Below are positions 1-64,000 of a DNA stretch of 64,000 bases, piece after piece. Within the stretch, counting starts at the first letter, position 1. Each line of letters starts with the position of its first letter. The position numbers and the translations under genes are program-made. The stretch is from Opitutales bacterium (GTDB lineage: Bacteria; Verrucomicrobiota; Verrucomicrobiia; Opitutales; UBA953): NCBI GenBank assembly GCA_017935025.1, contig JAGBIL010000013.1:1-64000 (forward strand). The letters run 5' to 3'. The notes below the pieces were generated by a model, which was not told the origin of the DNA, made no database searches, and was given only the letters and a program-made list of their open reading frames with translations.

Positions 1-1
1 C

Positions 2-940
2 TTAGCGGGAACGACGGCGACGAGACACGGCAAGCGCAATCGCCCCCAAGCCCGCTAACAATCCGAATGCCGACGGCTCCGGAACGGAGGGATCTCCAGG
101 AGGAATAACCGGTTCCGTCGGAAGCTCCGGTTCCGGCTCAGTCCCCGGAGTCACGACCCGACTGTACTTGTAAATACCGGAAGTCGTTCCCGCGCCATCC
201 AAGACAACAGAACCGCCTTCCCCTGCAAGAAAGTATCCGATACTGTCAAATGACGTAATTCCAAGAGTGGACAATGCAATCTCATTCGTTTTCGCGTTGC
301 CATTCGGTCCCTCGTAATACAAAGCAATTTTGTCATTTGTATTACCTTTATAGGTTTCTACGACAATCTTATAGCAATGGCTACCATCTTTAATTTTCGT
401 TTTTAAGTCCCCGGAGCCTGTTGCCGTCCAATGTTGCCCGCTAACGGGTGTTTGATAATTTGCCCCGGCCGTACTTGAATATTTATTATTCAAAATGAAC
501 GTCGGAGAACCTCCTCTTTGACTTCCGGTGCTTGCATCGCCATTAAACAGGGTCATGCGCGCCACACCAAAATCACCGCTCGTCGAATAATAATTTCCAA
601 GAAGTAAAGACTTCCCGTTTCCGTCCAAATAAAAATTCAGTATCGGTTGATTTGAATTTCCAATTCCGCCCTCCGATGTCGTAAAACGGACAATGATTTC
701 GTGTCGAGCATCCTCGTCCGTGCTGATGTTGTAGCTCATGCCGTAGTTCCCGATCCCCAAATTACTACCCTTTGACGGAAAGGCACTTGTTATGTATATG
801 TTGTTTCCGGTTTTTTTGTATGTATACCCATCCAAATCGAAACTTGAACCCCCTCCGCCAAATTTATCGAGAATTCCTGCCATAGTGCCGGTAGTTCCCC
901 CAAACAAGGCAAAGAGCGTTATTGCTGTTTTTAATTTCAT
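2..940 (-). CDS. PEP-CTERM sorted exported protein
   Basis: Complete 312-aa frame with an N-terminal signal peptide (hydrophobic residues about 4-20, ending near TMAG) and a C-terminal PEP-CTERM signal: VPEPSAFG, a hydrophobic stretch, then RRRRSR. PEP-CTERM tails are known to mark proteins for exosortase processing at the cell envelope. The body is rich in Gly, Ser, Asn and aromatic residues and looks like a beta-sandwich (LamG/concanavalin-like) passenger, but I recognise no specific family. A Pro/Glu-rich linker (about residues 268-285) separates body and anchor. A poly-T leader repeat lies upstream. Function unknown; the substrate or ligand cannot be inferred. Confidence 0.85.
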   Translation of the reverse strand: MKLKTAITLFALFGGTTGTMAGILDKFGGGGSSFDLDGYTYKKTGNNIYITSAFPSKGSNLGIGNYGMSYNISTDEDARHEIIVRFTTSEGGIGNSNQPILNFYLDGNGKSLLLGNYYSTSGDFGVARMTLFNGDASTGSQRGGSPTFILNNKYSSTAGANYQTPVSGQHWTATGSGDLKTKIKDGSHCYKIVVETYKGNTNDKIALYYEGPNGNAKTNEIALSTLGITSFDSIGYFLAGEGGSVVLDGAGTTSGIYKYSRVVTPGTEPEPELPTEPVIPPGDPSVPEPSAFGLLAGLGAIALAVSRRRRSR

Positions 941-1005
941 TTTTCGTTTATCTGTTAAGTTTATGTAGAGAAACAGGGAAGCGGGAGACTATCTCCTGCA
1001 ATATT

Positions 1006-1042
1006 GTCCCAATTTCGACTTTGGGATTTTGCAAAAAAAAAA
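1006..1042 (-). repeat. Leader repeat, copy 1 (poly-T plus short inverted repeat)
   Basis: Read on the minus strand this has ten T, then GCAAAATCCCA, a short spacer and AAATTGGGAC. The CCCAA/TTGGG pair can form a small stem. Near-identical arrangements occur at 11830-11867 and 33502-33539, each 60-110 bp upstream of the start codon of a minus-strand gene for an exported protein. It may be a promoter or transcript leader element; this is inferred from recurrence and position only. Confidence 0.45.
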
Positions 1043-1096
1043 GTCGAGTCAATAACAATATCTACTAAATTAGTAGTTTTTATAAATAAAAAAAAA

Positions 1097-1118
1097 GCGG
1101 GAACATCCGTGTTCCCGC
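1097..1118 (-). terminator. Rho-independent terminator of rpoN
   Basis: Perfect 9-bp stem (GCGGGAACA at 1097-1105 with TGTTCCCGC at 1110-1118), 4-nt loop, followed on the minus strand by about ten T (A-run at 1087-1096). It lies just past the rpoN stop. The stem is an inverted pair of the GCGGGAAC word that is over-represented throughout the window. Confidence 0.8.
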
Positions 1119-1146
1119 ATACAAATTTGTCCGCGTTCCCGCGAAC

Positions 1147-2625
1147 TTAGAATTTCCTGCGCAGATGTGCAGGGGGAATATTCATTATCGCCCGATACTT
1201 CGTAATTGTGCGACGGGCAATTTTTATGCCTCTTGCGGCAAGTTCCGCCACGAGTTTTTGGTCGCTAAGCGGCTTTTTCGGAGATTCTGCATCGAGAATT
1301 TCGCGTAAAACTTCGCGAACGCCGACATTGGCGAGCTCTTCGCCGTCATCCGTCTCTAATCCGGCGTTGAAAAAATGCCTCAGCTCAAATACGCCGTGAG
1401 GTGTTTCCGCGTATTTATTGGAAACGGCGCGGGAAACCGTCGTTTCGTGAACGCCGATTTCCTCCGCGACCGCCGCCATCGTCATCGGGCGCAGATACGC
1501 GGGACCGCGTTCCAGGAACTCGTTTTGTGCGGCGACGATGTATTCGCCGATTTGCTCAATCGTTTTCTGCCGTTGCTCAATCGCGTTGATCAAAAAACGC
1601 CCGGCGCGCATCTTTTCGGTAAAATACGCACGGTCTTTGCTCGAAATTTTTCCCTGCGCAATCAGCGTTTTGTAAAAACCGGAAATACGCAGTTTCGGAA
1701 CGTAGGCATTTTCCATACGCACACGCCAAACGTGTTTTTCCCGGTCGAAGTAAAACGTCATATCCGGCGAAACTTCCCGATTTTCGTCTGCGGAAAAATC
1801 CTCTGCGGGAACGCGTTTGAGCTTAGAGATTTCCGATATCGCCGCACGGATACTCTCTGCGGGAACGCCGTAGCGACGCGCGAGCACCGGAAATTTTCTC
1901 GCGAGAAAAAGTTCGTAATCCGCGTCGAGGATCCGGTACGCGAGCGACGTTTCCCGCCCTTGCCGCCTCAACTGGATCAGAAACGCCTCTCGCAAATCCC
2001 GCGCGCCGACACCGGGAGGATCAAAAGTCTGAAACGTGCGCAAAGCCCGCTCCACGTCCTCTACGGGAACGCCCTGTGCCTCCGCCAAAACGTTTGCGGA
2101 CACGTCCAAAAATCCGCGCTCGTCGATATTTTGCGCAATCGCCTTGAGCAAATCCGGGGAAACGTCCTCCTCGTCGCAAAGCGCGATTTGAGACTCCAGG
2201 AGCTGCGGCAAGGATTCTCTTTCCACGAGCGAATCAAACAAATACGCACGCCGCTCCTCATCGTCGCGCGTCCACGAATTTTGCGTTCCCGCGAAGCCGG
2301 AATCAATTTCGTCGTCCCATTTTTCGCCACCGGAAAATTCGTCCTCGTCTTTTTGCTCAGGCGGATTCAGCGCATCGCTTCCGAAATCCCCGCCGGAAAA
2401 ATCCTCGTCGTGGCGGGCACCGTCGCTTTCCGACGGCAAGATTTCGCCTGACTGTTGCGTTCCCGGAATTTCCTCCAAAAGCGGGTTTTTCGCCATTTCG
2501 TCGGAGATCTCGCGCGCAAGCTCAATCGCGGGAACCTGTAGGATTTTCAGCGCGTGCAAGACCTGCGGAGAAAGCACTTGCTCCTGCGAAATCTTCTGAT
2601 ACTGGCCAAACCCCAAATCCGGCAT
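1147..2625 (-). CDS. rpoN: RNA polymerase sigma-54 factor
   Basis: 492-aa sigma-54. Region I at the N-terminus is Gln/Leu-rich (QYQKISQEQVLSPQVLHALKILQ), followed by an acidic, disordered region II (about residues 45-125), the core-binding domain, an HTH around residues 380-405 (AAVAEEIGVHETTVSRAVSNK), and near the C-terminus the RpoN box ARRTITKYR that contacts the -24 promoter element. It directs RNA polymerase to -24/-12 promoters and needs AAA+ activators, none of which is in the window. ATG at 2625 gives the normal N-terminus. A terminator follows the gene. Confidence 0.97.
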   Translation of the reverse strand: MPDLGFGQYQKISQEQVLSPQVLHALKILQVPAIELAREISDEMAKNPLLEEIPGTQQSGEILPSESDGARHDEDFSGGDFGSDALNPPEQKDEDEFSGGEKWDDEIDSGFAGTQNSWTRDDEERRAYLFDSLVERESLPQLLESQIALCDEEDVSPDLLKAIAQNIDERGFLDVSANVLAEAQGVPVEDVERALRTFQTFDPPGVGARDLREAFLIQLRRQGRETSLAYRILDADYELFLARKFPVLARRYGVPAESIRAAISEISKLKRVPAEDFSADENREVSPDMTFYFDREKHVWRVRMENAYVPKLRISGFYKTLIAQGKISSKDRAYFTEKMRAGRFLINAIEQRQKTIEQIGEYIVAAQNEFLERGPAYLRPMTMAAVAEEIGVHETTVSRAVSNKYAETPHGVFELRHFFNAGLETDDGEELANVGVREVLREILDAESPKKPLSDQKLVAELAARGIKIARRTITKYRAIMNIPPAHLRRKF

Positions 2626-2668
2626 GAGTTCTGACTATAACGGCTAAATTTTGAGAATTCAATCGATG

Positions 2669-2703
2669 AAAAAAGCGGATCGGCACGCGCCCTCCGCTTT
2701 TTT
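2669..2703. terminator. Bidirectional terminator between plsX and rpoN
   Basis: Stem AAAAAAGCGGA (2669-2679) pairs with TCCGCTTTTTT (2693-2703), flanked by A- and T-runs, so it can work on both strands. On the minus strand it lies about 30 bp past the plsX stop and just before rpoN. Confidence 0.75.
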
Positions 2704-2732
2704 TTTGTTCAAAAATTCGAGAAAACCGAATT

Positions 2733-3800
2733 TTACAAACTTTCCTGAACCTCGGCGACAACGTCGTTCGCCGCAGCAAGCAATTCGGACGCTTTCCGGT
2801 TAATGTTTTTCGAGCAGGCATTGCGCGCCATCAGAATCGCCGCCGCCGTTCCGTGCTTGTTGCTCGAACCGTGAGCCTTAAACACCAAGCCGTTTAAACC
2901 GAGTAACGGAGCCCCGCCGAAGCGTTCCGGACGCACCTGCCGTTTCACCGCTTTCAGCAAAGGCAACAGCACAAGCCCCGCCGCGATGTAAATCGGATTG
3001 CGCTTTACTTTTTCCCCGATGAGGTCTTTCAACATATAAACCAGACCTTCAACGGTTTTGAGCAAAATATTACCGGTAAAACCGTCCGTAACGATAACGT
3101 CCGCATCACCCTGAAAAACGTCAAACCCTTCCACCGGTCCCGCGTATTCAAACCAATCAAAGTGTTCGTTCAGGGCCTTCAGATACGCGTTTGCGCGATT
3201 GATGCGCTCCCCGCCCTTGCCTTCTTCCGTTCCGACCGTGAGCAAGCCGACTTTCGGTTTTTCCGTGCCGAGAATCGAAATCGAATAAAGCGCACCGAGC
3301 ACGGTGTTGTGCACCAACTGCTCCGACGTGGTTTCCGGATTGGCTCCCACGTCCACGACAATAGAATAACCGGTCTTGCGCGGGAAAATAGCAGACAGCG
3401 CCGGGCGCTGCACCCCGGGCATCAAACGCACCTTCAGCGTTCCCGCGCCCACCAAAACTTTGGTGTTTCCCGTGGAGACGACGGCATCCGCTTCGCCCGC
3501 CTTCAACATTTCCAAAGCAACAATCATCGAAGAATGCTTCTTCGATTTCATCGCCTGCATCGGCTTGTCATCCATTTCAATGACATCCGGAGCATGGCGA
3601 ACCTCGATTCGGGCATCCCCGGCAATGCCGGCGGAACGCAAAAGCGGCCGGAGGATTTCTTCCTGCCCCACAAGAAACAACTTATCGCCCGCTCCCAATT
3701 CCTTGAGCGCGAGCGATACGGCCTGGACCACTTCTCCGGGACCCTTGTCGCCGCCCATGCAGTCAACTGCGATGCGGTATGTCTGAGTTACGGTTTCCAT
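2733..3800 (-). CDS. plsX: Phosphate acyltransferase PlsX
   Basis: 355-aa PlsX from ATG at 3800 (METVTQTYRIAVDCMGGDKGP). PlsX makes acyl-phosphate from acyl-ACP, the acyl donor for PlsY in phospholipid synthesis, as a peripheral cytoplasmic membrane enzyme. Family hallmarks are the N-terminal AVDCMGGD motif, HAPDVIEMDDKPMQAMKSKKHSSM (about 78-101), the VDVGAN segment and the VTDGFTGNILLKT motif. A TTG further upstream (3839) leaves the frame open, but the family normally starts close to the AVDxMGGD strand. It lies directly downstream of rpmF, the classic rpmF-plsX arrangement. Confidence 0.96.
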   Translation of the reverse strand: METVTQTYRIAVDCMGGDKGPGEVVQAVSLALKELGAGDKLFLVGQEEILRPLLRSAGIAGDARIEVRHAPDVIEMDDKPMQAMKSKKHSSMIVALEMLKAGEADAVVSTGNTKVLVGAGTLKVRLMPGVQRPALSAIFPRKTGYSIVVDVGANPETTSEQLVHNTVLGALYSISILGTEKPKVGLLTVGTEEGKGGERINRANAYLKALNEHFDWFEYAGPVEGFDVFQGDADVIVTDGFTGNILLKTVEGLVYMLKDLIGEKVKRNPIYIAAGLVLLPLLKAVKRQVRPERFGGAPLLGLNGLVFKAHGSSNKHGTAAAILMARNACSKNINRKASELLAAANDVVAEVQESL

Positions 3801-3869
3801 CTGAGCCGGAAGGCTACACCGTAAACGCCCCGAAGACAAACCTTTTCCGCCTAAGCGGACAGGTTCTGA

Positions 3870-4046
3870 TTAAAGATCGACCTCGACGACCTTGCGGCCG
3901 CGATACGTTCCCGTAGCCGGGTTGACGCGGTGAGGACGAATGACGGAGCCGTCCGAATCCTTAGCAAGGAGCGGCGCCTTAAACTGATTTGCCCCGCGGC
4001 GAAGAGCGCTGCGGCGTTTGGACTGTTTGCGTTTCGGTTGTCCCAT
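3870..4046 (-). CDS. rpmF: 50S ribosomal protein L32
   Basis: 58-aa basic protein beginning MGQPKRKQSKRRSALRRG and ending GRKVVEVDL. The start MxxPKRKxSKxRR and the central RPHRVNPATGTYRGRKV are typical of bL32. No zinc-binding cysteines are visible, so this is the Cys-free form. It lies 69 bp upstream of plsX on the same strand, as in many bacteria, which couples ribosome and lipid synthesis genes in one transcript. Confidence 0.95.
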   Translation of the reverse strand: MGQPKRKQSKRRSALRRGANQFKAPLLAKDSDGSVIRPHRVNPATGTYRGRKVVEVDL

Positions 4047-4160
4047 GACTTTTAAAGATTGTTAAATTTTGAAATGAATTGCCAACTATGTTCTTTTGAA
4101 CTTCCGCCGTCAAGCGGGAAAAATCCTGTCCGCTTCCGGAATACGGCGGGAACGGGAACG

Positions 4161-5054
4161 CTACTGCGGGAAACGCCCCGTCAGAGCATAGTCCAAAAGC
4201 GGCTCGAGTTCCAACGCCGCCAAGCGTTTTTGAAAGGTTTCGTCGTAAATCATACGTTGAACCCGCGAATCCGAAAGCAATCCGTCCACGTCTTTGCGCG
4301 TGATCATTGCCTGAATTTCGGGATCGCTCAATACGGGATAAACGGCGGGATCGGTTACCAGCGAACGGATTTCCGGCATTTCCAAAAGCCGACGCTGCGC
4401 CTGACGTGACCCCAAAACATCCACCGCCTTGTGCACGATTCTGAAAACGGATTCCGGCAACGGACTCCACGTTTTCAAAAAACTCAAACCGGAGTAAAGC
4501 GCCATCGAGTTTTTGGCAACGGCAGCGCCGTAAAAAACACGCCCGACTAAGGATTTTTCCGCGCCGGGACGCACCGCCAAAAAAGTTTCGCCGACCGTTC
4601 CCGCCGTCGCGAGGCAAAGCGCGCCCAACACACCCCAAAAAATTCCCGTCCAGCAGCCGACAAGAGCCCCCAGCGCGGGATGCTCCGGCTCTCCCGTTTT
4701 TTCGGAAATTTGTCCGCGTCCTTTGTACCAAATGTAGCTAAAAACGGGTAGCCAAACAAAAAGGCACAAAAGCACCACGCCGCACGCTCCGCGCAAAATC
4801 CACGGCACGCCTATCCTGCCCAGCCACGCATGACCGAAAGCCGCCCCGAAGAAGTATGCGGCAACGGCGGCAACGATAAACGAACACAGAGGAGCAACTT
4901 GCCGCACGGGACCGCGCCAATACCCGCGCCACGCCGCCGCAAACATCAGCGCGAAAAACAGCAAGGTCAGCACAATCTGAACGGCTCGACTCCCGGGAAT
5001 GCCCGAAGTCGCCAAAGCAATTGCGCTTTCCGCCGTTGCCGTCGCCACAATCAT
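4161..5054 (-). CDS. CvpA-family-like membrane protein
   Basis: 297 aa. The N-terminal half has four likely membrane helices (about residues 24-43, 52-74, 86-108, 130-152), with the small-residue-rich pattern of CvpA/colicin-V-production family proteins (AWRGYWRGPVRQVAP before helix 2). The C-terminal 120 residues are soluble, helical and charged. CvpA homologues are poorly understood inner-membrane proteins tied to envelope homeostasis. It precedes rpmF-plsX on the same strand and follows the kinase-like gene after 33 bp, so it is probably co-transcribed. Family assignment is moderate. Confidence 0.6.
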   Translation of the reverse strand: MIVATATAESAIALATSGIPGSRAVQIVLTLLFFALMFAAAWRGYWRGPVRQVAPLCSFIVAAVAAYFFGAAFGHAWLGRIGVPWILRGACGVVLLCLFVWLPVFSYIWYKGRGQISEKTGEPEHPALGALVGCWTGIFWGVLGALCLATAGTVGETFLAVRPGAEKSLVGRVFYGAAVAKNSMALYSGLSFLKTWSPLPESVFRIVHKAVDVLGSRQAQRRLLEMPEIRSLVTDPAVYPVLSDPEIQAMITRKDVDGLLSDSRVQRMIYDETFQKRLAALELEPLLDYALTGRFPQ

Positions 5055-5087
5055 ATTTTTCGGAAAAGAAAGCGTCGCCCGAAAGCG

Positions 5088-6188
5088 TTATCCGAGAATC
5101 TTCCGGATTTTCCCTTCCCGGGCTTCGACGCTTTCCGCCAGCTTAAGTTGGACCAACGCGCGCTTGAGATTGTGTTCTTTGTAGCGCGTTTTGAAGTAAA
5201 CGTCGCCGGCGAGATAGTCCGCAAAAAAGCGAATCCCGAGTTCGAGCGGCAAAATGCGAATCGCGTCGAACATATACTTGTGATCGTTTTCCGTGAAGAA
5301 ATCCTTCGCATACGTCATGTAGCCGGAATAAATCGCCGTGAAAAGCTCCGTATCGAAGAAAACGGAATGCAGGTCAATCGCATCTTCCCCGGCGGGATTG
5401 CAACAGGAACGCACGGCATCGCCGATGTCCGCGTGAACAAGTCCGGGCTGAATCGTATCCAAGTCAACAATACACGTTCCCTTTCCGGTTTTTTCGTCAA
5501 TGAGAATGTTCCCGACCTTCGGGTCGCCGTGCGTCGGACGCAGAGACAACTCACCGAGTTTTTTCGCATTTTCAAACGTGGAGCAAAATTCGCGGCGCGC
5601 TTCGATAAATTTCAGGCAATAACGCGCTTCTCGGGAATGTTCGAGCAATTCCTGCGCGAGCGGCGTTTTCAACGCTTCGTCCAACTGTGAGAGATAAATC
5701 GGCGTAATGTGAAAGCCTTCAATCGCGTAAGAAAGCTGATCGCAGGGAATATCGCTGATGAGTTTCTGGAAATGCCCGAGCACCATGCCGGATTCGTAAG
5801 CGTGGTCCGGAGACTGAACTTTTTCGTAGGAAACCGCCGATGCGATGTTGGAAATCGCGCGCCACAAATCGCCGTCGCCGTCGTAGTAAAAGTCCTGCCC
5901 GTCACGCGTCTGAATAATCTTCGGCAACTGCCAAATGCGGTCGGACGACATATTGACTTCTTCAAGTTTTTGGTGGCAAACGTCGGTCACGACACGCATA
6001 TTGCGCATAATGTTTTCCGGATTCGGGAAAACCGCGCGGCGCACGCGCTGAAGGATAAAGCGTTCCTCGGAAAACGTCGTGCGGAAGATGGCACGATAAG
6101 TGTCGTTGACGTTTCCGCTTCCGAAAGGTTCGACAGACACAAGATGTCCGGCAACGGAAAATTGCTTGGCAATAAGCGAGGCTCTCAT
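5088..6188 (-). CDS. Aminoglycoside-phosphotransferase-fold sugar kinase (NahK-like)
   Basis: 366 aa from ATG at 6188. Kinase-fold signs: a Gly-rich ATP loop at the N-terminus (EPFGSGNVNDTYR), a Brenner-type catalytic motif LRPTHGDPKVGNILID (HGD...N) at about residues 243-258, and the metal-binding IVDLDT about residues 264-269. This layout is that of the phosphotransferase family that includes N-acetylhexosamine 1-kinase, which phosphorylates GlcNAc/GalNAc at C1. Which sugar is used here cannot be read from sequence. It lies 33 bp upstream of the CvpA-like gene, same strand. Upstream in-frame TTG codons were rejected because the family starts near the SLIAKQF helix. Confidence 0.75.
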   Translation of the reverse strand: MRASLIAKQFSVAGHLVSVEPFGSGNVNDTYRAIFRTTFSEERFILQRVRRAVFPNPENIMRNMRVVTDVCHQKLEEVNMSSDRIWQLPKIIQTRDGQDFYYDGDGDLWRAISNIASAVSYEKVQSPDHAYESGMVLGHFQKLISDIPCDQLSYAIEGFHITPIYLSQLDEALKTPLAQELLEHSREARYCLKFIEARREFCSTFENAKKLGELSLRPTHGDPKVGNILIDEKTGKGTCIVDLDTIQPGLVHADIGDAVRSCCNPAGEDAIDLHSVFFDTELFTAIYSGYMTYAKDFFTENDHKYMFDAIRILPLELGIRFFADYLAGDVYFKTRYKEHNLKRALVQLKLAESVEAREGKIRKILG

Positions 6189-6619
6189 TTTTTGATAGTA
6201 CTTAAGGGAAATAAAAAGTTTCGCGTCAGGAAGAAAAATGCGTTCCCGTGTGCGGCGTGGGGAAAATTGTCTCAAACAAAGCCTAAGACGCAAACCGAAA
6301 ATGAAGCTATTCCGGCAAACACCTTTTCACAAAATTCGTGAAAACGGAGAAATGATGGTCGAGAGTCTTCTCTCCGTGAAAATCGGAACTCCCCGTGAGA
6401 CTAAAAATTCGTTCGTTCCCGCGAACGCTGTAAAAAACCGCGTCTTCCACAAGAAACGAAATCGCGATTCCGGAGCTCCGCAAGGGCATCTCTAAAAAAA
6501 TCGCCGTCGTCGGAAAATTTTCCTACCGAAGGCGAAATTTTTCTTTGTTTTGTCCCGAAAAAATCGGGAACGGGGAACGCCCCTGTTCAACGAAAAGCGA
6601 CATCCGTCGCTGATAATCC
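6189..6619. other. Intergenic spacer between kinase gene and DGR template repeat
   Basis: No convincing gene. Short open frames exist on both strands but have no family resemblance or ribosome site. The segment around 6314-6345 resembles parts of the spacers at 11875-11910 and 33545-33580 (word pattern CAAnCnCCTTTTCnCnAAAT), so it contains a member of a dispersed intergenic repeat. The part next to the TR (about 6560-6619) may belong to the TR transcript. Confidence 0.4.
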
Positions 6620-6761
6620 TTGAGCTTCGGAGAGAACAATGCGGAAGCCGAGGTTGTTGTTGCGATTCTCCGGCGAATTGTTGTTCCAATTCGACGACTC
6701 GCAGTTGTTCGCGTTGTTGTTCCAACTGCCACCCCGATTCACGCGGTTCGAGCCGTTCGGG
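6620..6761 (-). repeat. DGR template repeat (TR)
   Basis: 142-bp partner of the VR at 8287-8428 (constant offset 1667). The template sense has about 40 adenines, concentrated in AAC/AAT codons of the VR reading frame (N-N-N, A-N-N-C, N-W-N-N-N patterns), which allow the widest substitution. Seventeen of 19 TR/VR differences fall on these adenines. The two others (6624, 6647) lie at the 3' end, where DGR initiation sequences IMH and IMH* normally differ. Its 5' end overlaps the last codons of the RT gene. Confidence 0.95.
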
Positions 6762-7725
6762 ACCCGTTCCCGTAAAAAAATTCTCTTCTGAATCCGTAAG
6801 AATCCGCACGCTGCACGAATGCCAAAAGCGGCAACGCTCTTTCCGCAGATTCTTCCCGATTAGCTTCCTCCATTTTTCGACAAAATCGGCGTTTCGCTTT
6901 TTGAGAAAGCCGCAAACAGTCCCCGAAAACACGATAGCTCAAAAACGGCAACCCGCGCTCCGTTCGGTTGAGTTGAAACGCATTCAGATCCAACTTCAAC
7001 GCCCGCGAAAAAAGTTCCTCCACCCGCGCTTTCACGCACTTCGCCTGCTCTTTTTCATCGAAAAACAAAACGAAGTCGTCCATATAGCGGACGTAGGCGG
7101 GAACGCGCCATGCATCCTTTATCAGGTGATCCGCCACGCCCAAATACAAATTGGCAAAATACTGACTGGTCAGATTCCCGATCGGCAAGCCTTTCCCCGG
7201 ACACGTTTCGTAGCTTTCGATGATTTTTGAAAAAAGGTCGATCAAGCGCCCGTCCTTAAACCGCCGCGACAGCAAACGCAAAAGCACGGCATGGTCAACG
7301 GAGTCGAAAAATTTATGCACATCCGCTTTCAAAAACCATCGGTATTTGCGACAAAACTCTCGCGTCCGCACCAGACACGCATCCAGTCCTTTTCCCTTTC
7401 GACACGCAAACGAATCAAAAATCTGATACTTCTCAAAAACGGGTTCGCAAACATTGATAATCGCATGGTGCAAAACGCGTTCCCGAAAATCCGCCGCACA
7501 AATCACGCGCTCCTTAGGGTCGTAAATCGTAAAATAACGATAGTTCCCGAACGCAACATTCCCGCTCAAAAGCTCCTCGCTCAACCGCCTCAGATTCCCG
7601 GACAAATTCGCCCGAAATGCCTGCACATCCGACCGTGCCGATTTCCGCCGCTGTGCCTTCCAAAACGCAAGCTCCAAGTTTTCAAGTTCCGCTATTTTCG
7701 GATACAGGTTTCCCGCTCGACGCAT
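6739..7725 (-). CDS. DGR reverse transcriptase
   Basis: 328-aa RT from ATG at 7725, chosen because GAGG lies just upstream; an in-frame TTG at 7740 is less likely. Catalytic motifs: motif A with Asp135 in LKADVHKFFDS, motif B LPIGNLTSQYFANLYL (180-195) with the SQ pair that separates DGR RTs from group II intron and retron enzymes, motif C YMDD (214-217), and a GLPFLSYRVFG segment (258-268). It copies the TR transcript with frequent errors at adenines. No maturase or endonuclease domain is present. It overlaps the HRDC gene by 44 bp and its stop codon lies within the TR. Confidence 0.95.
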   Translation of the reverse strand: MRRAGNLYPKIAELENLELAFWKAQRRKSARSDVQAFRANLSGNLRRLSEELLSGNVAFGNYRYFTIYDPKERVICAADFRERVLHHAIINVCEPVFEKYQIFDSFACRKGKGLDACLVRTREFCRKYRWFLKADVHKFFDSVDHAVLLRLLSRRFKDGRLIDLFSKIIESYETCPGKGLPIGNLTSQYFANLYLGVADHLIKDAWRVPAYVRYMDDFVLFFDEKEQAKCVKARVEELFSRALKLDLNAFQLNRTERGLPFLSYRVFGDCLRLSQKAKRRFCRKMEEANREESAERALPLLAFVQRADSYGFRREFFYGNGSRTARTA

Positions 7726-8188
7726 TTCTTTTTTCCTCAAAAAGCGCGATAATTCGTGCCCCGTATTTTTCCGCCTTTTTCTCGCCGATTCCGTTGATTT
7801 TTCGCATCCCCGGAAGCGTCATCTCTGCAAGCTTGCTCATTTCCGCCAAATGCTCATCCAAGAAAACCGCATACGCGGGAACAGCATCCGATTCAGCAAT
7901 CGCCTTGCGGCATTCCCGCAAAATGCGAAATTTCGCAAAATCCGCCTCCGACAAGACATTGCGATAGTCAACCTTCTCCCGTGTTCCCGTTCGTGAGAAA
8001 GTTTCCGAGGTCGGCTTGCCGTTTTCCAAATACTCCACGCAACAGCACCAACAGCTCTGCGCTCCGCAATTCACCAATTCACGCTGAACCGTCAAAATGC
8101 GGTGCGACCGAAGAAAAACATTCAGTTCTTCGGTCGCCGCCGCATTATCCGCGCCCATTGCGGAAATTGTAAAGAATTTGTATTGCAT
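7682..8188 (-). CDS. DGR accessory protein with HRDC domain
   Basis: 168 aa from ATG at 8188 (MQYKFFTISAMG). The N-terminal 60 residues contain a Cys-rich patch (CGAQSCWCCCVEYLENG). The C-terminal part is an HRDC domain (about residues 100-155): VPAYAVFLDEHLAEMS, LPGMRKINGIGEKKAEKYG. HRDC domains bind nucleic acids in RecQ and RNase D. HRDC proteins are known to replace or accompany Avd in many DGR cassettes, presumably aiding RT priming or TR RNA handling. It sits between target gene and RT in one operon. The frame stays open far upstream, but that part overlaps the VR hairpin and is not coding. Confidence 0.85.
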   Translation of the reverse strand: MQYKFFTISAMGADNAAATEELNVFLRSHRILTVQRELVNCGAQSCWCCCVEYLENGKPTSETFSRTGTREKVDYRNVLSEADFAKFRILRECRKAIAESDAVPAYAVFLDEHLAEMSKLAEMTLPGMRKINGIGEKKAEKYGARIIALFEEKRNASSGKPVSENSGT

Positions 8189-8215
8189 AGGAAAACTTCG
8201 GGGAAAAACCGGACG

Positions 8216-8268
8216 GCGGCTCTTTTGCGGCGGGCGGCTCCGCCCCGCCCGCTCGCCGAAAGAGCCGC
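8216..8268. promoter_or_regulatory. Inverted repeat / cruciform downstream of the VR
   Basis: Arms GCGGCTCTTT (8216-8225) and AAAGAGCCGC (8259-8268) are a perfect 10-bp match and enclose a further GC-rich inverted repeat (GCGGGCGG / CCGCCCGC). It begins 16 bp past the stop of the target gene. Hairpins or cruciforms just downstream of the VR are known to enhance target recognition in the Bordetella phage DGR. It lacks a T-run, so it is not a standard terminator. Confidence 0.75.
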
Positions 8269-8283
8269 AAAGCTCAAGGATTT

Positions 8284-9288
8284 TTATTGAACTTCGGAGA
8301 GAACAACGCGGAACCCGAGGTAGTCGTTGCGAAACTCCGGCGAATTGAAGTACCAAAACGACGACTCGCAGTAGTACGCGCTGTTGTTCCAACTGCCACC
8401 CCGAAACACGCGGTTCGAGCCGCGCGGGGTAGACGTCCACTCCCACACGTTCCCGTGCATATCGTAAAGCCCGAATGCGTTCGGAACTTTTTGCCCGACG
8501 GGATGCGTTTTCCGGTCGCTGTTCCCGCCATACCAGCCCGCTCGCGCCAAATCCGCTTCCGTATCTCCCGTGTAATATTTTGTCGTCGTTCCCGCGCGGC
8601 AAGCATGCTCCCATTCATCCGAGGTCGGTAGACGGTATTCCTGATTCATCGAAATCCGCCCCAAAGCGCGTTCCCGTTCCGTCAGCTTTTTACAAAATTC
8701 CACGGCATCGTCCCACGAAACATTTTCTACGGGAAGATTTTCGCCTTTGAATTCCGACGGATTTCTACCCATTACGGATCGATATTGTTTCTGCGTAACC
8801 TCGTATTTTCCAAACGCGTAGTTGCGCCCCGGGATTTTCACCGTTACAGGAACACCGAACATCGCGACGGAATTTTTAATTAAATTTTTGAGCACGTCGT
8901 TTTCCCAAGCGATAGCGTTCTTCGCAAGAACGGTATCTGTGTCACTGAGTTTTTCGGACGTAACCATTCCCGCCTTGTGCTTGAAAAAAGCATCTTTGAT
9001 CGTGTTCGCCCACTCTGATTCGCGTTTTTCGAGTTCCGCGATTTTTTCGGAAAGTGCGCAATAGCCGGCATCGTCATCGAGCGCACGATTCTTCACGCGC
9101 AGATCTTCTGCGAGTGATTCGCGGAGCTTTTGCGTTTCCGCGCAATCCTTGCGGAAGCGTTCAAACACGGTCTGAGATTCCGGCATGTATTGCCGCGCAA
9201 ATTCTTCGTGGTTTTCCGGTGCCGCAAACACGGGAACACCAATCGTCGCAACCACGGCAAAAAGGATGGATTTGAATAAAGTTTTCAT
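8284..9288 (-). CDS. DGR target: exported FGE-sulfatase/C-type-lectin-fold variable protein
   Basis: 334 aa from ATG at 9288 with signal peptide MKTLFKSILFAVVATIGVPVFAAP. Residues about 25-125 are helical and charged (coiled-coil-like). Residues about 140-334 form a formylglycine-generating-enzyme-like (SUMF1, CLec-fold) domain: FGKYEVTQKQYRSVMG, VENVSWDDAVEFCKKL, YRLPTSDEWEHACRAG, NAFGLYDMHGNVWEW, RVFRGGSWNN, LGFRVV. The final 47 codons are the VR. The CLec fold is the standard scaffold for DGR-diversified binding surfaces; variable residues would form the ligand site. The FGE catalytic cysteines are not evident, so binding rather than catalysis is likely. The ligand is unknown. Confidence 0.92.
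   Translation of the reverse strand: MKTLFKSILFAVVATIGVPVFAAPENHEEFARQYMPESQTVFERFRKDCAETQKLRESLAEDLRVKNRALDDDAGYCALSEKIAELEKRESEWANTIKDAFFKHKAGMVTSEKLSDTDTVLAKNAIAWENDVLKNLIKNSVAMFGVPVTVKIPGRNYAFGKYEVTQKQYRSVMGRNPSEFKGENLPVENVSWDDAVEFCKKLTERERALGRISMNQEYRLPTSDEWEHACRAGTTTKYYTGDTEADLARAGWYGGNSDRKTHPVGQKVPNAFGLYDMHGNVWEWTSTPRGSNRVFRGGSWNNSAYYCESSFWYFNSPEFRNDYLGFRVVLSEVQ
8287..8428 (-). repeat. DGR variable repeat (VR)
   Basis: Matches TR 6620-6761. Compared with TR, 12 codons differ through adenine changes: Asn to Arg, Phe, Ser, Tyr, Tyr, Phe, Tyr, Phe, Phe, Asp, Tyr and Ile to Val, in order. The new residues are mostly aromatic. The framework (RGGSWNN, CESS, SPE, LGFR) is unchanged. Two non-adenine differences (8291, 8314) lie near the 3' end and probably mark the IMH. 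Confidence 0.95.
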
Positions 9289-9329
9289 AACGATTTTTTT
9301 AAATTTTGTTTGAAAAAAGGGTTTGTGTG

Positions 9330-9540
9330 TCAAAAGCCCCAACGGGACGAAATTGGTCTGCGTAGGGTGGATCCCTACGGAACGAACGAAAAAAACATTG
9401 AGCTCTGAAAGAGCGACATTGCCATGCGTAGAGCACAATTACGCCCTTTCAGGGCTTTGTTTTTTTTTATTTCTGATTCGCAGGGTTTCGCTTCGCTCCA
9501 CCCTGCGCTGACCAATTTCGCGCCTTTGGCGCTTTGAACG
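9330..9540. repeat. Cluster of short intergenic repeats
   Basis: The spacer upstream of the DGR target contains inverted pairs: CGTAGGG/CCCTACG (9361-9379), CTCTGAAAGAG (9402-9412) and CCCTTTCAGGG (9446-9456), and GCAGGGTTTCG...CCACCCTGC (9480-9506). No coding frame with family resemblance is seen. Similar words (CCCTACGCTCACGCGCAGGG) recur near 12027-12045, so these are members of a dispersed repeat family. Confidence 0.45.
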
Positions 9541-9553
9541 GATTTGCATCTAA

Positions 9554-10189
9554 TTATTCTTTGGCAAATTCCGCGTCTGTGGTAGCGAGTTCGTCCGGCG
9601 TAATCGCGCCAATCTTAAATTGCGAATAAAAATCCGTCAGCTTGTAGCGCAAATACCAGTATTCCGTAGCCAGATCCAACCAACGGTTACCCGCCGCTTG
9701 GAAGATATCGTTTGTTTCCAAATCAATATTTTCCGACTGAAGAGATTTAGCAAGCTCTTTCAAATTCGCCTCCGCCTCAAGAAAAACGCTTCGCGCTTCC
9801 TTACACCGTTCCGCGAGCGTGGGCATTTGCTCTTCGCCGAAAGCGTCCAACAAGGCGCGTCCGCGGGAACGCTCTTCTTCAGAAAGTTTTTGTTCTGCCG
9901 GAAATATTTCCTCTTGAAAACGAGCTCGAATCGACTGCTTTTCCTGAATATTCAACGCCTTTTTCGCTTCCCGGCGTGCCGCTTCGCGACGCTCTTTTTC
10001 AAGACGCTGACGCTCCAGTTCCGCCAGACGTTCCTGTTCGAGGCGTTCTTTTTCCAAACGTTCCCGCTCAATTTTCTCTATGCGAGCTTTTTCCGCAGTA
10101 ATGCGTGCGCGTTCTGCCTCAGAAGCACACGACGCCAAAAACGGAAGCGTCGCAACGGCAAGAATAGCTAATAGGTTATTTGTTTTCAT
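9554..10189 (-). CDS. Coiled-coil lipoprotein
   Basis: 211 aa with a lipoprotein signal: MKTNNLLAILAVATLPFLASC, lipobox LASC with Cys21 as the acylated residue. Residues about 25-85 are a highly charged Arg/Glu heptad region (repeats of ERLEKERLEQ type), a long coiled coil; the rest is helical. Probably an envelope-anchored structural protein. It lies 265 bp upstream of the DGR target on the same strand and belongs to a run of three exported or membrane proteins. No family recognised. Confidence 0.75.
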   Translation of the reverse strand: MKTNNLLAILAVATLPFLASCASEAERARITAEKARIEKIERERLEKERLEQERLAELERQRLEKERREAARREAKKALNIQEKQSIRARFQEEIFPAEQKLSEEERSRGRALLDAFGEEQMPTLAERCKEARSVFLEAEANLKELAKSLQSENIDLETNDIFQAAGNRWLDLATEYWYLRYKLTDFYSQFKIGAITPDELATTDAEFAKE

Positions 10190-10214
10190 AAGAGGTTTAG
10201 TTTTCGATTTTTTC

Positions 10215-11000
10215 TTATTCTTCGGGACTATCCTGTTTCTCTTGAATTACGGAGCTTTTACATTTCCGAGACAAAATCCGCACAACAATCGCCGACACAA
10301 CAACGAATACTGTCGGCGTCCAAAATTGAGACTGTATAAATTCACAGAGAAGACTCCACGCCTTCGACCAGAATTCAGAAGGAACGAACAAGGAATGGAC
10401 AACGCCGGCAACCATCCAAAACGATAACGAAATGATTCCGAGAACAATGTTGATTTTCGAAACAGAATACGCGCCTCCTTCAAATTTAATGAGGGAATTA
10501 CTGAATTTTCCCTTTTCAAGGGCTTTTAAGTATCCGTGTGCAAAACCGTATTTTGAAAATACGACAAGTTTGTCGCTTGAGCATTTCACTTCCGCCTTTT
10601 TAACATAGTCGTCAATAAAGCTAAAAAGCGTGTGTTCATACTTTTCCTGCCATACCTTGGACCCTTTCATCATCATAATCCAAAGAGCAGAAAAAAGGAC
10701 TCCGAAAAATGAAATTCCGACACAAACAAAATTCAGAGTAGAATCCGCAAAGGCTCCGTTCTCACAGAAACACGCGGAATCAAAGAATTTCAATAACGTA
10801 TTCCCGTAGCCGGCAAAAACCAACCCGAGAAGAGCTGCAAGAAAAATCGATCTTTGCCAAAGTCGGCTAATCTCGCTGTTCATCGAATCGTGAAAGTAAT
10901 CGAGGCATTTTTCGGCAAGTTTTTTCGCAATCATTTCTTTCTCCTCTGAATCTTTGTCCTCAGAAGAAACGTTCTTTTCCGGATTTTGATTATCGCTCAT
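10215..11000 (-). CDS. Four-helix membrane protein, unknown function
   Basis: 261 aa. Acidic cytoplasmic N-terminus (1-45), then four hydrophobic segments at about 50-69, 88-111, 183-206 and 227-246, with a soluble loop of about 70 residues between helices 2 and 3 and a basic tail (SRKCKSS). Topology suggests both ends in the cytoplasm. No family recognised. The stop of the upstream gene (11006) is 5 bp before this start, so the two are co-transcribed. Confidence 0.7.
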   Translation of the reverse strand: MSDNQNPEKNVSSEDKDSEEKEMIAKKLAEKCLDYFHDSMNSEISRLWQRSIFLAALLGLVFAGYGNTLLKFFDSACFCENGAFADSTLNFVCVGISFFGVLFSALWIMMMKGSKVWQEKYEHTLFSFIDDYVKKAEVKCSSDKLVVFSKYGFAHGYLKALEKGKFSNSLIKFEGGAYSVSKINIVLGIISLSFWMVAGVVHSLFVPSEFWSKAWSLLCEFIQSQFWTPTVFVVVSAIVVRILSRKCKSSVIQEKQDSPEE

Positions 11001-11005
11001 TGCTT

Positions 11006-11770
11006 TTATTCTCCTTCGAGGAATTCCTCGGCGGATTGTTTGCGCTCGGCATCGGGATCTTCTTCCGTGATATCGTCGAGCGAGAGTTTCGTCGGGTCTT
11101 CCGAAAGTTCGAGCTGCATATCCTTGATGGTGCCGAGAACGTTCGTCAGTTCGTCGATTTCGCCGAGCGCTTCATTCATTTTCACCTGCTCGAGTTGCAG
11201 AACCAGCTTACGGCGAATCGAACGCAGTTCCCGCGTTTTCGTTTTCAAAACGCCTTGGCGAATTTTCACTTTTTTGACAACGACGCTGTTCGTCTTCTTC
11301 TGGCTTTTCGCGAGTTCGACGCGTTCGAGCGCGTCGGCGACTTTGTCGGCAAGATCTTCTTCGGAAAGTTCAAAACCGTTGATCTCGACCGGGAACGCGT
11401 CGTTTTCTTTCGCGATTTTGTACTGCTTTTTCGCTTCGTCCAAAAACTTCGTGTAGCGGCGAATCGTGCTTTCGGCTTCGGAAACTTTACGCTCCGCCTG
11501 TTTTTTCAGGCGAATGAACGCGATTTCCTGCGCCTCGATTTTGTCTTTCAGCAAATCGCACGCGCCGATGGTTTCCTGCAGGAAAAGCACGGGTTTGTCG
11601 CGGATGTTTTCCGGTGTCCACGTCGAGTCTTGCCGCTCGCGTTCCCGCCGCTCGGCTTCGCGCACGATGCGCGGCTTACGCTCGTTTGTCCACAACGATG
11701 CGGATGCGGGAACGGCGGAAAGCGCCGTCGCCGCGAAGGTTAACAGAATAAGAATTTTTGATGATTTCAT
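11006..11770 (-). CDS. Exported coiled-coil protein
   Basis: 254 aa from ATG at 11770; an upstream in-frame ATG would precede the signal peptide and was rejected. Signal peptide MKSSKILILLTFAATALSAVPASAS. The mature protein is almost entirely charged helix (about residues 65-220), with acidic C-terminus EEDPDAERKQSAEEFLEGE. No catalytic motif. It heads the operon with the four-helix membrane protein. A periplasmic scaffold role is only a guess. Confidence 0.7.
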   Translation of the reverse strand: MKSSKILILLTFAATALSAVPASASLWTNERKPRIVREAERRERERQDSTWTPENIRDKPVLFLQETIGACDLLKDKIEAQEIAFIRLKKQAERKVSEAESTIRRYTKFLDEAKKQYKIAKENDAFPVEINGFELSEEDLADKVADALERVELAKSQKKTNSVVVKKVKIRQGVLKTKTRELRSIRRKLVLQLEQVKMNEALGEIDELTNVLGTIKDMQLELSEDPTKLSLDDITEEDPDAERKQSAEEFLEGE

Positions 11771-11829
11771 AAGTGATCGTTTTGAAGTTGAAAGAGACTT
11801 TTTCCGCGGGAAGGTTTTCCTTGCGTTTT

Positions 11830-11867
11830 GTCCCAATTTATGAGTGGGATTTTCGCAAAAAAAAAAA
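11830..11867 (-). repeat. Leader repeat, copy 2
   Basis: Minus-strand reading: eleven T, GCGAAAATCCCA, 7-nt spacer, AAATTGGGAC. The CCCA/TGGG arms pair. It lies 60 bp upstream of the exported coiled-coil gene start, the same relation as copies 1 and 3 to their PEP-CTERM genes. Confidence 0.45.
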
Positions 11868-12047
11868 CTCGGTTTGCAAGCTCCTTTTCGCAAATTTTGG
11901 AAATTCCGTGTGTTTCCGAGAATTCCGTGGCTCTAAAAAAATCGCGCGTTCCCGTGGAAGAGTCTCCGCGCGTCATTCGGCTTTGTTTCGCCTTTTCAAG
12001 GCTCGTTGTTTTTTTCGTTTCCTATCCCTACGCTCACGCGCAGGGTT

Positions 12048-12206
12048 TTAGAACATAACGCCTCTTCGAGGCTCTGAGTTCCCGCACAACTCAAATATAA
12101 CGGCGCAGGTTTTAGGACATAACGCATCTCCGAGGCTTTGAGTTAGTAGCCGACAATCTCACTCATCTTCGTGTTTTAGAACATAACGCTCTCCGAGGCT
12201 TTGAGT
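12048..12206. repeat. Three-copy short repeat
   Basis: Three near-identical units of about 33 bp (12048-12080, 12112-12144, 12174-12206), sharing GAACATAACG, then CTC(T/C)CGAGGCT and TTGAGTT, with variable 30-bp spacers. Each unit contains a small inverted pair (CCTC/GAGG). A diverged relative is at about 33795-33825. No coding potential. Confidence 0.65.
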
Positions 12207-12321
12207 TTCCTAAAAAAGGGAAAAATCACACGTTCGGGCCATCTCCCGCATAAAATAAACACCATTCCCGCGCCGACAAAAACGTTTGGGACAGGAATGA
12301 GTAAAAACCGCTTCGCCGGGC

Positions 12322-13119
12322 TTACGATTTTGTCCGGGCTTTTTTGCGGGCGAGAAATCCGGCTCCGGGGCGTTTGGTTTTCGTCGAAACCCAAGGCAAA
12401 ATTTGCGCTGCAAGCTCCGCCGGAGAAAAACGCAAAACCGCTCCTTCCGGTTCCGGAATGTGGAAAAGATGCCCGCAACGCGAAATCATGTCTGCGGGAA
12501 CGCCGTTTTCGTCGCCGCTCAAAAACAGCGCCACCGTTTTTCCCGGGAACGTCGGCACGACGGAATAATCAATTTTCCGGCCGCCCCGGCGCACCAGCCC
12601 GACAACAAAAAACTTCTCGCTCATCATGCGCAACATTCCTGCCATCGATTCCGTGCGATAGATTTTCACGGATTCCAACGCGCCCTCGCTCAAACTCCAC
12701 GTCCGCGAGTTTTCGAGCGCGGGAACGGTTACTTTTTCGTCCGCGACGACACGCGTTACGCCGCAAATTGCCGCCACGCGCACAATCGACGCCAGCTGCG
12801 CCGCGTCCGACAAATTTTCGAGAAAAATCACTTTTTCGCCCGCCGCGTGCCAATCGTCGCGCATCACGGGCTTCACCTGCGCGGGAACGGGGCGCTCCGT
12901 CCGCGCGACGATTCCGCCGTGCTTCGCCGTTCCCACAATTTTCAACAATTCCGCAGAGGCGACTTCGTGCCACGCGCAACGTTCCCGCGAAGTTTTTTCA
13001 CGCAAATCCGAGAAAAATTTTGCGCGTTTTTCGTCGACAAAAATGTCCCGCAACGCCGCCGGGCGCATCTCCGCACACGCTTCAACCGCCGCACGCCCGA
13101 AAAGAATAATTTCCGACAT
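12322..13119 (-). CDS. TrmH/SpoU-family RNA 2'-O-methyltransferase
   Basis: 265 aa. N-terminal substrate-binding domain (ILFGRAAVEACAEM...) followed by the SPOUT knot: EKVIFLENLSDAAQLASIVRVAAICGV (motif 1, about 116-142), ALFLSGDENGVPADMISRC (motif 2, about 205-223) and IPEPEGAVLRFSPAELAAQIL (motif 3). The usual motif 1 Asn-Arg (NxxNxGxixR) reads DAAQLASIVR, a deviation at the Asn. SAM-dependent ribose methylation of rRNA or tRNA is expected; the target is unknown. Followed directly by ftsK on the same strand 11 bp upstream. Confidence 0.8.
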   Translation of the reverse strand: MSEIILFGRAAVEACAEMRPAALRDIFVDEKRAKFFSDLREKTSRERCAWHEVASAELLKIVGTAKHGGIVARTERPVPAQVKPVMRDDWHAAGEKVIFLENLSDAAQLASIVRVAAICGVTRVVADEKVTVPALENSRTWSLSEGALESVKIYRTESMAGMLRMMSEKFFVVGLVRRGGRKIDYSVVPTFPGKTVALFLSGDENGVPADMISRCGHLFHIPEPEGAVLRFSPAELAAQILPWVSTKTKRPGAGFLARKKARTKS

Positions 13120-13130
13120 CGTTTTTCCCC

Positions 13131-15947
13131 TTATTCGTAAATTTCACGCTGCTTGTTCGGCCCCATGTCCGGACCGACTTTGCCCTGCTCTTCGAGAATA
13201 TCGATGATTTTCGCGGCGCGGTTGTAGCCGATTCCGAGCTTGCGTTGGAGATTGGAAATGGAAGCGCGCTTCGTCGTGCGGATAACGTCCCACGCCTTGC
13301 CGACCAAATCGTCGCGCGAATCGGAAATTGTGCTTCCTCCGGCATCGCCCTCTTCGTCCTCGGCGGCGTAGCTGTCGATGGCGGAAGTAACATCGTCCGC
13401 GTATTTCGGTTTGCCGTTTTTCTCGGCGAGGAATTTGACGATTTCTTCAATTTCCTCTTCGGAAACCCACACGCCCTGCGCGCGTTGCGGGAACGGCGAG
13501 CCGGGCCCGAGCACGAGCATATCGCCCTTGCCGATGAGTGTTTCCGCGCCGGTTTCGTCGAGAATAATGCGCGAGTTCGTTCCCGAGGTTACGCGCAGAG
13601 CGATTCGCGTGCCCAAATTGGCTTTGATGAGGCCGGTAACGGTTTTGGCATCCGGACGCTGCGTCGCGAGAATGAGGTGAATTCCGGCGGCGCGGGCTTT
13701 CGCCGTGAGGCGTGCCACGCCGGTTTCGATTTCCGCCGCGTTTTGCGCCATGATGTCGGCAAATTCGTCGATAACGCAAACGATGTAAGACATCTTTTTC
13801 TTTCCGCGAAGTTCGTCGAGCACGCCTTCGTCGCGCGGGACGGAAATATTCGCGGGAACGGCGGATTCGGTACCGTTTTCGGCGGGAAGATTTTGCACGC
13901 CTTCAAACGCATTTTCGTTGTCGGCGGCGGCGGCGAGCTCTGCAAGGCGGGCGGCTTCGGCTTTGTCCTTTTCGATTTTCGCGTTATAACCGACGATGTT
14001 GCGCACGCCGGCTTCCTGCAGGAGCAGATAACGGCGTTCCATTTCGTCAATCAGCCATTTGAGCGCACCGGGAGCGCGTTTCATGTCCGTAATGACGGGA
14101 ATGAGCATATGCGGCGCATCGTTGTAAACCTGCAGTTCGACGACTTTCGGGTCAATCATCACGAGGCGTACGTCTTCCGGCGCGGAGTGGTAAAGAATCG
14201 ACGTAATAATTCCGTTCAGGCAAACGGATTTCCCGGAACCGGAAGAACCCGCGATAAGCCCGTGCGGCATTTTCGCGAGGTCGATCAAAACCGGTTTTCC
14301 CGTAACGTCTTTCCCGAGCACGGCGGGAATCTCCATACGGTTTTCGTGCCACGCCTTGGATTCGAGCACTTCGCGGATGAGCACCGGCGTCGCCTTTTTG
14401 TTCGGCACTTCAATCCCGATTGTTCCGTTTTCGGGAACGGGAGCGAGACGCGCGGACTGCACGTGTAGCGCCATCGCAACGTTGGTTTGGAAATTGAGAA
14501 TACGCTCCGCCTTCACGCCAGCGCCGGGAACGATTTCGTAGCGCGTAATCGTCGGACCGACCTTTGCCGACTGCATTGTCGCGGCGCAGTTAAATTCCGA
14601 AAGCACGCGAATGATTTCCTGCCCGCGCGCCTCGTAATCTTCGTTTTGCGCGGATGCGTCCGCCTTCGGAGCGGCGAGTAAATCAAGCGGCGGGAACACG
14701 TAATTTCCGCGTTCCGGGAACACGCTTGCGTCTTCGGCGCGCTCAAGCGTTTCGGCGGCGACGACATCGATCGTGCCCGGCGCAACGGTTTCCTGCGGCT
14801 CCACGGGAACGGGAACCGGAATTTCCGGCGCGGGAACGGCCGTCGGCGGCAACGCCGAGAATTTTTCCTCTTCGTCGATACGCTTTGCTTCATCGTCAAA
14901 ATCGATCGGAGTCAGCGTTGCGCCGGACGGAAGTTCCTCAAATACGGGAGCGGCTTCTTCCGGGATTGCGTCCTCGTCCACGGGAACGGAGGAAAAATCT
15001 TCGTTTTCGGTTTCTGCGCCGTCAAATTCTGCGGGAACGCCGGCGGCATTTTCGTCAAAATCCTCTTCGTTTTCGGCTTCGGAATCGTCTTCCGCCGCGT
15101 TCCCGTCGGGTTCGGACGCTTCGCGATTTTTGCGAAGTTTCTCCTGCGCGGCGAAATACGCCTTGCGTTGCGCCTCGCGTTGGCGCGCCTGATGTTCTTT
15201 CCATTGGCGGCGGTTTTCAAAATATTTTTTCACGCCGTCGAAACAGCGGTTCACGAGGTTTGCAATCGTTTTTTGCGGCGCAGCAACAATCAGCCCGAGC
15301 ACGCAGAAAACATATACGCAGACCAGAAAGACCACGCTTCCGACAACGCCGATAAACGGATTGAAAATATCGTTGAACAGCACTTTCCCGAACCAACCGC
15401 CGGGACCGCACGCGCTCGGCATATACGGATGCGGCACGCGCGCCGCCGGATCAAAGCCGATCAGATCTTTCGGGAAAACTTCGAGCAAGGTCGCGCCGGA
15501 GCAAAGCGCCAAAAACATCAGTAGCGTTTTCCACGAGAACGAAATATCCGCACGAAAACGCGCCGTGTAATACGCGAACAAAAACAGAAATACCGGGAAC
15601 ATGAACGCCGCCAACCCGAACATATAAAACGCGACCACGGCAATCGTCGCGCCGAGTTTGCCCATCGGGTTCGACAAATCCGCTTCCGTTGTTATCGCCA
15701 AATTCTGCAGCCAGCCTTTGTCGCCCCAAAGCGGCGGATTCCCGTCGCCGAAAAACGGTTGCCCGATTTCAAAAAGCATCAGCGACGCAAGCAGCAAAAG
15801 CCCGACGATAAGCGTCAGCAAAAAAAGAAGCGGCTGCGTGGTGCTGTTAAAGTTGCCCGCCGGCGCCGGTTGCGGCGTTTTTTCGCGGTGCGACGGAGCT
15901 TTGCCGTTCCCGCGCTTTGCGGAACGTGAATTTTTCGGTGTCGCCAT
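13131..15947 (-). CDS. ftsK: DNA translocase FtsK/SpoIIIE
   Basis: 938 aa. Four or five membrane helices in the first 230 residues (about 35-60, 95-125, 140-160, 200-225), then an acidic Pro/Glu-rich linker (about 270-440) and the motor: Walker A GSSGSGKS (about 570-577), Walker B VCVIDEFADIM, and ATQRPDAKTVTGLIKAN. The C-terminal winged-helix gamma domain (ISNLQRKLGIGYNRAAKIIDILEEQGKVGP) reads polarity sequences such as E. coli KOPS. It pumps chromosome ends through the closing septum and activates XerCD. Which sequence the gamma domain reads here is unknown. Confidence 0.95.
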   Translation of the reverse strand: MATPKNSRSAKRGNGKAPSHREKTPQPAPAGNFNSTTQPLLFLLTLIVGLLLLASLMLFEIGQPFFGDGNPPLWGDKGWLQNLAITTEADLSNPMGKLGATIAVVAFYMFGLAAFMFPVFLFLFAYYTARFRADISFSWKTLLMFLALCSGATLLEVFPKDLIGFDPAARVPHPYMPSACGPGGWFGKVLFNDIFNPFIGVVGSVVFLVCVYVFCVLGLIVAAPQKTIANLVNRCFDGVKKYFENRRQWKEHQARQREAQRKAYFAAQEKLRKNREASEPDGNAAEDDSEAENEEDFDENAAGVPAEFDGAETENEDFSSVPVDEDAIPEEAAPVFEELPSGATLTPIDFDDEAKRIDEEEKFSALPPTAVPAPEIPVPVPVEPQETVAPGTIDVVAAETLERAEDASVFPERGNYVFPPLDLLAAPKADASAQNEDYEARGQEIIRVLSEFNCAATMQSAKVGPTITRYEIVPGAGVKAERILNFQTNVAMALHVQSARLAPVPENGTIGIEVPNKKATPVLIREVLESKAWHENRMEIPAVLGKDVTGKPVLIDLAKMPHGLIAGSSGSGKSVCLNGIITSILYHSAPEDVRLVMIDPKVVELQVYNDAPHMLIPVITDMKRAPGALKWLIDEMERRYLLLQEAGVRNIVGYNAKIEKDKAEAARLAELAAAADNENAFEGVQNLPAENGTESAVPANISVPRDEGVLDELRGKKKMSYIVCVIDEFADIMAQNAAEIETGVARLTAKARAAGIHLILATQRPDAKTVTGLIKANLGTRIALRVTSGTNSRIILDETGAETLIGKGDMLVLGPGSPFPQRAQGVWVSEEEIEEIVKFLAEKNGKPKYADDVTSAIDSYAAEDEEGDAGGSTISDSRDDLVGKAWDVIRTTKRASISNLQRKLGIGYNRAAKIIDILEEQGKVGPDMGPNKQREIYE

Positions 15948-15953
15948 TTTTTC

Positions 15954-17000
15954 TTAAAGCAAAGAAGGTTGTTCGGGATACGCGTCCGGCTCTTCCGCCG
16001 GGTTGACGGACGGCGCGGGAACGCGCGAATCCGGGCGGTCGTGCAGGTGGCGCGGCGGTTGAGCGACATTCGCTTCCACGGCGAAATTCCGAGCCTTGTC
16101 GATACGCGCAATCATGTCTTCGATGCGCATACAAAGCCAATCAAACGTAAATTGCGTGTCGCGGTAATCGTTCGGACCGTAGCCGTTCACGCGTTTGCTT
16201 TCCTGAAGCGTATCGTTTTGACGGCGCTCGGCGCGTTTGTTTTCCGAATAAACCGCGTAGGCGAAACCACCGCCCTTGCGCACCACGGAAAACACGGGAA
16301 CGTCGCTCGGTCCGTCCGCGATGTAAACCATGTTTTCAAACGGAACGCGGCGGTCCCGCGCGCGCACGACGGCGTTCACGTCGATTTCCGGATTTTTGTT
16401 CGAGCCCTTGTTGATTTCAAAAATGAAACGCGTCTTGATTGTGTTGTCCACCATGACGCCGATTTGCGAAATTTCCGAAGGCAAATCCAACGCGAGTTCG
16501 TCCTGCTCCGTGTAATGCGGCGGGAGCGGCTGTTCGATAAATTCGCACCCGTAAATGCCGTCCACGTGCGCGGCGACGGCGCTCCCGCGAATCATTTCCG
16601 CCAGCCCCGTGCTCACGATGTAGTGCTCCAAATCAATATCGAGATTGTATTCCTCGCCGATTTTTTGGGCGTAATCGCGCAATTTGTCAAACACCTCGGG
16701 AACGCCCGGACAAAGCGGAACGAGCGCGCCCAGCTCCCGCAATTTTTTGTTGGAAAGCCCTTTGAGCGGACCGTTTTTCACATAGCTGAGCAAGTGATTC
16801 AGGTAAACCGTATCCTTGGAAACGTGAATGCCCTGACGCGCATAAATTTCCGGCAAGCGGTTGACTTCCGTCCAAAACATCGCCTCGTCGATGCCGTATT
16901 CCTTGAATAGCGGCGTCTGCATATAGCCCGGTGTCAGCGTCTTGTCAAAATCCCAGATACAGGCGAGCGTGTGATGAGTGCGAATGTCTTGTGAATGCAT
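15954..17000 (-). CDS. HAD-superfamily phosphatase
   Basis: 348 aa. HAD motif I is IWDFDKTLTPG (Asp18 nucleophile, Asp20 acid/base). A helical cap follows (about 30-110). Motif II is likely IVSTG (about 148-152), and the C-terminal motif IADGPSDVPVF carries the metal-binding Asp (about 228-238). The last 50 residues are Pro-rich and probably disordered. Substrate cannot be told; phosphoserine-phosphatase-like enzymes are nearest in layout. It is 6 bp upstream of ftsK on the same strand. Confidence 0.8.
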   Translation of the reverse strand: MHSQDIRTHHTLACIWDFDKTLTPGYMQTPLFKEYGIDEAMFWTEVNRLPEIYARQGIHVSKDTVYLNHLLSYVKNGPLKGLSNKKLRELGALVPLCPGVPEVFDKLRDYAQKIGEEYNLDIDLEHYIVSTGLAEMIRGSAVAAHVDGIYGCEFIEQPLPPHYTEQDELALDLPSEISQIGVMVDNTIKTRFIFEINKGSNKNPEIDVNAVVRARDRRVPFENMVYIADGPSDVPVFSVVRKGGGFAYAVYSENKRAERRQNDTLQESKRVNGYGPNDYRDTQFTFDWLCMRIEDMIARIDKARNFAVEANVAQPPRHLHDRPDSRVPAPSVNPAEEPDAYPEQPSLL

Positions 17001-17152
17001 ACTAAAAAGTCGAAAGCGGCATTAAAGCACGCACGCCGTTCCCGCGCAACCATTAGAAAACGGGAACATAGAGCTGCGCGAAGTCATCTCCCGTCTCTAT
17101 CTGCGGAAGAGGTGAAGCCGGGCCGTTTTTTTTCGGCTTGGCGGAAAAAATT

Positions 17153-17884
17153 TTAAAGCTCGTAGTTGCGCGCGCCGAAAAGCGCAGTTCCGATGCGGAC
17201 CATTGTCGAGCCGGCGGCAACGGCGGGCGCGAGGTCGTGCGACATTCCCATGGAAAGCTCGGGAAGTTTTTTCCCGAATTCGCTTTCGAGGCGATCGCGC
17301 CAAGCGCGCAAAGTATCAAAGCTGCGGCGCGCGGTTTCGAGCGAATCATCGTCAATCGGAGCAACGCACATCAGCCCGTCGACCTGCAAATGCGTTCCCG
17401 CGAAAGCGGCTTCGGCGAGGGTGCGCAGGGAATCGTAGTCGGCGGTGCCGAATTTTGCGGGATCGCTTCCGGCGTTGGCTTGAAGCAAAACCGGCAGGCG
17501 TTCCCGCGAGATTTCTCCGCAGAGTCGGTCTAACTTTTGCGCGAGCGAAATTGAATCCACGGATTGGATGCGGTCGAAAATTTCCACGGCGCGGCGCGCT
17601 TTGTTGCTCTGCAAATGCCCGATGAGTTCCCAGCGCGGGAACGGAGCTCCGGAAGCGATTTTTTCGGCAAATTCCTTTTTCTTGGATTCCGCTTCCTGAA
17701 CGCGGTTTTCTCCGACGGCGGAAAATCCGGCACGCGCGGCATAAAGCGGCGCATCGACGGGATGATTTTTCGTCACGGGAAGGATTTTTACGCTCTCGGG
17801 CGCGCGTCCGCACGCGGCGCAGGCTTCGGCAACACGTTCCTGCACGCGCGCGCAGTTTTCGGCAAATTCTTCAAACGAAATCAT
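17153..17884 (-). CDS. YggS-family PLP homeostasis protein
   Basis: 243 aa from ATG at 17884. Family features: the PLP-lysine strand VKILPVTKNHP (about 30-40), the VGENRVQEAESKK motif, WELIGHLQSNKARRAV, and near the C-terminus LSMGMSHDLAPAVAAGSTMVRIGTALFG. These proteins are single-domain TIM barrels that hold PLP and keep vitamin B6 and amino-acid pools balanced; they have no established catalytic reaction. The frame extends upstream to 18073 but there it overlaps the exonuclease gene. Confidence 0.93.
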   Translation of the reverse strand: MISFEEFAENCARVQERVAEACAACGRAPESVKILPVTKNHPVDAPLYAARAGFSAVGENRVQEAESKKKEFAEKIASGAPFPRWELIGHLQSNKARRAVEIFDRIQSVDSISLAQKLDRLCGEISRERLPVLLQANAGSDPAKFGTADYDSLRTLAEAAFAGTHLQVDGLMCVAPIDDDSLETARRSFDTLRAWRDRLESEFGKKLPELSMGMSHDLAPAVAAGSTMVRIGTALFGARNYEL

Positions 17885-17898
17885 CGGAGATTTTTCTT

Positions 17899-18678
17899 TC
17901 AGCAAAAAAGATTTTCGGGAACGCGAACGGAAACGGGACAATGATCGGAGCCTTCGACATCGGGGTGAATTTCCGGCGCGCTGAATTTTTCCGCCAAATC
18001 TTTCGACGCGAGCCAATAATCGATGCGCCACCCGATGTTGCGTTCCCGCGCTTTCATGCGGTAACTCCACCACGAATAGGCGGCGGTCAAATCGGGATTT
18101 TTCTCGCGGAAGGTATCGATAAACCCGGCATCGAGTGTTGCCGAAAGCGAATCACGCTCTTCGATTGTAAATCCGGCGCTACGTTCGTTGCCCTTCGGGC
18201 GCGCAATGTCGATCGGTTTGTGGGCGCAGTTCAAATCGCCGCAAACGAGCACCGATTTTTTCTCCGCAAGGCGACAAATGTGTTTACGGAAATCGGCATC
18301 CCAGCGCATACGGTAATCGAGGCGCGCAAGTTCGTTTTGCGAGTTCGGCACATACGCGCAAACAACGAAAACCTGCGGAAATTCCGCCGTAATGACACGC
18401 CCTTCCTGCGGATGGTTTTCACCTTCGAAATTGAAGGATACGCCGAGAGACGCATATTTTGAAAAAATCGCCGTTCCCGAGTAGCCGGGCTTGTCGGCGG
18501 GATGCCAGATTCTGTGCGGGAACGCCGCTTCGTCCGGCAACGGTGTGTCTGCCGGACACTTAATTTCCTGCAGGCAAAGCACGTCCGGCTCAAAGCGCGC
18601 AACGTAGTTGCCGAATCCTTTGCGAATTGCTGCGCGCAACCCGTTGACATTCCACGAATGAAGAAGAGCGGTTTTCAT
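17899..18678 (-). CDS. xth: Exodeoxyribonuclease III (AP endonuclease)
   Basis: 259 aa from ATG at 18678 (MKTALLHSWNVNGLRAAIRKGF). Exonuclease/endonuclease/phosphatase fold: WNVNGLRA, LCLQEIKC (metal Glu), VCAYVPNSQ, CGDLNCAHKPID (Asp-Asn pair), GFIDTFREKNPD, YSWWSYRMKARERNIGWRIDY, and GSDHCPVSVRV (catalytic Asp-His). Cleaves 5' of abasic sites and degrades 3' ends in base-excision repair. Same-strand neighbour of yggS, 14 bp apart. Confidence 0.95.
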   Translation of the reverse strand: MKTALLHSWNVNGLRAAIRKGFGNYVARFEPDVLCLQEIKCPADTPLPDEAAFPHRIWHPADKPGYSGTAIFSKYASLGVSFNFEGENHPQEGRVITAEFPQVFVVCAYVPNSQNELARLDYRMRWDADFRKHICRLAEKKSVLVCGDLNCAHKPIDIARPKGNERSAGFTIEERDSLSATLDAGFIDTFREKNPDLTAAYSWWSYRMKARERNIGWRIDYWLASKDLAEKFSAPEIHPDVEGSDHCPVSVRVPENLFC

Positions 18679-18697
18679 GTTTTTTTTGGAAAAAAAA

Positions 18698-19594
18698 TTA
18701 CTCGTAATCTGCGTCGTCTTCCCATTCTTCATCTTCGTCAAACGCGACACCGAATGCACTCATCACGGGTGTTCCTCCCGCTTTTTTTCTGTCGGGACCC
18801 GGCGGAATAACAATGGCGGGAACGTTTTTCGGCTCCGTTTTTTCTGAAGTCTTGGCGACGACTTTTTTCGATTTCGATTTTTTCTTCGGTTTATTCTTCA
18901 CGGCGGCGTAAGCAGCCGAAAAATTCGTACCCGAAGCCTCGACCTGAAATTTTTGTCCTGTGCGGTCAAAAACCTCAAGCGTTCCCGTGGGAAGCACCTT
19001 GAAAACTTTGACGACGGTGCCGGACGGCACTTCCATACGCCCCATTGAAGCTCCGGTTTGCGGATCGCTCATCGTGATCGTGCGGGAACGCGTAAGGCGG
19101 ATGAATCCCGGCCATGTATGCGGCTTACGCGAAATATCGACAAATGCGGAGAGCGGAAGTGGTTGGACGGGGGCTTTGGCTTTTTTAGAAGACGATTTTT
19201 TGTTGCGCGAAGTCGGGCTCTTTTTGCTGCCCGTTGCGTTCTCAGACTTCTTTCCCGCGACGGCGGAAGTTTTTTTGTCCGCAACTTTTTCGCCGGAGGT
19301 TTTTCCTGCGGTTTTTTCCCGAACAACGCCTTGTTCGGTTTTTCCGGTGCGTGATACGGTAACGGAGGAAGGGGCAGCCCCGCTTTTCTCAACGGTTTCT
19401 CCCTTGAAAAGGAAATGCGTTCCCGTGATGCCGAGACGCTCGGCGGCAGCAAACGCGAGCGCCGCAACCGCAATAAACGCGAGCGCCGCAACCGCAATTA
19501 TACAAACGAAAATGCCGAACTTCGCGCCGCCGCTAAGTTTTTCCTTTTTCGGCGGAGCCTTCTGCTGAATGATCTTGGACGTTTTTTTTGCCAT
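18698..19594 (-). CDS. Membrane-anchored Lys/Ser-rich protein
   Basis: 298 aa from ATG at 19594. Short basic cytoplasmic head, one membrane helix (about 27-54; contains a duplicated AALAFIAVAALAFAA block), then a long Lys/Ser/Thr-rich low-complexity stretch (75-160), a compact beta-rich domain (about 165-225: WPGFIRLTRSRTITMSDP, GTVVKVFKVLPTGTLEVFD) that looks SH3-like, and an acidic tail (DEDEEWEDDADYE). No family recognised; envelope-associated. Confidence 0.65.
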   Translation of the reverse strand: MAKKTSKIIQQKAPPKKEKLSGGAKFGIFVCIIAVAALAFIAVAALAFAAAERLGITGTHFLFKGETVEKSGAAPSSVTVSRTGKTEQGVVREKTAGKTSGEKVADKKTSAVAGKKSENATGSKKSPTSRNKKSSSKKAKAPVQPLPLSAFVDISRKPHTWPGFIRLTRSRTITMSDPQTGASMGRMEVPSGTVVKVFKVLPTGTLEVFDRTGQKFQVEASGTNFSAAYAAVKNKPKKKSKSKKVVAKTSEKTEPKNVPAIVIPPGPDRKKAGGTPVMSAFGVAFDEDEEWEDDADYE

Positions 19595-19741
19595 CAGAAA
19601 TTTCTCAAAACAATAAAAAATGCGCGGGAACGCACTTTGAAGCACCAATAATGCTTCCCGAGATGAATCGGGACAATTGAAAAGTTATCCGCAAAAAACT
19701 ACTTTATCGGTGCCCTATAAAATGCTATTCTGCCCACCGTT

Positions 19742-21376
19742 ATGAAAGCCCTACCCCCCCCCAACCTTTTTCTCTTTGGCGCGATTGCGCTTTCCGTATT
19801 CGGTACTACCGCCCCGGCGAATGCGATGAACATTACGTTTGTCGGAGATTCCATCACACAAGGCGGAACCTTTAACGCAGGTAGCGTCGCAAGTTACCGC
19901 TACTCTCTTTTTAAAAATTTTGTAGACAATAACGTTGAGTATAACCCGATGGGAACAACCGTCGGTGCCTCAAAGAACGTCGACGTGTCCGCACTCACGC
20001 CCGATTATCGCGGAGTCGCGTTTTCCAATGTTTCCGAAGCGGCGGCAAGCGGGAGGTCCTATCAATACAGCGGACATGAGTCGGGAAGCGGATACAAAGA
20101 GGATCCGGGCTCCGTTTATCCGGTTGAGAATCGCGGTCCGGTAACAATAAAACTCGGGCTGGAAAACCCTTACACGGGAACGTTAAACACGTTTTACGAC
20201 AAAACCACCCTGAAAACTTACACGGGAGCGACGTATCAATCGCTCTACGGGAACGAAAAAGTGGAAACACTTTGCGTAATGATCGGGATTAACGACCTTT
20301 ACGACGGGAACTCAAACTCCGATATCCTCAAACACGTCGAAGAAATCGTCAAAGCCTACCAAACGCACAATCCGAATGTGCGCGTGCACCTTTTTGAACT
20401 TCTTCCGACAGCGGCAAACAACGGAACGGGAACCAACAACAAGAACAACTATTTTTCGTACAACGAACAACTCCGCAACGTGGGCAACAGTTGGAGCACA
20501 AGCACGTCAACCGTCTCCGTTGACAACATTTCCACCGGATTTTACGCAGAAAACGGAGCGATGGTGGACACAAACGCCGGCGCTCACCCGAACGCACAGG
20601 GAGAACTCATTGTCGCCGGAAATATCGCACGGGTCCTCGGCATCGGGCAGCGCACGGCGGGGCTGACCCGGCGCGCCGGCACGGATTTAACCTCTCAGCT
20701 CTCATTTTCGGCAAACGCCTCAGGAGGAGTTACAGCGACGATTGCCGGTACGGGTACGGATTTTTCGACAAATTCCTCTGCTTTTTCCGTTAATTCCGAA
20801 GGAAATGTCGTCATAAATTCCGCTCTTAGCGGCGGGAACGACATCCGCTACACATGGAATTCCACGGGAACGGCTCGGGAGTTCACCGTTTCCTTTTCCG
20901 TGAAAATGTCGGATACGAACGACGCGAGCAACGGCTTCGGCATCATTCTCGGCAACGGTGCGGAAGCCGGGATTCTTTACATCACCGAATGCGGAATCCT
21001 GTGGAACACCACACTGCTCTACGGCTCAAACGACATTTCCGATACCGCACACAACACATTCGACGCGACCTCGGAGTTTTCCGAAATTACCGTCGCGTAT
21101 TTGGACGGAACCGGCGGTGTCGATGCCGGATTCTACGTTTGGCTCGGGGATCAACTCATCGGAGAATCACTCAACTCCATTTCCGGAGTAAGTTCCCACA
21201 AAGATAAAATTCTTTTCGGCGACATCGGCGGTTCTTGGCTCACTCAATGTGAATTGAGCGCAATTTCGTTCGACTCAAGCAAAGCATGGGCTCCCATTCC
21301 CGAACCGTCGGCATTTTCCCTTCTGATCGGAACGGGAGCCGTCGCAATTTGTAGCCTTCGCCGAAAGCGCCGATAG
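19742..21376 (+). CDS. PEP-CTERM-anchored SGNH/GDSL esterase
   Basis: 544 aa with signal peptide (ends near TTAPANA). SGNH blocks are visible: block I FVGDSITQGG (catalytic Ser at about residue 38), block III MIGINDLYDG (Asn), and block V DTNAGAHPNAQGE (Asp/His pair, about residues 280-292). Residues about 320-515 form a second beta-rich LamG-like domain. C-terminus IPEPSAFSLLIGTGAVAICSLRRKRR is a PEP-CTERM signal. Likely deacetylates or deacylates an extracellular polysaccharide. A TATAAA box lies at 19716-19721. Confidence 0.85.
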   Translation: MKALPPPNLFLFGAIALSVFGTTAPANAMNITFVGDSITQGGTFNAGSVASYRYSLFKNFVDNNVEYNPMGTTVGASKNVDVSALTPDYRGVAFSNVSEAAASGRSYQYSGHESGSGYKEDPGSVYPVENRGPVTIKLGLENPYTGTLNTFYDKTTLKTYTGATYQSLYGNEKVETLCVMIGINDLYDGNSNSDILKHVEEIVKAYQTHNPNVRVHLFELLPTAANNGTGTNNKNNYFSYNEQLRNVGNSWSTSTSTVSVDNISTGFYAENGAMVDTNAGAHPNAQGELIVAGNIARVLGIGQRTAGLTRRAGTDLTSQLSFSANASGGVTATIAGTGTDFSTNSSAFSVNSEGNVVINSALSGGNDIRYTWNSTGTAREFTVSFSVKMSDTNDASNGFGIILGNGAEAGILYITECGILWNTTLLYGSNDISDTAHNTFDATSEFSEITVAYLDGTGGVDAGFYVWLGDQLIGESLNSISGVSSHKDKILFGDIGGSWLTQCELSAISFDSSKAWAPIPEPSAFSLLIGTGAVAICSLRRKRR

Positions 21377-21454
21377 CGCCGTCGCCTTGGCACGAATTTT
21401 TGTGCCCACGCGTTTTCATCCGTGAAAATCCGTGTTGGGAACGCGGCAAAAAAA

Positions 21455-21482
21455 CGTTCCCGTGAACTGCTCCACGGGAACG
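21455..21482 (-). terminator. Terminator of the PDZ gene built from inverted CGTTCCCG/CGGGAACG
   Basis: CGTTCCCGTG (21455-21464) pairs with CACGGGAACG (21473-21482) over a perfect 10-bp stem with an 8-nt loop; an A-run at 21448-21454 gives seven T on the minus strand. It sits 34 bp past the stop of the PDZ protein gene and also faces the end of the SGNH gene. Confidence 0.8.
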
Positions 21483-21515
21483 CAAACCATTATTATGAAT
21501 TAATATATCAGAAAA

Positions 21516-22532
21516 CTATTCCGCCGCGGGCGCTTGGTCGGTAACGAGTTCTTCCTCCGGCATCGGCTTGAGGACGGTGAAAGATTCGATGATTTTTTTC
21601 GCATCGGCGGGAATGGCATCAATGTCCGCCTGCGTCGTGCAGGGCCCGCGGAAAAGAATATCGTCGTCACCGGAGCGGGAAACCGTAACTTGGCGTCCTT
21701 TTTCGTTGCCGACAATGATCACGGAATTGCCCTGCCCGAAAAAGACCTGGGAAAACGTCTGGCTCGCTTTTCCGAGGGCGGCTTTGCGGGCATCGTCATA
21801 CTGCCGGCGCAGGAAGGACAGCATTTTCTGGGTTTCGGGCATTTTGGCGTGAGCGCGATTAACCAAGCGGCGGAACTCGGCGGGAATATCGAGGCGATCG
21901 CGAATGAGCACGCCGTTGGGCGTGAGGCTGATCCAGCCGCCGAGATCTGTACCGTCGCCGAGGGAAATTTCCCGTCCGTTGATATAAAGGCGCACATCGT
22001 CCTTCACTTGCGCAGGTTCCGTTCTTGCGCGGTGTGCGACCTGCGGCGATGTGATAAGGCGTTCGCCGACCGCAACTTTTTTTGTCATTTTCTCTCCTCC
22101 TCGCAAAAAAACGAGCTCCACTTCCGTTCCCGGCTTGTAGGAACGCACGAGCGCAGAAAACTGGTTGGGGAAAAAGAGCTTTTGTCCGTCGAGAGAAACT
22201 AAAATATCTCCGCCTTCAAAACCTGCGCGTTCTGCAGGGGAATCTTTAACAACGTGAATCACCTGTATGCCAGGCTGAGAGTTTTCACAATAAGTCGCAG
22301 CGGGCAACGTATCCAGAGCGAGCCCGAGATAGGAATACCGGGCGACAACCTCGTCCGCGGGAACGGCGGGAGCCGCGGGCGCGACCGGAGCGGGCGCGTT
22401 TTGCGGCGCGGGAGCATTGCCGTCTGCAACAGCGGCGGCATCTTGAGCGGAAACGGAAGCCGCGCAGAGCGGAAGCATTCCGGCGAGCATTAAGGAGCGA
22501 AGAAACATATTTTTATTTTCGTTATTGTTCAT
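21516..22532 (-). CDS. Exported PDZ-domain protein
   Basis: 338 aa from ATG at 22532, with signal peptide (about 9-30, ends VSAQD). After an Ala/Pro linker a PDZ domain spans about 65-160: YLGLALDTLPA, VIHVVKDSPAERAGFEGGDILVSLDGQKL, FSALVRSYKPGTEVELVFLRGGEKM. The remaining 180 residues are unassigned; there is no protease domain. It ends an operon with an ECF sigma factor and a putative anti-sigma factor, so it may sense or handle misfolded envelope proteins. That role is inferred from context. Confidence 0.75.
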   Translation of the reverse strand: MNNNENKNMFLRSLMLAGMLPLCAASVSAQDAAAVADGNAPAPQNAPAPVAPAAPAVPADEVVARYSYLGLALDTLPAATYCENSQPGIQVIHVVKDSPAERAGFEGGDILVSLDGQKLFFPNQFSALVRSYKPGTEVELVFLRGGEKMTKKVAVGERLITSPQVAHRARTEPAQVKDDVRLYINGREISLGDGTDLGGWISLTPNGVLIRDRLDIPAEFRRLVNRAHAKMPETQKMLSFLRRQYDDARKAALGKASQTFSQVFFGQGNSVIIVGNEKGRQVTVSRSGDDDILFRGPCTTQADIDAIPADAKKIIESFTVLKPMPEEELVTDQAPAAE

Positions 22533-22570
22533 GTAAGTGATAGTAAGCGGCGTTCCCGCAGAAATTTTTC

Positions 22571-23176
22571 TCAGTAAACGGGCATTTCCATGCTGACGAT
22601 TTTTTCGTGCGGACGCAGTTCGACAAATGCCGCCCCGGTTTCGCTGTCTTCCCAGCGATATTCGTCCATGTAGACGTAACGCACGCGACGCGAAATCGTT
22701 CCGTCTTCCAAAGCATCGACCTCCGGGAACGGCTCGACGGCATTCATGCGGCGCTCGACGTTGACGAGGTTGTAAGTCCCGCTGCGCGGAAGCGGTCTGC
22801 GGGAACGCGAATCCTTGTCCGCGCCGGAGCACAGTTGCGCGCCTCCGCCTGCCGCGAGCAACATCCCTGTCGCCGCCGAGACCTTGCTCACGCCGCTCCC
22901 GCCTATTACCGGATTATTCCCCGGCAAGGCCGAATAGCCCCAAATGCCCAAGCCGACGGTTGCCGCAAGAAGCGCGGCGGACGCGGCGAAGCGCCTCAGG
23001 GAAACGAAATTCAAAAATCCGCCGCGACGCGGGAACGCGACGGCATTTTCCGTCGGCTCGTTCATTGCCGCTTCCACGGATGCATAAAAACGTTCCGACG
23101 GCTCAATGGGACGCATTTTCATCAATGCGTCCTCGATGTCGGAAAAATCATCATCTTTTTGTTCGAAATTCTGCAT
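22571..23176 (-). CDS. Putative membrane anti-sigma factor
   Basis: 201 aa. The cytoplasmic N-terminus (1-58) is acidic and helical (DIEDALMKMRPIEPSERFYASVEAAM), followed by one membrane helix (about 64-84, FAASAALLAATVGLGIWGY) and a 115-residue periplasmic part. Architecture and position directly after an ECF sigma gene are those of anti-sigma factors. No zinc-binding HxxxCxxC motif is seen, so it is not the ZAS type. The downstream PDZ gene starts 38 bp later. Confidence 0.6.
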   Translation of the reverse strand: MQNFEQKDDDFSDIEDALMKMRPIEPSERFYASVEAAMNEPTENAVAFPRRGGFLNFVSLRRFAASAALLAATVGLGIWGYSALPGNNPVIGGSGVSKVSAATGMLLAAGGGAQLCSGADKDSRSRRPLPRSGTYNLVNVERRMNAVEPFPEVDALEDGTISRRVRYVYMDEYRWEDSETGAAFVELRPHEKIVSMEMPVY

Positions 23177-23298
23177 AGCGAAAAAGAAAGATTTACGATG
23201 TCTTTGTTCTAAAGGATCAGCCGCCGGCGACCGAAGTTCGGAATCGCCCTCTGCGGCATCCTAAACCCGACGTTCGACGTCTAATCTCTGACCTCTAA

Positions 23299-23781
23299 TC
23301 ACCGTCTGAGGGTTTTCCTCAAAGTTGCGAGAGCGTAGCGATATCTCGACGCTGCCGTGTTTTGAGAAATTCCGAGCTGACGGGCGATTTCGTCGAACGT
23401 CAGCATCCCCCAAATTTTCATGATTACCACTTCCCTTTGGTCATCGGGAAGTGCCCTGACTGCTTTTTCGAGATCTTGGTTGATCTCGCCCTCTCCGGGT
23501 TCAAAGAACGTCACTTTGTCCTCAAGTTCGTACGCCTGCGTTTCGCGATTGAGCCGGCGGGTGCGGGAGCGCCCGTGGTCAATCGCCGCCCGGCGGACGG
23601 ACGTGATGATAAGTGCGTTCGGATTTCCCGGGAGGTGGCGTTGGTTTTTCCAGTATCGCACGAATGCGTCCTGTAAAACATCCTCCGCCTCCGCCAAGGA
23701 ACTCGTCCACTGGCGAGCGCAAAGCAATAATCGGCGCCCGTGTTCTTTTAACCATTCGCGCCACTGTTCCTGCTCCATCAT
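23299..23781 (-). CDS. ECF-type RNA polymerase sigma factor
   Basis: About 160 aa. Region 2 is visible as AEDVLQDAFVRYWKN (about 30-46) and region 4 as LPDDQREVVIMKIWGMLTFDEIARQLGISQNTAASRYRYALATLRKTL (about 110-158). Regions 1.1 and 3 are absent, as usual for ECF. ATG at 23781 (MMEQEQWREWL) is preferred over a GTG at 23799 because neither has a strong ribosome site and the ATG gives the compact N-terminus. Probably controls its own operon with the anti-sigma and PDZ genes. Confidence 0.85.
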   Translation of the reverse strand: MMEQEQWREWLKEHGRRLLLCARQWTSSLAEAEDVLQDAFVRYWKNQRHLPGNPNALIITSVRRAAIDHGRSRTRRLNRETQAYELEDKVTFFEPGEGEINQDLEKAVRALPDDQREVVIMKIWGMLTFDEIARQLGISQNTAASRYRYALATLRKTLRR

Positions 23782-24140
23782 CTCGCCGGTCGTCTGCACT
23801 GTAGTATGTGTTTATTGTGTTAGCGTCTCGGTCCGCGTCTTTTGTCTAAAAATTTTTTATTTTTTCAAAAAAATTAAAAAAATCGCCCGATACGCACCAA
23901 AAAAGCGTTCCCGCGTTTAAAATTTTTCTGCGGAAACGCTTTTTTTTCATTTTTTTTTTGAAAAACTGAAAAGCGAAAGCCTTCTCAAGTTCAAAGCATC
24001 AGGTATCGAGCGCCAAGCGGACAGCGTTAAAAGAAAATGGCGGTTGTCTGCGAAAATTTTCATCTTTCTGCGTTCAACTCGCGAGCCGAACTTCTTCTCG
24101 TCTGAGGGTTGAAGCTTGATACCTGATATCCGGTGCTATT
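23782..24140. other. Intergenic region after recA
   Basis: No gene. Contains the recA terminator at 23901-23943 and an AT-rich T-run stretch, and then a heptad-type inverted repeat (23996-24030 with 24112-24133; words AGCATCA, GGTATCG, AGCGCCA against CTTGATA, CCTGATA). The same repeat type recurs at 61164-61250 in the prophage. The promoter of the ECF operon should lie near 23800-23880. Confidence 0.5.
23901..23943. terminator. Bidirectional terminator after recA
   Basis: AAAAGCGTTCCCGC (23901-23914) pairs with GCGGAAACGCTTTT (23930-23943) with one mismatch. The plus strand continues into a run of T (to 23947) and the minus strand reads T after the stem. The left arm contains the CGTTCCCG word. 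Confidence 0.75.
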
Positions 24141-25202
24141 TTACGCGGCTCTTTCTTCGGCGTTGGCACCGAGCGTTTCGCCGACGGTCGGGTGGACCTT
24201 TTCCATGATCTTGCCCTGAATTTCCTCGAGCGTTTCCGGATTTTTCTTCAAAAATTCCTTCGCGGCTTCGCGTCCCTGCCCGATCAGATTCCCGTTGTAA
24301 GCGATCCATGCGCCCTTCTTTTCCAAAATCTTGTGTTCGACACCAAGATCAATCACCGAGCCCGTGCGGGAAATGCCTTCGTTGTACATAATGTCGAACT
24401 CACATTCCGTGAACGGAGAGGCGACCTTGTTTTTCACAACCTTGATTTTCGTACGGTTGCCGATGACCTTGCCCGACGGTTCCTTGATTTGACCGATGCG
24501 GCGAATATCCATGCGCACGGACGCAAAAAACTTCAGTGCGCGCCCACCCGGAGTCGTTTCCGGGGAACCGAACATCACACCGATTTTTTCGCGAATCTGG
24601 TTCGTGAAAATGCAAAGGCACTTCGATTTTGCGATTGCCGCCGTAAGGCGACGCATCGCCTGCGACATCATGCGCGCCTGCAAACCGACCGTCGTATCTC
24701 CCATTTGCCCATCCAATTCCTGCTTGGAAACGAGCGCCGCAACGGAGTCGAGCACAACGACATCGACCGCGCCCGAACGCACGAGCGTTTCGACGATATT
24801 AAGCGCGTCTTCACCGCTTTCCGGCTGCGAAACAAGGAGATTTTCCAGATCCACGCCGACAACTTTTGCGTAGCGCGGATCAAGCGCGTGCTCGACGTCG
24901 ATAATCGCCGCCGTGCCGCCTTCGCGTTGCGCCTGTGCGATAACGCTAAGGCAAAGCGTGGTTTTCCCGGAAGATTCCGGACCGTAAATTTCGACGATAC
25001 GCCCGCGCGGAAGCCCGCCGACACCGAGCGCAAGGTCAATCGCGACCGAACCCGTGGAAATCGTCGTTACGTCCATTTTTGTGGCATCGCCCATGCGCAT
25101 GAGCGTGCCTTCGCCGTAAGTCTTGTTGATTGCGGAAAGCGCGAGTTCGAGCGCTTTTTTCGTGTCCGTAACCGTTTGTTTTGAAGCCGTTTCTTTTGCC
25201 AT
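24141..25202 (-). CDS. recA: Recombinase RecA
   Basis: 353 aa, full length. Walker [10 protein letters not shown] (about 69-77), Walker [11 protein letters not shown], loop L1/L2 region with the conserved [50 protein letters not shown], and an acidic C-terminus. Catalyses strand exchange and co-protease cleavage of SOS repressors. No LexA-type box could be made out in the 327-bp upstream region. Divergent to nrdA. Confidence 0.98.
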
Positions 25203-25529
25203 AAATTGAGTTCTTCCTAAAAAATTTTAATTATTTTGAAGAAAATCCGTTTTCTCGCGTTCCCGCAAAGTTTTTTTTTTTTGCGAAGAGGCAACAACCG
25301 AGGAGGAAGTTTTTTTTCAGAGCCGCACCCGGATAAGCGAGCGACGCGGGAACGTCCGGACACACATAAGACAAGGAAACAAAATCTCTCACTCGCGCGA
25401 AAATTACTCACCGGTATAAGATATCGGGCGTTATAAAGACTTGTGAGAAAATGCAAGCCTTTTTTTGTAATGTATCCAATACAAAACTTTATTGAATCAC
25501 GGGAACGCCTCCGCTAAGCTCAAAAAACT
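25203..25529. other. Divergent promoter region recA / nrdA
   Basis: 327 bp without a supported gene. It contains A/T runs, one CGTTCCCG word and an AT-rich segment (25436-25495) directly upstream of nrdA with the near-palindrome GTATCCAATAC (25472-25482). I could not identify a clear NrdR box or LexA box. Confidence 0.4.
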
Positions 25530-28064
25530 ATGAGCGTAATTAAACGAACGGGAACTATTGAAGCCTATAACGGACAAAAAATCACGAATGCTATCGCCAA
25601 AGCGTTCGGAAGCACGGGCAAGCCGGTAACGGATGAAATTTTGCAAAATCTGCTGGCATCGGTTGAGAAAAAACTGACCAACGAAACGCCGAAGACGGTC
25701 GAAAAAATACAGGACTTGGTTGAACAAAGCCTGATGGAGGCAGGATTTTTTGAAGAAGGGAAACGCTACATCCTGTTTCGCCAAAAGCGGAACGAATTCC
25801 GAACTGTACGCAATGAGCTTTGCGGCATGATATCCCACGCCGACGAAGCGCAATTCGACCGCCTCAACGGCGTTTTCTCCGCGATTCAGAAAGCGTTTCC
25901 GGAAGATATTTATTCGCTCGGCGTCCTGAAGGCAAAGCTGACTTCGTTTCTCAAAAGCGGAATGACGCGCGAGGAACAGCTTTCTACGCTCGTGCGCGCG
26001 GCATCAGAACTGGCGAGCCCGGAGGGTCCGAAATGGGAATTTATCGCCGCTCGACTGCTCAATTTCTCGTTCAGGGAAAAACTTTGGGAAAAAACCGCCG
26101 AGCTCAACATCGGAAATCTTTTTGAAAAAATCGAGTATCTGACAGCAGAAGGTCTTTACGGAGACTACATTTTGCGCGCGTACTCGAAGGCGGAAATCCT
26201 CGAAGCCGAGAGTTTTATCGTTCCCGCGCGCGACTGCCTTTTCACGTTTTCCGGACTGGATTTGCTGCTCAAACGCTACGTTATCCGCACCCGCAAGCAC
26301 GTTCCCGTGGAAACGCCTCAGGAAATGTTCCTCGGCATCGCGCTTCACCTCGCCATGAAGGAAAAAGAAAACCGCATGACTTGGGTAAAACGTTTTTACG
26401 ATATCCTCTCGCGCATGGAAGTAACGATGGCTACACCAACGCTCGCCAACGCACGCAAGCCGTATCACCAGCTTTCATCGTGCTTTATCGACACCGTTCC
26501 CGACAGTTTGGACGGCATTTACCGCTCACTCGACAATTTTGCCAAAGTGTCAAAATTCGGCGGCGGCATGGGGATGTATTTTGGGAAAGTGCGCTCGATC
26601 GGCTCGTCAATCCGCGGCTTTGAGGGTGTTGCGGGCGGTGTCATTCGCTGGATTCGTTTAGTCAACGACACCGCCGTTGCCGTTGACCAGCTCGGCGTAC
26701 GCACGGGTGCGGTCGCCGTCTACCTTGACGTTTGGCATAAGGATTTGCTCGAATTTCTCGCGCTTCGCACCAACAACGGCGACGAGCGCATGAAGGCACA
26801 CGACGTGTTCCCGGGCATTTGCTACCCGGATTTGTTCTGGAAAATGGCGAAAGAAAATCTCAATCAGGACTGGTACCTGATGTGCCCGCATGACATTCAC
26901 ACCGTCAAGGGCTACCGCCTCGAAGATTTCTGGGGGGAAGAATGGGAAAAACGCTACCGCGATTGCGTGCACGACAGCCGCATTTCCAAGCGCGCCGTTT
27001 CCATCAGGGACATCGTGCGCCTCATTCTGAAATCCGCCGTCGAAACGGGAACGCCGTTCGCGTTTAACCGCGACCTCGTCAACCGCGCAAACCCGAACCC
27101 GCACTCCGGTATCATTTACTGTTCCAATCTTTGTACGGAAATCGCTCAAAACATGAGCGAAACGAGCCACGTTTCCACGGAAATCAAGACCGAGGACGGA
27201 GAAACCGTCGTCGTCACCAAAACCAAGCCGGGCGATTTCGTTGTCTGCAACCTCGCCTCGCTCTGCCTGGGCAATCTCCCGCTTGAAGACAAAAAGTATC
27301 TCTCCGGAGTAGTTCGTACGGCGATGCGAGCGCTCGACAACGTCATCGATCTGAATTTCTTCCCCTTGCCCTACGCGGAGCTCACGAGCTACGACTACCG
27401 CCCCGTCGGACTCGGCGCGAGCGGCTGGCATCATGCGCTCGCAAAACGCAAAATCCGCTGGGAAAGCCAAGGGCATCTGGATTTCACCGACGAAGTTTTT
27501 GAGACAATCAATTATGCGGCGATTGAAGCATCCTGCGAAAATGCGGCGGAAAAAGGCGCATACGGATTTTTTGAAGGGTCGGACTGGCAAACGGGAGCGT
27601 TTTTCAAAAAACGCGGTTACACATCCGAGCGCTGGCGGAACCTCGCCCGACGCGTGCGCGAAAACGGAATGCGCAACGGATACCTGATTGCCATCGCGCC
27701 GACGAGCTCGACAAGTATCATTTCGGGAACGACGCCCGGCATCGATCCCGTGATGAACCGTTGGTTTCTCGAAGAGAAAAAAGGCTATATGCTCACGCGC
27801 ACGGCACCGGAGCTCTCGCCCGAAACGTGGTGGTTTTACCAAAACGCCCACCAAATCGATCAAAGTTGGTCCGTGCGCGCCTGCGGCGTGCGCCAGCGCC
27901 ACGTTGACCAGGCGCAAAGTATGAATTTGTATATTACGAACGAATACTCGATGCGCCGCGTGCTCGACCTTTATCTGCTCGCATGGGAATGCGGCGTAAA
28001 AACTGTTTACTACGTTCGCAGCAAGTCGCTCGAAGTAGAGGAATGTGAAAGTTGCTCGGCATAG
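25530..28064 (+). CDS. nrdA: Ribonucleoside-diphosphate reductase, alpha subunit (class I)
   Basis: 844 aa. N-terminal ATP-cone (about 1-90, starting VIKRTGTIEAYNGQKITNAIAKAF) for allosteric control. Active-site pieces: YHQLSSCF (first redox Cys, about 317), NLCTEI (about 533-538, radical Cys with Asn and Glu), VVCNLASLCLGNL (second redox Cys region), PTSSTSIISGTTPGIDPV, and the C-terminal ECESC thiol pair that exchanges with thioredoxin. Reduces NDPs to dNDPs with NrdB. The nrdB gene starts 45 bp downstream. Confidence 0.97.
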   Translation: MSVIKRTGTIEAYNGQKITNAIAKAFGSTGKPVTDEILQNLLASVEKKLTNETPKTVEKIQDLVEQSLMEAGFFEEGKRYILFRQKRNEFRTVRNELCGMISHADEAQFDRLNGVFSAIQKAFPEDIYSLGVLKAKLTSFLKSGMTREEQLSTLVRAASELASPEGPKWEFIAARLLNFSFREKLWEKTAELNIGNLFEKIEYLTAEGLYGDYILRAYSKAEILEAESFIVPARDCLFTFSGLDLLLKRYVIRTRKHVPVETPQEMFLGIALHLAMKEKENRMTWVKRFYDILSRMEVTMATPTLANARKPYHQLSSCFIDTVPDSLDGIYRSLDNFAKVSKFGGGMGMYFGKVRSIGSSIRGFEGVAGGVIRWIRLVNDTAVAVDQLGVRTGAVAVYLDVWHKDLLEFLALRTNNGDERMKAHDVFPGICYPDLFWKMAKENLNQDWYLMCPHDIHTVKGYRLEDFWGEEWEKRYRDCVHDSRISKRAVSIRDIVRLILKSAVETGTPFAFNRDLVNRANPNPHSGIIYCSNLCTEIAQNMSETSHVSTEIKTEDGETVVVTKTKPGDFVVCNLASLCLGNLPLEDKKYLSGVVRTAMRALDNVIDLNFFPLPYAELTSYDYRPVGLGASGWHHALAKRKIRWESQGHLDFTDEVFETINYAAIEASCENAAEKGAYGFFEGSDWQTGAFFKKRGYTSERWRNLARRVRENGMRNGYLIAIAPTSSTSIISGTTPGIDPVMNRWFLEEKKGYMLTRTAPELSPETWWFYQNAHQIDQSWSVRACGVRQRHVDQAQSMNLYITNEYSMRRVLDLYLLAWECGVKTVYYVRSKSLEVEECESCSA

Positions 28065-28109
28065 AAACCGAAAGATGAAAATTTGAAATTTGAGAAAAGG
28101 AACTAAAAA

Positions 28110-29153
28110 ATGAAAACACTTACCAAAAGCCCCCTGTTTAACCCGGACGGAGACACGGACGTCCGTCTCCGCCGTATGGTCGGCGGGAACACCACGAACC
28201 TGAACGATTTCAACAACATGAAATATCCGTGGGTTTCCGCGTGGTACCGCCAAGCGATGAACAACTTCTGGATTCCGGAAGAAATCAATCTTTCGCAGGA
28301 CACGAAAGATTATCCGCGCCTCGACAAAGCAGAGCGCACCGCCTACGACAAAATTCTGTCCTTTCTTGTATTTCTCGATTCTATACAAACGGTCAACTTG
28401 CCGAACGTTGCAGAATACATCACCGCCAATGAAGTCAACCTCTGCCTGAACATCCAAACCTTTCAGGAATGCGTTCACTCGCAGAGCTACTCCTATATGC
28501 TCGATACGATTTGCTCGCCCGAGCAACGCAACGACATTCTCTACCAGTGGAAAACCGACGAGCACCTGCTTCGTCGCAATTCCTTCATCGGGAACACCTA
28601 CAACGCATTTCAGCTCGATAAAAACTTTTTCGCTTTTGTCAAAGTACTCATCGCGAACTACATCCTTGAAGGCATTTACTTCTATTCCGGATTCATGTTT
28701 TTCTACAACCTCGCGCGCAACGGGAAAATGCCCGGCTCCGCACAAGAAATCCGCTACATCAACCGCGACGAAAACACTCACCTCTGGCTTTTCCGCAACA
28801 TCATTTTGGAACTCAAAAAAGAGGAGCCGGAAATGTTTACGCCCGAGCGCGTCGAAGCCTACGCGGAGATGATGCGTGAGGGCGTGGCACAGGAAATCGC
28901 ATGGGGTCAATACGTCATCGGTAACAACATCCGCGGGCTTACGCCGAAAATGATTTCCGACTACATCCTCTATCTGGGCAACCTGCGCTGGACGAGCCTC
29001 GGCTTCGAGCCCCTGTTCCCCGGACACGAAAAGGAACCGGAAGATATGGCATGGGTTTCCTCCTACGCGAACGCCAACATGGTCAAAACAGACTTCTTCG
29101 AAGCGCGCTCAACCGCTTATGCGAAAAGCACCGCCCTCGAAGACGACTTGTAA
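28110..29153 (+). CDS. nrdB: Ribonucleoside-diphosphate reductase, beta subunit (class I)
   Basis: 347-aa R2 protein. Diiron ligands and radical Tyr are recognisable: Asp in FLDSIQ (first ligand), QECVHSQSYSYM (Glu, His and the radical Tyr in E-x2-H-x3-Y spacing), and the later Glu and Glu-x2-His ligands (YILEGIYFYSG and INRDENTHLWLF). The conserved Tyr points to a tyrosyl-radical class I enzyme. AAAAGGAAC upstream of ATG 28110 is a good ribosome site. Operon with nrdA. Confidence 0.97.
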   Translation: MKTLTKSPLFNPDGDTDVRLRRMVGGNTTNLNDFNNMKYPWVSAWYRQAMNNFWIPEEINLSQDTKDYPRLDKAERTAYDKILSFLVFLDSIQTVNLPNVAEYITANEVNLCLNIQTFQECVHSQSYSYMLDTICSPEQRNDILYQWKTDEHLLRRNSFIGNTYNAFQLDKNFFAFVKVLIANYILEGIYFYSGFMFFYNLARNGKMPGSAQEIRYINRDENTHLWLFRNIILELKKEEPEMFTPERVEAYAEMMREGVAQEIAWGQYVIGNNIRGLTPKMISDYILYLGNLRWTSLGFEPLFPGHEKEPEDMAWVSSYANANMVKTDFFEARSTAYAKSTALEDDL

Positions 29154-29339
29154 TCCCGATTCTTTTATTCAACACGGATTTCACAGATAAAATCTGATAT
29201 TTTTAACGGAGACGTGTCTTTCCCGGAGCGGCTCCGTTATTTTTTTCAGCCGTTATTTCCCTCTGTTTCCGGTTCCCGATCGACCCGGATAAATTTCAAT
29301 TTGCGTTTTCCCGGGAATCGGAATTTCTTTGGGAAATCC

Positions 29340-30200
29340 ATGAATAACGCCGAAAACAAGCCGATGCTCCGCATCGAAAAAAATTTCATCAGCGCACTTC
29401 CTCTCATGCAATACGAGGGCAAAATTGTCCTCGTCGAAGACGAGAAAACGGCGCAAAAGGCGGTGCGGACGCTCGCGCGCGAAAAAGTTCTCGGCTTCGA
29501 CACGGAAACACGTCCGAGCTTCCGCAAAGGCGCGGGCTACATGGTCTCGCTCGTTCAGCTCTGCGGGAAAAAATGCGCCTACCTTTTTCGCTTGGACTTC
29601 TGCGGCGGCGTTCCCGTACTTTTCCCCATTTTTGAAAATCCGAATATTCTCAAAGTCGGAGTCGCCGTCAAAGACGACGTTCTCCACCTGAAGGTACGTG
29701 CGCCATTTGACGATGCCGGCTTTGTCGACGCGAGCAAGTTCACTCGTGCCGCACGCATCGAAAACACCGGACTCCGCGCGCTCACCGCACATTTCCTCGG
29801 CGGACGCATTTCCAAGGCGGCACAGGTTTCAAATTGGGCCGCAAAAGAGCTTTCGCCGCAACAAATCGTCTACGCCGCGACGGATGCGTGGATTTCCCGT
29901 GAACTTTTCCTGAAACTCCAAAAACTCGGAATCGCACCGAAAATCGAATCCGCCGGTCCGATTTGCGCTACGGAGGAATCGGACGAAAAGCCCGAAACTG
30001 CCGACGTTCCCGCGAAAACACCCGGAAAAAAGAAATCCGCAAAGCCGCGCGACGAAAAACAGCGTTCCCGCAAAAAAACTTCCGCCTCCGAAAACGGCAA
30101 AAATGCTCCGCGCCGCGAAAAAGCGGGAGAACCCAGCAAGCGCAAGTCCCCTCGCAACGGAACAAAATCACCCTCAAAGCCTCGAAGCCGCAAAGCTTAA
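29340..30200 (+). CDS. RNase D-like 3'-5' exonuclease with basic tail
   Basis: 286 aa from ATG at 29340. DEDD-type exonuclease domain (about 30-205): motif I VLGFDTETRPSF (Asp-Glu), motif II KVGVAVKDDVLHL, motif III QQIVYAATDAWISRELF (Tyr and Asp, DEDDy type). HRDC domains of true RNase D are missing. Residues about 215-286 are a Lys/Ser/Pro-rich disordered tail, probably nucleic-acid binding. Likely acts in RNA 3'-end trimming. An in-frame upstream extension to 29214 has no family support. Confidence 0.85.
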   Translation: MNNAENKPMLRIEKNFISALPLMQYEGKIVLVEDEKTAQKAVRTLAREKVLGFDTETRPSFRKGAGYMVSLVQLCGKKCAYLFRLDFCGGVPVLFPIFENPNILKVGVAVKDDVLHLKVRAPFDDAGFVDASKFTRAARIENTGLRALTAHFLGGRISKAAQVSNWAAKELSPQQIVYAATDAWISRELFLKLQKLGIAPKIESAGPICATEESDEKPETADVPAKTPGKKKSAKPRDEKQRSRKKTSASENGKNAPRREKAGEPSKRKSPRNGTKSPSKPRSRKA

Positions 30201-30306
30201 AAAAGGAGACGCATTACTCCTGCCGCTTTCACGGGTGCTCGCAAAGTTTTTAAGAACAGAGAATGAGCCTAATTCCTCATTTCTCATTCCTAATTTTTTT
30301 CTTCAC
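30201..30306. repeat. Intergenic repeat block (heptad words)
   Basis: Spacer between the exonuclease and mutL (convergent). It contains GGAGACG-TTACTCC, then AAGTTTTTAAGAACAGAGAATG and heptad-like words (TAATTCC, TCATTTC, TCATTCC, TAATTTT). The same order of elements recurs at 32243-32410, so this is a dispersed composite repeat. Confidence 0.55.
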
Positions 30307-32169
30307 TTACGAAAACTTGCGATTGAGTTCGGCTCGCGAAATTTCAAAAAAGATTTTCTGCCCGTTGGGACTGACGTTCGGTTGGGAGGATGCGAAAAGC
30401 GCGCTCAACAACTCGCGCAAATCGCTCTCGCCTTTCATTTCCTCACGCCCCTGTAGCGCGTGCGAAGCCGCGATGTGAGCAAGCGTTTCGTGAGCTACGT
30501 TCCCGCGCGAAAATTCCGCAGGAAGCCGTGCGATGCGATCCACCAAATCCCGCACGCACTGTTTCACATCGGCATCAAGCGAAAGCCAATCAGGAACTTC
30601 TATGATGCGGAAAAAATTACGCCCGAACTCTTCAATGCAAAATCCGGCTTCGTTGAGCGTTTCCATATTTTGCAAAAGCACGTCGGCAAGCACGGGTTCA
30701 AATTCTATCGGCTCGGGAATGAGCAATATCTGCGTGTGGCGTTCCGCCTTGCGAAAGCGCTCAAGAGCACGCTCGTACCAAATGCGCTCAAGCGCGAGGC
30801 GCGGATTTAAAACAAGCAAATTTTTCTCGACCTGAAAAAGCGCAAGCCCGTCAAAGCATCCGATAAAACGCCACGTCTTCCACGCGGGACCAGAGGAAGC
30901 CACTGGCGCGGGAACAGGTTTTGCCGAAGCGGAAGAACCGGGCGGAGGCGCACACGGCGGAACGACGCGTACGGGAACGGAATTTGCCGACAACGTTTTC
31001 TGCTGCGCGGGCGCGATATTTTTTGCCGACGGGAACGACGAGGCAACCGTCTTCGCCTGTGGCGAAAATTTCGGGGTTTTCTCCGGTGCAACTCCTGCGG
31101 GAACTCCCGCCGGAGCGGGAATTTCGGAAAAACGCCCCGAAGATATTACGGGAACGGGCGGAGAATCCGGCTCTTCGTCCGCAGAGCCGACTGTTTTCAG
31201 CACGGCGGAAATGATGAGATTGCGCACGGCAGATTCATTGCGGAAACGCACTTCGCGCTTCGCGGGATGCACGTTTACGTCCACCGCGTGCGGGTCGATA
31301 TCAAGAAAAAGAAACGCGATCGGATAGCGGCCGCGAGGAATCAGCGTGTGAAAACTTTCGACCAGAGAATACGCCATCGTACGGTTATCGACAGGACGCC
31401 CGTTGACGATCGTCACCATCTCCGTGCGCGACGTACGGCTCACGCCCGGCTTGCCGACGAGCCCGCGCACGCGCATCCCGATGCCTTCGCTTTCGCAAAG
31501 CGGAATCAAATCCTCCGAAAGTTGCCGCCCCCAAATCGCCCCGACGCGCGCACGCAAATCCGTTCCCGCCGGCGAGCGAAAAATCTCCCGCCCGTTTTCC
31601 CAAAGCGTGAACGCAATTTCCGGGTGCGCCACCGCGTAGAGGCGCACGCAACGCGTGATGTGCGCAGCCTCGGTGTTTTCCGTTTTCAAGAATTTCAAAC
31701 GCGCGGGAACGTTAAAAAATAATCCGGAAATTTCAATTCGTGTTCCCGCAGGCATACCGACTTCGCGGCAATGACGGTATTTTCCGCCTTCGACCAAAAT
31801 TTCCGCTCCGGCTTCCGCCTCGGCGGGACGCGTCCTCAAAATGAAGTGCGAAACGCTGGCGATCGACGGAAGCGCCTCACCGCGAAAACCGAAAGAGCGG
31901 ATCGTATCCAGGTCCGTCGTTTCCCGAATTTTGCTGGTTGCATGCCGTTCGAGTGCGAGCAACGCCTGATCCGGCGACATCCCGCAGCCGTTGTCCTCAA
32001 TCGCCATAAAACTTTTCCCGCCGTTGCGAAACTCTATGACGATCCGCGTCGCTCCCGCGTCAATCGCGTTTTCGAGCAACTCCTTAATGACGGACATCGG
32101 GCGCTCAACAACCTCGCCGGCGGCGATTTGGTTGGCAACGTTGTCAGAAAGAATACGGATTTGTGCCAT
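30307..32169 (-). CDS. mutL: DNA mismatch repair protein MutL
   Basis: 620 aa from ATG at 32169. N-terminal GHKL ATPase: VIKELLENAIDAGA, IEDNGCGM, ATSKI, GFRGEALPSIASVS, and NVHPAKREVRF at the end of the transducer domain. A Pro/Ala-rich linker (about 345-445) leads to the C-terminal dimerisation domain. At the place of the endonuclease motif DQHAxxExxxxE the sequence reads NPRLALERIWYE: the Asp and His are gone, so nicking activity is probably lost. Links MutS mismatch recognition to downstream repair. Confidence 0.95.
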   Translation of the reverse strand: MAQIRILSDNVANQIAAGEVVERPMSVIKELLENAIDAGATRIVIEFRNGGKSFMAIEDNGCGMSPDQALLALERHATSKIRETTDLDTIRSFGFRGEALPSIASVSHFILRTRPAEAEAGAEILVEGGKYRHCREVGMPAGTRIEISGLFFNVPARLKFLKTENTEAAHITRCVRLYAVAHPEIAFTLWENGREIFRSPAGTDLRARVGAIWGRQLSEDLIPLCESEGIGMRVRGLVGKPGVSRTSRTEMVTIVNGRPVDNRTMAYSLVESFHTLIPRGRYPIAFLFLDIDPHAVDVNVHPAKREVRFRNESAVRNLIISAVLKTVGSADEEPDSPPVPVISSGRFSEIPAPAGVPAGVAPEKTPKFSPQAKTVASSFPSAKNIAPAQQKTLSANSVPVRVVPPCAPPPGSSASAKPVPAPVASSGPAWKTWRFIGCFDGLALFQVEKNLLVLNPRLALERIWYERALERFRKAERHTQILLIPEPIEFEPVLADVLLQNMETLNEAGFCIEEFGRNFFRIIEVPDWLSLDADVKQCVRDLVDRIARLPAEFSRGNVAHETLAHIAASHALQGREEMKGESDLRELLSALFASSQPNVSPNGQKIFFEISRAELNRKFS

Positions 32170-32744
32170 GGAAATTGCGGGGAAATTACGCCGATTCCGC
32201 GCCCTACGCAAACGATTTCACCGAAAGAGACAAAAGAGAAAGAAGTTCTTAACGGGAGAAGCGACACTCCTGTCGCTTCCGTGGCGCGCACGAAGTTTTT
32301 TGAACCACGGAATGCACGGAAAACACGGAATTATTTTCAACGCAAAGAACGCAAAGTTTTTTAAGAACAGAGAAAGAATCTAATTCCACATTTCTCATTC
32401 ATAATTTTCAAAAAGGTAAAAACACGCGCTGAAAGCGCAAAAAGAACATAGCCGGGGCAAGCGAGCAAAGCGAGTCGCCGCCCCGGGTAGAAGATTCGTG
32501 ATTCCGCGCCGCGGGAACGACGCCTTCGCGCCCTGACGCTCTCGCGGCGCAATGGAACACCGACTTTTTTTGGGAGAAGCGGTTTCAAACCGCTTCCGCG
32601 GGAACGGGCGACGTTTCTAAACCTACGGATTCACACCGATTCCCACGGAATTATTTTAGAATAAAAAAAAGGTTCCCGCGAGTAACCCGCGGGAACGCTA
32701 TAACCATAATTACTAAATCTTCCCGCCGTTAGCGGGAAAGTCTT
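32170..32744. other. Repeat-rich intergenic region
   Basis: 575 bp with no supported gene. From left: a hairpin GGGAGAAGCGACA/TGTCGCTTCC-type unit (about 32250-32285), CACGGA words (32304-32330), AACGCAAAG repeats, heptad words (TAATTCC, ACATTTC, TCATTCA), a GAAGCGGTTTCAAACCGCTTC hairpin (32576-32596, inner arms only), more CACGGA words, and the terminator at 32672-32696. These are dispersed repeat elements shared with 30201-30306 and 33863-34090. Confidence 0.5.
32672..32696 (-). terminator. Terminator of PEP-CTERM gene, inverted GTTCCCGCG pair
   Basis: GTTCCCGCG (32672-32680) and CGCGGGAAC (32688-32696) form a perfect 9-bp stem with a 7-nt loop; the A-run at 32663-32670 gives eight T on the minus strand, 48 bp past the stop of the PEP-CTERM gene. 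Confidence 0.8.
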
Positions 32745-33431
32745 TTACTTGCGGCGACGACGCGCGGCAACCAACGCCAACGCACCCAAGCCCGCCAACA
32801 TTCCGAACGCAGAGGGTTCGGGCACAGGAGTAGCGTTCAAGGTTGCAACGACACTCGAAACGTCCGTTCCCGCATCGAAACTTGCGATCTTAACCCAGTC
32901 AGTATTCCCAACGACATCAAACCCTGACGCGATAGATTTTGCACCCGCAGACCCCGGAGAAACCGTTGCGCCTCCGTCCGTCTTGCCGTCTCCGTTTCTG
33001 ATGGTCATTTGAACTCCGTCTACCCAAAAAGAATACGCACCAGCATTATTGACAACGGTGAATGTGTGCGCTGTCAGATCTGAATACAAGAGAGACGTAC
33101 CTGTCGTCGAATCTCCATTAGTTAACCAGTGCGCTACGCCGTCAAATTGAAAACCGGTATAACCTTCCTTCTTGGTGCTATTGGTTTGCACGTCTACATA
33201 AACGCCACCGTTCAACTTTATGGCATCATAGCCGCTATATGCAGCCTCAAACTCATCAAATTTAAACTGGACCGCCCAATAATCACTCAAGGTGGTCAGA
33301 GAACCCGTTTCCGTTTCAATTGCCCAAATTGCCTCATTGTTTGTAATGGTGGCGACATCGACAAGCGTTTCCGCGTTAGCGAACACTGCTCCTGCGGAGA
33401 AAAGCGCCGCGATTGTGATATATTTTTTCAT
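32745..33431 (-). CDS. PEP-CTERM sorted exported protein
   Basis: 228 aa from ATG at 33431 (MKKYITIAALFSAGAVFANAE, signal peptide). The passenger (25-195) is beta-rich with many Gly, Asn, Thr and Trp residues and resembles LamG-like jelly-roll PEP-CTERM proteins. C-terminus VPEPSAFGMLAGLGALALVAARRRRK is a textbook PEP-CTERM signal and nearly identical to that of the protein at 2-940. Function unknown; probably surface or exopolysaccharide associated. Confidence 0.85.
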   Translation of the reverse strand: MKKYITIAALFSAGAVFANAETLVDVATITNNEAIWAIETETGSLTTLSDYWAVQFKFDEFEAAYSGYDAIKLNGGVYVDVQTNSTKKEGYTGFQFDGVAHWLTNGDSTTGTSLLYSDLTAHTFTVVNNAGAYSFWVDGVQMTIRNGDGKTDGGATVSPGSAGAKSIASGFDVVGNTDWVKIASFDAGTDVSSVVATLNATPVPEPSAFGMLAGLGALALVAARRRRK

Positions 33432-34134
33432 AGATTTATGAATCAAATCAGTTGTTGTTAAACCGAAAAAGAGTCCGACGAAAACCTATTCCGTCAACAA
33501 TGGCTCAATTTCTGTTGTCGATTCTCGCAAAAAAAAAAACGGCCTCTGCAAGCACTTTTTCACGAAATCCGAAAAAAAAAATCGAAATACGCCCATTCCG
33601 CGTTTGTTTCCACCGAAACGGACGAATTTTTGCAGAGCCGCCATTTCCGTTCCCGCAAAAAACAACGTCAATGTTCCATTGCGCCGCGATTTCGTCGGAG
33701 AGCAAATGCCTCGTTCCCGCGGCGCGTTTTTATTTTGTCCGGTTTCCCCAAGCTCAGCTCGCGTTGCTCGCTTCGCATGGGGTTACGGAAGTGAAGCATC
33801 TCCGATGCTTTGAATTTCCTGAAAAAAATAAAAAAAAAGGACAGCCGAGACGACTGTCCTCCATGACAAAATTCGTAGGATTCGTGGATAAACGAAAAAA
33901 CCTCGTGTGCGCCGTGGAAGCGACCGGAGTCCGCTTCTCCTGTAAAACTCCGTGGCTTTGTGGCTCCGTGAGAGAATTTGTTGTTCCCGTAAAATGTGAA
34001 AAATTAGGAATTAGGATTTTTTCGCATTCTTAAAAACTTTGCGTTGAAAATAAATCCGTAGGTTAGAAACCTCGCTTGCGCCTTTGAAGCTTTAAAACTT
34101 GAGCGAGATTTTTTTGAAGCGTAAATTTCCGCTC
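33432..34134. other. Intergenic region with leader repeat and dispersed repeats
   Basis: 703 bp, no supported gene. It contains leader repeat copy 3 (33502-33539), the segment shared with 6314 and 11875 (about 33545-33580), a relative of the three-copy repeat (33795-33825), a hairpin GGACAG/CTGTCC (33839-33859) with an A-run on its left, and a composite repeat (33863-34090) matching pieces of 30201-30306 and 32243-32420. The promoter for the downstream sulfatase-fold gene should lie near its right end. Confidence 0.5.
33502..33539 (-). repeat. Leader repeat, copy 3
   Basis: Minus-strand reading: eleven T, GCGAGAATCGACA, spacer, GAAATTGAGCC. More diverged than copies 1 and 2 and the inverted arms are partly lost. 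It lies 71 bp upstream of a PEP-CTERM gene start, the same relation as copy 1. Confidence 0.4.
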
Positions 34135-36099
34135 ATGGCTCTTTTTCGACGCTGCTCGTATTTTTTTGCACTTTGGGTGTTGTGCGCCGCCTGTATTTTG
34201 ATTCTATCGGCAATCGGTCGTATACTCCTTTGGAAATTCGCCGCCGGCATTGATTTTTTCATGGCGGAAACATGGGAAGCATGGTGCGTGGCATTGCGCT
34301 TCGACCTCATGGTCTCCGCCTATTTTTCCGCTCCGATTCTCTTGTGTTGCCTTTGCACCCTCGCGTTCCCGCGCCGAAGAAGCATTTTCTTGCGGACGGG
34401 AACGGTGATGACCTGCATTTTCGGGATGATTTTTATTCTGATTGAAATCATCAATTTCGGTTTCTTCTGCGAATACCACGACCAGTTCAATATTTGGGTG
34501 CTCGGCGCGGTGAACGACGATGCCGGAGCGATTTTCCGAACCATCGCGGAGGAATATCACTGGGGGCGCTATCTGGCGACGGCGCTCGCCGCAATCTGCG
34601 TGTGGATTTTCGGAATAAACTTTCTGGCAAAACGTGTATTTCGTTTTGTCGCCCGACGAAACCTCAAGGCCAGGACCGCTCTCGTTATTTTGCCGATGTT
34701 TTTAATTATCGCCGTCATCTGTTATCGGGGAGGCATCTCCCGACGCCCTCCGCGCCTGCGTGATGCTGCCGTTTGCGAAACCGATGCCGTCAACAAGCTC
34801 GTGCTCAATCCTGCGTTCGCGCTCAAACACGCGGCAATCGACTCATGGAAAATTTCCAACGGCGGCAAACAACCGGAGTTCGTGAAGGACATCCGGCAAC
34901 AGTCCGCGCTGATCTACGGTGAACGCGCGAGAACGGCGGGAACGATTCACGATTTGATTTTGAAGAAAAACGAACGCGCGTTCCCGTCCGCTCCGCGTCC
35001 TCGCCGCGTCTATCTTTTCGTCATGGAAAGCTACGACCGCTGGCCGATGCGGGGAAAATACGCCGGGAACGATTTGTGCGACACTCTGCGTGCACTGGAA
35101 AAATCCGGCGCATCTTCGGACAACTTCACCTCCGCCTCTCACGGAACGATGCTTACGCTCACGACGCTCATGTCGGGTATTCCGCATATCGATGTCGCGC
35201 AGAACTACCGCCCGAACGGAGCCCGGGCGCTCCCGACCGCCACCGCAAAAATTTTCCGTTCCCTCGGCTACAAAACGCGTTTCGCATACTGCGGCTACGG
35301 GCTCTGGCAACACGTTGAAGACTACGCGCGGGATCAGGGATTTGACGAAATTGTCCTCGGGAGCGATGTTGAGAATTGTCCGGAGAAATACAAAGGCGAA
35401 TGGGGCGTTCCCGACGGTTTTCTTTTCTCGCATCTTGCCGGATTAGCGGAAAAAGACGGCGACGTTCCCGTCTTTACTCTGATTTTGAGCGCATCCTATC
35501 ACCCTCCGTACAATTTGCCGCTGGAAGAACTCGGTTGCGCACCGGCGACACTCTCAGGCAACATCGAAAAAATCAGCGACGGCTCCGTTCCGCACAACAC
35601 GTTTTCCCACTTTAAATACGCGGACCGGGAGCTGGGAAAATTCGTCGCACGCGTTTCCGCCAAAGATCCGAATGTGATCATCGCCGTCACGGGAGATCAT
35701 TTTTCCCGACGCTTCCCGAGCAAAACACCTACGCTTGACGAACGCACACAAGTGCCTTTCGTCATCGTCGGGAAAGACATTCCTGCGGGAACGCAACTTC
35801 CTTTCGGAACCCACGCAGACATCGTTCCGACCTTGCTTTCGCTCTGCGCGCCGGAAGGATTCGTCTACCCGAGCTTCGGAGAAAATCTCTTTTCGGGAAA
35901 AGCCCGTTCCCGCGAATGTACGCTCGGAGCGGGAGTCGTTCTTCACAAAAACGGCGGCTCGCTCTACGGGAACGCGAAAGTCCATTACGGCGAACGCACC
36001 TCCGAAGAGGCCGCCGCGCACCGCGAAGCTCTCGTCGATGCCTGGCGCGCCCTCGCCTGGTTCTATTTTGAAAAAGAACACCTCCCCGAACACAAATAA
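34135..36099 (+). CDS. LTA-synthase-like membrane phosphoglycerol/phosphoethanolamine transferase
   Basis: 654 aa from ATG at 34135. Five hydrophobic segments in the first 215 residues anchor it in the inner membrane; the rest is a periplasmic sulfatase-fold domain: RRVYLFVMESYDRW (metal site; Ser at the place of the usual Thr nucleophile or nearby SASHGT), LSASYHPPYNLP, AVTGDHFSR (metal Asp-His) and TQVPFVIVGKD, THADIVPTLL. Family members transfer phosphoglycerol or phosphoethanolamine to glycans or lipid A. The donor and acceptor are unknown. A TTG at 34099 is an unlikely start. Confidence 0.82.
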   Translation: MALFRRCSYFFALWVLCAACILILSAIGRILLWKFAAGIDFFMAETWEAWCVALRFDLMVSAYFSAPILLCCLCTLAFPRRRSIFLRTGTVMTCIFGMIFILIEIINFGFFCEYHDQFNIWVLGAVNDDAGAIFRTIAEEYHWGRYLATALAAICVWIFGINFLAKRVFRFVARRNLKARTALVILPMFLIIAVICYRGGISRRPPRLRDAAVCETDAVNKLVLNPAFALKHAAIDSWKISNGGKQPEFVKDIRQQSALIYGERARTAGTIHDLILKKNERAFPSAPRPRRVYLFVMESYDRWPMRGKYAGNDLCDTLRALEKSGASSDNFTSASHGTMLTLTTLMSGIPHIDVAQNYRPNGARALPTATAKIFRSLGYKTRFAYCGYGLWQHVEDYARDQGFDEIVLGSDVENCPEKYKGEWGVPDGFLFSHLAGLAEKDGDVPVFTLILSASYHPPYNLPLEELGCAPATLSGNIEKISDGSVPHNTFSHFKYADRELGKFVARVSAKDPNVIIAVTGDHFSRRFPSKTPTLDERTQVPFVIVGKDIPAGTQLPFGTHADIVPTLLSLCAPEGFVYPSFGENLFSGKARSRECTLGAGVVLHKNGGSLYGNAKVHYGERTSEEAAAHREALVDAWRALAWFYFEKEHLPEHK

Positions 36100-36171
36100 A
36101 CGCAACTTGATAAAACCTCGTTCTGCTCCTTTGTGATTAAAAAAATCGCAGGAAAGGATTACGATTTCTCC

Positions 36172-37182
36172 ATGGAAAAAAAGTATTTTCCTTTTACGGA
36201 AGACGCTGCGGCAGGCATTGCAACGCTCGGCGAAATAAAAATTATCGAACGCATTCGCGCCGCGTTTGAAAAAATCTCGCCGCCCGCACCGCGCGGAATC
36301 GGCGACGATTGCGCCGTCCTTCCCGCCGTTCCGGAAAATTTCCCCGCTCAAACCGCGGGAACGCCGAAACGCCTCGTCACCACCGACAGCGTAATTTTTT
36401 CCAAACATTTTGACGAAAGCGTTTCGCCGGAAAATGCCGGGAAAAAACTGATTCGCCGCAACGTGAGCGATATCGCGGCAATGAGCGGCGTTCCCGCCGA
36501 TGCCGTGCTCGCGCTCGTCATGAGCGGCGACGTTTCCGCCGCGTGGCTCGACCGCTTCCTGCGCGGTGTCGCCGAGGCGTGCACGGAATGTCGCGTGGAG
36601 CTTTCCGGCGGCGATGTCGCCTCCGCTCCCGCGAAACATTTTTTTTCCGCGACGCTTGCGCTCACCGGATTTTCCGAAAATCCGCTTCTGCGCACGGGCG
36701 CGCGCGAAGGCGATTTTCTCTACGTCACGGGAACGCTCGGCGGAAGCATTTTGAAAAAACATTTCGATTTCCGTCCACGCATCGACGAAGGGCGTTTTCT
36801 TGCCGCCCTGCCCGATAGTATCGTTCGCGCCTGCATCGACGTTACCGACGGTTTGCTCAAAGACCATGCGGCACTTTTGCCTGCGGGAACGCACGCCGAG
36901 TTCGCCTTTGACTCGCTTCCGCTTTCCGGCGATGCGCGCACGCTCGGCGGCAACTTAATACGGCGCGCATTTTGCGACGGCGAAGACTACGAACTGCTCA
37001 TCGCCGTCGCGGGAACGCAGACCGATTTTTTTGAAAAAACCTGGCGGGAAAAATTTCCGGGAATCCGAATTTCGCGCATCGCAAAAATCGTTTCCGGAGC
37101 AGAAAACCCGGAGCTTTCCCGCCGCCTCGCAGACGCTCGCGCCTACGAACACTTCGTTTCAAAAGAGTCCTCCGAAGCCTGA
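36172..37182 (+). CDS. thiL: Thiamine-monophosphate kinase
   Basis: 336 aa from ATG at 36172 with AGGAAAGGA upstream; a GTG at 36133 is possible. PurM/ThiL fold: ATLGEIKIIERI, GIGDDCAVLP (metal and ATP, about 43-52), VTTDSVIFSKHFD, the pair NVSDIAAMSGVPADAVLALVMS, LSGGDVASAP, VTGTLGGS, CIDVTDGLLKD, and FCDGEDYELLIAV near the end. Phosphorylates thiamine monophosphate to the pyrophosphate coenzyme. Convergent with the M50 protease gene. Confidence 0.93.
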   Translation: MEKKYFPFTEDAAAGIATLGEIKIIERIRAAFEKISPPAPRGIGDDCAVLPAVPENFPAQTAGTPKRLVTTDSVIFSKHFDESVSPENAGKKLIRRNVSDIAAMSGVPADAVLALVMSGDVSAAWLDRFLRGVAEACTECRVELSGGDVASAPAKHFFSATLALTGFSENPLLRTGAREGDFLYVTGTLGGSILKKHFDFRPRIDEGRFLAALPDSIVRACIDVTDGLLKDHAALLPAGTHAEFAFDSLPLSGDARTLGGNLIRRAFCDGEDYELLIAVAGTQTDFFEKTWREKFPGIRISRIAKIVSGAENPELSRRLADARAYEHFVSKESSEA

Positions 37183-37192
37183 ACCCGACGCG

Positions 37193-37885
37193 CTAAAACA
37201 GTCCGGAAATAAATTCGCTCAAGTAAAGGAATCCTTTCGCGAAAAATCCCACCACGGGACGAAAAATCATGCCCAGAACGGGATTTTCCGGCGGAAGATT
37301 GATGGCGAGAAGCAAAATCCACCACGCGTTACGCGCGATTTTGCTAAACGTTTCCTCCGTCATCCCGACGGCATAGCGCAACACGCGGGAACCGTCGAGC
37401 GGCGGAAGCGGCATCAGGTTAAACACCGCCAAGCTGCAATTCACCATGATGAACATGAGGAAAAAATCGTAAACCGTTTCCGGAATCATTTCCGAATTTA
37501 TTCCCCAAAGTGCGCCGAAAGTAATCGCGCCGACAAGCGCGAGCAGAAAATTCATTCCCGGTCCGGAAAGCGTAATCAAAATATCGTCTGCGCGGCGCGT
37601 TTTTGCATTGGCGAGAGAAACCTGCACGGGTTTCCCCCAGCCGATGAGCCCGAACGGAAGCCCGCCGAACAGGAGCGGAAGAAAAATCATCATTCCCGGA
37701 ATCGCAAGCGTACCGAGCGGATCGATGTGCGCAACGGGATTGAGCGTTACGCGTCCCTGCGCACGCGGGAGCAAGTCGCCGCGCTTATCCGCAGTCCAAG
37801 CGTGCCCGAATTCGTGGAGCGAAATGCACAACACAAGAACGATAAACTGAATTATCGCCCATCTCAACGGTTCCCAATATTCCAT
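37193..37885 (-). CDS. Site-2-type membrane metalloprotease (M50)
   Basis: 230 aa, nearly all membrane. Zinc motif HEFGH (about 24-28) in the first helix region and the third ligand in NLMPLPPLDGSRVL (about 160-173, Asp). No PDZ or CBS domains, so this is the compact Rv-type/SpoIVFB-like subgroup. Such proteases cut membrane-embedded regulators. The start overlaps the stop of the upstream gene by one base, showing translational coupling. Confidence 0.9.
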   Translation of the reverse strand: MEYWEPLRWAIIQFIVLVLCISLHEFGHAWTADKRGDLLPRAQGRVTLNPVAHIDPLGTLAIPGMMIFLPLLFGGLPFGLIGWGKPVQVSLANAKTRRADDILITLSGPGMNFLLALVGAITFGALWGINSEMIPETVYDFFLMFIMVNCSLAVFNLMPLPPLDGSRVLRYAVGMTEETFSKIARNAWWILLLAINLPPENPVLGMIFRPVVGFFAKGFLYLSEFISGLF

Positions 37886-38802
37886 TAATTTCCCTCTTCT
37901 CTCTTGCGTTTAATGATTTCAAAAACCTGCCTGCGGGAACGCTCCAGCGCGGGAACGCCAACCGTTTCCCGCAACAGTGTATTTGCTTCCTCGATACGTC
38001 CGAGCTCTGCGAGCGAGCGCGCGCGGTGAAGCGCGGCGGCGGCAAGTAATTCCGGATTTTTTTTCACGGAGGCAAGCCGTGCGACAATTTCCCACGCAGA
38101 CAACGCCGCACGCCAATTCGGTTCTTCGATATCGTAAAACGATTCGGCGTAGCGCCAGTAAAAATTCGGATCGGAATCCGAATCGGAAAGAGCTGCAGCG
38201 AGAATAAAAGCGTCCTGCATTTCGCGGTCCAGCTCCGCCCGCTTCGGAAAGACTTTTTTCGAGAGCAAAGCATCGCGATGATCGCACAAAAATTCGCCGT
38301 AAACCGCGACGTTTTCCGCATCGGGATTTTCGGAAAGACCGCGCCGAAAACGCGGGAACGCTTCCGCGGCCGCGCCGCGTTCGGCAAGAATTTCGGCGAG
38401 TAAAAACTGCGCAGGCGCAAATGTTTCGCTGATTTTTTCAGCTTTCAGGAGCAATTCTTCGGCACGTTCGTTTTCCCCTCCGTCGTACAAAAATTCCGCA
38501 AAGAAAAACAGCGCGGGAACGGAATCCGGAAAGCGCGCAAGGAGGTTTTCGTAGCGTGCTGCGATGTCTGCGGCGCGGCGGGAACTCTCGTTTTGGGGAA
38601 GCGTTTCCGCATCCGCATAAAATGCGTCGCGGCGCACGGTCAACTCCGTCAACTCGGCAATCAGCGTGTCGATTTCGCGCTTGGCGATCAGTGCGTCCGC
38701 ATCGGGAGAAGCGGTTTTCGGATTTTCCGTTTCCGCAAAAACCGGCAACGCGAAAGCGCCGAAAACGACGAGCGCGAACCAAATTTTTAGTGCGTTACGC
38801 AT
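37885..38802 (-). CDS. Exported TPR-like helical protein
   Basis: 305 aa with signal peptide MRNALKIWFALVVFGAFALPVFAE. The rest is helical with tetratricopeptide-like pairs (ALFFFAEFLYDGGENERAEELLLKAEKI, AQFLLAEILAERGAAAEAFPRFRRGL). TPRs mediate protein contacts in the periplasm. It overlaps folA upstream by 8 bp and the M50 gene downstream by 1 bp, so folA, this gene and the protease form one operon. Confidence 0.75.
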   Translation of the reverse strand: MRNALKIWFALVVFGAFALPVFAETENPKTASPDADALIAKREIDTLIAELTELTVRRDAFYADAETLPQNESSRRAADIAARYENLLARFPDSVPALFFFAEFLYDGGENERAEELLLKAEKISETFAPAQFLLAEILAERGAAAEAFPRFRRGLSENPDAENVAVYGEFLCDHRDALLSKKVFPKRAELDREMQDAFILAAALSDSDSDPNFYWRYAESFYDIEEPNWRAALSAWEIVARLASVKKNPELLAAAALHRARSLAELGRIEEANTLLRETVGVPALERSRRQVFEIIKRKREEGN

Positions 38803-39316
38803 TTTTTGAAAAATCCCGACGAAGGAATTTTCGAATCACGAAATTTTCGCCGCGAAGCAGTTCCGTTCCCGCGTCGAAATCGTCTTCAAACGGCGGGAAA
38901 AACGCGTCGCCGACGGGCTCGGCATCAATCGTCGTCAGAAAAATCTCCGAGCAATGCGGCAGAAGCTGGCGGTAAATTTCCGCGCCTCCGGCGACAAAGA
39001 TTTTCCTCTCCGGCGCGATGGCTTCGAGCTCGGAAAGTTCGCGAATACAAAAGAGATTTTCGGAAGGCAGTGTTCCCGCAGGAAGTTTTCCCGAGCGGGA
39101 AAGCACGACCGTAACGCGCCCGGGAAGCGGTCGCCCGATGGATTCGTACGTTTTCCGGCCCATCAGCAAAATACCTCCCATCGTCGTTTGCTTAAAAAAT
39201 TTAAAGTCCTCGGGAATGTGCCACGGGATCGCGTTCCCGTTGCCGATGACGCGATTTTTCGCCATCGCAGCGATAGCGGTAAACGGACGGGAGAATTTCT
39301 CGGAAGAAAGAAGCAT
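38795..39316 (-). CDS. folA: Dihydrofolate reductase
   Basis: 173 aa from ATG at 39316. DHFR signature FTAIAAMAKNRVIGNGNAIPWHIPEDFKFFK (about 12-42), GGILLMGRKTYESIGRPLPGRVTVVLSR, and IFVAGGAEIYRQLLP (about 108-122). Reduces dihydrofolate with NADPH. It follows thyA, which makes the dihydrofolate, on the same strand 123 bp downstream. An upstream extension to 39388 reads through a heptad repeat and is not real. Confidence 0.95.
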   Translation of the reverse strand: MLLSSEKFSRPFTAIAAMAKNRVIGNGNAIPWHIPEDFKFFKQTTMGGILLMGRKTYESIGRPLPGRVTVVLSRSGKLPAGTLPSENLFCIRELSELEAIAPERKIFVAGGAEIYRQLLPHCSEIFLTTIDAEPVGDAFFPPFEDDFDAGTELLRGENFVIRKFLRRDFSKNA

Positions 39317-39439
39317 TTTCGGAAAAATTAGCGAATAATGAATAGTGAACAGTGAATAATTCAGTGCGAATGTTTTTGCTTCCAGCAAAAACTCTAAGTA
39401 TGCGTTATTAACTATTCGTTATCCATTATTCATTAAAAA
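39317..39439. repeat. Heptad-word inverted repeat between thyA and folA
   Basis: Words such as TAATGAA, TAGTGAA, CAGTGAA, TAATTCA on the left are mirrored by GTTATTA, ACTATTC, GTTATCC, ATTATTC on the right, around a central palindrome TTTTTGCTTCCAGCAAAAA. No coding potential. The transcript would fold into a long imperfect hairpin. Confidence 0.7.
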
Positions 39440-40285
39440 TCACACCGCGACGGGAGCTTTGATGCCCGGATGCGGATCGTAATTCTCAATGGAAATATCT
39501 TCGTAGCGGAAGGCGAAAATATCTTTCACGTCGGGGTTAAGATTCAGCGTCGGGAGTGCGCGCGGCTCGCGGGAAAGCTGTCGGGCGACCTGCTCGAAGT
39601 GGTTGCTGTAAATGTGCGCGTCGCCGAACGTGTGGACAAAATCTCCGACGCCGAGCCCGCAAACCTGCGCAATCATGTGCGTGAAAAGCGCGTAGCTTGC
39701 GATGTTGAACGGCACTCCGAGGAACAAATCCGCGCTACGCTGATAAAGCTGGCAACTCAACTTGCCGTTCCCGCCGACGTAAAACTGAAACAGCGTGTGG
39801 CACGGCGGGAGCGCCACTTTGTCCGCTTCGGCGGGATTCCAACCGGAAACGATAAGGCGGCGGGACGCGGGATTGCGCTTGATTTCGGCAATGAGATTGG
39901 CAATTTGGTCAACGCCGTCGCGCGCGAATGTGCCATCCGCATTTTTCGTTGCGCCGAAGTTGCGCCACTGGTGTCCGTAAATCGGTCCGAGATCGCCTTC
40001 GTTGCGCCCGAAGCGCGCGCACTGCTCGGCAGTACTCCACTCGTCCCAAATCGTAACGCCGCGTTCCCGCAACCATGCGTTATTCGTGTGTCCGCCGATG
40101 AACCAAAGCAGTTCCTGAATGATGGAACGCGTGTGGACTTTCTTCGTCGTAACAAGCGGAAAGCCTTTCGATAAATCGAAACGCATTTGCGCTCCGAAAA
40201 TCCCGCGCGTACCGACCCCGGTGCGGTCGCTGCGATTTTCGCCGTTTTCAAAAACGTTTCGCAGTAAATCTAAGTAAGCTTTCAC
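39440..40285 (-). CDS. thyA: Thymidylate synthase ThyA
   Basis: 281 aa. Motifs: [22 protein letters not shown] (folate/dUMP phosphate loop), [23 protein letters not shown], the catalytic [13 protein letters not shown] (Cys, about 159), [23 protein letters not shown] and HIYSNH. Makes dTMP from dUMP with methylene-THF. The chromosome uses ThyA, not ThyX, consistent with the nearby folA. Confidence 0.97.
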
Positions 40286-40423
40286 GAAATATTACAAATG
40301 GGTTGTTGGCTGATTAACGGGAAAATAAACGGCTTAATCTTTAATGTGGAATGTTTAATAAACACTAAACATTAAACGATAAACCGTTCACGGGAACGAC
40401 AGGAGTATCGCTTTTCCCGCTTT
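40286..40423. repeat. Short heptad-like spacer between thyA and thrS
   Basis: AT-rich words TTTAATG, TTTAATA, AACACTA, AACATTA, AACGATA form an imperfect inverted repeat (about 40336-40382). It is followed by the composite hairpin words seen elsewhere (ACAGGAGTATCGC). No gene. Confidence 0.45.
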
Positions 40424-42265
40424 TTACCCGCGCATGGTGGTGTTGAGCCGGCGTTCGCGGATGAGCGGCATGAGCTTGTCGATAAATTCCTGCAATGTGC
40501 AGGATCCTTCGAGCGATTTATCCGCGCGGGAACGCACGTTGACCAACCCGGCTTCCATTTCCTTGGCGCCGATGACGAGCATATGCGGGACCTTTTCGAG
40601 CTCGGCGCGACGGATTTTCGCTCCGAGCTTGTCGGAATGTTCGTCCACGGTTGCGCGGATTCGCAGTTTGCGAAGTTCGGCAACGACGTTTTTCGCGTGA
40701 TCGACGAGACCGTCGTTGAGCGGCAACACGCGCACCTGTTCCGGCGCAAGCCATGTCGGGAAATCTCCCGCAAAATGTTCGATCAAAATCCCGACGAAGC
40801 GTTCGAGCGAACCGAACGGCGCGCGGTGAATCATGACCGGACGACGCGGAGTGTTGTCCGAGCCCGTGTAGGTCAAATCGAAGCGCTCCGGCAGGTTGAA
40901 ATCGACCTGCACGGTGCCGAGCTGCCAGCCGCGACCGAGCGTATCTTTCACAACAAAGTCGATTTTCGGTCCGTAAAATGCCGCTTCGCCCTTTTCTTCG
41001 ACCACGGGAACTCCGAGCGTTGCCGCCGCCGCGCGGCAGGCGTTTTCGGCGCGTTCCCAATTTTCGTCCTTGCCGATGTATTTATCGGATTCGGGATCGC
41101 GTAGCCCGACACGCACGGAATAATCTTTCATGCCGAGCGTGGTCAGAATGATGTTCACGAGCTCGAGGCAGGAGCAAACTTCCTGGTGGATTTGGTCTTC
41201 CGTGCAGAAAATGTGCCCGTCGTCCTGCGTAAAGCCGCGCACGCGGGTCAGCCCGTTGAGCTCGCCGGATTGTTCCCAGCGGTAAACGGTACCGAACTCG
41301 GCGAGGCGCACGGGAAGCTCGCGGTAGGAATGCGGCTGCGAGGCGTAAAGTTTGACGTGGAACGGGCAATTCATCGGCTTGAGCAGGAAGCCGTCGAGCG
41401 TTCCCGCGTTAAGCAAATCCGAAAAATCCGCGCAGGTCTTGCCTTCCGCCGCAAGCGCGTCGATTTGCTCCTGATCAATGACCGGAGTGAATTGCGATTC
41501 GCGGTAATACGGGAAGTGCCCCGATGTACGGAAAAGATTGAGATTTCCGATGTTCGGCGTGAACACCTGGCTGTAGCCTTGGCGGAAAAGTTCTTCGCCG
41601 ATAAACGTCTGAAGCTCTTGGCGAATGACGGAGCCGTTCGGTGTCCACAGCACCAAGCCCTGCCCGACGGAATCGTCGATGGTAAAAAGTTTCAGCTCCT
41701 TGCCGAGTTTGCGGTGGTCGCGCTTTTTCGCTTCCTCGAGATTGTGCAAATATTCTTCGAGCTCCGCCTTCGACGGGAACGCCACGCCGTAAATGCGTTG
41801 GAGCTGCTTGTTTTTTTCGTCGCCGCGATGATACGCGCCCGCGATGGAGAGCAACTTCACGGCTTTAACCTGCGACGTGTAGCGCACGTGCGGACCCGCG
41901 CAAAGGTCGAGAAATTCGCCGTTGCGGTAGAACGTGATTTTTTCGCCTTCGGGAATGTCGGCAAGGCGTCCGGGTTTAAATTCGCTGAGCGCCGGCGTTT
42001 CCGAAATCAGTTTTTCGGCTTCTTCGCGGGAAACTTCGAAGCATTCGAACTTCTGGTTTTCCTTAGCGATTTTTTTCATCTCCGCCTCGATTTTTTCGAG
42101 GTCTTCTGCCGTGAATTTGTGTTCAAGATCGAAATCGTAGTAAAACCCGTTATCCGTAGCGGGTCCGATGTCGAGTTTAGCGTCCGGGAAAAGACGAAGA
42201 ACGGCGGTCGCAAGCATATGCGCCGCACTGTGGCGGAGTTCCTGAATGGGTGTCATTGTTGCCAT
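40424..42265 (-). CDS. thrS: Threonyl-tRNA synthetase
   Basis: 613 aa from ATG at 42265 (MATMTPIQELRHSAAHMLATAVL). The editing/SAD domain starts at once (HSAAHMLA, about 11-18), so the N-terminal TGS domain of the E. coli enzyme is absent. Catalytic core: HFPYYRESQF, KPMNCPFHVKLY (zinc Cys), PVRLAEFGTVYRWEQSGEL, RGFTQDDGHIFC, and motif 3 HRAPFGSLERFVGILIEH. The anticodon-binding domain ends the protein. Charges tRNA-Thr and edits Ser-tRNA. The frame is open upstream but without family support. Confidence 0.95.
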   Translation of the reverse strand: MATMTPIQELRHSAAHMLATAVLRLFPDAKLDIGPATDNGFYYDFDLEHKFTAEDLEKIEAEMKKIAKENQKFECFEVSREEAEKLISETPALSEFKPGRLADIPEGEKITFYRNGEFLDLCAGPHVRYTSQVKAVKLLSIAGAYHRGDEKNKQLQRIYGVAFPSKAELEEYLHNLEEAKKRDHRKLGKELKLFTIDDSVGQGLVLWTPNGSVIRQELQTFIGEELFRQGYSQVFTPNIGNLNLFRTSGHFPYYRESQFTPVIDQEQIDALAAEGKTCADFSDLLNAGTLDGFLLKPMNCPFHVKLYASQPHSYRELPVRLAEFGTVYRWEQSGELNGLTRVRGFTQDDGHIFCTEDQIHQEVCSCLELVNIILTTLGMKDYSVRVGLRDPESDKYIGKDENWERAENACRAAAATLGVPVVEEKGEAAFYGPKIDFVVKDTLGRGWQLGTVQVDFNLPERFDLTYTGSDNTPRRPVMIHRAPFGSLERFVGILIEHFAGDFPTWLAPEQVRVLPLNDGLVDHAKNVVAELRKLRIRATVDEHSDKLGAKIRRAELEKVPHMLVIGAKEMEAGLVNVRSRADKSLEGSCTLQEFIDKLMPLIRERRLNTTMRG

Positions 42266-42458
42266 AACTGAAACTGAAAAATGGATTTTCAGAAATTGAA
42301 TACATTTCCCGTGCCATTTGCAAAAACAAAGGGCGCGGGGAAATCCCGCCGGCAGGCGACACGCATAACAATTGTTGCCCTGCGTACGGAACACACACTA
42401 ATATACCACAAAATAAGTAGTCTTTTATATTTTTCGAAACGCTTAACGCTTTAAAGAT

Positions 42459-43061
42459 ATGCCGTTCGTTATTTCCTCCTTAAATTGGAGCTTTCTCGTC
42501 GACTGGGTGTTCATTACCTCCGTCGCCGTTACTTCATTTCTCACCTGGAGAAATGCAAAAGAGCTTAAGCGGCAATTTTCATTGAGCCGCATTCATGCGG
42601 AAATAGACAAAATAAACGCCGAAACACTCGCCGTAGACATACGCCGCTGCCTGCAGGAAAGCATCATGTCTCCGTTTAACATTTCTTCCGAAGAGGGAAA
42701 ACGGAAAATCTCCGTTTACGAAGCGGCGCGGGAACGCACGAGCGGGCTTGATACCGCAGTAAACCTACCTCACGAACTCGTGAGCGTTTTAAGAGCATTC
42801 ATTCGTTTATTTGAAAAAATCCATAGTGAGCAATCCATATCGCACGCGGACAGAGAAGCGCTTCTCTCCAAATTGTGCGCGGCAAAAAAACACATCGGCG
42901 AACTCATCCACTACGCAGAAGGGGCTCAAAACATTTCCGGAAAGGAAATCCGTTTCCTGAAAATCATGGAAAAAATTTACGGAATATACGGGAAATGCGG
43001 CGTAACGGAAGAAACCTACTACAAACTGAATGTTGCCCCGCCCGTAATTTCATACGAATAA
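42459..43061 (+). CDS. Small membrane-anchored helical protein
   Basis: 200 aa. One hydrophobic segment near the N-terminus (about 8-29), then a charged helical domain (about 33-190) with coiled-coil tendency (NAKELKRQFSLSRIHAEIDKIN). No family recognised. It is divergent from thrS and ends at the tRNA terminator next to the prophage, so it is the last chromosomal gene before the insertion. Confidence 0.65.
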   Translation: MPFVISSLNWSFLVDWVFITSVAVTSFLTWRNAKELKRQFSLSRIHAEIDKINAETLAVDIRRCLQESIMSPFNISSEEGKRKISVYEAARERTSGLDTAVNLPHELVSVLRAFIRLFEKIHSEQSISHADREALLSKLCAAKKHIGELIHYAEGAQNISGKEIRFLKIMEKIYGIYGKCGVTEETYYKLNVAPPVISYE

Positions 43062-43063
43062 AA

Positions 43064-43087
43064 AAGACCCGCATTGCTGCGGGTCTT
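43064..43087 (-). terminator. Terminator downstream of the disrupted tRNA locus
   Basis: AAGACCCGC (43064-43072) and GCGGGTCTT (43079-43087) form a 9-bp stem; the A-run at 43061-43065 gives T on the minus strand. It directly follows the tRNA 3' end in minus-strand orientation and overlaps the end of the plus-strand gene. Confidence 0.7.
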
Positions 43088-43092
43088 GAAAG

Positions 43093-43115
43093 TGGTAGCC
43101 GGTGCAGGACTCGAA
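43093..43115 (-). other. attL: tRNA 3'-end remnant
   Basis: On the minus strand these 23 bases read as the 3' end of a tRNA: TTCGAGTCC of the T-arm, the acceptor 3' strand and an encoded CCA. The match to tRNA structure stops at 43115; what follows is not tRNA. The tRNA terminator lies just beyond the CCA. This is the expected left junction of an element integrated in a tRNA 3' end; the intact tRNA should lie at the right junction, outside the window. Confidence 0.8.
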
Positions 43116-43531
43116 GGTTTTTTGAGGCTTTATTTCAAGCGGTTTTGCAGGTTTTGACCGTAAAAAAGACAGAGAAAAATTTTGCTAAAAACGACCGGAA
43201 ACGAGACCGTTGAAAAACGGCGGTGTTTTGGTGCGGGTGCAGGTGATTTACCTGCAAAGACAGTGTTGACGGTGCGGGATAGAGGCGAAGACGCGAAACG
43301 CGGTTGGAGCGGGATTCCTGCACCGCATCCTTTAATGATGCGGGATTGCGGCGCATAAAAAACGTGCCGAGGGCGAAAATTTGTCCATAAAACGAGCTCA
43401 AAAAGGCGGAAGAAAAATCGGATTTTCACGGTCATTTTTTGCGGTCAAATCAAAGCGCAATAAAATTCGCCAAGTTTGACACAAATAATGAATTTGCTTG
43501 CCGAAAAAAAAAACGTGTTAGCGTGTAGCTA
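43116..43531. other. Prophage left-end non-coding region
   Basis: About 416 bp without a supported gene. It contains inverted repeats GCAGGTGATTTACCTGC (43243-43259) and GCATCCTTTAATGATGC (43325-43341), possible integrase-arm or regulator sites. Near the first gene are TTGACA (43476-43481) as a -35 candidate, without a clear -10, and a direct repeat GTGTTAGC/GTGTAGCT just before the ATG at 43532. A 101-aa frame on the minus strand has no family resemblance. Confidence 0.4.
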
Positions 43532-43771
43532 ATGACGACTCAAAAGATGGAAAATGAGATTGGTTTTCCGGTTTATCCGGAGATGTGGATGAATTACGCC
43601 GATATGGTTTGGCGGAGGAGGAAGCGCAGAGCGGAGGCGATGTATGCGCTTGTGATTTTGTTAGCGCGGGAGTGTAAGGGGCGTGCGGAGGTTTACGGCG
43701 GGAGAGACGATTGGTTTTTTGACGTGCTTGACGTAAGGCGGGCGCTTGTCGGTGCCGGAATTGATTACTGA
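43532..43771 (+). CDS. Small early phage protein, unknown function
   Basis: 79 aa, MTTQKMENEIGFPVYPEMWMNYADMVWRRRKRRAE...; contains a basic RRRKRR patch and many aromatic residues. No family recognised. First gene inside the prophage, preceded by a TTGACA element and a short direct repeat. Its stop overlaps the end of the convergent gene at 43765 by 7 bp. Confidence 0.55.
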   Translation: MTTQKMENEIGFPVYPEMWMNYADMVWRRRKRRAEAMYALVILLARECKGRAEVYGGRDDWFFDVLDVRRALVGAGIDY

Positions 43772-44076
43772 GCGGAGGTGCGGGATTTGGCGGATGTTGA
43801 GCGGGAACGCGATCCTACGGTTTCCGCAGAGGCACGAACGGCGGGCTTGGACGGTTTACGACCGGCATTGGGACGCCGCCCGCCACTTGACAAAATCGGA
43901 AATTTTTCACCCTCAAAACTCTCACCGAGAGCGTGTCCACAAGCGTATCGCACAAACGCATTCAACGTTGCCCCTTTGCAGGGTCTCGATGCTTCTTTTA
44001 CGCGCTTCCGAATTGCCTTAACCATTGCATCCGGAAATTCAACAAGAATTCGTTTCGTCACCTCTTCGCTTTTCAT
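43765..44076 (-). CDS. Putative ribbon-helix-helix DNA-binding protein
   Basis: 103 aa. Residues 8-55 (KRILVEFPDAMVKAIRKRVKEAS...ATLNAFVRYACGHALGE) have the strand-helix-helix pattern of Arc/MetJ-type regulators: a beta strand with alternating polar residues, then two amphipathic helices. The C-terminal half is basic, with GGRRPNAGRKPSKP, a motif often seen in phage DNA-binding proteins. GAGG precedes the ATG. It is divergent from the PcfK gene, so it may control the early operon. Family call is moderate. Confidence 0.6.
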   Translation of the reverse strand: MKSEEVTKRILVEFPDAMVKAIRKRVKEASRPCKGATLNAFVRYACGHALGESFEGEKFPILSSGGRRPNAGRKPSKPAVRASAETVGSRSRSTSAKSRTSAQ

Positions 44077-44163
44077 TCCTCAAAGCTAAATTCAAAAAAA
44101 CGATAATTCAAAGGAAAATAATCATTGCATATGTTTTGAAATTAAATCAAAAGATATATTTAC

Positions 44164-44541
44164 ATGACGACACACAACAAAAACGAAGAATTGGTGCTTG
44201 CGCATTTTGAAGCGCATGCGACGGATGAACAGAAACAGGCGGCGGAGGCAGCCGGGAAGACGCCTGCGGGAGCGATGGCGTATGCGTACGAACAGGCGCG
44301 CGCGTTACCGCGCACGGGTAGCTGTGTTGCGGTAGATGATGCCACGGTGTTTGCGTGGACGATGCGTTATTTTACGGACGCGGCGATTCCGGCGGATCCG
44401 GATAGATCTCCGGCGGTGCAACCGAATCCGCCGCCGGCGGTCAAAGAGCCTCCGGCGGCGAAGACACGGAAGGTGTCCGTTGAGAAGAAACGCGGCGACG
44501 ACGGGCAGTTGAGTCTTTTCGGAGAGGAGGATGCGGCGTGA
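44164..44541 (+). CDS. PcfK-like protein
   Basis: 125 aa. Residues 1-75 match the PcfK type (NEELVLAHFEAHATDEQKQAAEAAGKTPAGAMAYAYEQAR, then ...VFAWTMRYFTD). The tail is Pro/Ala-rich and ends in a short motif, QLSLFGE, of the kind that binds the sliding clamp. PcfK was named from the Enterococcus pCF10 conjugation plasmid and is found next to PcfJ in many mobile elements; its role is unknown. Overlaps the next start by 4 bp (GTGA). Confidence 0.75.
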   Translation: MTTHNKNEELVLAHFEAHATDEQKQAAEAAGKTPAGAMAYAYEQARALPRTGSCVAVDDATVFAWTMRYFTDAAIPADPDRSPAVQPNPPPAVKEPPAAKTRKVSVEKKRGDDGQLSLFGEEDAA

Positions 44542-45821
44542 GCACGATTCGTTTGAAGCAATCGGACTTTGCGAAGGTGATTTCGTTTGATGCGCAAACG
44601 CGGACGAATAGGCGGACGCGGCGGTTCAACTATCTCGTTCCCGCGCGAGACGGCGGCGTGAAGATTTTTACGGTTGCGGTGAGGCGAACGCGGGAAGATG
44701 CCGCGCAAGCGAAAGTGATTGCGACGCACAACCCGAGACGGAAACGGATTTTTTTGCGGGATGTGGTTTTTGCGGGAATCCCCGGATGGATCGTGGTTTG
44801 GGAGAAAGAAGTCCAGGCGGGGACGTATGATTGGACGTTTGATTGCGGCGCGGCGTTTTCATACGAACCAATCGTCAATCCGGAAGTTTTGGCGGAAACG
44901 AAGTATGCGCGTTGCGGTTGGCAGGCGGGAAGAATCGGGCTTGCGGATTTTTTGCACCTTTACGAAGCGGATCCGCGCGTGGAGTATGTTGCGAAGGCGG
45001 GGCTGTGGAAACTTGTTACGCCGGGAGGGATTAAGCGGCTGGGAGAGCATCAAGAGTTTTTTGAATTTTGCCGTAAACATGCGGCGGAGATTAAGAGCGG
45101 GAATTTCGGGATGCGGGAGATTCTTTCGGTGATGCGCCGGAAAGTATCGCTTACGCAAGCAAAGGCGCATGCCGAAGCGGTGAATGTTTTTACCTCTTGC
45201 GGCGGGATTCCGGTAGCGGCGCGGGAGCGCGCGGAGAAACTGCTTGCGTGGAGCAAGCGGTTACGGGAAGCAGGCGGAGTTCGGCTTAGCGAATATGTCC
45301 GGTATTTGCGTTTGGCGGATCGATGCGGCCGGGACCTTTCGGATGAGAAAAACCTGTTCCCGCCGGCGGCGCGATTTCCGGAAATACTCGAGCGTGTTGA
45401 AGAGGAGGCGGATAAGCTCGACAAGCGGTTGAAGTCGAAGGATTACCGGGCGGGCATGAAGCACGCGCGGGAACGTTTCGGGCATATTGCGGGGATGAGA
45501 TCCGGCGCGTTGAGTGCGGAGATTCCGTTTTCGAAGAAAGAGCTCCGGGCAGAGGGGCGCGCAATGAAAAATTGCGTCGGACGGCTTGGTTACGATTCGA
45601 AGATTGCTCGCGGCGAATCGCTTGTTGTGTTTATCCGGCGGGACGGAGAACCGGATGCGGATATGGAGATTCACCTTGGGGCACAGCCGCGCATCGCGCA
45701 GTTGTATTCATCCGGGAACGAGAAGCCAGACGCAGACGTTGAGGTGTTTTCGCGGAAAATTCTTCGTCGCGTTCGCGAAGCGTATCGCACAGAGCGGGAA
45801 GGGAGTGTGAAGCGTGGATAA
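44538..45821 (+). CDS. PcfJ-like protein
   Basis: 427 aa with GTG start at 44538 overlapping the PcfK stop. The PcfJ signature is in the C-terminal part: ELRAEGRAMKNCVGRLGYDSKIARGESLVVFIRR (about 337-370), followed by a strand-rich end. The N-terminal half resembles other PcfJ proteins in pattern only. Found in conjugative elements and phages together with PcfK; biochemical role unknown. Ends 8 bp inside the next gene. Confidence 0.78.
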   Translation: MSTIRLKQSDFAKVISFDAQTRTNRRTRRFNYLVPARDGGVKIFTVAVRRTREDAAQAKVIATHNPRRKRIFLRDVVFAGIPGWIVVWEKEVQAGTYDWTFDCGAAFSYEPIVNPEVLAETKYARCGWQAGRIGLADFLHLYEADPRVEYVAKAGLWKLVTPGGIKRLGEHQEFFEFCRKHAAEIKSGNFGMREILSVMRRKVSLTQAKAHAEAVNVFTSCGGIPVAARERAEKLLAWSKRLREAGGVRLSEYVRYLRLADRCGRDLSDEKNLFPPAARFPEILERVEEEADKLDKRLKSKDYRAGMKHARERFGHIAGMRSGALSAEIPFSKKELRAEGRAMKNCVGRLGYDSKIARGESLVVFIRRDGEPDADMEIHLGAQPRIAQLYSSGNEKPDADVEVFSRKILRRVREAYRTEREGSVKRG

Positions 45822-46911
45822 GAAGCTCTACACGGATTCACTTAAGACTCCGGAAGGAACGTGGCTTGACTGGCGAAATGCGTGGCGCGACATGGGCCGT
45901 ACGGAAGAGGATATTGCGGCACAAGAACGCGCCCGGGAAATGCGTTATGCGGCACAGGAATTTGTTTTCGGAGAAGGAACGGGCGAAGCGCAGGCACGGC
46001 GCAGGGCTCGCGTACGGGAACGGCTGCACGGGTTTACGCGAAAACGGTTTGATGCCCGGTGTGAACGGCTCGCACGATTGAGCGGATACATCGTCAAAGC
46101 GCTGTTGCGCGGATGGCGGCGGGACCCGTTGAGCGCGCGGGAGCTTTTCCGGATGGCATGGGCTCGGTGCGTAGGAGCACAGCTTGGCAGCGAGGCGATG
46201 GCGCGTGCATGGAAAGACGTATGGGAATGGGTGAGAAACATCTACCTAAGAATCGCACGGGAACGCGGAATTGAAGCACAAAACATCAACGTATCCGAAT
46301 GTTATTTACAAAGTTATTCACAATGCCGACAAAACGAAAATGCCGAAAATTTAAAATCTTCGGATGGCACGGGCGCGCGAGATTGTAAAACAGGGAAAAG
46401 ACCCGTAAAACAGTGCACGCCCTTGACGGCTGACGCCGTCTGCGGGCTTTATGGGGATTTTCGAGAATCGGCTTCGCCGAGCAATAAAGGGAATCAAAGA
46501 TACGAAAACGCCGACGGAGAAAATGCACGGAAACGGACATCCGACAATCCCGCGAAGGATACACCGGAGAGAATTCCACGCTACAAAGGCAAACTCCCCG
46601 GGCGCTGCTGTTGGAAAGTGTGGGAAGCGATGGAAAGACTCGAAGCCGTCCACTGGGACGCGACGGAGCACATGTGGAGCGCAAAGCACGCGTTTACGTG
46701 GCTTGCGTCGCTTCTTGCCGCCGGGAAAAGTCTACGCGCCGCCGAACCGCTCTATTACGAAACGCTCGTAAGTTGGTACGGACGCCGCGTTTCCCAAGAG
46801 GCGAACTTCGTCCCGAGCGGAATGTTCGCGCAACTCTATCGCGAAGCGCTCCATTTGCCCGATTTTCGTAGCGAAAAATCGCCGCGCACCTCCCCCGCCC
46901 CGGGGGGATAG
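45814..46911 (+). CDS. Phage early protein, unknown function
   Basis: 365 aa with GTG start overlapping the PcfJ stop by 8 bp. N-terminal 155 residues are Arg-rich and helical with an Ala/Arg-rich stretch (AQARRRARVRERL). The middle (about 155-250) is Asn/Ser/Lys-rich, AT-richer and probably disordered. The C-terminal 110 residues form a helical domain (CCWKVWEAMERLEAVHWDATEHMWSAKHAFTWLASLL). The AT-rich middle contains TTATTCACA (46314-46322), close to a DnaA box. A replication link is only suggested by position. Confidence 0.6.
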   Translation: MDKKLYTDSLKTPEGTWLDWRNAWRDMGRTEEDIAAQERAREMRYAAQEFVFGEGTGEAQARRRARVRERLHGFTRKRFDARCERLARLSGYIVKALLRGWRRDPLSARELFRMAWARCVGAQLGSEAMARAWKDVWEWVRNIYLRIARERGIEAQNINVSECYLQSYSQCRQNENAENLKSSDGTGARDCKTGKRPVKQCTPLTADAVCGLYGDFRESASPSNKGNQRYENADGENARKRTSDNPAKDTPERIPRYKGKLPGRCCWKVWEAMERLEAVHWDATEHMWSAKHAFTWLASLLAAGKSLRAAEPLYYETLVSWYGRRVSQEANFVPSGMFAQLYREALHLPDFRSEKSPRTSPAPGG

Positions 46912-47025
46912 GTTCTTCCCGCGCCGCGCGTTCGGAAGGGACAGGAGGGCAAACAAAAAATGCAGACAGTGCTCTAAAAAACTAAAAACCCAATTCAAAA
47001 ATTTGAAAACTCACACATAAAAATT

Positions 47026-48321
47026 ATGAAAAAATCCAAAGAAAAAGCAGAAACGACGAAAATTGACACGCTGACGACGGCGGAGCTTAAGACGATGCTG
47101 AAAGCGATTTCGCACACGGCATCGGCGAAACATCCGGAGCTTGACGACCTTGTTTACATTGAAGCATGTCCGTCCAGTCAAACGCTTACATTTTCAACGA
47201 ATGACGGCGTTAAATGTTCCCGCGCGATGACGGTTGTTCCCTCGGGAACGATTGATCGTGTACGCAAGCTGTGCGTGAAATTTTCGGCATTTGACGGATT
47301 CGTCGGCATCGAGGATTCCGAAAAGAAGACGTTCGACAACGAAGATTCACGTATCGTTTTTGAAATAACGGACGACAAGCTGATGTTGCACGGGCAAGGC
47401 GCAAAAGCGTCGCGTTCTCTCAAAATTCCGAAGTATTGCAACGAGATGCTGTTGCCGGAATTTGCGCGGGACGAAACGGACATCATTTTTTCGTTTAGGG
47501 CGGCATCGTTTTTGTTGACCTTGAACGCAGTTGCGACGGCAGCGGCTAAGGACGAAAACCGCTTTGCCTTGCACGGCGTATGCCTGCGGTTTACGGCGAG
47601 CGAAGAAACATTGACGCTTTGCGCAACGGACAGGCATACGTGTTCGGAATACGAGCTTGGATTTTCCTCCGAAAACTCCAATCCGCCGTGCGTTGACTGT
47701 GAATTCCTGTTTTCGCTCGAATCAATTGAAGCACTACAGAAAGCGCTGAAAAACGCCAAGGATGAATCCCGCCTGACGTTGAATTTCCGTCAAAACGGCG
47801 AATACAAAACGGGATTTTTCGAGTTTATCGCAAAAGGCGGGAACGAAGTTTCGCTCGCGCTTCCCGTCACGAACGCAAAATTCCCGCAAACCGCCCATTT
47901 GTTCGACGACTTTCTAAAATATCCGGAAACGGCGGTTGTCCGTGCGGATTCCGATATCCTTTCCGGCATGCTTGCGCAACTAAGAAAGAGTGCCGTTCGC
48001 GAACCTGACAAAAGCATTAAAGTGGTATTTTCCAAAATGGAAAAAGAGGAAACGATTTTGCTTTCCGACGTTTCCGAAACCTACGAGGCGAGCATTTCCG
48101 CAAAATTACTTTCGGAAACATCGATTCCGGAAAACGCGACCGATTCCCGCTTCAATCCGGAGAAACTTGCGACCGCCCTCGAAGCTTTCGGCGGCGGGGA
48201 CGTATGCCTGTGCTTCAACGAAAAGGCGGAAAATCGTCTCCTCATCACCAAGCCGGCAGACCTTTCCCGCCCTCTCGTTTCCGAACATCGCCGCATCCTG
48301 ATGGGACAACGGAAAGACTAA
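47026..48321 (+). CDS. Sliding-clamp (DnaN-like) protein of the prophage
   Basis: 431 aa. Three repeats of clamp fold can be followed. Best pieces are ATAAAKDENRFALHGVCLRFTASEETLTLCATDRHTCSEYEL (second domain, as in LRGVxL...LxLVATDGHRLA of DnaN), FNPEKLATALEAFGGGDVCLCFNEKAENRLLITKP (third domain), and a C-terminus EHRRILMGQRKD replacing the host YLIMPMR. It would tether a polymerase to DNA or divert host partners. It sits between early genes and terminase. Alternative: only the fold is shared and the function differs. Confidence 0.7.
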   Translation: MKKSKEKAETTKIDTLTTAELKTMLKAISHTASAKHPELDDLVYIEACPSSQTLTFSTNDGVKCSRAMTVVPSGTIDRVRKLCVKFSAFDGFVGIEDSEKKTFDNEDSRIVFEITDDKLMLHGQGAKASRSLKIPKYCNEMLLPEFARDETDIIFSFRAASFLLTLNAVATAAAKDENRFALHGVCLRFTASEETLTLCATDRHTCSEYELGFSSENSNPPCVDCEFLFSLESIEALQKALKNAKDESRLTLNFRQNGEYKTGFFEFIAKGGNEVSLALPVTNAKFPQTAHLFDDFLKYPETAVVRADSDILSGMLAQLRKSAVREPDKSIKVVFSKMEKEETILLSDVSETYEASISAKLLSETSIPENATDSRFNPEKLATALEAFGGGDVCLCFNEKAENRLLITKPADLSRPLVSEHRRILMGQRKD

Positions 48322-48324
48322 GCC

Positions 48325-48924
48325 ATGGACGAGCAGGGGGATTTCGGATTTTTCGGGAGCGGCGTGGACGGCTCCGTCGCGGTAAACGCCAACGTGCGCG
48401 TTTCCGCTGCGGACCTTGCGCGCATGCTCGGCATCGAAACGGCAGACGTCGCACGCCTGGAACGGCACGGCATCACACAACGCACGGGACGCGGCGAATA
48501 CGTGTTGGAATCGAGCGTTCGCGGCTACGCCGACTACCTGCGCGGAAAAATCAGCGAAAAGCCGAAAGACCAACTCGATCTCGTTAAAACGGAAACCGCC
48601 AAAGTCGAACTCGAACAGCTTTTGGGAACACTCATCCGCAAGGAAGATGCGCTGATGAAAATCGCCGCAGTCATTACCGCCGCCCGGCGCGTACTCGAAT
48701 CCGTCGGCGTTCGCTTGGCACCGATAATCGCGGAAAAAACCGACATTCACGAAATACGCAATCTGATTGACCATGAAATTTTCAACGCCCTCGAAACCAT
48801 CGCTGACGCAAAAATTGACGCAGACGCGGGAACGGCTCCTGCGGGAGAACCGGACTCAATTTCTCCGGGAAATACAGGAACGCTTTCGCCCGATACGCCC
48901 TCTTTCGGTCAGCGATTGGGCTGA
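48325..48924 (+). CDS. Terminase small subunit (Nu1-like)
   Basis: 199 aa starting 3 bp after the clamp gene. N-terminal winged HTH of Nu1/excisionase type (RVSAADLARMLGIETADVARLERHGITQRTGRGEYVLESSVRGYADYL, about 26-72). A helical middle (75-145) follows with KTETAKVELEQLLGTLI, typical of these DNA-packaging proteins. Recognises the cos or pac site and recruits the large subunit. The large-subunit frame begins inside this gene. Confidence 0.8.
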   Translation: MDEQGDFGFFGSGVDGSVAVNANVRVSAADLARMLGIETADVARLERHGITQRTGRGEYVLESSVRGYADYLRGKISEKPKDQLDLVKTETAKVELEQLLGTLIRKEDALMKIAAVITAARRVLESVGVRLAPIIAEKTDIHEIRNLIDHEIFNALETIADAKIDADAGTAPAGEPDSISPGNTGTLSPDTPSFGQRLG

Positions 48925-50821
48925 TCGCTACCGCGTCCTTCCGGACGATTCCGCCATGAAAGGCGGGCGCTGGAGCACGGCGTTTACGCCTTACCTGCGC
49001 GACATCATGAACAGTTTTCTCGACAACGCCATCGAGGAAACCGTCGTGCTCAAATCCGCACAGGTCGGCTTTTCCGAAGCCCTCGTCAACATCATCCTCT
49101 ACGTCATTTACTACGGCGCGGGATCGATCCTGCACGTTCATCCGAAAGAAGATGCCGCCCGAAAATTTTCTCTGAAACGCCTCATGCCCAGCCTCGCCCG
49201 CGAGGAATTTTTCGGAAAAATCGCTCCCGCAAAATCCCGTGATTCCGGAAACACGATTCTTTCCAAGCGCTTCGTAGGCGGCGACTACATCGCCGTCGGC
49301 GCCAACTCTCCGGACAACTTAGCTTCCAACCCCGTCCCGTTCGGCCTGCTGGACGAATACGACCGCATCGCCCAAAGCTCCGGACGCGAAGGCGCACCGC
49401 TCGAACTCGTAAAAAAACGCACCACCACCTTTTGGAATCGCAAAATTTTCGTCGGATCCACGCCGACGGATAAAGCCACCTCCAACATCATGCGCGAGTG
49501 GGATTTGTCCGACAAACGCCGCTACTTCATCCCCTGCGCCGGTTGCGGCGAATTGTGGACGCCAACGTTCCCGGACATCGTTTGGAAAAACGACGCGCGC
49601 GGGCATCCCGTTTTTGAATCCGCACGCCTGCGTTGCCCGCGTTGCGGCCGGCTCCACACCAACGTCGAGAAAAACGAGCAAGTCCGCGACCCGCGTTCCC
49701 GCTGGATTCCTACCGCAGAGTTCAAAGGCAAAGCCGGCTTTCACATCAATCAAATCCTTTCGCCGTTTACCGCCGCCGGATTGAGCGAAATCGTCAAAAG
49801 CTACACCGAAAGCAAAGGCGACCCGCTCAAAATGCAGGTATTCGTCAACACCGTGCTCGGCGAAGCCTGGGAAGATGCCGCCGAAAAACTCGATGCCAAC
49901 GCGCTCGCCCTGCGAGCCGAAGATTGGCAGGGGCACGAAGTGCCGCGCCGCGCACTCGTGCTTACCGTCGGCGCGGACACGCAACCGGACCGCATCGAAG
50001 CCGAGTGCGTCGCCTGGGGCGCAGGCGAAGAATCGTGGAGCATCGAATATCGCGTCATTTTCGGAGATCCGACCATTCCCGAAGGCTCGCCCGGTTCTCC
50101 GTGGGACTCGTTCACGGCATTTTGCCGAAAATCCTACCGGCACGAAAGCGGCGTTCGCGTTACCGCACGGCGTAAATTTATCGACTCCGGCGGCTCAAAC
50201 ACAATTGACGTTTACAAATACGCAGCCGCACACCGCTGGGAAAACGTTTTCGCCATCAAAGGCGCAAACACGCACGACGCGCCGATTGTCGGTGCCGTGC
50301 AACGCCGCCGCATCGGCGAACGCAAAACGCGCGGCGTCAAATTCGTCATCGTCGGTACACACAAAATCAAAGACATCGTTGTCGGCCGCTTCGGCATCGA
50401 CACGCCCGGAAACGGCTACTGCCACTTCCCGATAGGACGCGGGAACGAGTGGTTCGAGCAACTCACGAGCGAACACAAAATCGTAAAATACGAAAAAGGA
50501 CGTGCAAAAATCGAATGGATCAAGGATGCGGAAAAACGCAACGAAGCCCTCGACTGCCGCGTTTACGCCTTTGCGGCGCTACGTCTCGATTCTCCGGACT
50601 GGCAACGCGAAGCCTATTTGCTCAAACAACGAGCGGAAACCGAGTCCGGAGAAAACGCAGTTGTTAAGGAATCCTTAACAACTGAAACCGGGAACGATGA
50701 AATTCCCGCCGTGCGAAAAATTCCCGAACGCGTTCCCGCAACCGTTCCCGAGCAACCGGACAAACCGGCAAAACCCGCCTCCGTCCTTTCCCGCCTTTCC
50801 GCCCTGCGCCGCAGACGGTGA
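48773..50821 (+). CDS. Terminase large subunit (GpA family)
   Basis: 682 aa from ATG at 48773, giving a 152-bp overlap with the small subunit; a later start would cut little from the conserved part. GpA-type ATPase: RPLSVSDWADRYRVL, Walker A variant LKSAQVGFSE (about 97-106), Walker B FGLLDEYDRI (about 190-199), motif III VGSTPTD. A Cys4 zinc-like segment follows (CAGCGELW ... CPRCGRLH). The C-terminal RuvC-type nuclease shows VGADTQPDRIEAECVAW and FIDSGGSNTIDVYKY. Packages DNA into the prohead. Confidence 0.93.
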   Translation: MKFSTPSKPSLTQKLTQTRERLLRENRTQFLREIQERFRPIRPLSVSDWADRYRVLPDDSAMKGGRWSTAFTPYLRDIMNSFLDNAIEETVVLKSAQVGFSEALVNIILYVIYYGAGSILHVHPKEDAARKFSLKRLMPSLAREEFFGKIAPAKSRDSGNTILSKRFVGGDYIAVGANSPDNLASNPVPFGLLDEYDRIAQSSGREGAPLELVKKRTTTFWNRKIFVGSTPTDKATSNIMREWDLSDKRRYFIPCAGCGELWTPTFPDIVWKNDARGHPVFESARLRCPRCGRLHTNVEKNEQVRDPRSRWIPTAEFKGKAGFHINQILSPFTAAGLSEIVKSYTESKGDPLKMQVFVNTVLGEAWEDAAEKLDANALALRAEDWQGHEVPRRALVLTVGADTQPDRIEAECVAWGAGEESWSIEYRVIFGDPTIPEGSPGSPWDSFTAFCRKSYRHESGVRVTARRKFIDSGGSNTIDVYKYAAAHRWENVFAIKGANTHDAPIVGAVQRRRIGERKTRGVKFVIVGTHKIKDIVVGRFGIDTPGNGYCHFPIGRGNEWFEQLTSEHKIVKYEKGRAKIEWIKDAEKRNEALDCRVYAFAALRLDSPDWQREAYLLKQRAETESGENAVVKESLTTETGNDEIPAVRKIPERVPATVPEQPDKPAKPASVLSRLSALRRRR

Positions 50822-50831
50822 TGCGGAGAAA

Positions 50832-51395
50832 TTATTTTTGAAAAAAGAATTTTGAGTTTGCGGAAACAACGGGAATGTCAACATCGACAAAATCCCCGTC
50901 ATCGGTAACAAGCGTATAGTCGTGCTTTCTGCACGCTTCCACAATCGCCGCATCATTAAAATCAATCTTTCCGGAAAGAAATGCGTCCAGACACGCCTCA
51001 ATTCCCGCGCGGCTTGCGGTTTCGCTCCCGTCTTCAAAAGAAATCACGTTAGAACACGCCAAAATTCCCCTTGCGGCGATTACGGCCGTTTTCGCCGTCA
51101 TCGCGAATTCCGCAGATGCCCGAAAAATCTTATAATCCGGAAAGTCGCTGAAATAATTGCTTTTCCAATCGTCCCGGCAAAACCGATTTATAAATTCGCT
51201 GATTACGGACAAGCTCGTTCCGAGTTTTGCACGGACGTTCTTATCTAATGCGCGTCCTAGCAACTTACTGTAAACGCGGAACTTTTTATCTTCAAAAGGG
51301 CTCGGCCCGTGAAGCTTCAACCAAATATTCGTATCAATGAAAAGCCTGTCATCCCCTGTCGGGAAAAAATTCTCTGCAAAAGATCGCTTAGGCAT
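50832..51395 (-). CDS. PIN-domain protein in counter-oriented cargo operon
   Basis: 187 aa. PIN fold acids are visible: RLFIDTNIW (first Asp, about 20), SVISEFINRF (Glu, about 65), and C-terminal DFNDAAIVEACRKHDYTLVTDDGDF (Asp pairs). PIN domains are Mg-dependent RNases, often toxins. It is the last gene of a three-gene minus-strand operon and overlaps the STAS-like gene by 8 bp. No classic antitoxin (RHH, AbrB or Phd) is beside it, so control by the ATPase/STAS pair is a possibility. Confidence 0.85.
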   Translation of the reverse strand: MPKRSFAENFFPTGDDRLFIDTNIWLKLHGPSPFEDKKFRVYSKLLGRALDKNVRAKLGTSLSVISEFINRFCRDDWKSNYFSDFPDYKIFRASAEFAMTAKTAVIAARGILACSNVISFEDGSETASRAGIEACLDAFLSGKIDFNDAAIVEACRKHDYTLVTDDGDFVDVDIPVVSANSKFFFQK

Positions 51396-51708
51396 TTTTA
51401 GCGTTTGCGTAAAATTTTACGGCGTTTTCGATTACACGCTCGATGAGCGCACGATCCGTTTGCGTGGTATCCGTAAAAAGGATTTCGGAGCGAATTTTTT
51501 CCGCAGGGTATTTCGCACAAAGTTTTCCGATTGCCGTATTCAAAAACGCGGTAACAACAAGCTGTAACTGTGCGAAAGAAAGCTCCACGCGTGTTCCCGC
51601 TGCAAGAGCCTCATCTAAAATCGCATAAATCTTCTCGGCATCATCACCGTCAACGCAGTGAAATCCCTCGATAGTGTCGCAAATAGAAATCTTAAGGAGC
51701 GAGCTCAT
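51388..51708 (-). CDS. STAS-like domain protein (DUF4325 type)
   Basis: 106 aa. The segment ELSFAQLQLVVTAFLNTAIGKLCAKYP (about 42-68) is characteristic of the STAS-like DUF4325 family: predicted strand, then FLNxAIGxL helix. These small proteins are usually encoded beside an ATP-binding GHKL protein, as here. The relation recalls anti-anti-sigma/anti-sigma pairs (SpoIIAA/SpoIIAB), but that is analogy. AAGGAG precedes the ATG. Confidence 0.8.
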   Translation of the reverse strand: MSSLLKISICDTIEGFHCVDGDDAEKIYAILDEALAAGTRVELSFAQLQLVVTAFLNTAIGKLCAKYPAEKIRSEILFTDTTQTDRALIERVIENAVKFYANAKNA

Positions 51709-51769
51709 AAAAAATTTCTTTCAGTCTAAGACCTTACAAAGCCGCTTTTCAAGGCAAAGATACGTCCTC

Positions 51770-52621
51770 TTATGTCAAAACTGTCGTGGCGAGCGTATTT
51801 ATCTCAATATTTACACACGTTCCCGGAAAGGGATTTTCAAGCGATTCCGATTTCGTTTTGCCGTTTACCCTGCGAACGAACGCTTTTCCGGACACGATGA
51901 TAAGTTTGCCGTAAGTAGCGTCTATAAAATCGCGAACGATTTTCAAACCGAGCCCGCCCGGAGCCGCATGCGAATCGGACACCCGTGTCGTATTGCTTTC
52001 GCTCATCGCCCAAACGACGGCATCGCTGTCGTCAATTTCCGTATTAAGAAATAGGCGAACGTTTTCCGGAATACCAATACCACAATCCGAAATCGCAAAA
52101 TCGACACGTCCGTCGCGCGGGAAAAACTGCCCGCAAGAGGCAACCGATGCATTCGTTTTTGCGTGAACGGAGCTGTTTTGGAAAATTTCATTTACACTCT
52201 CAAAAAAGTTTTCAGGCAGGTTTCCGCAACGCTTTCGAACAAAAAACTCTTTGAATTTTCCCGTGGAATATTCGGCAAAACCGCGTGTTTCCGTCGGCCG
52301 AAATCTTACAAACGGAATCGTTGTCCCATTCACATCCGGCACACGCTGTAATCTAATTATTTCCGCGAAACCGTTTTTTTGGAATACAGTCATGATATCG
52401 TCTCGGATTCCGCCGACGGAAACACTTTTCATTTCGAGGAAAAATCGTGCGATTACGGAATAAAGCGGCGCGCACATATTTGCGTCAAACCAATGGCATC
52501 GGGAAAAATCCAAAATAATTTCTCCACCGAGCTTTTCACTCTTACCGATGGCGTAAAGCTCCGCAAGCGCAGAAAACCCTCTTAGATCCGTGCAAACTTC
52601 CCAGGGAAACAAGTATCGCAT
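51770..52621 (-). CDS. GHKL ATPase with N-terminal STAS-like half
   Basis: 283 aa from ATG at 52621. The N-terminal part (about 10-115) looks STAS-like (GGEIILDFSRCHWFDANMCAPLYSVIARFF). The C-terminal part is a GHKL/HATPase domain: N-box NEIFQNSSVHA (about 164-174), G1 ISDCGIGIPENV, G2 GGLGLKIVRDFI (about 241-252). No His phospho-acceptor helix, so not a classic sensor kinase; more like an RsbW/SpoIIAB switch. First gene of the PIN/STAS/ATPase operon, divergent from the tail sheath gene (117-bp gap). Confidence 0.85.
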   Translation of the reverse strand: MRYLFPWEVCTDLRGFSALAELYAIGKSEKLGGEIILDFSRCHWFDANMCAPLYSVIARFFLEMKSVSVGGIRDDIMTVFQKNGFAEIIRLQRVPDVNGTTIPFVRFRPTETRGFAEYSTGKFKEFFVRKRCGNLPENFFESVNEIFQNSSVHAKTNASVASCGQFFPRDGRVDFAISDCGIGIPENVRLFLNTEIDDSDAVVWAMSESNTTRVSDSHAAPGGLGLKIVRDFIDATYGKLIIVSGKAFVRRVNGKTKSESLENPFPGTCVNIEINTLATTVLT

Positions 52622-52738
52622 GCCCGTGAGAATACTCGTTTTTAACACCTTGAGAAACGCATTTTTTTTTTCAAAAAAAGGAGGGGGGACATAGCGTGGC
52701 GAGTTTTTTCGGCGTTTTGTCGTAAACTGTGCTCCGTC

Positions 52739-53872
52739 ATGAGTTACAACCACGGAGTCAAAATTAACGAGGTCGATACGGGCGCACAGGCAGTGCGTAC
52801 GGTTAATTCCTCAATCATCGGAATCATCGGCACCGCCGCCGACGCAGACGCGGACACGTTCCCGCTCAATATGCCCGTCATGGTCGCCGGTTCGCGCAGT
52901 AAAGCCGCAAAGCTCGGCGAAGCGGGAACGCTCCCGCAGGCGCTCAACCACATCTTCAACCAATGCGGCGCACAAGTCGTCGTCATTCGCGTCGAAGATG
53001 CGGGAACGGATGCCGCCGACCAAACACAGGCAAACGTTATCAAAGGCGCGGAAGAGCTTTTGAAAGCCGAAGCCGCCACAGGCTACACGCCGCGCATTCT
53101 CATCGCGCCGGGCTTTACCCACGAAAAACCGGTCGCCGACAAACTCGTCGAAATCGCCGAAAAGCTTAAAGCCGTCGTTTTCGCCGACTGTCCGGATACA
53201 ACGCAGGAAGATGCGTTCAAATACAAGGAAGATTTCGGCAGCGACCGACTCATGCTCATTTTCCCGAACGCGATGTATTTTGACGTCAACCAAGCGGGAA
53301 CGGCAAGCACACCGGCTTCCCCGCTTGCCGCCGGCTTGCAGGTCAAAGTCGATTCCGAAAAAGGCTTTTGGTGGACGCTCTCCAATCAAACCCTTTCCGG
53401 CATCACGGGAACAACGACGCTCATTGATTTCCGCAACGGCGACTCGACCTGCGCGGCAAACATGCTTAACGAAAAGCAAATCTCGACGATTATCCGCCGC
53501 GACGGTTTCCGTTTTTGGGGTTCGCGCACCTGCGCAAGCGGCTCGACGTTCGCATTCCTGCCCGTGCGCCGCACAAGCGACATGATCAATCTCTCCATTC
53601 AGGACGCATGCCTTGAATTTGTGGACCGCCCGATTTGCAAAGCGACGCTCGATGCCGTTGTCGATACCGTCAACGCCTACCTGCGCACGCTCGTTTCACA
53701 AGGCGCAATCCTCGGCGGCGAATGCTGGGTGGACGAAAACGACAACCCCGCAAGCAAACTCCAACAGGGCAAAGTCCGTTTTGCCTACAAATTCACGCCA
53801 CCCGCTCCGATGGAAGACGTACAGTTCGATTCCGCAACTGTCACGGACTACTACGACGCCGTTTTTAACTAA
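52739..53872 (+). CDS. Tail sheath protein (P2 FI-like)
   Basis: 377 aa. N-terminus MSYNHGVKINEVDTGAQAVRTVNSSIIGIIGTA and the body with VVVIRVEDAG and LMLIFPNA are typical of the P2-like sheath. The C-terminal sheath domain runs GFRFWGSRTCAS ... FLPVRRTSDMINLSIQDACLEFVDRPI, ending in the extended arm that links sheath subunits. Polymerises around the tube and contracts on infection. Followed by the tube gene, as in P2. Confidence 0.92.
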   Translation: MSYNHGVKINEVDTGAQAVRTVNSSIIGIIGTAADADADTFPLNMPVMVAGSRSKAAKLGEAGTLPQALNHIFNQCGAQVVVIRVEDAGTDAADQTQANVIKGAEELLKAEAATGYTPRILIAPGFTHEKPVADKLVEIAEKLKAVVFADCPDTTQEDAFKYKEDFGSDRLMLIFPNAMYFDVNQAGTASTPASPLAAGLQVKVDSEKGFWWTLSNQTLSGITGTTTLIDFRNGDSTCAANMLNEKQISTIIRRDGFRFWGSRTCASGSTFAFLPVRRTSDMINLSIQDACLEFVDRPICKATLDAVVDTVNAYLRTLVSQGAILGGECWVDENDNPASKLQQGKVRFAYKFTPPAPMEDVQFDSATVTDYYDAVFN

Positions 53873-53926
53873 GAGAGAGAAAAAAGATTAAAGGTTAAAG
53901 ATTAGAGATTAAAGAAAGACACAACT
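53873..53926. repeat. Heptad-word spacer between sheath and tube
   Basis: Degenerate 7-bp words in series: AGATTAA, AGGTTAA, AGATTAG, AGATTAA, AGAAAG (53885-53920), directly before the tube start codon. AAAGAAAG may also serve as a ribosome site. Confidence 0.65.
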
Positions 53927-54478
53927 ATGGCAGCTGCAGAAGACATTTTACGCAATTTCAATCTGTTCATCGACGGCATCGGTTACGCCGGAAACGTCGA
54001 AAGTTTTTCCCCGCCGAATCTGACCTTGGCGACGGAAGAATTTAAGGCGGCGGGCATGATTGCCCCGCTCGAAGTCGAAACCGGCATGCTCGAAAAACTC
54101 GAAGCGAGTTTCGTCCTCACGAAAATCGCGCCGGAAGTCGAAGCCCGCGTCGGAAATTGGCTTAAGCCGATTTCGCTGACGGCACGCGGCGCGTTGCAAG
54201 ATTTCGACGGGAACGTCAAAGAATGCGTCGTAAAGCTCACCGGCAAAATCAAAAGCATCGAAGCCGGCGAATGGAAGCCGGGCGAAGCCGCCAAACCGAA
54301 ATTCACGATGAGCGTGTATTACTACCACAAAACGATTGCCGGCGTTCCCGTGCATATCGTGGACGTGAAAAACATGGTCGCCGTCATCGGCGGCAAAGAC
54401 ATCTTCGCGGACGTTCGCAAAGCGTGCGGCATCGAAACGAGCGCGGCATCCATCGGAGCCAACATCGTAGGAATCTAA
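53927..54478 (+). CDS. Tail tube protein (P2 FII-like)
   Basis: 183 aa. Pattern matches the P2-type major tube protein: start with DILRNFNLFIDGIGYAGNVESFSPPNL, central LEVETGMLEKLEASFVLTKIAPEV, then LTARGALQD and VVKLTGKIKSIEAGEWKPGEAAKPKFTMSVYYYH. Stacks as hexamer rings inside the sheath and is the conduit for DNA. Confidence 0.9.
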   Translation: MAAAEDILRNFNLFIDGIGYAGNVESFSPPNLTLATEEFKAAGMIAPLEVETGMLEKLEASFVLTKIAPEVEARVGNWLKPISLTARGALQDFDGNVKECVVKLTGKIKSIEAGEWKPGEAAKPKFTMSVYYYHKTIAGVPVHIVDVKNMVAVIGGKDIFADVRKACGIETSAASIGANIVGI

Positions 54479-54670
54479 ATTAATGAATAATGAATAGTGA
54501 ATAGCGAATAGTTCATTACTTAAAAGAATTAGAAATGAGGAATTAGGAATGAGAAAGATTACCTAATTTCTAACTTCTAATTCCTAATTAAAGCCGAAGG
54601 ATTTCGCACTGCGTTATTCATTATTCACTATTCATTTTTCACTAAAAAAAGCTCTCCACTTTCACAAACT
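54479..54670. repeat. Nested heptad inverted repeat between tube and tail chaperone
   Basis: 192 bp. The outer pair is TAATGAA/TAGTGAA words (54481-54520) against TTATTCA/CTATTCA words (54612-54645). The inner pair is AATTAGA/AATGAGG/AATTAGG words against TCTAACT/TCTAATT/CCTAATT words (54523-54592). The whole can fold into a long hairpin. No coding potential. AAGCCGAAGGATTTCG at the centre-right is GC-richer. Confidence 0.7.
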
Positions 54671-54955
54671 ATGCAAATCATCACCCTAAAAAATCCGTTC
54701 AAAAGCCCGGACACGGGCGCACAAATTACGCAGGTTTCCCTGCGGGAACCGAAAGCAGGCGACCTTTTCGCCGTTACGAAAATGCGCGACGCCTCGCAGG
54801 AAGAACGCTCGCTCGAGCTCGTTCGCCGTTGCATCACGGATCTGTCCCCGCGCGAAGTCGAAGAAATCGCTTTGCCGGACTTTCTTGAAATTGCCGGAAA
54901 AGTCAATGCCGCCGCGCCGGGTTTTCGGCAACCGAGCTCCGCAGAGGCTACCTAA
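54671..54955 (+). CDS. Tail assembly chaperone (P2 gpE-like)
   Basis: 94 aa. N-terminal strand ITLKNPFKSPDTGAQITQVSLREPKAGDLFAV resembles gpE/gp41-type chaperones of contractile tails, with a helical remainder (QEERSLELVRRCITDLSPREVEEIALPDFLEIA). In P2 the E gene makes a second product, E+E', by -1 frameshifting. The same layout is present here with a slippery GGGTTTT at 54919-54925. It sits between tube and tape measure, the usual place. Confidence 0.85.
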   Translation: MQIITLKNPFKSPDTGAQITQVSLREPKAGDLFAVTKMRDASQEERSLELVRRCITDLSPREVEEIALPDFLEIAGKVNAAAPGFRQPSSAEAT

Positions 54956-55062
54956 TCCTCGCGGACGCTACCGGCTGGCAACCGAGCGAGATTTCCGATT
55001 TGGACGTTTCCGATTTCGTCAACTACCTGCTCTTAATCAAAGAGGCTCGGGAACGTAATTAG
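54919..55062 (+). other. Programmed -1 frameshift site and E' extension
   Basis: GGGTTTT at 54919-54925 is in the canonical X-XXY-YYZ register of the gpE frame (54919 is a third codon position). A -1 slip there continues in a frame that stays open for 45 codons to TAG at 55060-55062: SATELRRGYLILADATGWQPSE ... LLLIKEARERN, here split to show only the ends. The fusion is 130 residues, near the size of P2 E+E'. The extension has the helical TGWQPSEISDL pattern of gpE' proteins. Confidence 0.8.
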
Positions 55063-55604
55063 GAAAACAACCAAATGATCCCTGCAATTTTGGCAATAGT
55101 AAGAAGTTCGTCGATACTTTTGTTTCTGACGATGATTTCCTGCGGCGGCGATTTTTTTTCGAGCACATCGAACGAATCGTCGGTGAGTTCTTCGTCAATT
55201 TCCGAAACGGAAGCGCACGCAGAATCCGAAACATCAATCTCGTTCGGCTTTTTGTCGCACTCGTCAACAGTCTCCGGCTGTTTTTCCGAAAAGTCGGAAA
55301 CGGCTTCTTTTTTCGAATCAGAAGGAATGCCGAAACGTATTTCATCCGGATATTTCAAAAAGAGAAACATCACTTTCACGCCGTACCACACAGTTACGAG
55401 CAAGAAAAAGCACGCAACAATCATGGACAACGCGAGCCCGTCTTCCGAATCAACGGCATCAAAGGCACACGCGCACGCAATTGCCGGAAAGATTAGAAAA
55501 AACGAAATAAAGCCGCGCAAGGATGCCTTGGCGAACCGGGTAAACAGTTCGGTCGCATGCTCCTTTCGTGTTTTCGCAATGTCATCCATGAGCGAAATTC
55601 TCAT
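55059..55604 (-). CDS. Counter-oriented two-helix membrane protein
   Basis: 181 aa from ATG at 55604. Two membrane helices (about 32-52 and 63-87) and a long acidic cytoplasmic tail (about 105-165, many Glu, Asp, Ser). No family recognised. It lies between the tail chaperone and tape measure on the opposite strand, overlapping the E' stop by 4 bp, so it is likely a cargo (moron) gene. A frame on the plus strand (55075-55614) is Ser-rich and looks like its mirror; I favour the minus frame, without certainty. Confidence 0.5.
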   Translation of the reverse strand: MRISLMDDIAKTRKEHATELFTRFAKASLRGFISFFLIFPAIACACAFDAVDSEDGLALSMIVACFFLLVTVWYGVKVMFLFLKYPDEIRFGIPSDSKKEAVSDFSEKQPETVDECDKKPNEIDVSDSACASVSEIDEELTDDSFDVLEKKSPPQEIIVRNKSIDELLTIAKIAGIIWLFS

Positions 55605-55637
55605 GTGTAAATAAATTTTTTTCAAGGAATTTTGATT

Positions 55638-57398
55638 ATGTCAGGAACAAACATTGCCGCCTCGCTAACCATTGGTGCCGTCTTGGGTGCCGGTTGGGTA
55701 AAAACGTTTTCATCTGCCAAAAGCCAAATCTTCAATTTCGGCACATTGTTCAACGCGATTAACGCCCGAATCAAAAAGACAACGGACGCAACCTCTTTAC
55801 AAGTTTTAAAAAAGCAGAAAGAAAGCATCAACAATTTAAAGACGTCCTTGGACAAAGTCAGCGCAGCCGCCTCCGGATTTGGAAGTATTCTCAAAAATGC
55901 ATTTTTCGCCGCAAGCGGATACATCGGAGGACTCAGCGCCGCAACAGGTATTGTTTCCGATTGGGGCGACACGATGGCAAAGACAGCCCAGCGCCTCGGA
56001 ATGTTTGATGCGGAAGGCACGGAAAATGTCGAAATGCTTCAGCGTATGCAATGGGCGGCATTGCAGGCAAACATCGAAAACGAGCAGTTTGTTAAATATC
56101 TCGACGATATGACACGCCGGATCGGGCAAGCCGCCGCAGGCATGGGCGAGTCCGGAAAAGCACTCGAACAGCTCGGACTTTCCGCCAAGGCGCTTTCCGG
56201 AATGGGGGCGGACAAGCAATTTGAAACCATTGTTACCGCTTTCGGAAAAATCGAAAACGCGACCGAACGTGTGCGTCTTGCCGGCATGATTTGGGGCGAA
56301 GAAGCCGCACGAAAAATGCCGAATCTCATTGCACGCGGCATGACGCAGATTCGCGCAGATATGGACAATGCGACGAACTACATCGTTACCGGGAACAAGC
56401 GGATTGTAGAAAATGCCGGAGCGTGGGATACGGCTATGAAAAAACTACGCTCCGTCGCTCAATCCGCATGGCGTGACGGAATGCTGAATTTTATGCCGCT
56501 AATCACCAATGCAATGGAATCTTTATCTGCCAAAATAGCAGAAAACAGAGACCGAATCGCAAAACTATTCGAGGCGTTTAAGACAATCGGCGATGTCGCC
56601 GTTCCCGCGATTGTAAGTGTGATTGAAACACTCGGAGAGTTTGCCGTAATTCTCGGAAATAACGAATGGCTGGTTATCGGTTTGGGCGGGGCTCTCGCGA
56701 CAGTCGGCGGAATTTTGACGGTATGGAAAGCCTCTTTAATCGCGTACACGACATACGCAAACGCGGCAAAAATTGCAACCGGACTGTGGACTGCCAAACA
56801 GTGGCTGTTGAATGTCGCAATGAATGCGAATCCGATCGGAGTTGTCGTTGCGGCGATTGTCGCGGCGGTTGCCGCCATTGCCGGGCTTGCCTATCTCATT
56901 TACGACAATTGGAAGCCGATTTCGGAATTTTTTTCCGGACTTTGGGACAGCATCACACGCGGTTGCTCGTCGGCGTGGGAATGGATGAGCGGAATTTTCG
57001 AAAAAATGAAGAATGGATTTTTCGGAATTTGCGAGTCGCTGAAGAACGCATTTTCAAAAGCATGGAGCTGGGTGAAAAGTGCGTTTTTCGCAGCATTAGA
57101 GGCGAGCCCCGTTTACAGGTTCATCATGTGGACCGAGAATAAATTTTTTGACGGAGATATTTCCGACGTTCCCGTTCCCGCGTCTGCAAGCGCCCCGATT
57201 TCGGGAACAGAACTCGAGTCCATGACCCGCGACGCCGTTTCCAACACCAACAGCGTGCGAACGGACGCACGCACCTTCAACACTAACGCGAACATTTCCA
57301 TCGTTCAACAACCGGGCGAAGATTCCGACGCACTCGCACAACGCGTTTCCGCACGCCTTGCCGACAGCTACGGGAACTTTGCCGCCGCAACCATTTAG
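55638..57398 (+). CDS. Tail tape measure protein
   Basis: 586 aa from ATG at 55638, with AAGGA 9 bp upstream. N-terminal helical region (30-130) with Ala/Lys-rich coiled-coil tendency. Hydrophobic segments lie around 330-400 (AVPAIVSVIETLGEFAVIL, WLVIGLGGALATVGGILTVW, NPIGVVVAAIVAAVAAIAGLAYLIYDNW). A Trp-rich stretch with WDSITRGCSSAWEWMSGIFEKMKNGF follows. This is typical of P2-like tape measures, which set tail length and enter the host membrane. Short for the family, suggesting a short tail. Confidence 0.88.
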   Translation: MSGTNIAASLTIGAVLGAGWVKTFSSAKSQIFNFGTLFNAINARIKKTTDATSLQVLKKQKESINNLKTSLDKVSAAASGFGSILKNAFFAASGYIGGLSAATGIVSDWGDTMAKTAQRLGMFDAEGTENVEMLQRMQWAALQANIENEQFVKYLDDMTRRIGQAAAGMGESGKALEQLGLSAKALSGMGADKQFETIVTAFGKIENATERVRLAGMIWGEEAARKMPNLIARGMTQIRADMDNATNYIVTGNKRIVENAGAWDTAMKKLRSVAQSAWRDGMLNFMPLITNAMESLSAKIAENRDRIAKLFEAFKTIGDVAVPAIVSVIETLGEFAVILGNNEWLVIGLGGALATVGGILTVWKASLIAYTTYANAAKIATGLWTAKQWLLNVAMNANPIGVVVAAIVAAVAAIAGLAYLIYDNWKPISEFFSGLWDSITRGCSSAWEWMSGIFEKMKNGFFGICESLKNAFSKAWSWVKSAFFAALEASPVYRFIMWTENKFFDGDISDVPVPASASAPISGTELESMTRDAVSNTNSVRTDARTFNTNANISIVQQPGEDSDALAQRVSARLADSYGNFAAATI

Positions 57399-57542
57399 GA
57401 AAAAAAGATTAAAGATTAGAGATTAAAGAAAGGTAATGGATGACTGCTTAGAGCTTAGAGGTATCACCAAGGCTTTTGCCGAAGGCAAAAGCACGGAATG
57501 AATTATTCACTATTCATTACTAATTATTCATTTGAAAACGCC
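57399..57542. repeat. Heptad-word spacer after tape measure gene
   Basis: Words AGATTAA, AGATTAG, AGATTAA (57407-57430), then GCTTAGA repeats, a palindrome GCTTTTGCCGAAGGCAAAAGC (57471-57491; outer G/C pair included) and ATTATTC/ACTATTC/ATTACTA words to the next start codon. Confidence 0.65.
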
Positions 57543-57821
57543 ATGCCACAAGAACCCAACATCTACGAACTCAACGCCAACGTAAAAAACCTCGTCAAAA
57601 AAATTGACGAGCTCTCCGACGCCGCCGAAAAACGCGGCGCAATTCAGACGGACATCCTTACGAAGATTGCCGAGCAGAAAAAAGTTTCGGACTACATCTT
57701 TTTCCGTCTTTCCGCCCTGGAGGAAACGAGCAAGAAAACATCCGCGTTCATGCTCAAATGCACGGGCGCCCTTGCCGTGCTGACGCCGCTCGCCGGCTAC
57801 ATTTTGAGCAAACTTTTTTAA
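57543..57821 (+). CDS. Small tail-region protein with C-terminal membrane helix
   Basis: 92 aa from ATG at 57543. Residues 5-65 are a charged coiled coil (ELNANVKNLVKKIDELSDAAEKRGA); residues 70-90 form one hydrophobic helix (CTGALAVLTPLAGYILSKLF). Similar small proteins in phage clusters include holin-like and hemolysin-XhlA-like proteins; XhlA has just this coiled-coil/one-helix layout. That reading is tentative. Confidence 0.6.
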   Translation: MPQEPNIYELNANVKNLVKKIDELSDAAEKRGAIQTDILTKIAEQKKVSDYIFFRLSALEETSKKTSAFMLKCTGALAVLTPLAGYILSKLF

Positions 57822-57837
57822 CAGGAAAGGAGAAGTC

Positions 57838-58404
57838 ATGCGCAAAACAACCAAAAGTATGGAATACATCCGCACCGATTCGACGTTCCCGCAACGCGTC
57901 ATCGGCGGAGAAACCATTGAATGCGCAATTGCGTGCACAGGCGATTGCGCCGCGAGTTGCGAAGCGGTTTTTCGCGCCGTCGGCATGACGGACGTGCTCG
58001 CTCGAGTTCCCGCCGTGCGCACCGAAAACGCGTGGAAATTCGCCGTTTCGACAAGCGGCTGGGCTCCCGCAAACAACCTCGTTTTTTGGGAAATCTGGGA
58101 ACGCCTTTCCGGCGGTTACATGACATTGCGGGAACGCGGCAGCTTTACGCTTACGCTGAGCGCGGGAACGGCAGGCGCGGCGTTTGATCCGCGTAGCGTT
58201 GCGGAAAAAACCGTCGCGATGCTCGAAAAAGCGCTTTCCGGATCAGCAGATCCGACGGTGAAAAGCTACCAAATCAACAATCGGCGCATCGACCGCTATT
58301 CCGCAACGGAATTGCTCGACTTGCTTCAATACTGGCGCAAACGCGTTGCCACCGAAAAAGCGGCGGAGCGCGGAGCCCCGCAAGACGTGAAGTTCTTTTT
58401 GTAA
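57838..58404 (+). CDS. Head-tail connector, gpW-like C-terminus
   Basis: 188 aa with strong ribosome site AGGAAAGGAG before ATG 57838. The C-terminal part (about 130-180: SADPTVKSYQINNRRIDRYSATELLDLLQYWRKRVATEKAAERG) matches the gpW-type connector pattern (xYxINGRxIxRYSxxELLxLRxxYxxxV). The N-terminal 120 residues are beta-rich with four Cys and could be a joined neck domain. Placed just before portal, as lambda gpW precedes gpB. Confidence 0.65.
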   Translation: MRKTTKSMEYIRTDSTFPQRVIGGETIECAIACTGDCAASCEAVFRAVGMTDVLARVPAVRTENAWKFAVSTSGWAPANNLVFWEIWERLSGGYMTLRERGSFTLTLSAGTAGAAFDPRSVAEKTVAMLEKALSGSADPTVKSYQINNRRIDRYSATELLDLLQYWRKRVATEKAAERGAPQDVKFFL

Positions 58405-58529
58405 ACAGATTAAAGGTTAAAGATTAAAGATTAGAGCTTAAAGATTAAAGAAGAGGAAAGCTATCAGTTATCAGTTTTACACTCCCTTTAAGCTTTAAGC
58501 ACTAAGCTCTCAACTTTTTTAAAGCCGCT
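58405..58529. repeat. Heptad-word spacer before portal
   Basis: Words AGATTAA, AGGTTAA, AGATTAA, AGATTAG, AGCTTAA, AGATTAA (58407-58452), then TATCAGT repeats (58464-58476) and AGCTTTA/AGCACTA/AGCTCTC words up to the portal start. Arms are partly mirrored (CTTAAAG/CTTTAAG). Confidence 0.65.
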
Positions 58530-60065
58530 ATGAATTTTTTCCAAAACATAAAATCCGTATTCAACCGCGGGAACGATTCCCCGAAAAAGAGACGTTCCCG
58601 CGGGCAAAAATTTCACGCCCCGAAACGCGGCGCCCCGGTTCTCGCACGCGGATATTTCGCGGCGGCGGACAACGGGCGATTTTCCAAAACGTGGAGCGCT
58701 TCGCACCTGCCGATTGACCGCGCAATTACGCAGGATTGGGAAACGATTTCCGCACGCGCGCAGGAAGCCGTTTTGAACAATGCGCACGCCGCGAGCTTCG
58801 CCAAAATGGCACGCGACAACATCGCCGGTCCGAACGGCTTCATTCTGCAACCGCAAATCACGGACGAAAACGGCAAGCCGGACAAAGCCGCCAACACGGC
58901 AATTTTCGACGCATGGGAAAAATGGTGCTCCCCGCAAAACGCCTCCGTAAGCGGCCGCGATTCTTTTGCCGAACTTTGCGCGCTCGCCGTTTCTTCGTGG
59001 ACGGTTTACGGCGAAGCCGTATTCCTGATTCGCCGGGGCGCAAATGCGTCCCCGTGGGGCTTTGCAATTCAAAGTATTGACCCGCGCCGCATTTGGATCG
59101 GGCTAAATACGGAGTTGCGCGACGGAAGATTTATCAAAAACGGAATCGAGTTCGACGAGCTCGGTCGCCCCGTCGCCTATCACTTCCGCAAACCGCTCTC
59201 TCAGGTTGAAAGCGGGACATTCACGTTTTCGGATTTTGACCGTGTTCCCGCCGCAGACGTAGTCCACGTTTTCCGCCGGGATTTGCCCGGACAGGTTCGC
59301 GGCATCTCGCCGCTTTCGACCGTGCTTTCGGACATTCACCACGCGGACAATCTTGACCGCTCTATGCTCATCCGCGCCAACGTTGCAAGCAACACGCTCG
59401 GTTTCGTATCCAATGCCGACGCCAATCCGGAATCCGCGTTTACCGAGCGGGACAGCGAGGCGGGAATGCTCATCGACCTCGGGAACAAAGAGTTCATGCA
59501 AAGCGGAATCGATTATCCGGATTCCTCTTACGATGTTTTTCAAAAAGCAATCTTGCGCCGTATCGCAAGCGGCTTAGGCGTAAGCTACAACAATTTGGCA
59601 AGCGATTTGACCGCCGTAAACTTTTCCTCGATTCGACAGGGACTTCTCAACGAACGCGCGGCGTGGGAAGGCTTGCAAATGACGTTTATTTCGCAATTCG
59701 CCGTACCCGTTTTCCGTGCATGGCTGGAATGGTCTCTCCTATCGGGAAAAATTCTTTCCGCGAACGGGAACGCATTGCCGGCGGCGAAGCTCGAAAAGTT
59801 TTCGTCGGTAAAATTCGTCGGTCGCCGCTGGACGTGGATTGACCCGGTTTCGGATATGACGGCGGCAGAAAAAGCCCTGGCGATGAAAATCAAATCGCGC
59901 TCGAAAATCATTCGCGAGCTCGGCGGAGATCCGTGGACGGAATGGTCCGAAATTTCCGAAGAAAACGCGGAAATGGAAGCGCTCGGCTTGGACGCTCAAT
60001 TCGTTCCCGCAGGAGCAACGAATGTCAACACTCCCGCGAAGGCGGAAGAAAAGGCGGAGGGTTAA
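58530..60065 (+). CDS. Portal protein (lambda gpB family)
   Basis: 511 aa. Lambda-type portal features: SKTWSASHLPIDRAITQDWETISARAQEAVLNNAHAASFAKMARDNIAGPNGF (about 50-105), VYGEAVFLIRR, DPRRIW, VVHVFRRDLPGQVRGISPLSTVLSDIHHADNL (about 245-278), the LGVSYNNLASDLTAVNFSSIRQGLLNER segment and RRWTWIDPVSDMTAAEKALAMKIKSRSKIIRELG. Forms the dodecameric gate at the capsid vertex. Unusual position: downstream of tape measure, with no capsid gene after it. Confidence 0.93.
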   Translation: MNFFQNIKSVFNRGNDSPKKRRSRGQKFHAPKRGAPVLARGYFAAADNGRFSKTWSASHLPIDRAITQDWETISARAQEAVLNNAHAASFAKMARDNIAGPNGFILQPQITDENGKPDKAANTAIFDAWEKWCSPQNASVSGRDSFAELCALAVSSWTVYGEAVFLIRRGANASPWGFAIQSIDPRRIWIGLNTELRDGRFIKNGIEFDELGRPVAYHFRKPLSQVESGTFTFSDFDRVPAADVVHVFRRDLPGQVRGISPLSTVLSDIHHADNLDRSMLIRANVASNTLGFVSNADANPESAFTERDSEAGMLIDLGNKEFMQSGIDYPDSSYDVFQKAILRRIASGLGVSYNNLASDLTAVNFSSIRQGLLNERAAWEGLQMTFISQFAVPVFRAWLEWSLLSGKILSANGNALPAAKLEKFSSVKFVGRRWTWIDPVSDMTAAEKALAMKIKSRSKIIRELGGDPWTEWSEISEENAEMEALGLDAQFVPAGATNVNTPAKAEEKAEG

Positions 60066-60123
60066 ATCTTAAAACGATGAATGCGTTGTTCGGCGATTCT
60101 GTAAACGCTAGAGAAACTGCCCA

Positions 60124-60342
60124 TCAGTCGACAAGCGGAGTTGCGTCAAGTTCTTCGCGGGTAATTCCGAGCCGCCGCATCACCTCTTCATGCGGGATAA
60201 GCCGGTTTTCATCCTCATCAATGATTTCACGGACAAATGCACGCAAGCGCCGTGTAAGCGTAGTCCCGCGAGCGCGCAGAATGCGGCTCGCTTCGCGCTT
60301 TTCGGCTTCCGGAATTTTCAGCGTGATCGTCGATGATGCCAT
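60124..60342 (-). CDS. RelB/DinJ-type ribbon-helix-helix antitoxin-like protein
   Basis: 72 aa: strand STITLKIPEAEKREASRIL, helix turn RARGTTLTRRLRAFVREII, and tail NRLIPHEEVMRRLG. This is the RHH plus tail layout of RelB/DinJ antitoxins. No toxin gene is adjacent: portal lies on one side and a plus-strand lipoprotein on the other. It may be a solitary regulator or a remnant. Confidence 0.7.
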   Translation of the reverse strand: MASSTITLKIPEAEKREASRILRARGTTLTRRLRAFVREIIDEDENRLIPHEEVMRRLGITREELDATPLVD

Positions 60343-60390
60343 AACGTTCTCAAAAGTAAGCGTATAAATTTTGAAAATAAATAAAAAAAT

Positions 60391-60822
60391 ATGAAAAAAA
60401 CTGTAAAAAAAGTGTTAATCGGAGCGGCGACGGCGTTGCTGTTTTCCGGATGTGTAACGGACCCGTCAACGGGCAAAGTCGAGCTTTTCGGGCTCGTTCC
60501 CGTCGATACGGCGGTAGAAGTTGCGGAAGCGACGGCAAATTCCGCTGCGGAATCCGGCGGGCTTCTCGGTGTTCTCGGTTGCGCGGCGGGAGCCCTTTTC
60601 GGAATCTGGCGACGCAACAAGGAAAAAAACGCGCTGAAAACCGCACAGGCGATTGCCGACGGCACAAGCGCCGTCTTGGAAAAACTCGATTCCGTAAAAA
60701 CGGAAAACGGCGGGAACGTTCCCGGACTTACGCGAGACGACGCCGTTGCATTGCTCAAAAAAATCCAAGACGATGCCGGCGTTCGCGATGCCGTGAAAAA
60801 ACTTTTGCAAGGCAAAGCATAA
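60391..60822 (+). CDS. Phage lipoprotein
   Basis: 143 aa. Signal peptide MKKTVKKVLIGAATALLFSGC with lipobox FSGC (Cys21). A short hydrophobic segment follows at about 57-72 (GLLGVLGCAAGALFGIW), then a helical charged C-terminus. Could be an Rz1-like or a surface-exclusion lipoprotein; it is longer than Rz1. Its stop overlaps the next ATG (TAATG). Confidence 0.65.
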   Translation: MKKTVKKVLIGAATALLFSGCVTDPSTGKVELFGLVPVDTAVEVAEATANSAAESGGLLGVLGCAAGALFGIWRRNKEKNALKTAQAIADGTSAVLEKLDSVKTENGGNVPGLTRDDAVALLKKIQDDAGVRDAVKKLLQGKA

Positions 60823-61163
60823 TGACAGGCATGAACCGCAACACGGGCAAGCGGATTGAAGGCGATGCGCACTTACGGCAAAGCGTTGCCGATTTGCTGA
60901 CAACGTCTTTGCGTTCCCGCGTTATGCGATCCGGCTACGGAAGCGAACTTTACGACTGTGTCGATGCTCCGATTTCGGCGGAAACGACGGCACGGATTAC
61001 TGCGTGCGTGGTTGACGCGCTCGCGAAGTGGGAACCGCGCCTGAAAGTCGTTTCGTGCAAACCGGTTCGCCTCACCGATCCCGCCGCCGGAAAAATCCGC
61101 ATTTCGCTCACCCTGAAACACACGGACACCAACCGAACACAAACCGAAGAAATCATTTTTTAA
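60822..61163 (+). CDS. Baseplate wedge protein, gpW/gp25 family
   Basis: 113 aa. Typical gp25 pattern: N-terminal NRNTGKRIEGDAHLRQSVADLLTTSLRSRVMRSGYGSEL (T4 gp25/P2 gpW), then a helix ISAETTARITACVVDALAKWEPRLKVVSCKPV and C-terminal strands. Anchors the baseplate wedge to the sheath. Translationally coupled to the lipoprotein gene and followed by gpJ, the conserved P2 order W-J-I. Confidence 0.88.
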   Translation: MTGMNRNTGKRIEGDAHLRQSVADLLTTSLRSRVMRSGYGSELYDCVDAPISAETTARITACVVDALAKWEPRLKVVSCKPVRLTDPAAGKIRISLTLKHTDTNRTQTEEIIF

Positions 61164-61268
61164 AAGCACAAAGCATCAGGCATCGAGCACCAAGCAAAAA
61201 CTTTGAAGCAAAGTGCTTGATATTTGATGTTTGAGGCTTGGAGCTAAAAAAAACGAAGTTTTTACGCC
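61164..61268. repeat. Heptad-word inverted repeat before gpJ
   Basis: Words AGCATCA, GGCATCG, AGCACCA, AGC (61172-61195) face CTTGATA, TTTGATG, TTTGAGG, CTTGGAG (61214-61241) around CTTTGAAGCAAAG (61201-61213). The left arm resembles the repeat at 23996-24030 next to recA in the host chromosome. Confidence 0.7.
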
Positions 61269-62123
61269 ATGATTGATTTTTCAAAAATTCCCGTCCCGGA
61301 CATCGTCGAAGCCTTGGACTTCGAAGGTGTTTTTGCGGACATCGTCGCGGATTTCCGCACGCGCTTTCCGGATTTTGATGCGTTAGTCGAATCCGATCCC
61401 GCAATCAAGCTGATAGAAGCGTTTGCGTATCGCGAAGTGCTTTTGCGCGCCCGCATCAACAACGCCGCACGCGCGTGCATGATTGCGAGCGCTACCGGGG
61501 CGGACTTGGACAACATCGCCGCCAATTTCGGCGTGATGCGCAAACCGGACGAAAACGACTCCGACCTGCGCAAACGAACGATTTTGGCGATTGAAGCGAG
61601 TGCAACCGCCGGAAGCCGCAACGCCTACATTTACCACGCCAGCTCGGTAGAAGGCACAGACGACGTTTCCGTCACCTCTCCGACGCCCGGACTTGTTCAC
61701 GTCCACATACTGGCAAAACCGAGCGTTTCGGACGAATCCGCACTTTGCGGGAACGTTGCCGCCGTGCTCAATGCGGATACCGTGCGCCCGCTCACGGACA
61801 CCGTCGAAGTTTTTCCCGCAATTAAAACCGAGTTTGCAATCGCGGGAACGCTCGTCATTAACGGCTCGCTTGATGCTTCGCTGGTTGCGGAAAACGCCCG
61901 CACCGCGCTCGAAGCATTTACGAAAAGCAAAAAACGCTTGGGGCAAAGCATTTCGCTGACTGCTCTTTCGGCGGCAGTGTTTGTCGAAGGCGTTGTCGAT
62001 TTCAAAATGACTTCGCCGACCGCTTCGATTACTTGCGACGCGTCCCGCGTTCCCGTTTGCACGGGCATTTCTCTTGCGACGGAAATTTCGCACGGGAACG
62101 CCGCCGGGAGTTGCACCCATTAA
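61269..62123 (+). CDS. Baseplate assembly protein J
   Basis: 284 aa. P2 gpJ pattern: FSKIPVPDIVEALDFEGVFADIVADFRTRFPDF, LIEAFAYREVLLRARINNAARACMIASATGADLDNIAANFGV (about 50-92), DSDLRKRTILAIEASATAGSRNAYIYHASSVEGTDDVSVTSPTPG (about 97-140) and a C-terminal substrate-like domain. Forms the baseplate ring with gp25 and gpI. Confidence 0.92.
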   Translation: MIDFSKIPVPDIVEALDFEGVFADIVADFRTRFPDFDALVESDPAIKLIEAFAYREVLLRARINNAARACMIASATGADLDNIAANFGVMRKPDENDSDLRKRTILAIEASATAGSRNAYIYHASSVEGTDDVSVTSPTPGLVHVHILAKPSVSDESALCGNVAAVLNADTVRPLTDTVEVFPAIKTEFAIAGTLVINGSLDASLVAENARTALEAFTKSKKRLGQSISLTALSAAVFVEGVVDFKMTSPTASITCDASRVPVCTGISLATEISHGNAAGSCTH

Positions 62124-62258
62124 GGGATTAAAGATTAGAGCTTAGAGCTTAAAGATTAAAGAAAGTGATGACTGATAGCTGATAACTGAAAAGTAATTAC
62201 CTACCGGATATCAGTTATCCGTTTTTCCTTTTCTTTAAACTCTCACCTTTTAGAAATC
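62124..62258. repeat. Heptad-word spacer between gpJ and gpI
   Basis: Words GATTAAA, GATTAGA, GCTTAGA, GCTTAAA, GATTAAA (62127-62161), then GATGACT, GATAGCT, GATAACT (62166-62187) mirrored by GATATCA/GTTATCC (62207-62221), and a T-rich end before the gpI start codon. Confidence 0.65.
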
Positions 62259-62855
62259 ATGCAATCGATATTACCTTACAATTCGACACCGCTGGAATAC
62301 GCGCTTGAAGATGTTTCGGCGCGAAGGCTCAATGCGATTCCGCTTTCCGGACTTTCGGCAATGTTTAACATCGAGTCTTGCCCCGCCCCCGCTCTCCCGT
62401 GGCTCGCGCAGCAGTTCGGCGCAACGGAATGGAATCCGGAGTGGAGCGAAGCGCAACAACGCGCATTCATTCGCGCCAACATCGAGACGCAACGTTATCG
62501 CGGCACTATCGGCGCCGTTATCCGCCCGCTGAAAGCTCTTTCCTACAATATCGAAATCGTGGAATACGCGGGAACGTTCACCTTCGACATCCTGGTCGAT
62601 ACCGAAGGGCGCGAATTGACAAAAAATCATTTCGAGGAAATCGAGCGTATTGCAAACACGCAGAAAAACGTGCGTTCACATTTGGGAACCATCAAAACGA
62701 GCATTACAAAGACTGCGCAAAAAATCCGTTCATTCGCCGCGATGCTTCCGGACTTCATCGAAGACACCGTAGGCGAACCGACACAAACGATGTCGGCGGC
62801 AGAGCGGTTCCTTGCCGCTCGCGCTTCTTTTTTAAATGTGAAAGTTAATCATTAA
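62259..62855 (+). CDS. Tail protein I (P2 gpI-like)
   Basis: 198 aa. MQSILPYNSTPLEYALEDVSARRLNAIPLSGLSAMFNIESCPAPALPWLAQQFGATEWNPEWSEAQQRAFI has the P2 gpI hallmarks (LP.n.tplE.al......r....p......P..cP...LPWLAWq). The remainder is helical. Baseplate wedge component; in P2 it is followed by the fibre gene, as here. Confidence 0.9.
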   Translation: MQSILPYNSTPLEYALEDVSARRLNAIPLSGLSAMFNIESCPAPALPWLAQQFGATEWNPEWSEAQQRAFIRANIETQRYRGTIGAVIRPLKALSYNIEIVEYAGTFTFDILVDTEGRELTKNHFEEIERIANTQKNVRSHLGTIKTSITKTAQKIRSFAAMLPDFIEDTVGEPTQTMSAAERFLAARASFLNVKVNH

Positions 62856-62862
62856 AAATTTT

Positions 62863-64000
62863 ATGTCCGAAAACACCTACAAAGTTTTAATCACAACCGC
62901 CGGGCGGGAAAAACTCGCCGCCGCGCTTGCCGCGGGAACGACGGTTCAACTCAAACAAATCGCACTCGGAGACGGGAACGGCAAATTTGTCGAGCCGACG
63001 GAAACGCAAACGGCACTCGCCCGCGAAGTTTACCGGGCTGACATGCTTTCCTGCACGCCGCTTTCGAGCGCACCGGAAAACATCGTTTGCGTTTTGGCGA
63101 TTCCGGCGAGCGCGGGAGGCTGGACGGTTCGCGAAATCGGCATCTTTGATGCCGACGGAGAGCTTTTTGCCGTCGGTAACATCGCGGAAGCCTACAAACC
63201 CGCACCGAGCGAAGGCACTTCCCGCGAAATGCTGTTGCGCTGCGTTATCGGCATCGGCGCGACGGACGCCGTGGAATTAGTAACGGATCCGGCACAAGTT
63301 ATTGCGACGCAAGAATACGTTCAAAACGCGATAAACGACATGATTCACGGCATCGGCGAACTTGGCGACGAACTCCGGGAATGGGCAGAAATCATCGGGA
63401 AATATAAATACGTTGTCTGCACGCGGGAAGAATACGACGATTTGGTTGAGGCGGGAACGATTGAGGAGAATGTAATTTATTTCGTAAAAGGAACAAAAAG
63501 TTGTAGCGACTCCGTTACCGAACTCGCGAAACGCGTTTCCGCCAACGAAGAAAGTATCGCTAAAATCAATACGGATGTCGAATCCCTCGACGCACGAATT
63601 GACGCGCTCGCGGAGCTTCCGGAAAACATTGCATCGGACCTTGCCCTGCTTGCCCAAAAGCACGAGGGCGACACACAGGCGCAGACTCTCGCGCTCGAAA
63701 ACCTTGCGCAGGAAGTTGACGCGAATCGCGAAGAGTTGAACAAACTCGCCGAAAGCCTCACGAACGCGGAAACAGAGACGGACGAAAAGCTCTCCGGAGT
63801 TGAAGAGCGGCTCTCTGCCGACATCGAAAAAGTGAACGAAGCCGGTTTGCAGGAAGCGACGTTGCGGCAGGAATCGGAAAAAGTCCTCTCCGATTCGATT
63901 CAAGCCCTCACGGAAAAAGTTTCTCAAAATTCCGACTCTGTGACAGAGCATGAAAATCGCATTGCGCAGCTGGAAACGGAGTTTTCCGAAATCGACAACA
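62863..64000 (+). CDS. Tail fibre protein, N-terminal part (runs off window)
   Basis: At least 379 codons from ATG at 62863 without a stop. The N-terminal attachment domain (about 1-150) is of the P2 gpH/phage tail-collar type: YKVLITTAGREKLAAALAAGTTVQLKQIALGDGNG ... WTVREIGIFDADGELFAVGNI. From about residue 205 a long coiled coil follows (SVTELAKRVSANEESIAKINTDVESLDARIDAL and similar), which would form the fibre stalk. The receptor-binding tip is beyond the window, so whether the fibre carries a variable repeat cannot be judged. Confidence 0.88.
   Translation, partial: MSENTYKVLITTAGREKLAAALAAGTTVQLKQIALGDGNGKFVEPTETQTALAREVYRADMLSCTPLSSAPENIVCVLAIPASAGGWTVREIGIFDADGELFAVGNIAEAYKPAPSEGTSREMLLRCVIGIGATDAVELVTDPAQVIATQEYVQNAINDMIHGIGELGDELREWAEIIGKYKYVVCTREEYDDLVEAGTIEENVIYFVKGTKSCSDSVTELAKRVSANEESIAKINTDVESLDARIDALAELPENIASDLALLAQKHEGDTQAQTLALENLAQEVDANREELNKLAESLTNAETETDEKLSGVEERLSADIEKVNEAGLQEATLRQESEKVLSDSIQALTEKVSQNSDSVTEHENRIAQLETEFSEIDN

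Follow-up and report, generated by a model that had tools for sequence, protein, structure and literature searches.

Between the terminase and tail sheath genes of a prophage from an Opitutales bacterium lie three genes on the opposite strand, which raise the question of whether they form a functional unit and what such a unit might do. The window, by which we mean the whole 64,000-nucleotide stretch of DNA that was analyzed, was originally predicted to encode a STAS-GHKL ATPase, a DUF4325 STAS-like protein and a PIN nuclease at this location. The coordinates and the Pfam and PHROGs matches agree with that prediction, and three minus-strand ORFs encoding a kinase, a STAS-like protein and a PIN protein are confirmed at 50832-52621.

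The features of the locus are as follows, with gene names that anticipate the identification argued below.

48767-50821, plus strand: terminase large subunit (TerL), left neighbor (phrog_15, 1e-206)
50822-52652, no strand: cargo slot between the terminase large subunit and the tail sheath (from alignment with L105 of genome G388, and GC content)
50832-51395, minus strand: vapC, PIN-domain RNase toxin, 187 aa (Pfam PIN, homology to 9z7o_C)
51388-51708, minus strand: vapS, DUF4325 STAS-like antitoxin, 106 aa (Pfam DUF4325, homology to 9z7o_A)
51770-52621, minus strand: vapK, STAS and GHKL kinase, 283 aa (ATG at 52621)
52739-53872, plus strand: tail sheath, right neighbor (phrog_23, 8e-110)

Identity of the three genes

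The element carrying the trio is a myophage-type prophage, with tail, tape measure, portal and baseplate genes beyond the tail sheath. The vapS and vapC coding regions overlap by 8 bp, and the operon has a GC content of 45.8%, compared with 57.5% for the terminase gene and 56.4% for the sheath gene. A simple consensus scan upstream of the kinase gene revealed no sigma-70-like promoter, and the original suggestion that the trio is expressed in the lysogen is not supported. A 27-base inverted repeat at 50658-50684, near the 3' end of the terminase gene, lies downstream of vapC on the vapC strand and may be a terminator of the operon. Further along, among the tail genes, there is a second minus-strand ORF (55059-55625, 188 aa) with hydrophobic stretches and no match in Pfam or PADLOC; it is possibly another cargo gene.

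VapK matches Pfam HATPase_c at 4.9e-4, which is below the curated cut-off for that family, and belongs to phrog_3364 (2e-39), listed in PHROGs as of unknown function. Its N-terminal part has a profile match to the RsbS-type STAS domain. The AlphaFold2 model (pLDDT 87) is closest in fold to SpoIIAB among PDB structures and begins at the STAS-like part, with no N-terminal HTH. In an alignment of 86 sequences the protein keeps N149 of the essentially invariant N box, D179, G181, G183 and the GGLGL motif. VapS matches DUF4325 (1.4e-11) and is a member of phrog_9989, also of unknown function in PHROGs. Its AlphaFold2 model (pLDDT 88.5) has a STAS-like alpha/beta fold in which T53 begins a helix, and it closes with one long helix that reaches residue 105; there is no wHTH. 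A Foldseek search with this model gave weak matches only, RsbS among them. VapC matches Pfam PIN (7e-9) and, weakly, the NCBIfam VapC toxin model TIGR00028. It keeps D21, N23, E67, D145, D148, D166 and D168, and the PIN acidic residues are nearly invariant across the 86 aligned sequences.

Profiles built from the window protein and two relatives were compared with the PDB. The VapS profile matches chain A of 9z7o, an Escherichia VapS, at 4.5e-19 (next match 0.3), and the VapC profile matches chain C of the same structure, the Escherichia VapC, at 4.6e-13 (next match 0.54). These two chains are the sole significant PDB sequence matches of the window VapS and VapC, with identities in alignment of approximately 27% and 22%, respectively. 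T53 of the window VapS aligns with S48 of the Escherichia protein in a column that holds Ser in 62 and Thr in 24 of 86 sequences, and it is the putative phospho-acceptor. Similarly, D21 of the window VapC aligns with D28.

The structure 9z7o is the VapS2-VapC2 complex of VapKSC, a system described by Chambers et al. (EMBO J, June 2026; PMC13373217), who found 289 such operons and tested one from Escherichia sp. E4736. The genes are ordered kinase-STAS-PIN, with no HTH in VapK and no wHTH in VapS. The Escherichia VapC is toxic by way of D28 and is neutralized by VapS, and the operon protects E. coli approximately 100-fold against phage Bas42. Neutralization is abolished either by deletion of VapS residues 94-116 or by the phosphomimic S48E, which also loses binding to VapC. 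Activation of VapK by single-stranded DNA and an RNA target for VapC were inferred by those authors (PMC13373217). The original prediction did not know the trio as a described system and is superseded on this point. However, the mechanism it guessed is close to the published one. Its proposal of a GHKL/STAS partner-switching pair controlling a PIN RNase in a mobile, defense-like module appears well supported by the published relative, in which the corresponding proteins are kinase, antitoxin and toxin (PMC13373217). What is new here is the shortened tail of VapS and a sister prophage with a different cassette in the same slot.

Given the gene order, the homology of both small proteins to the solved chains and the retention of key residues, the trio is very probably a prophage-carried vapKSC operon, that is, a three-gene toxin-antitoxin or abortive-infection module. 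Among the features that mark membership, we find the gene order, the VapS and VapC homology, a kinase without HTH, the Ser/Thr site and the PIN catalytic residues. The inhibitory tail, residues 94-116 of the Escherichia VapS, is mostly missing.

By analogy with the published system, VapS would bind and block VapC under ordinary conditions. VapK would sense single-stranded DNA that results from damage or belongs to an infecting phage and, once activated, would phosphorylate VapS on its conserved Ser/Thr, in the window presumably T53. Phosphorylated VapS would then release VapC, which would cut RNA through a catalytic site predicted to include D21, and growth would stop. For the sensing step, F54 of the Escherichia VapK is the putative aromatic ssDNA-contact residue, equivalent to W68 of CapK (PMC13373217). 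The column of W44 in the window VapK (W in 62 and F in 12 of 86 sequences) may be this position.

Conservation of the trio

On its own terms, the original prediction would have been refuted by a trio confined to this phage, but the trio is conserved far more widely. A genome scan with a four-row kinase alignment identified 76 loci in many phyla, 74 of which extend at least 800 bp downstream of the kinase and were used to count gene order. The same two genes follow the kinase in the same order in 73 of these 74; only L096, itself a weak match, departs from this. A chance grouping of the genes is excluded by this recurrence of three families in one order, both on phages and plasmids and in genomes from many phyla.

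Viral contigs gave no match to the single-protein queries P0001 and P0003 or to three-row kinase or STAS alignments; relatives in these contigs were found with a PIN alignment. Each viral relative of the PIN protein that tblastn confirmed is preceded by the same kinase and STAS genes. The trio is also present on the phage contig MT837343 from human faeces, on plasmid P5 of Deinococcus gobiensis, and in Streptococcus phage Javan172, in which a VapC-like PIN ORF (5155-5676) lies behind annotated kinase and STAS genes. The Javan172 record annotates only a short hypothetical ORF at this position. The kinase and STAS pair occurs without the PIN gene in some streptococcal phages and in one Hymenobacter plasmid.

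A tree of 89 kinases places the trio kinases on one side of a branch with support of 100/97. The window kinase is inside this clade, but it forms a long branch and its exact place there is unsure. The clade spans many bacterial phyla, along with one contig binned as archaeal, and includes phages, plasmids and other contigs. Additionally, the pairwise distances of VapK, VapS and VapC correlate with r of 0.86-0.92, far above permutations. VapKSC is known so far from one tested operon; the survey shows a single kinase clade with near-constant gene order across many phyla.

Within the Verrucomicrobiota the trio is sporadic, occurring in 4 of 388 genomes searched with a three-row PIN profile, and most DUF4325 genes in the phylum are not part of one (approximately 6 of 26 are). 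One locus from the same phylum, L014, is identical to L041 (Verrucomicrobia bacterium) over the compared stretch. Two others, also from Verrucomicrobiota, contain single ORFs (L110, 508-1764, and L115, 502-1761) to which the kinase profile and the DUF4325 profile both match, resembling a fusion of the kinase with its substrate. At L101 (genome G083, 2560-3994) a vapS-vapC pair with the Escherichia-like PIN type has pieces of a kinase upstream, possibly a broken vapK.

The shortened tail of VapS

The window VapS has 10 residues past the last conserved alanine, A96, compared with 17-39 residues in the other 85 sequences, the tails of which usually have an acidic end. The protein ends near the position of residue 101 of 116 in the Escherichia VapS, about 15 residues early. 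The tail is needed for neutralization in the Escherichia system, but it is not stated as a criterion of the VapKSC family (PMC13373217). With the tail cut to 10 residues the antitoxin may not work as published, and neutralization would either proceed through the STAS surface or be weakened.

L014, whose VapS has a complete tail, appears to have the same 8-bp overlap of vapS and vapC. This makes an in-frame deletion within the gene a likelier cause of the short tail than a moved or new stop codon. A programmed frameshift that would extend VapS was considered and dropped, as inspection by eye found no classical slippery heptamer at the end of vapS. The short tail may reflect decay, rewiring or an assembly error.

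The first two of these would make the window operon a decaying or rewired copy whose antitoxin tail was removed by an in-frame deletion. Such an operon could be silent, could be tolerated at low expression, or could persist as no more than a weak toxin that VapS restrains through docking alone. This concerns the state of the copy in the window and not its family membership. The tail length, 10 residues against 17-39 in 85 relatives, and the apparently internal position of the loss both favor such a reading. In addition, VapS carries atypical residues at 7 of 18 columns that are well conserved in the family, the tied second-highest count among the 86 sequences, compared with 1 of 20 conserved columns for VapC. 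However, none of the three reading frames is interrupted, no checked catalytic residue of VapC or VapK has been lost, and a broken antitoxin beside an intact toxin should be counter-selected if expressed. We regard a decayed or rewired copy as possible but somewhat unlikely.

A working vapKSC operon with a tail-less antitoxin would be one in which VapS holds VapC by the STAS surface alone and phosphorylation of T53 is the sole release step. We consider this form doubtful. If it does exist, some lineages can do without the inhibitory tail, and neutralization is possible by docking that does not reach the active site. The shortened VapS is a naturally occurring test of the way in which VapS restrains VapC.

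Cargo slot and comparison with known systems

A related prophage was identified in a genome of the same genus (G388, locus L105), with a sheath 81% identical to that in the window. The DNA alignment between the two ends at the terminase stop codon and restarts at window position 52653, just upstream of the sheath gene. In the sister prophage this slot (3385-5403 of L105, 43.8% GC) holds an AAA_21/OLD-like ATPase and a second ORF on the other strand. The ATPase, P0007, has weak PADLOC matches to HEC-02A, NsnB, Old and AriA. The second ORF, P0008, has no family match; an ECK sequence seen by eye could be part of a PD-(D/E)xK-like motif. No further sister prophage was found in the sampled part of the order. 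With vapKSC in the window and an unrelated OLD/AAA_21 cassette in the sister, the same junction has taken up two defense-like cassettes, which suggests that it is a site for defense cargo. Two different cassettes at one junction also fit the original view of the trio as prophage-borne cargo. The slot is a place to seek further prophage defense genes in Verrucomicrobiota.

The window operon shares with the Escherichia VapKSC its order of genes, the Ser/Thr phospho-site, the PIN active-site residues and the lack of HTH and wHTH domains. It differs in that VapS mostly lacks the tail and in its location in a prophage late-gene slot.

CapK and CapS are similar to the window pair in that a STAS-GHKL kinase targets a conserved residue of a STAS protein, and CapKS is located upstream of immune operons (PMC13373217). 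With the same kinase and STAS folds in the window, the first two genes might be a regulator pair of this type that controls expression rather than VapC activity, next to an unrelated PIN toxin. However, the window proteins have neither the N-terminal HTH of CapK nor the C-terminal wHTH of CapS, which represses transcription (PMC13373217). The same PIN family follows 73 of 74 related kinases, and VapS and VapC match a solved VapS-VapC complex. We therefore reject a CapKS-type pair as very improbable. That a classical VapBC pair lies by chance beside a GHKL/STAS pair is hardly credible: the PIN protein does match Pfam PIN and, weakly, TIGR00028, but no VapB-type gene lies between or beside the genes, the gene adjoining and overlapping vapC encodes a DUF4325 protein, and the trio recurs as a unit.

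The vapKSC operon nevertheless resembles VapBC in that a PIN RNase toxin is held by an adjacent antitoxin. The antitoxin in the trio is a STAS protein instead of the DNA-binding protein VapB, and release would occur by phosphorylation instead of proteolysis. The likeness to SpoIIAB and SpoIIAA lies in the fold of VapK and in the position of T53, at a helix start like the SpoIIAA serine; that to RsbW, RsbV, RsbS and RsbT lies in the RsbS-like N-terminal part of VapK. In contrast to both of these partner-switching systems, the trio includes no sigma factor or anti-sigma target, and its output is a nuclease.
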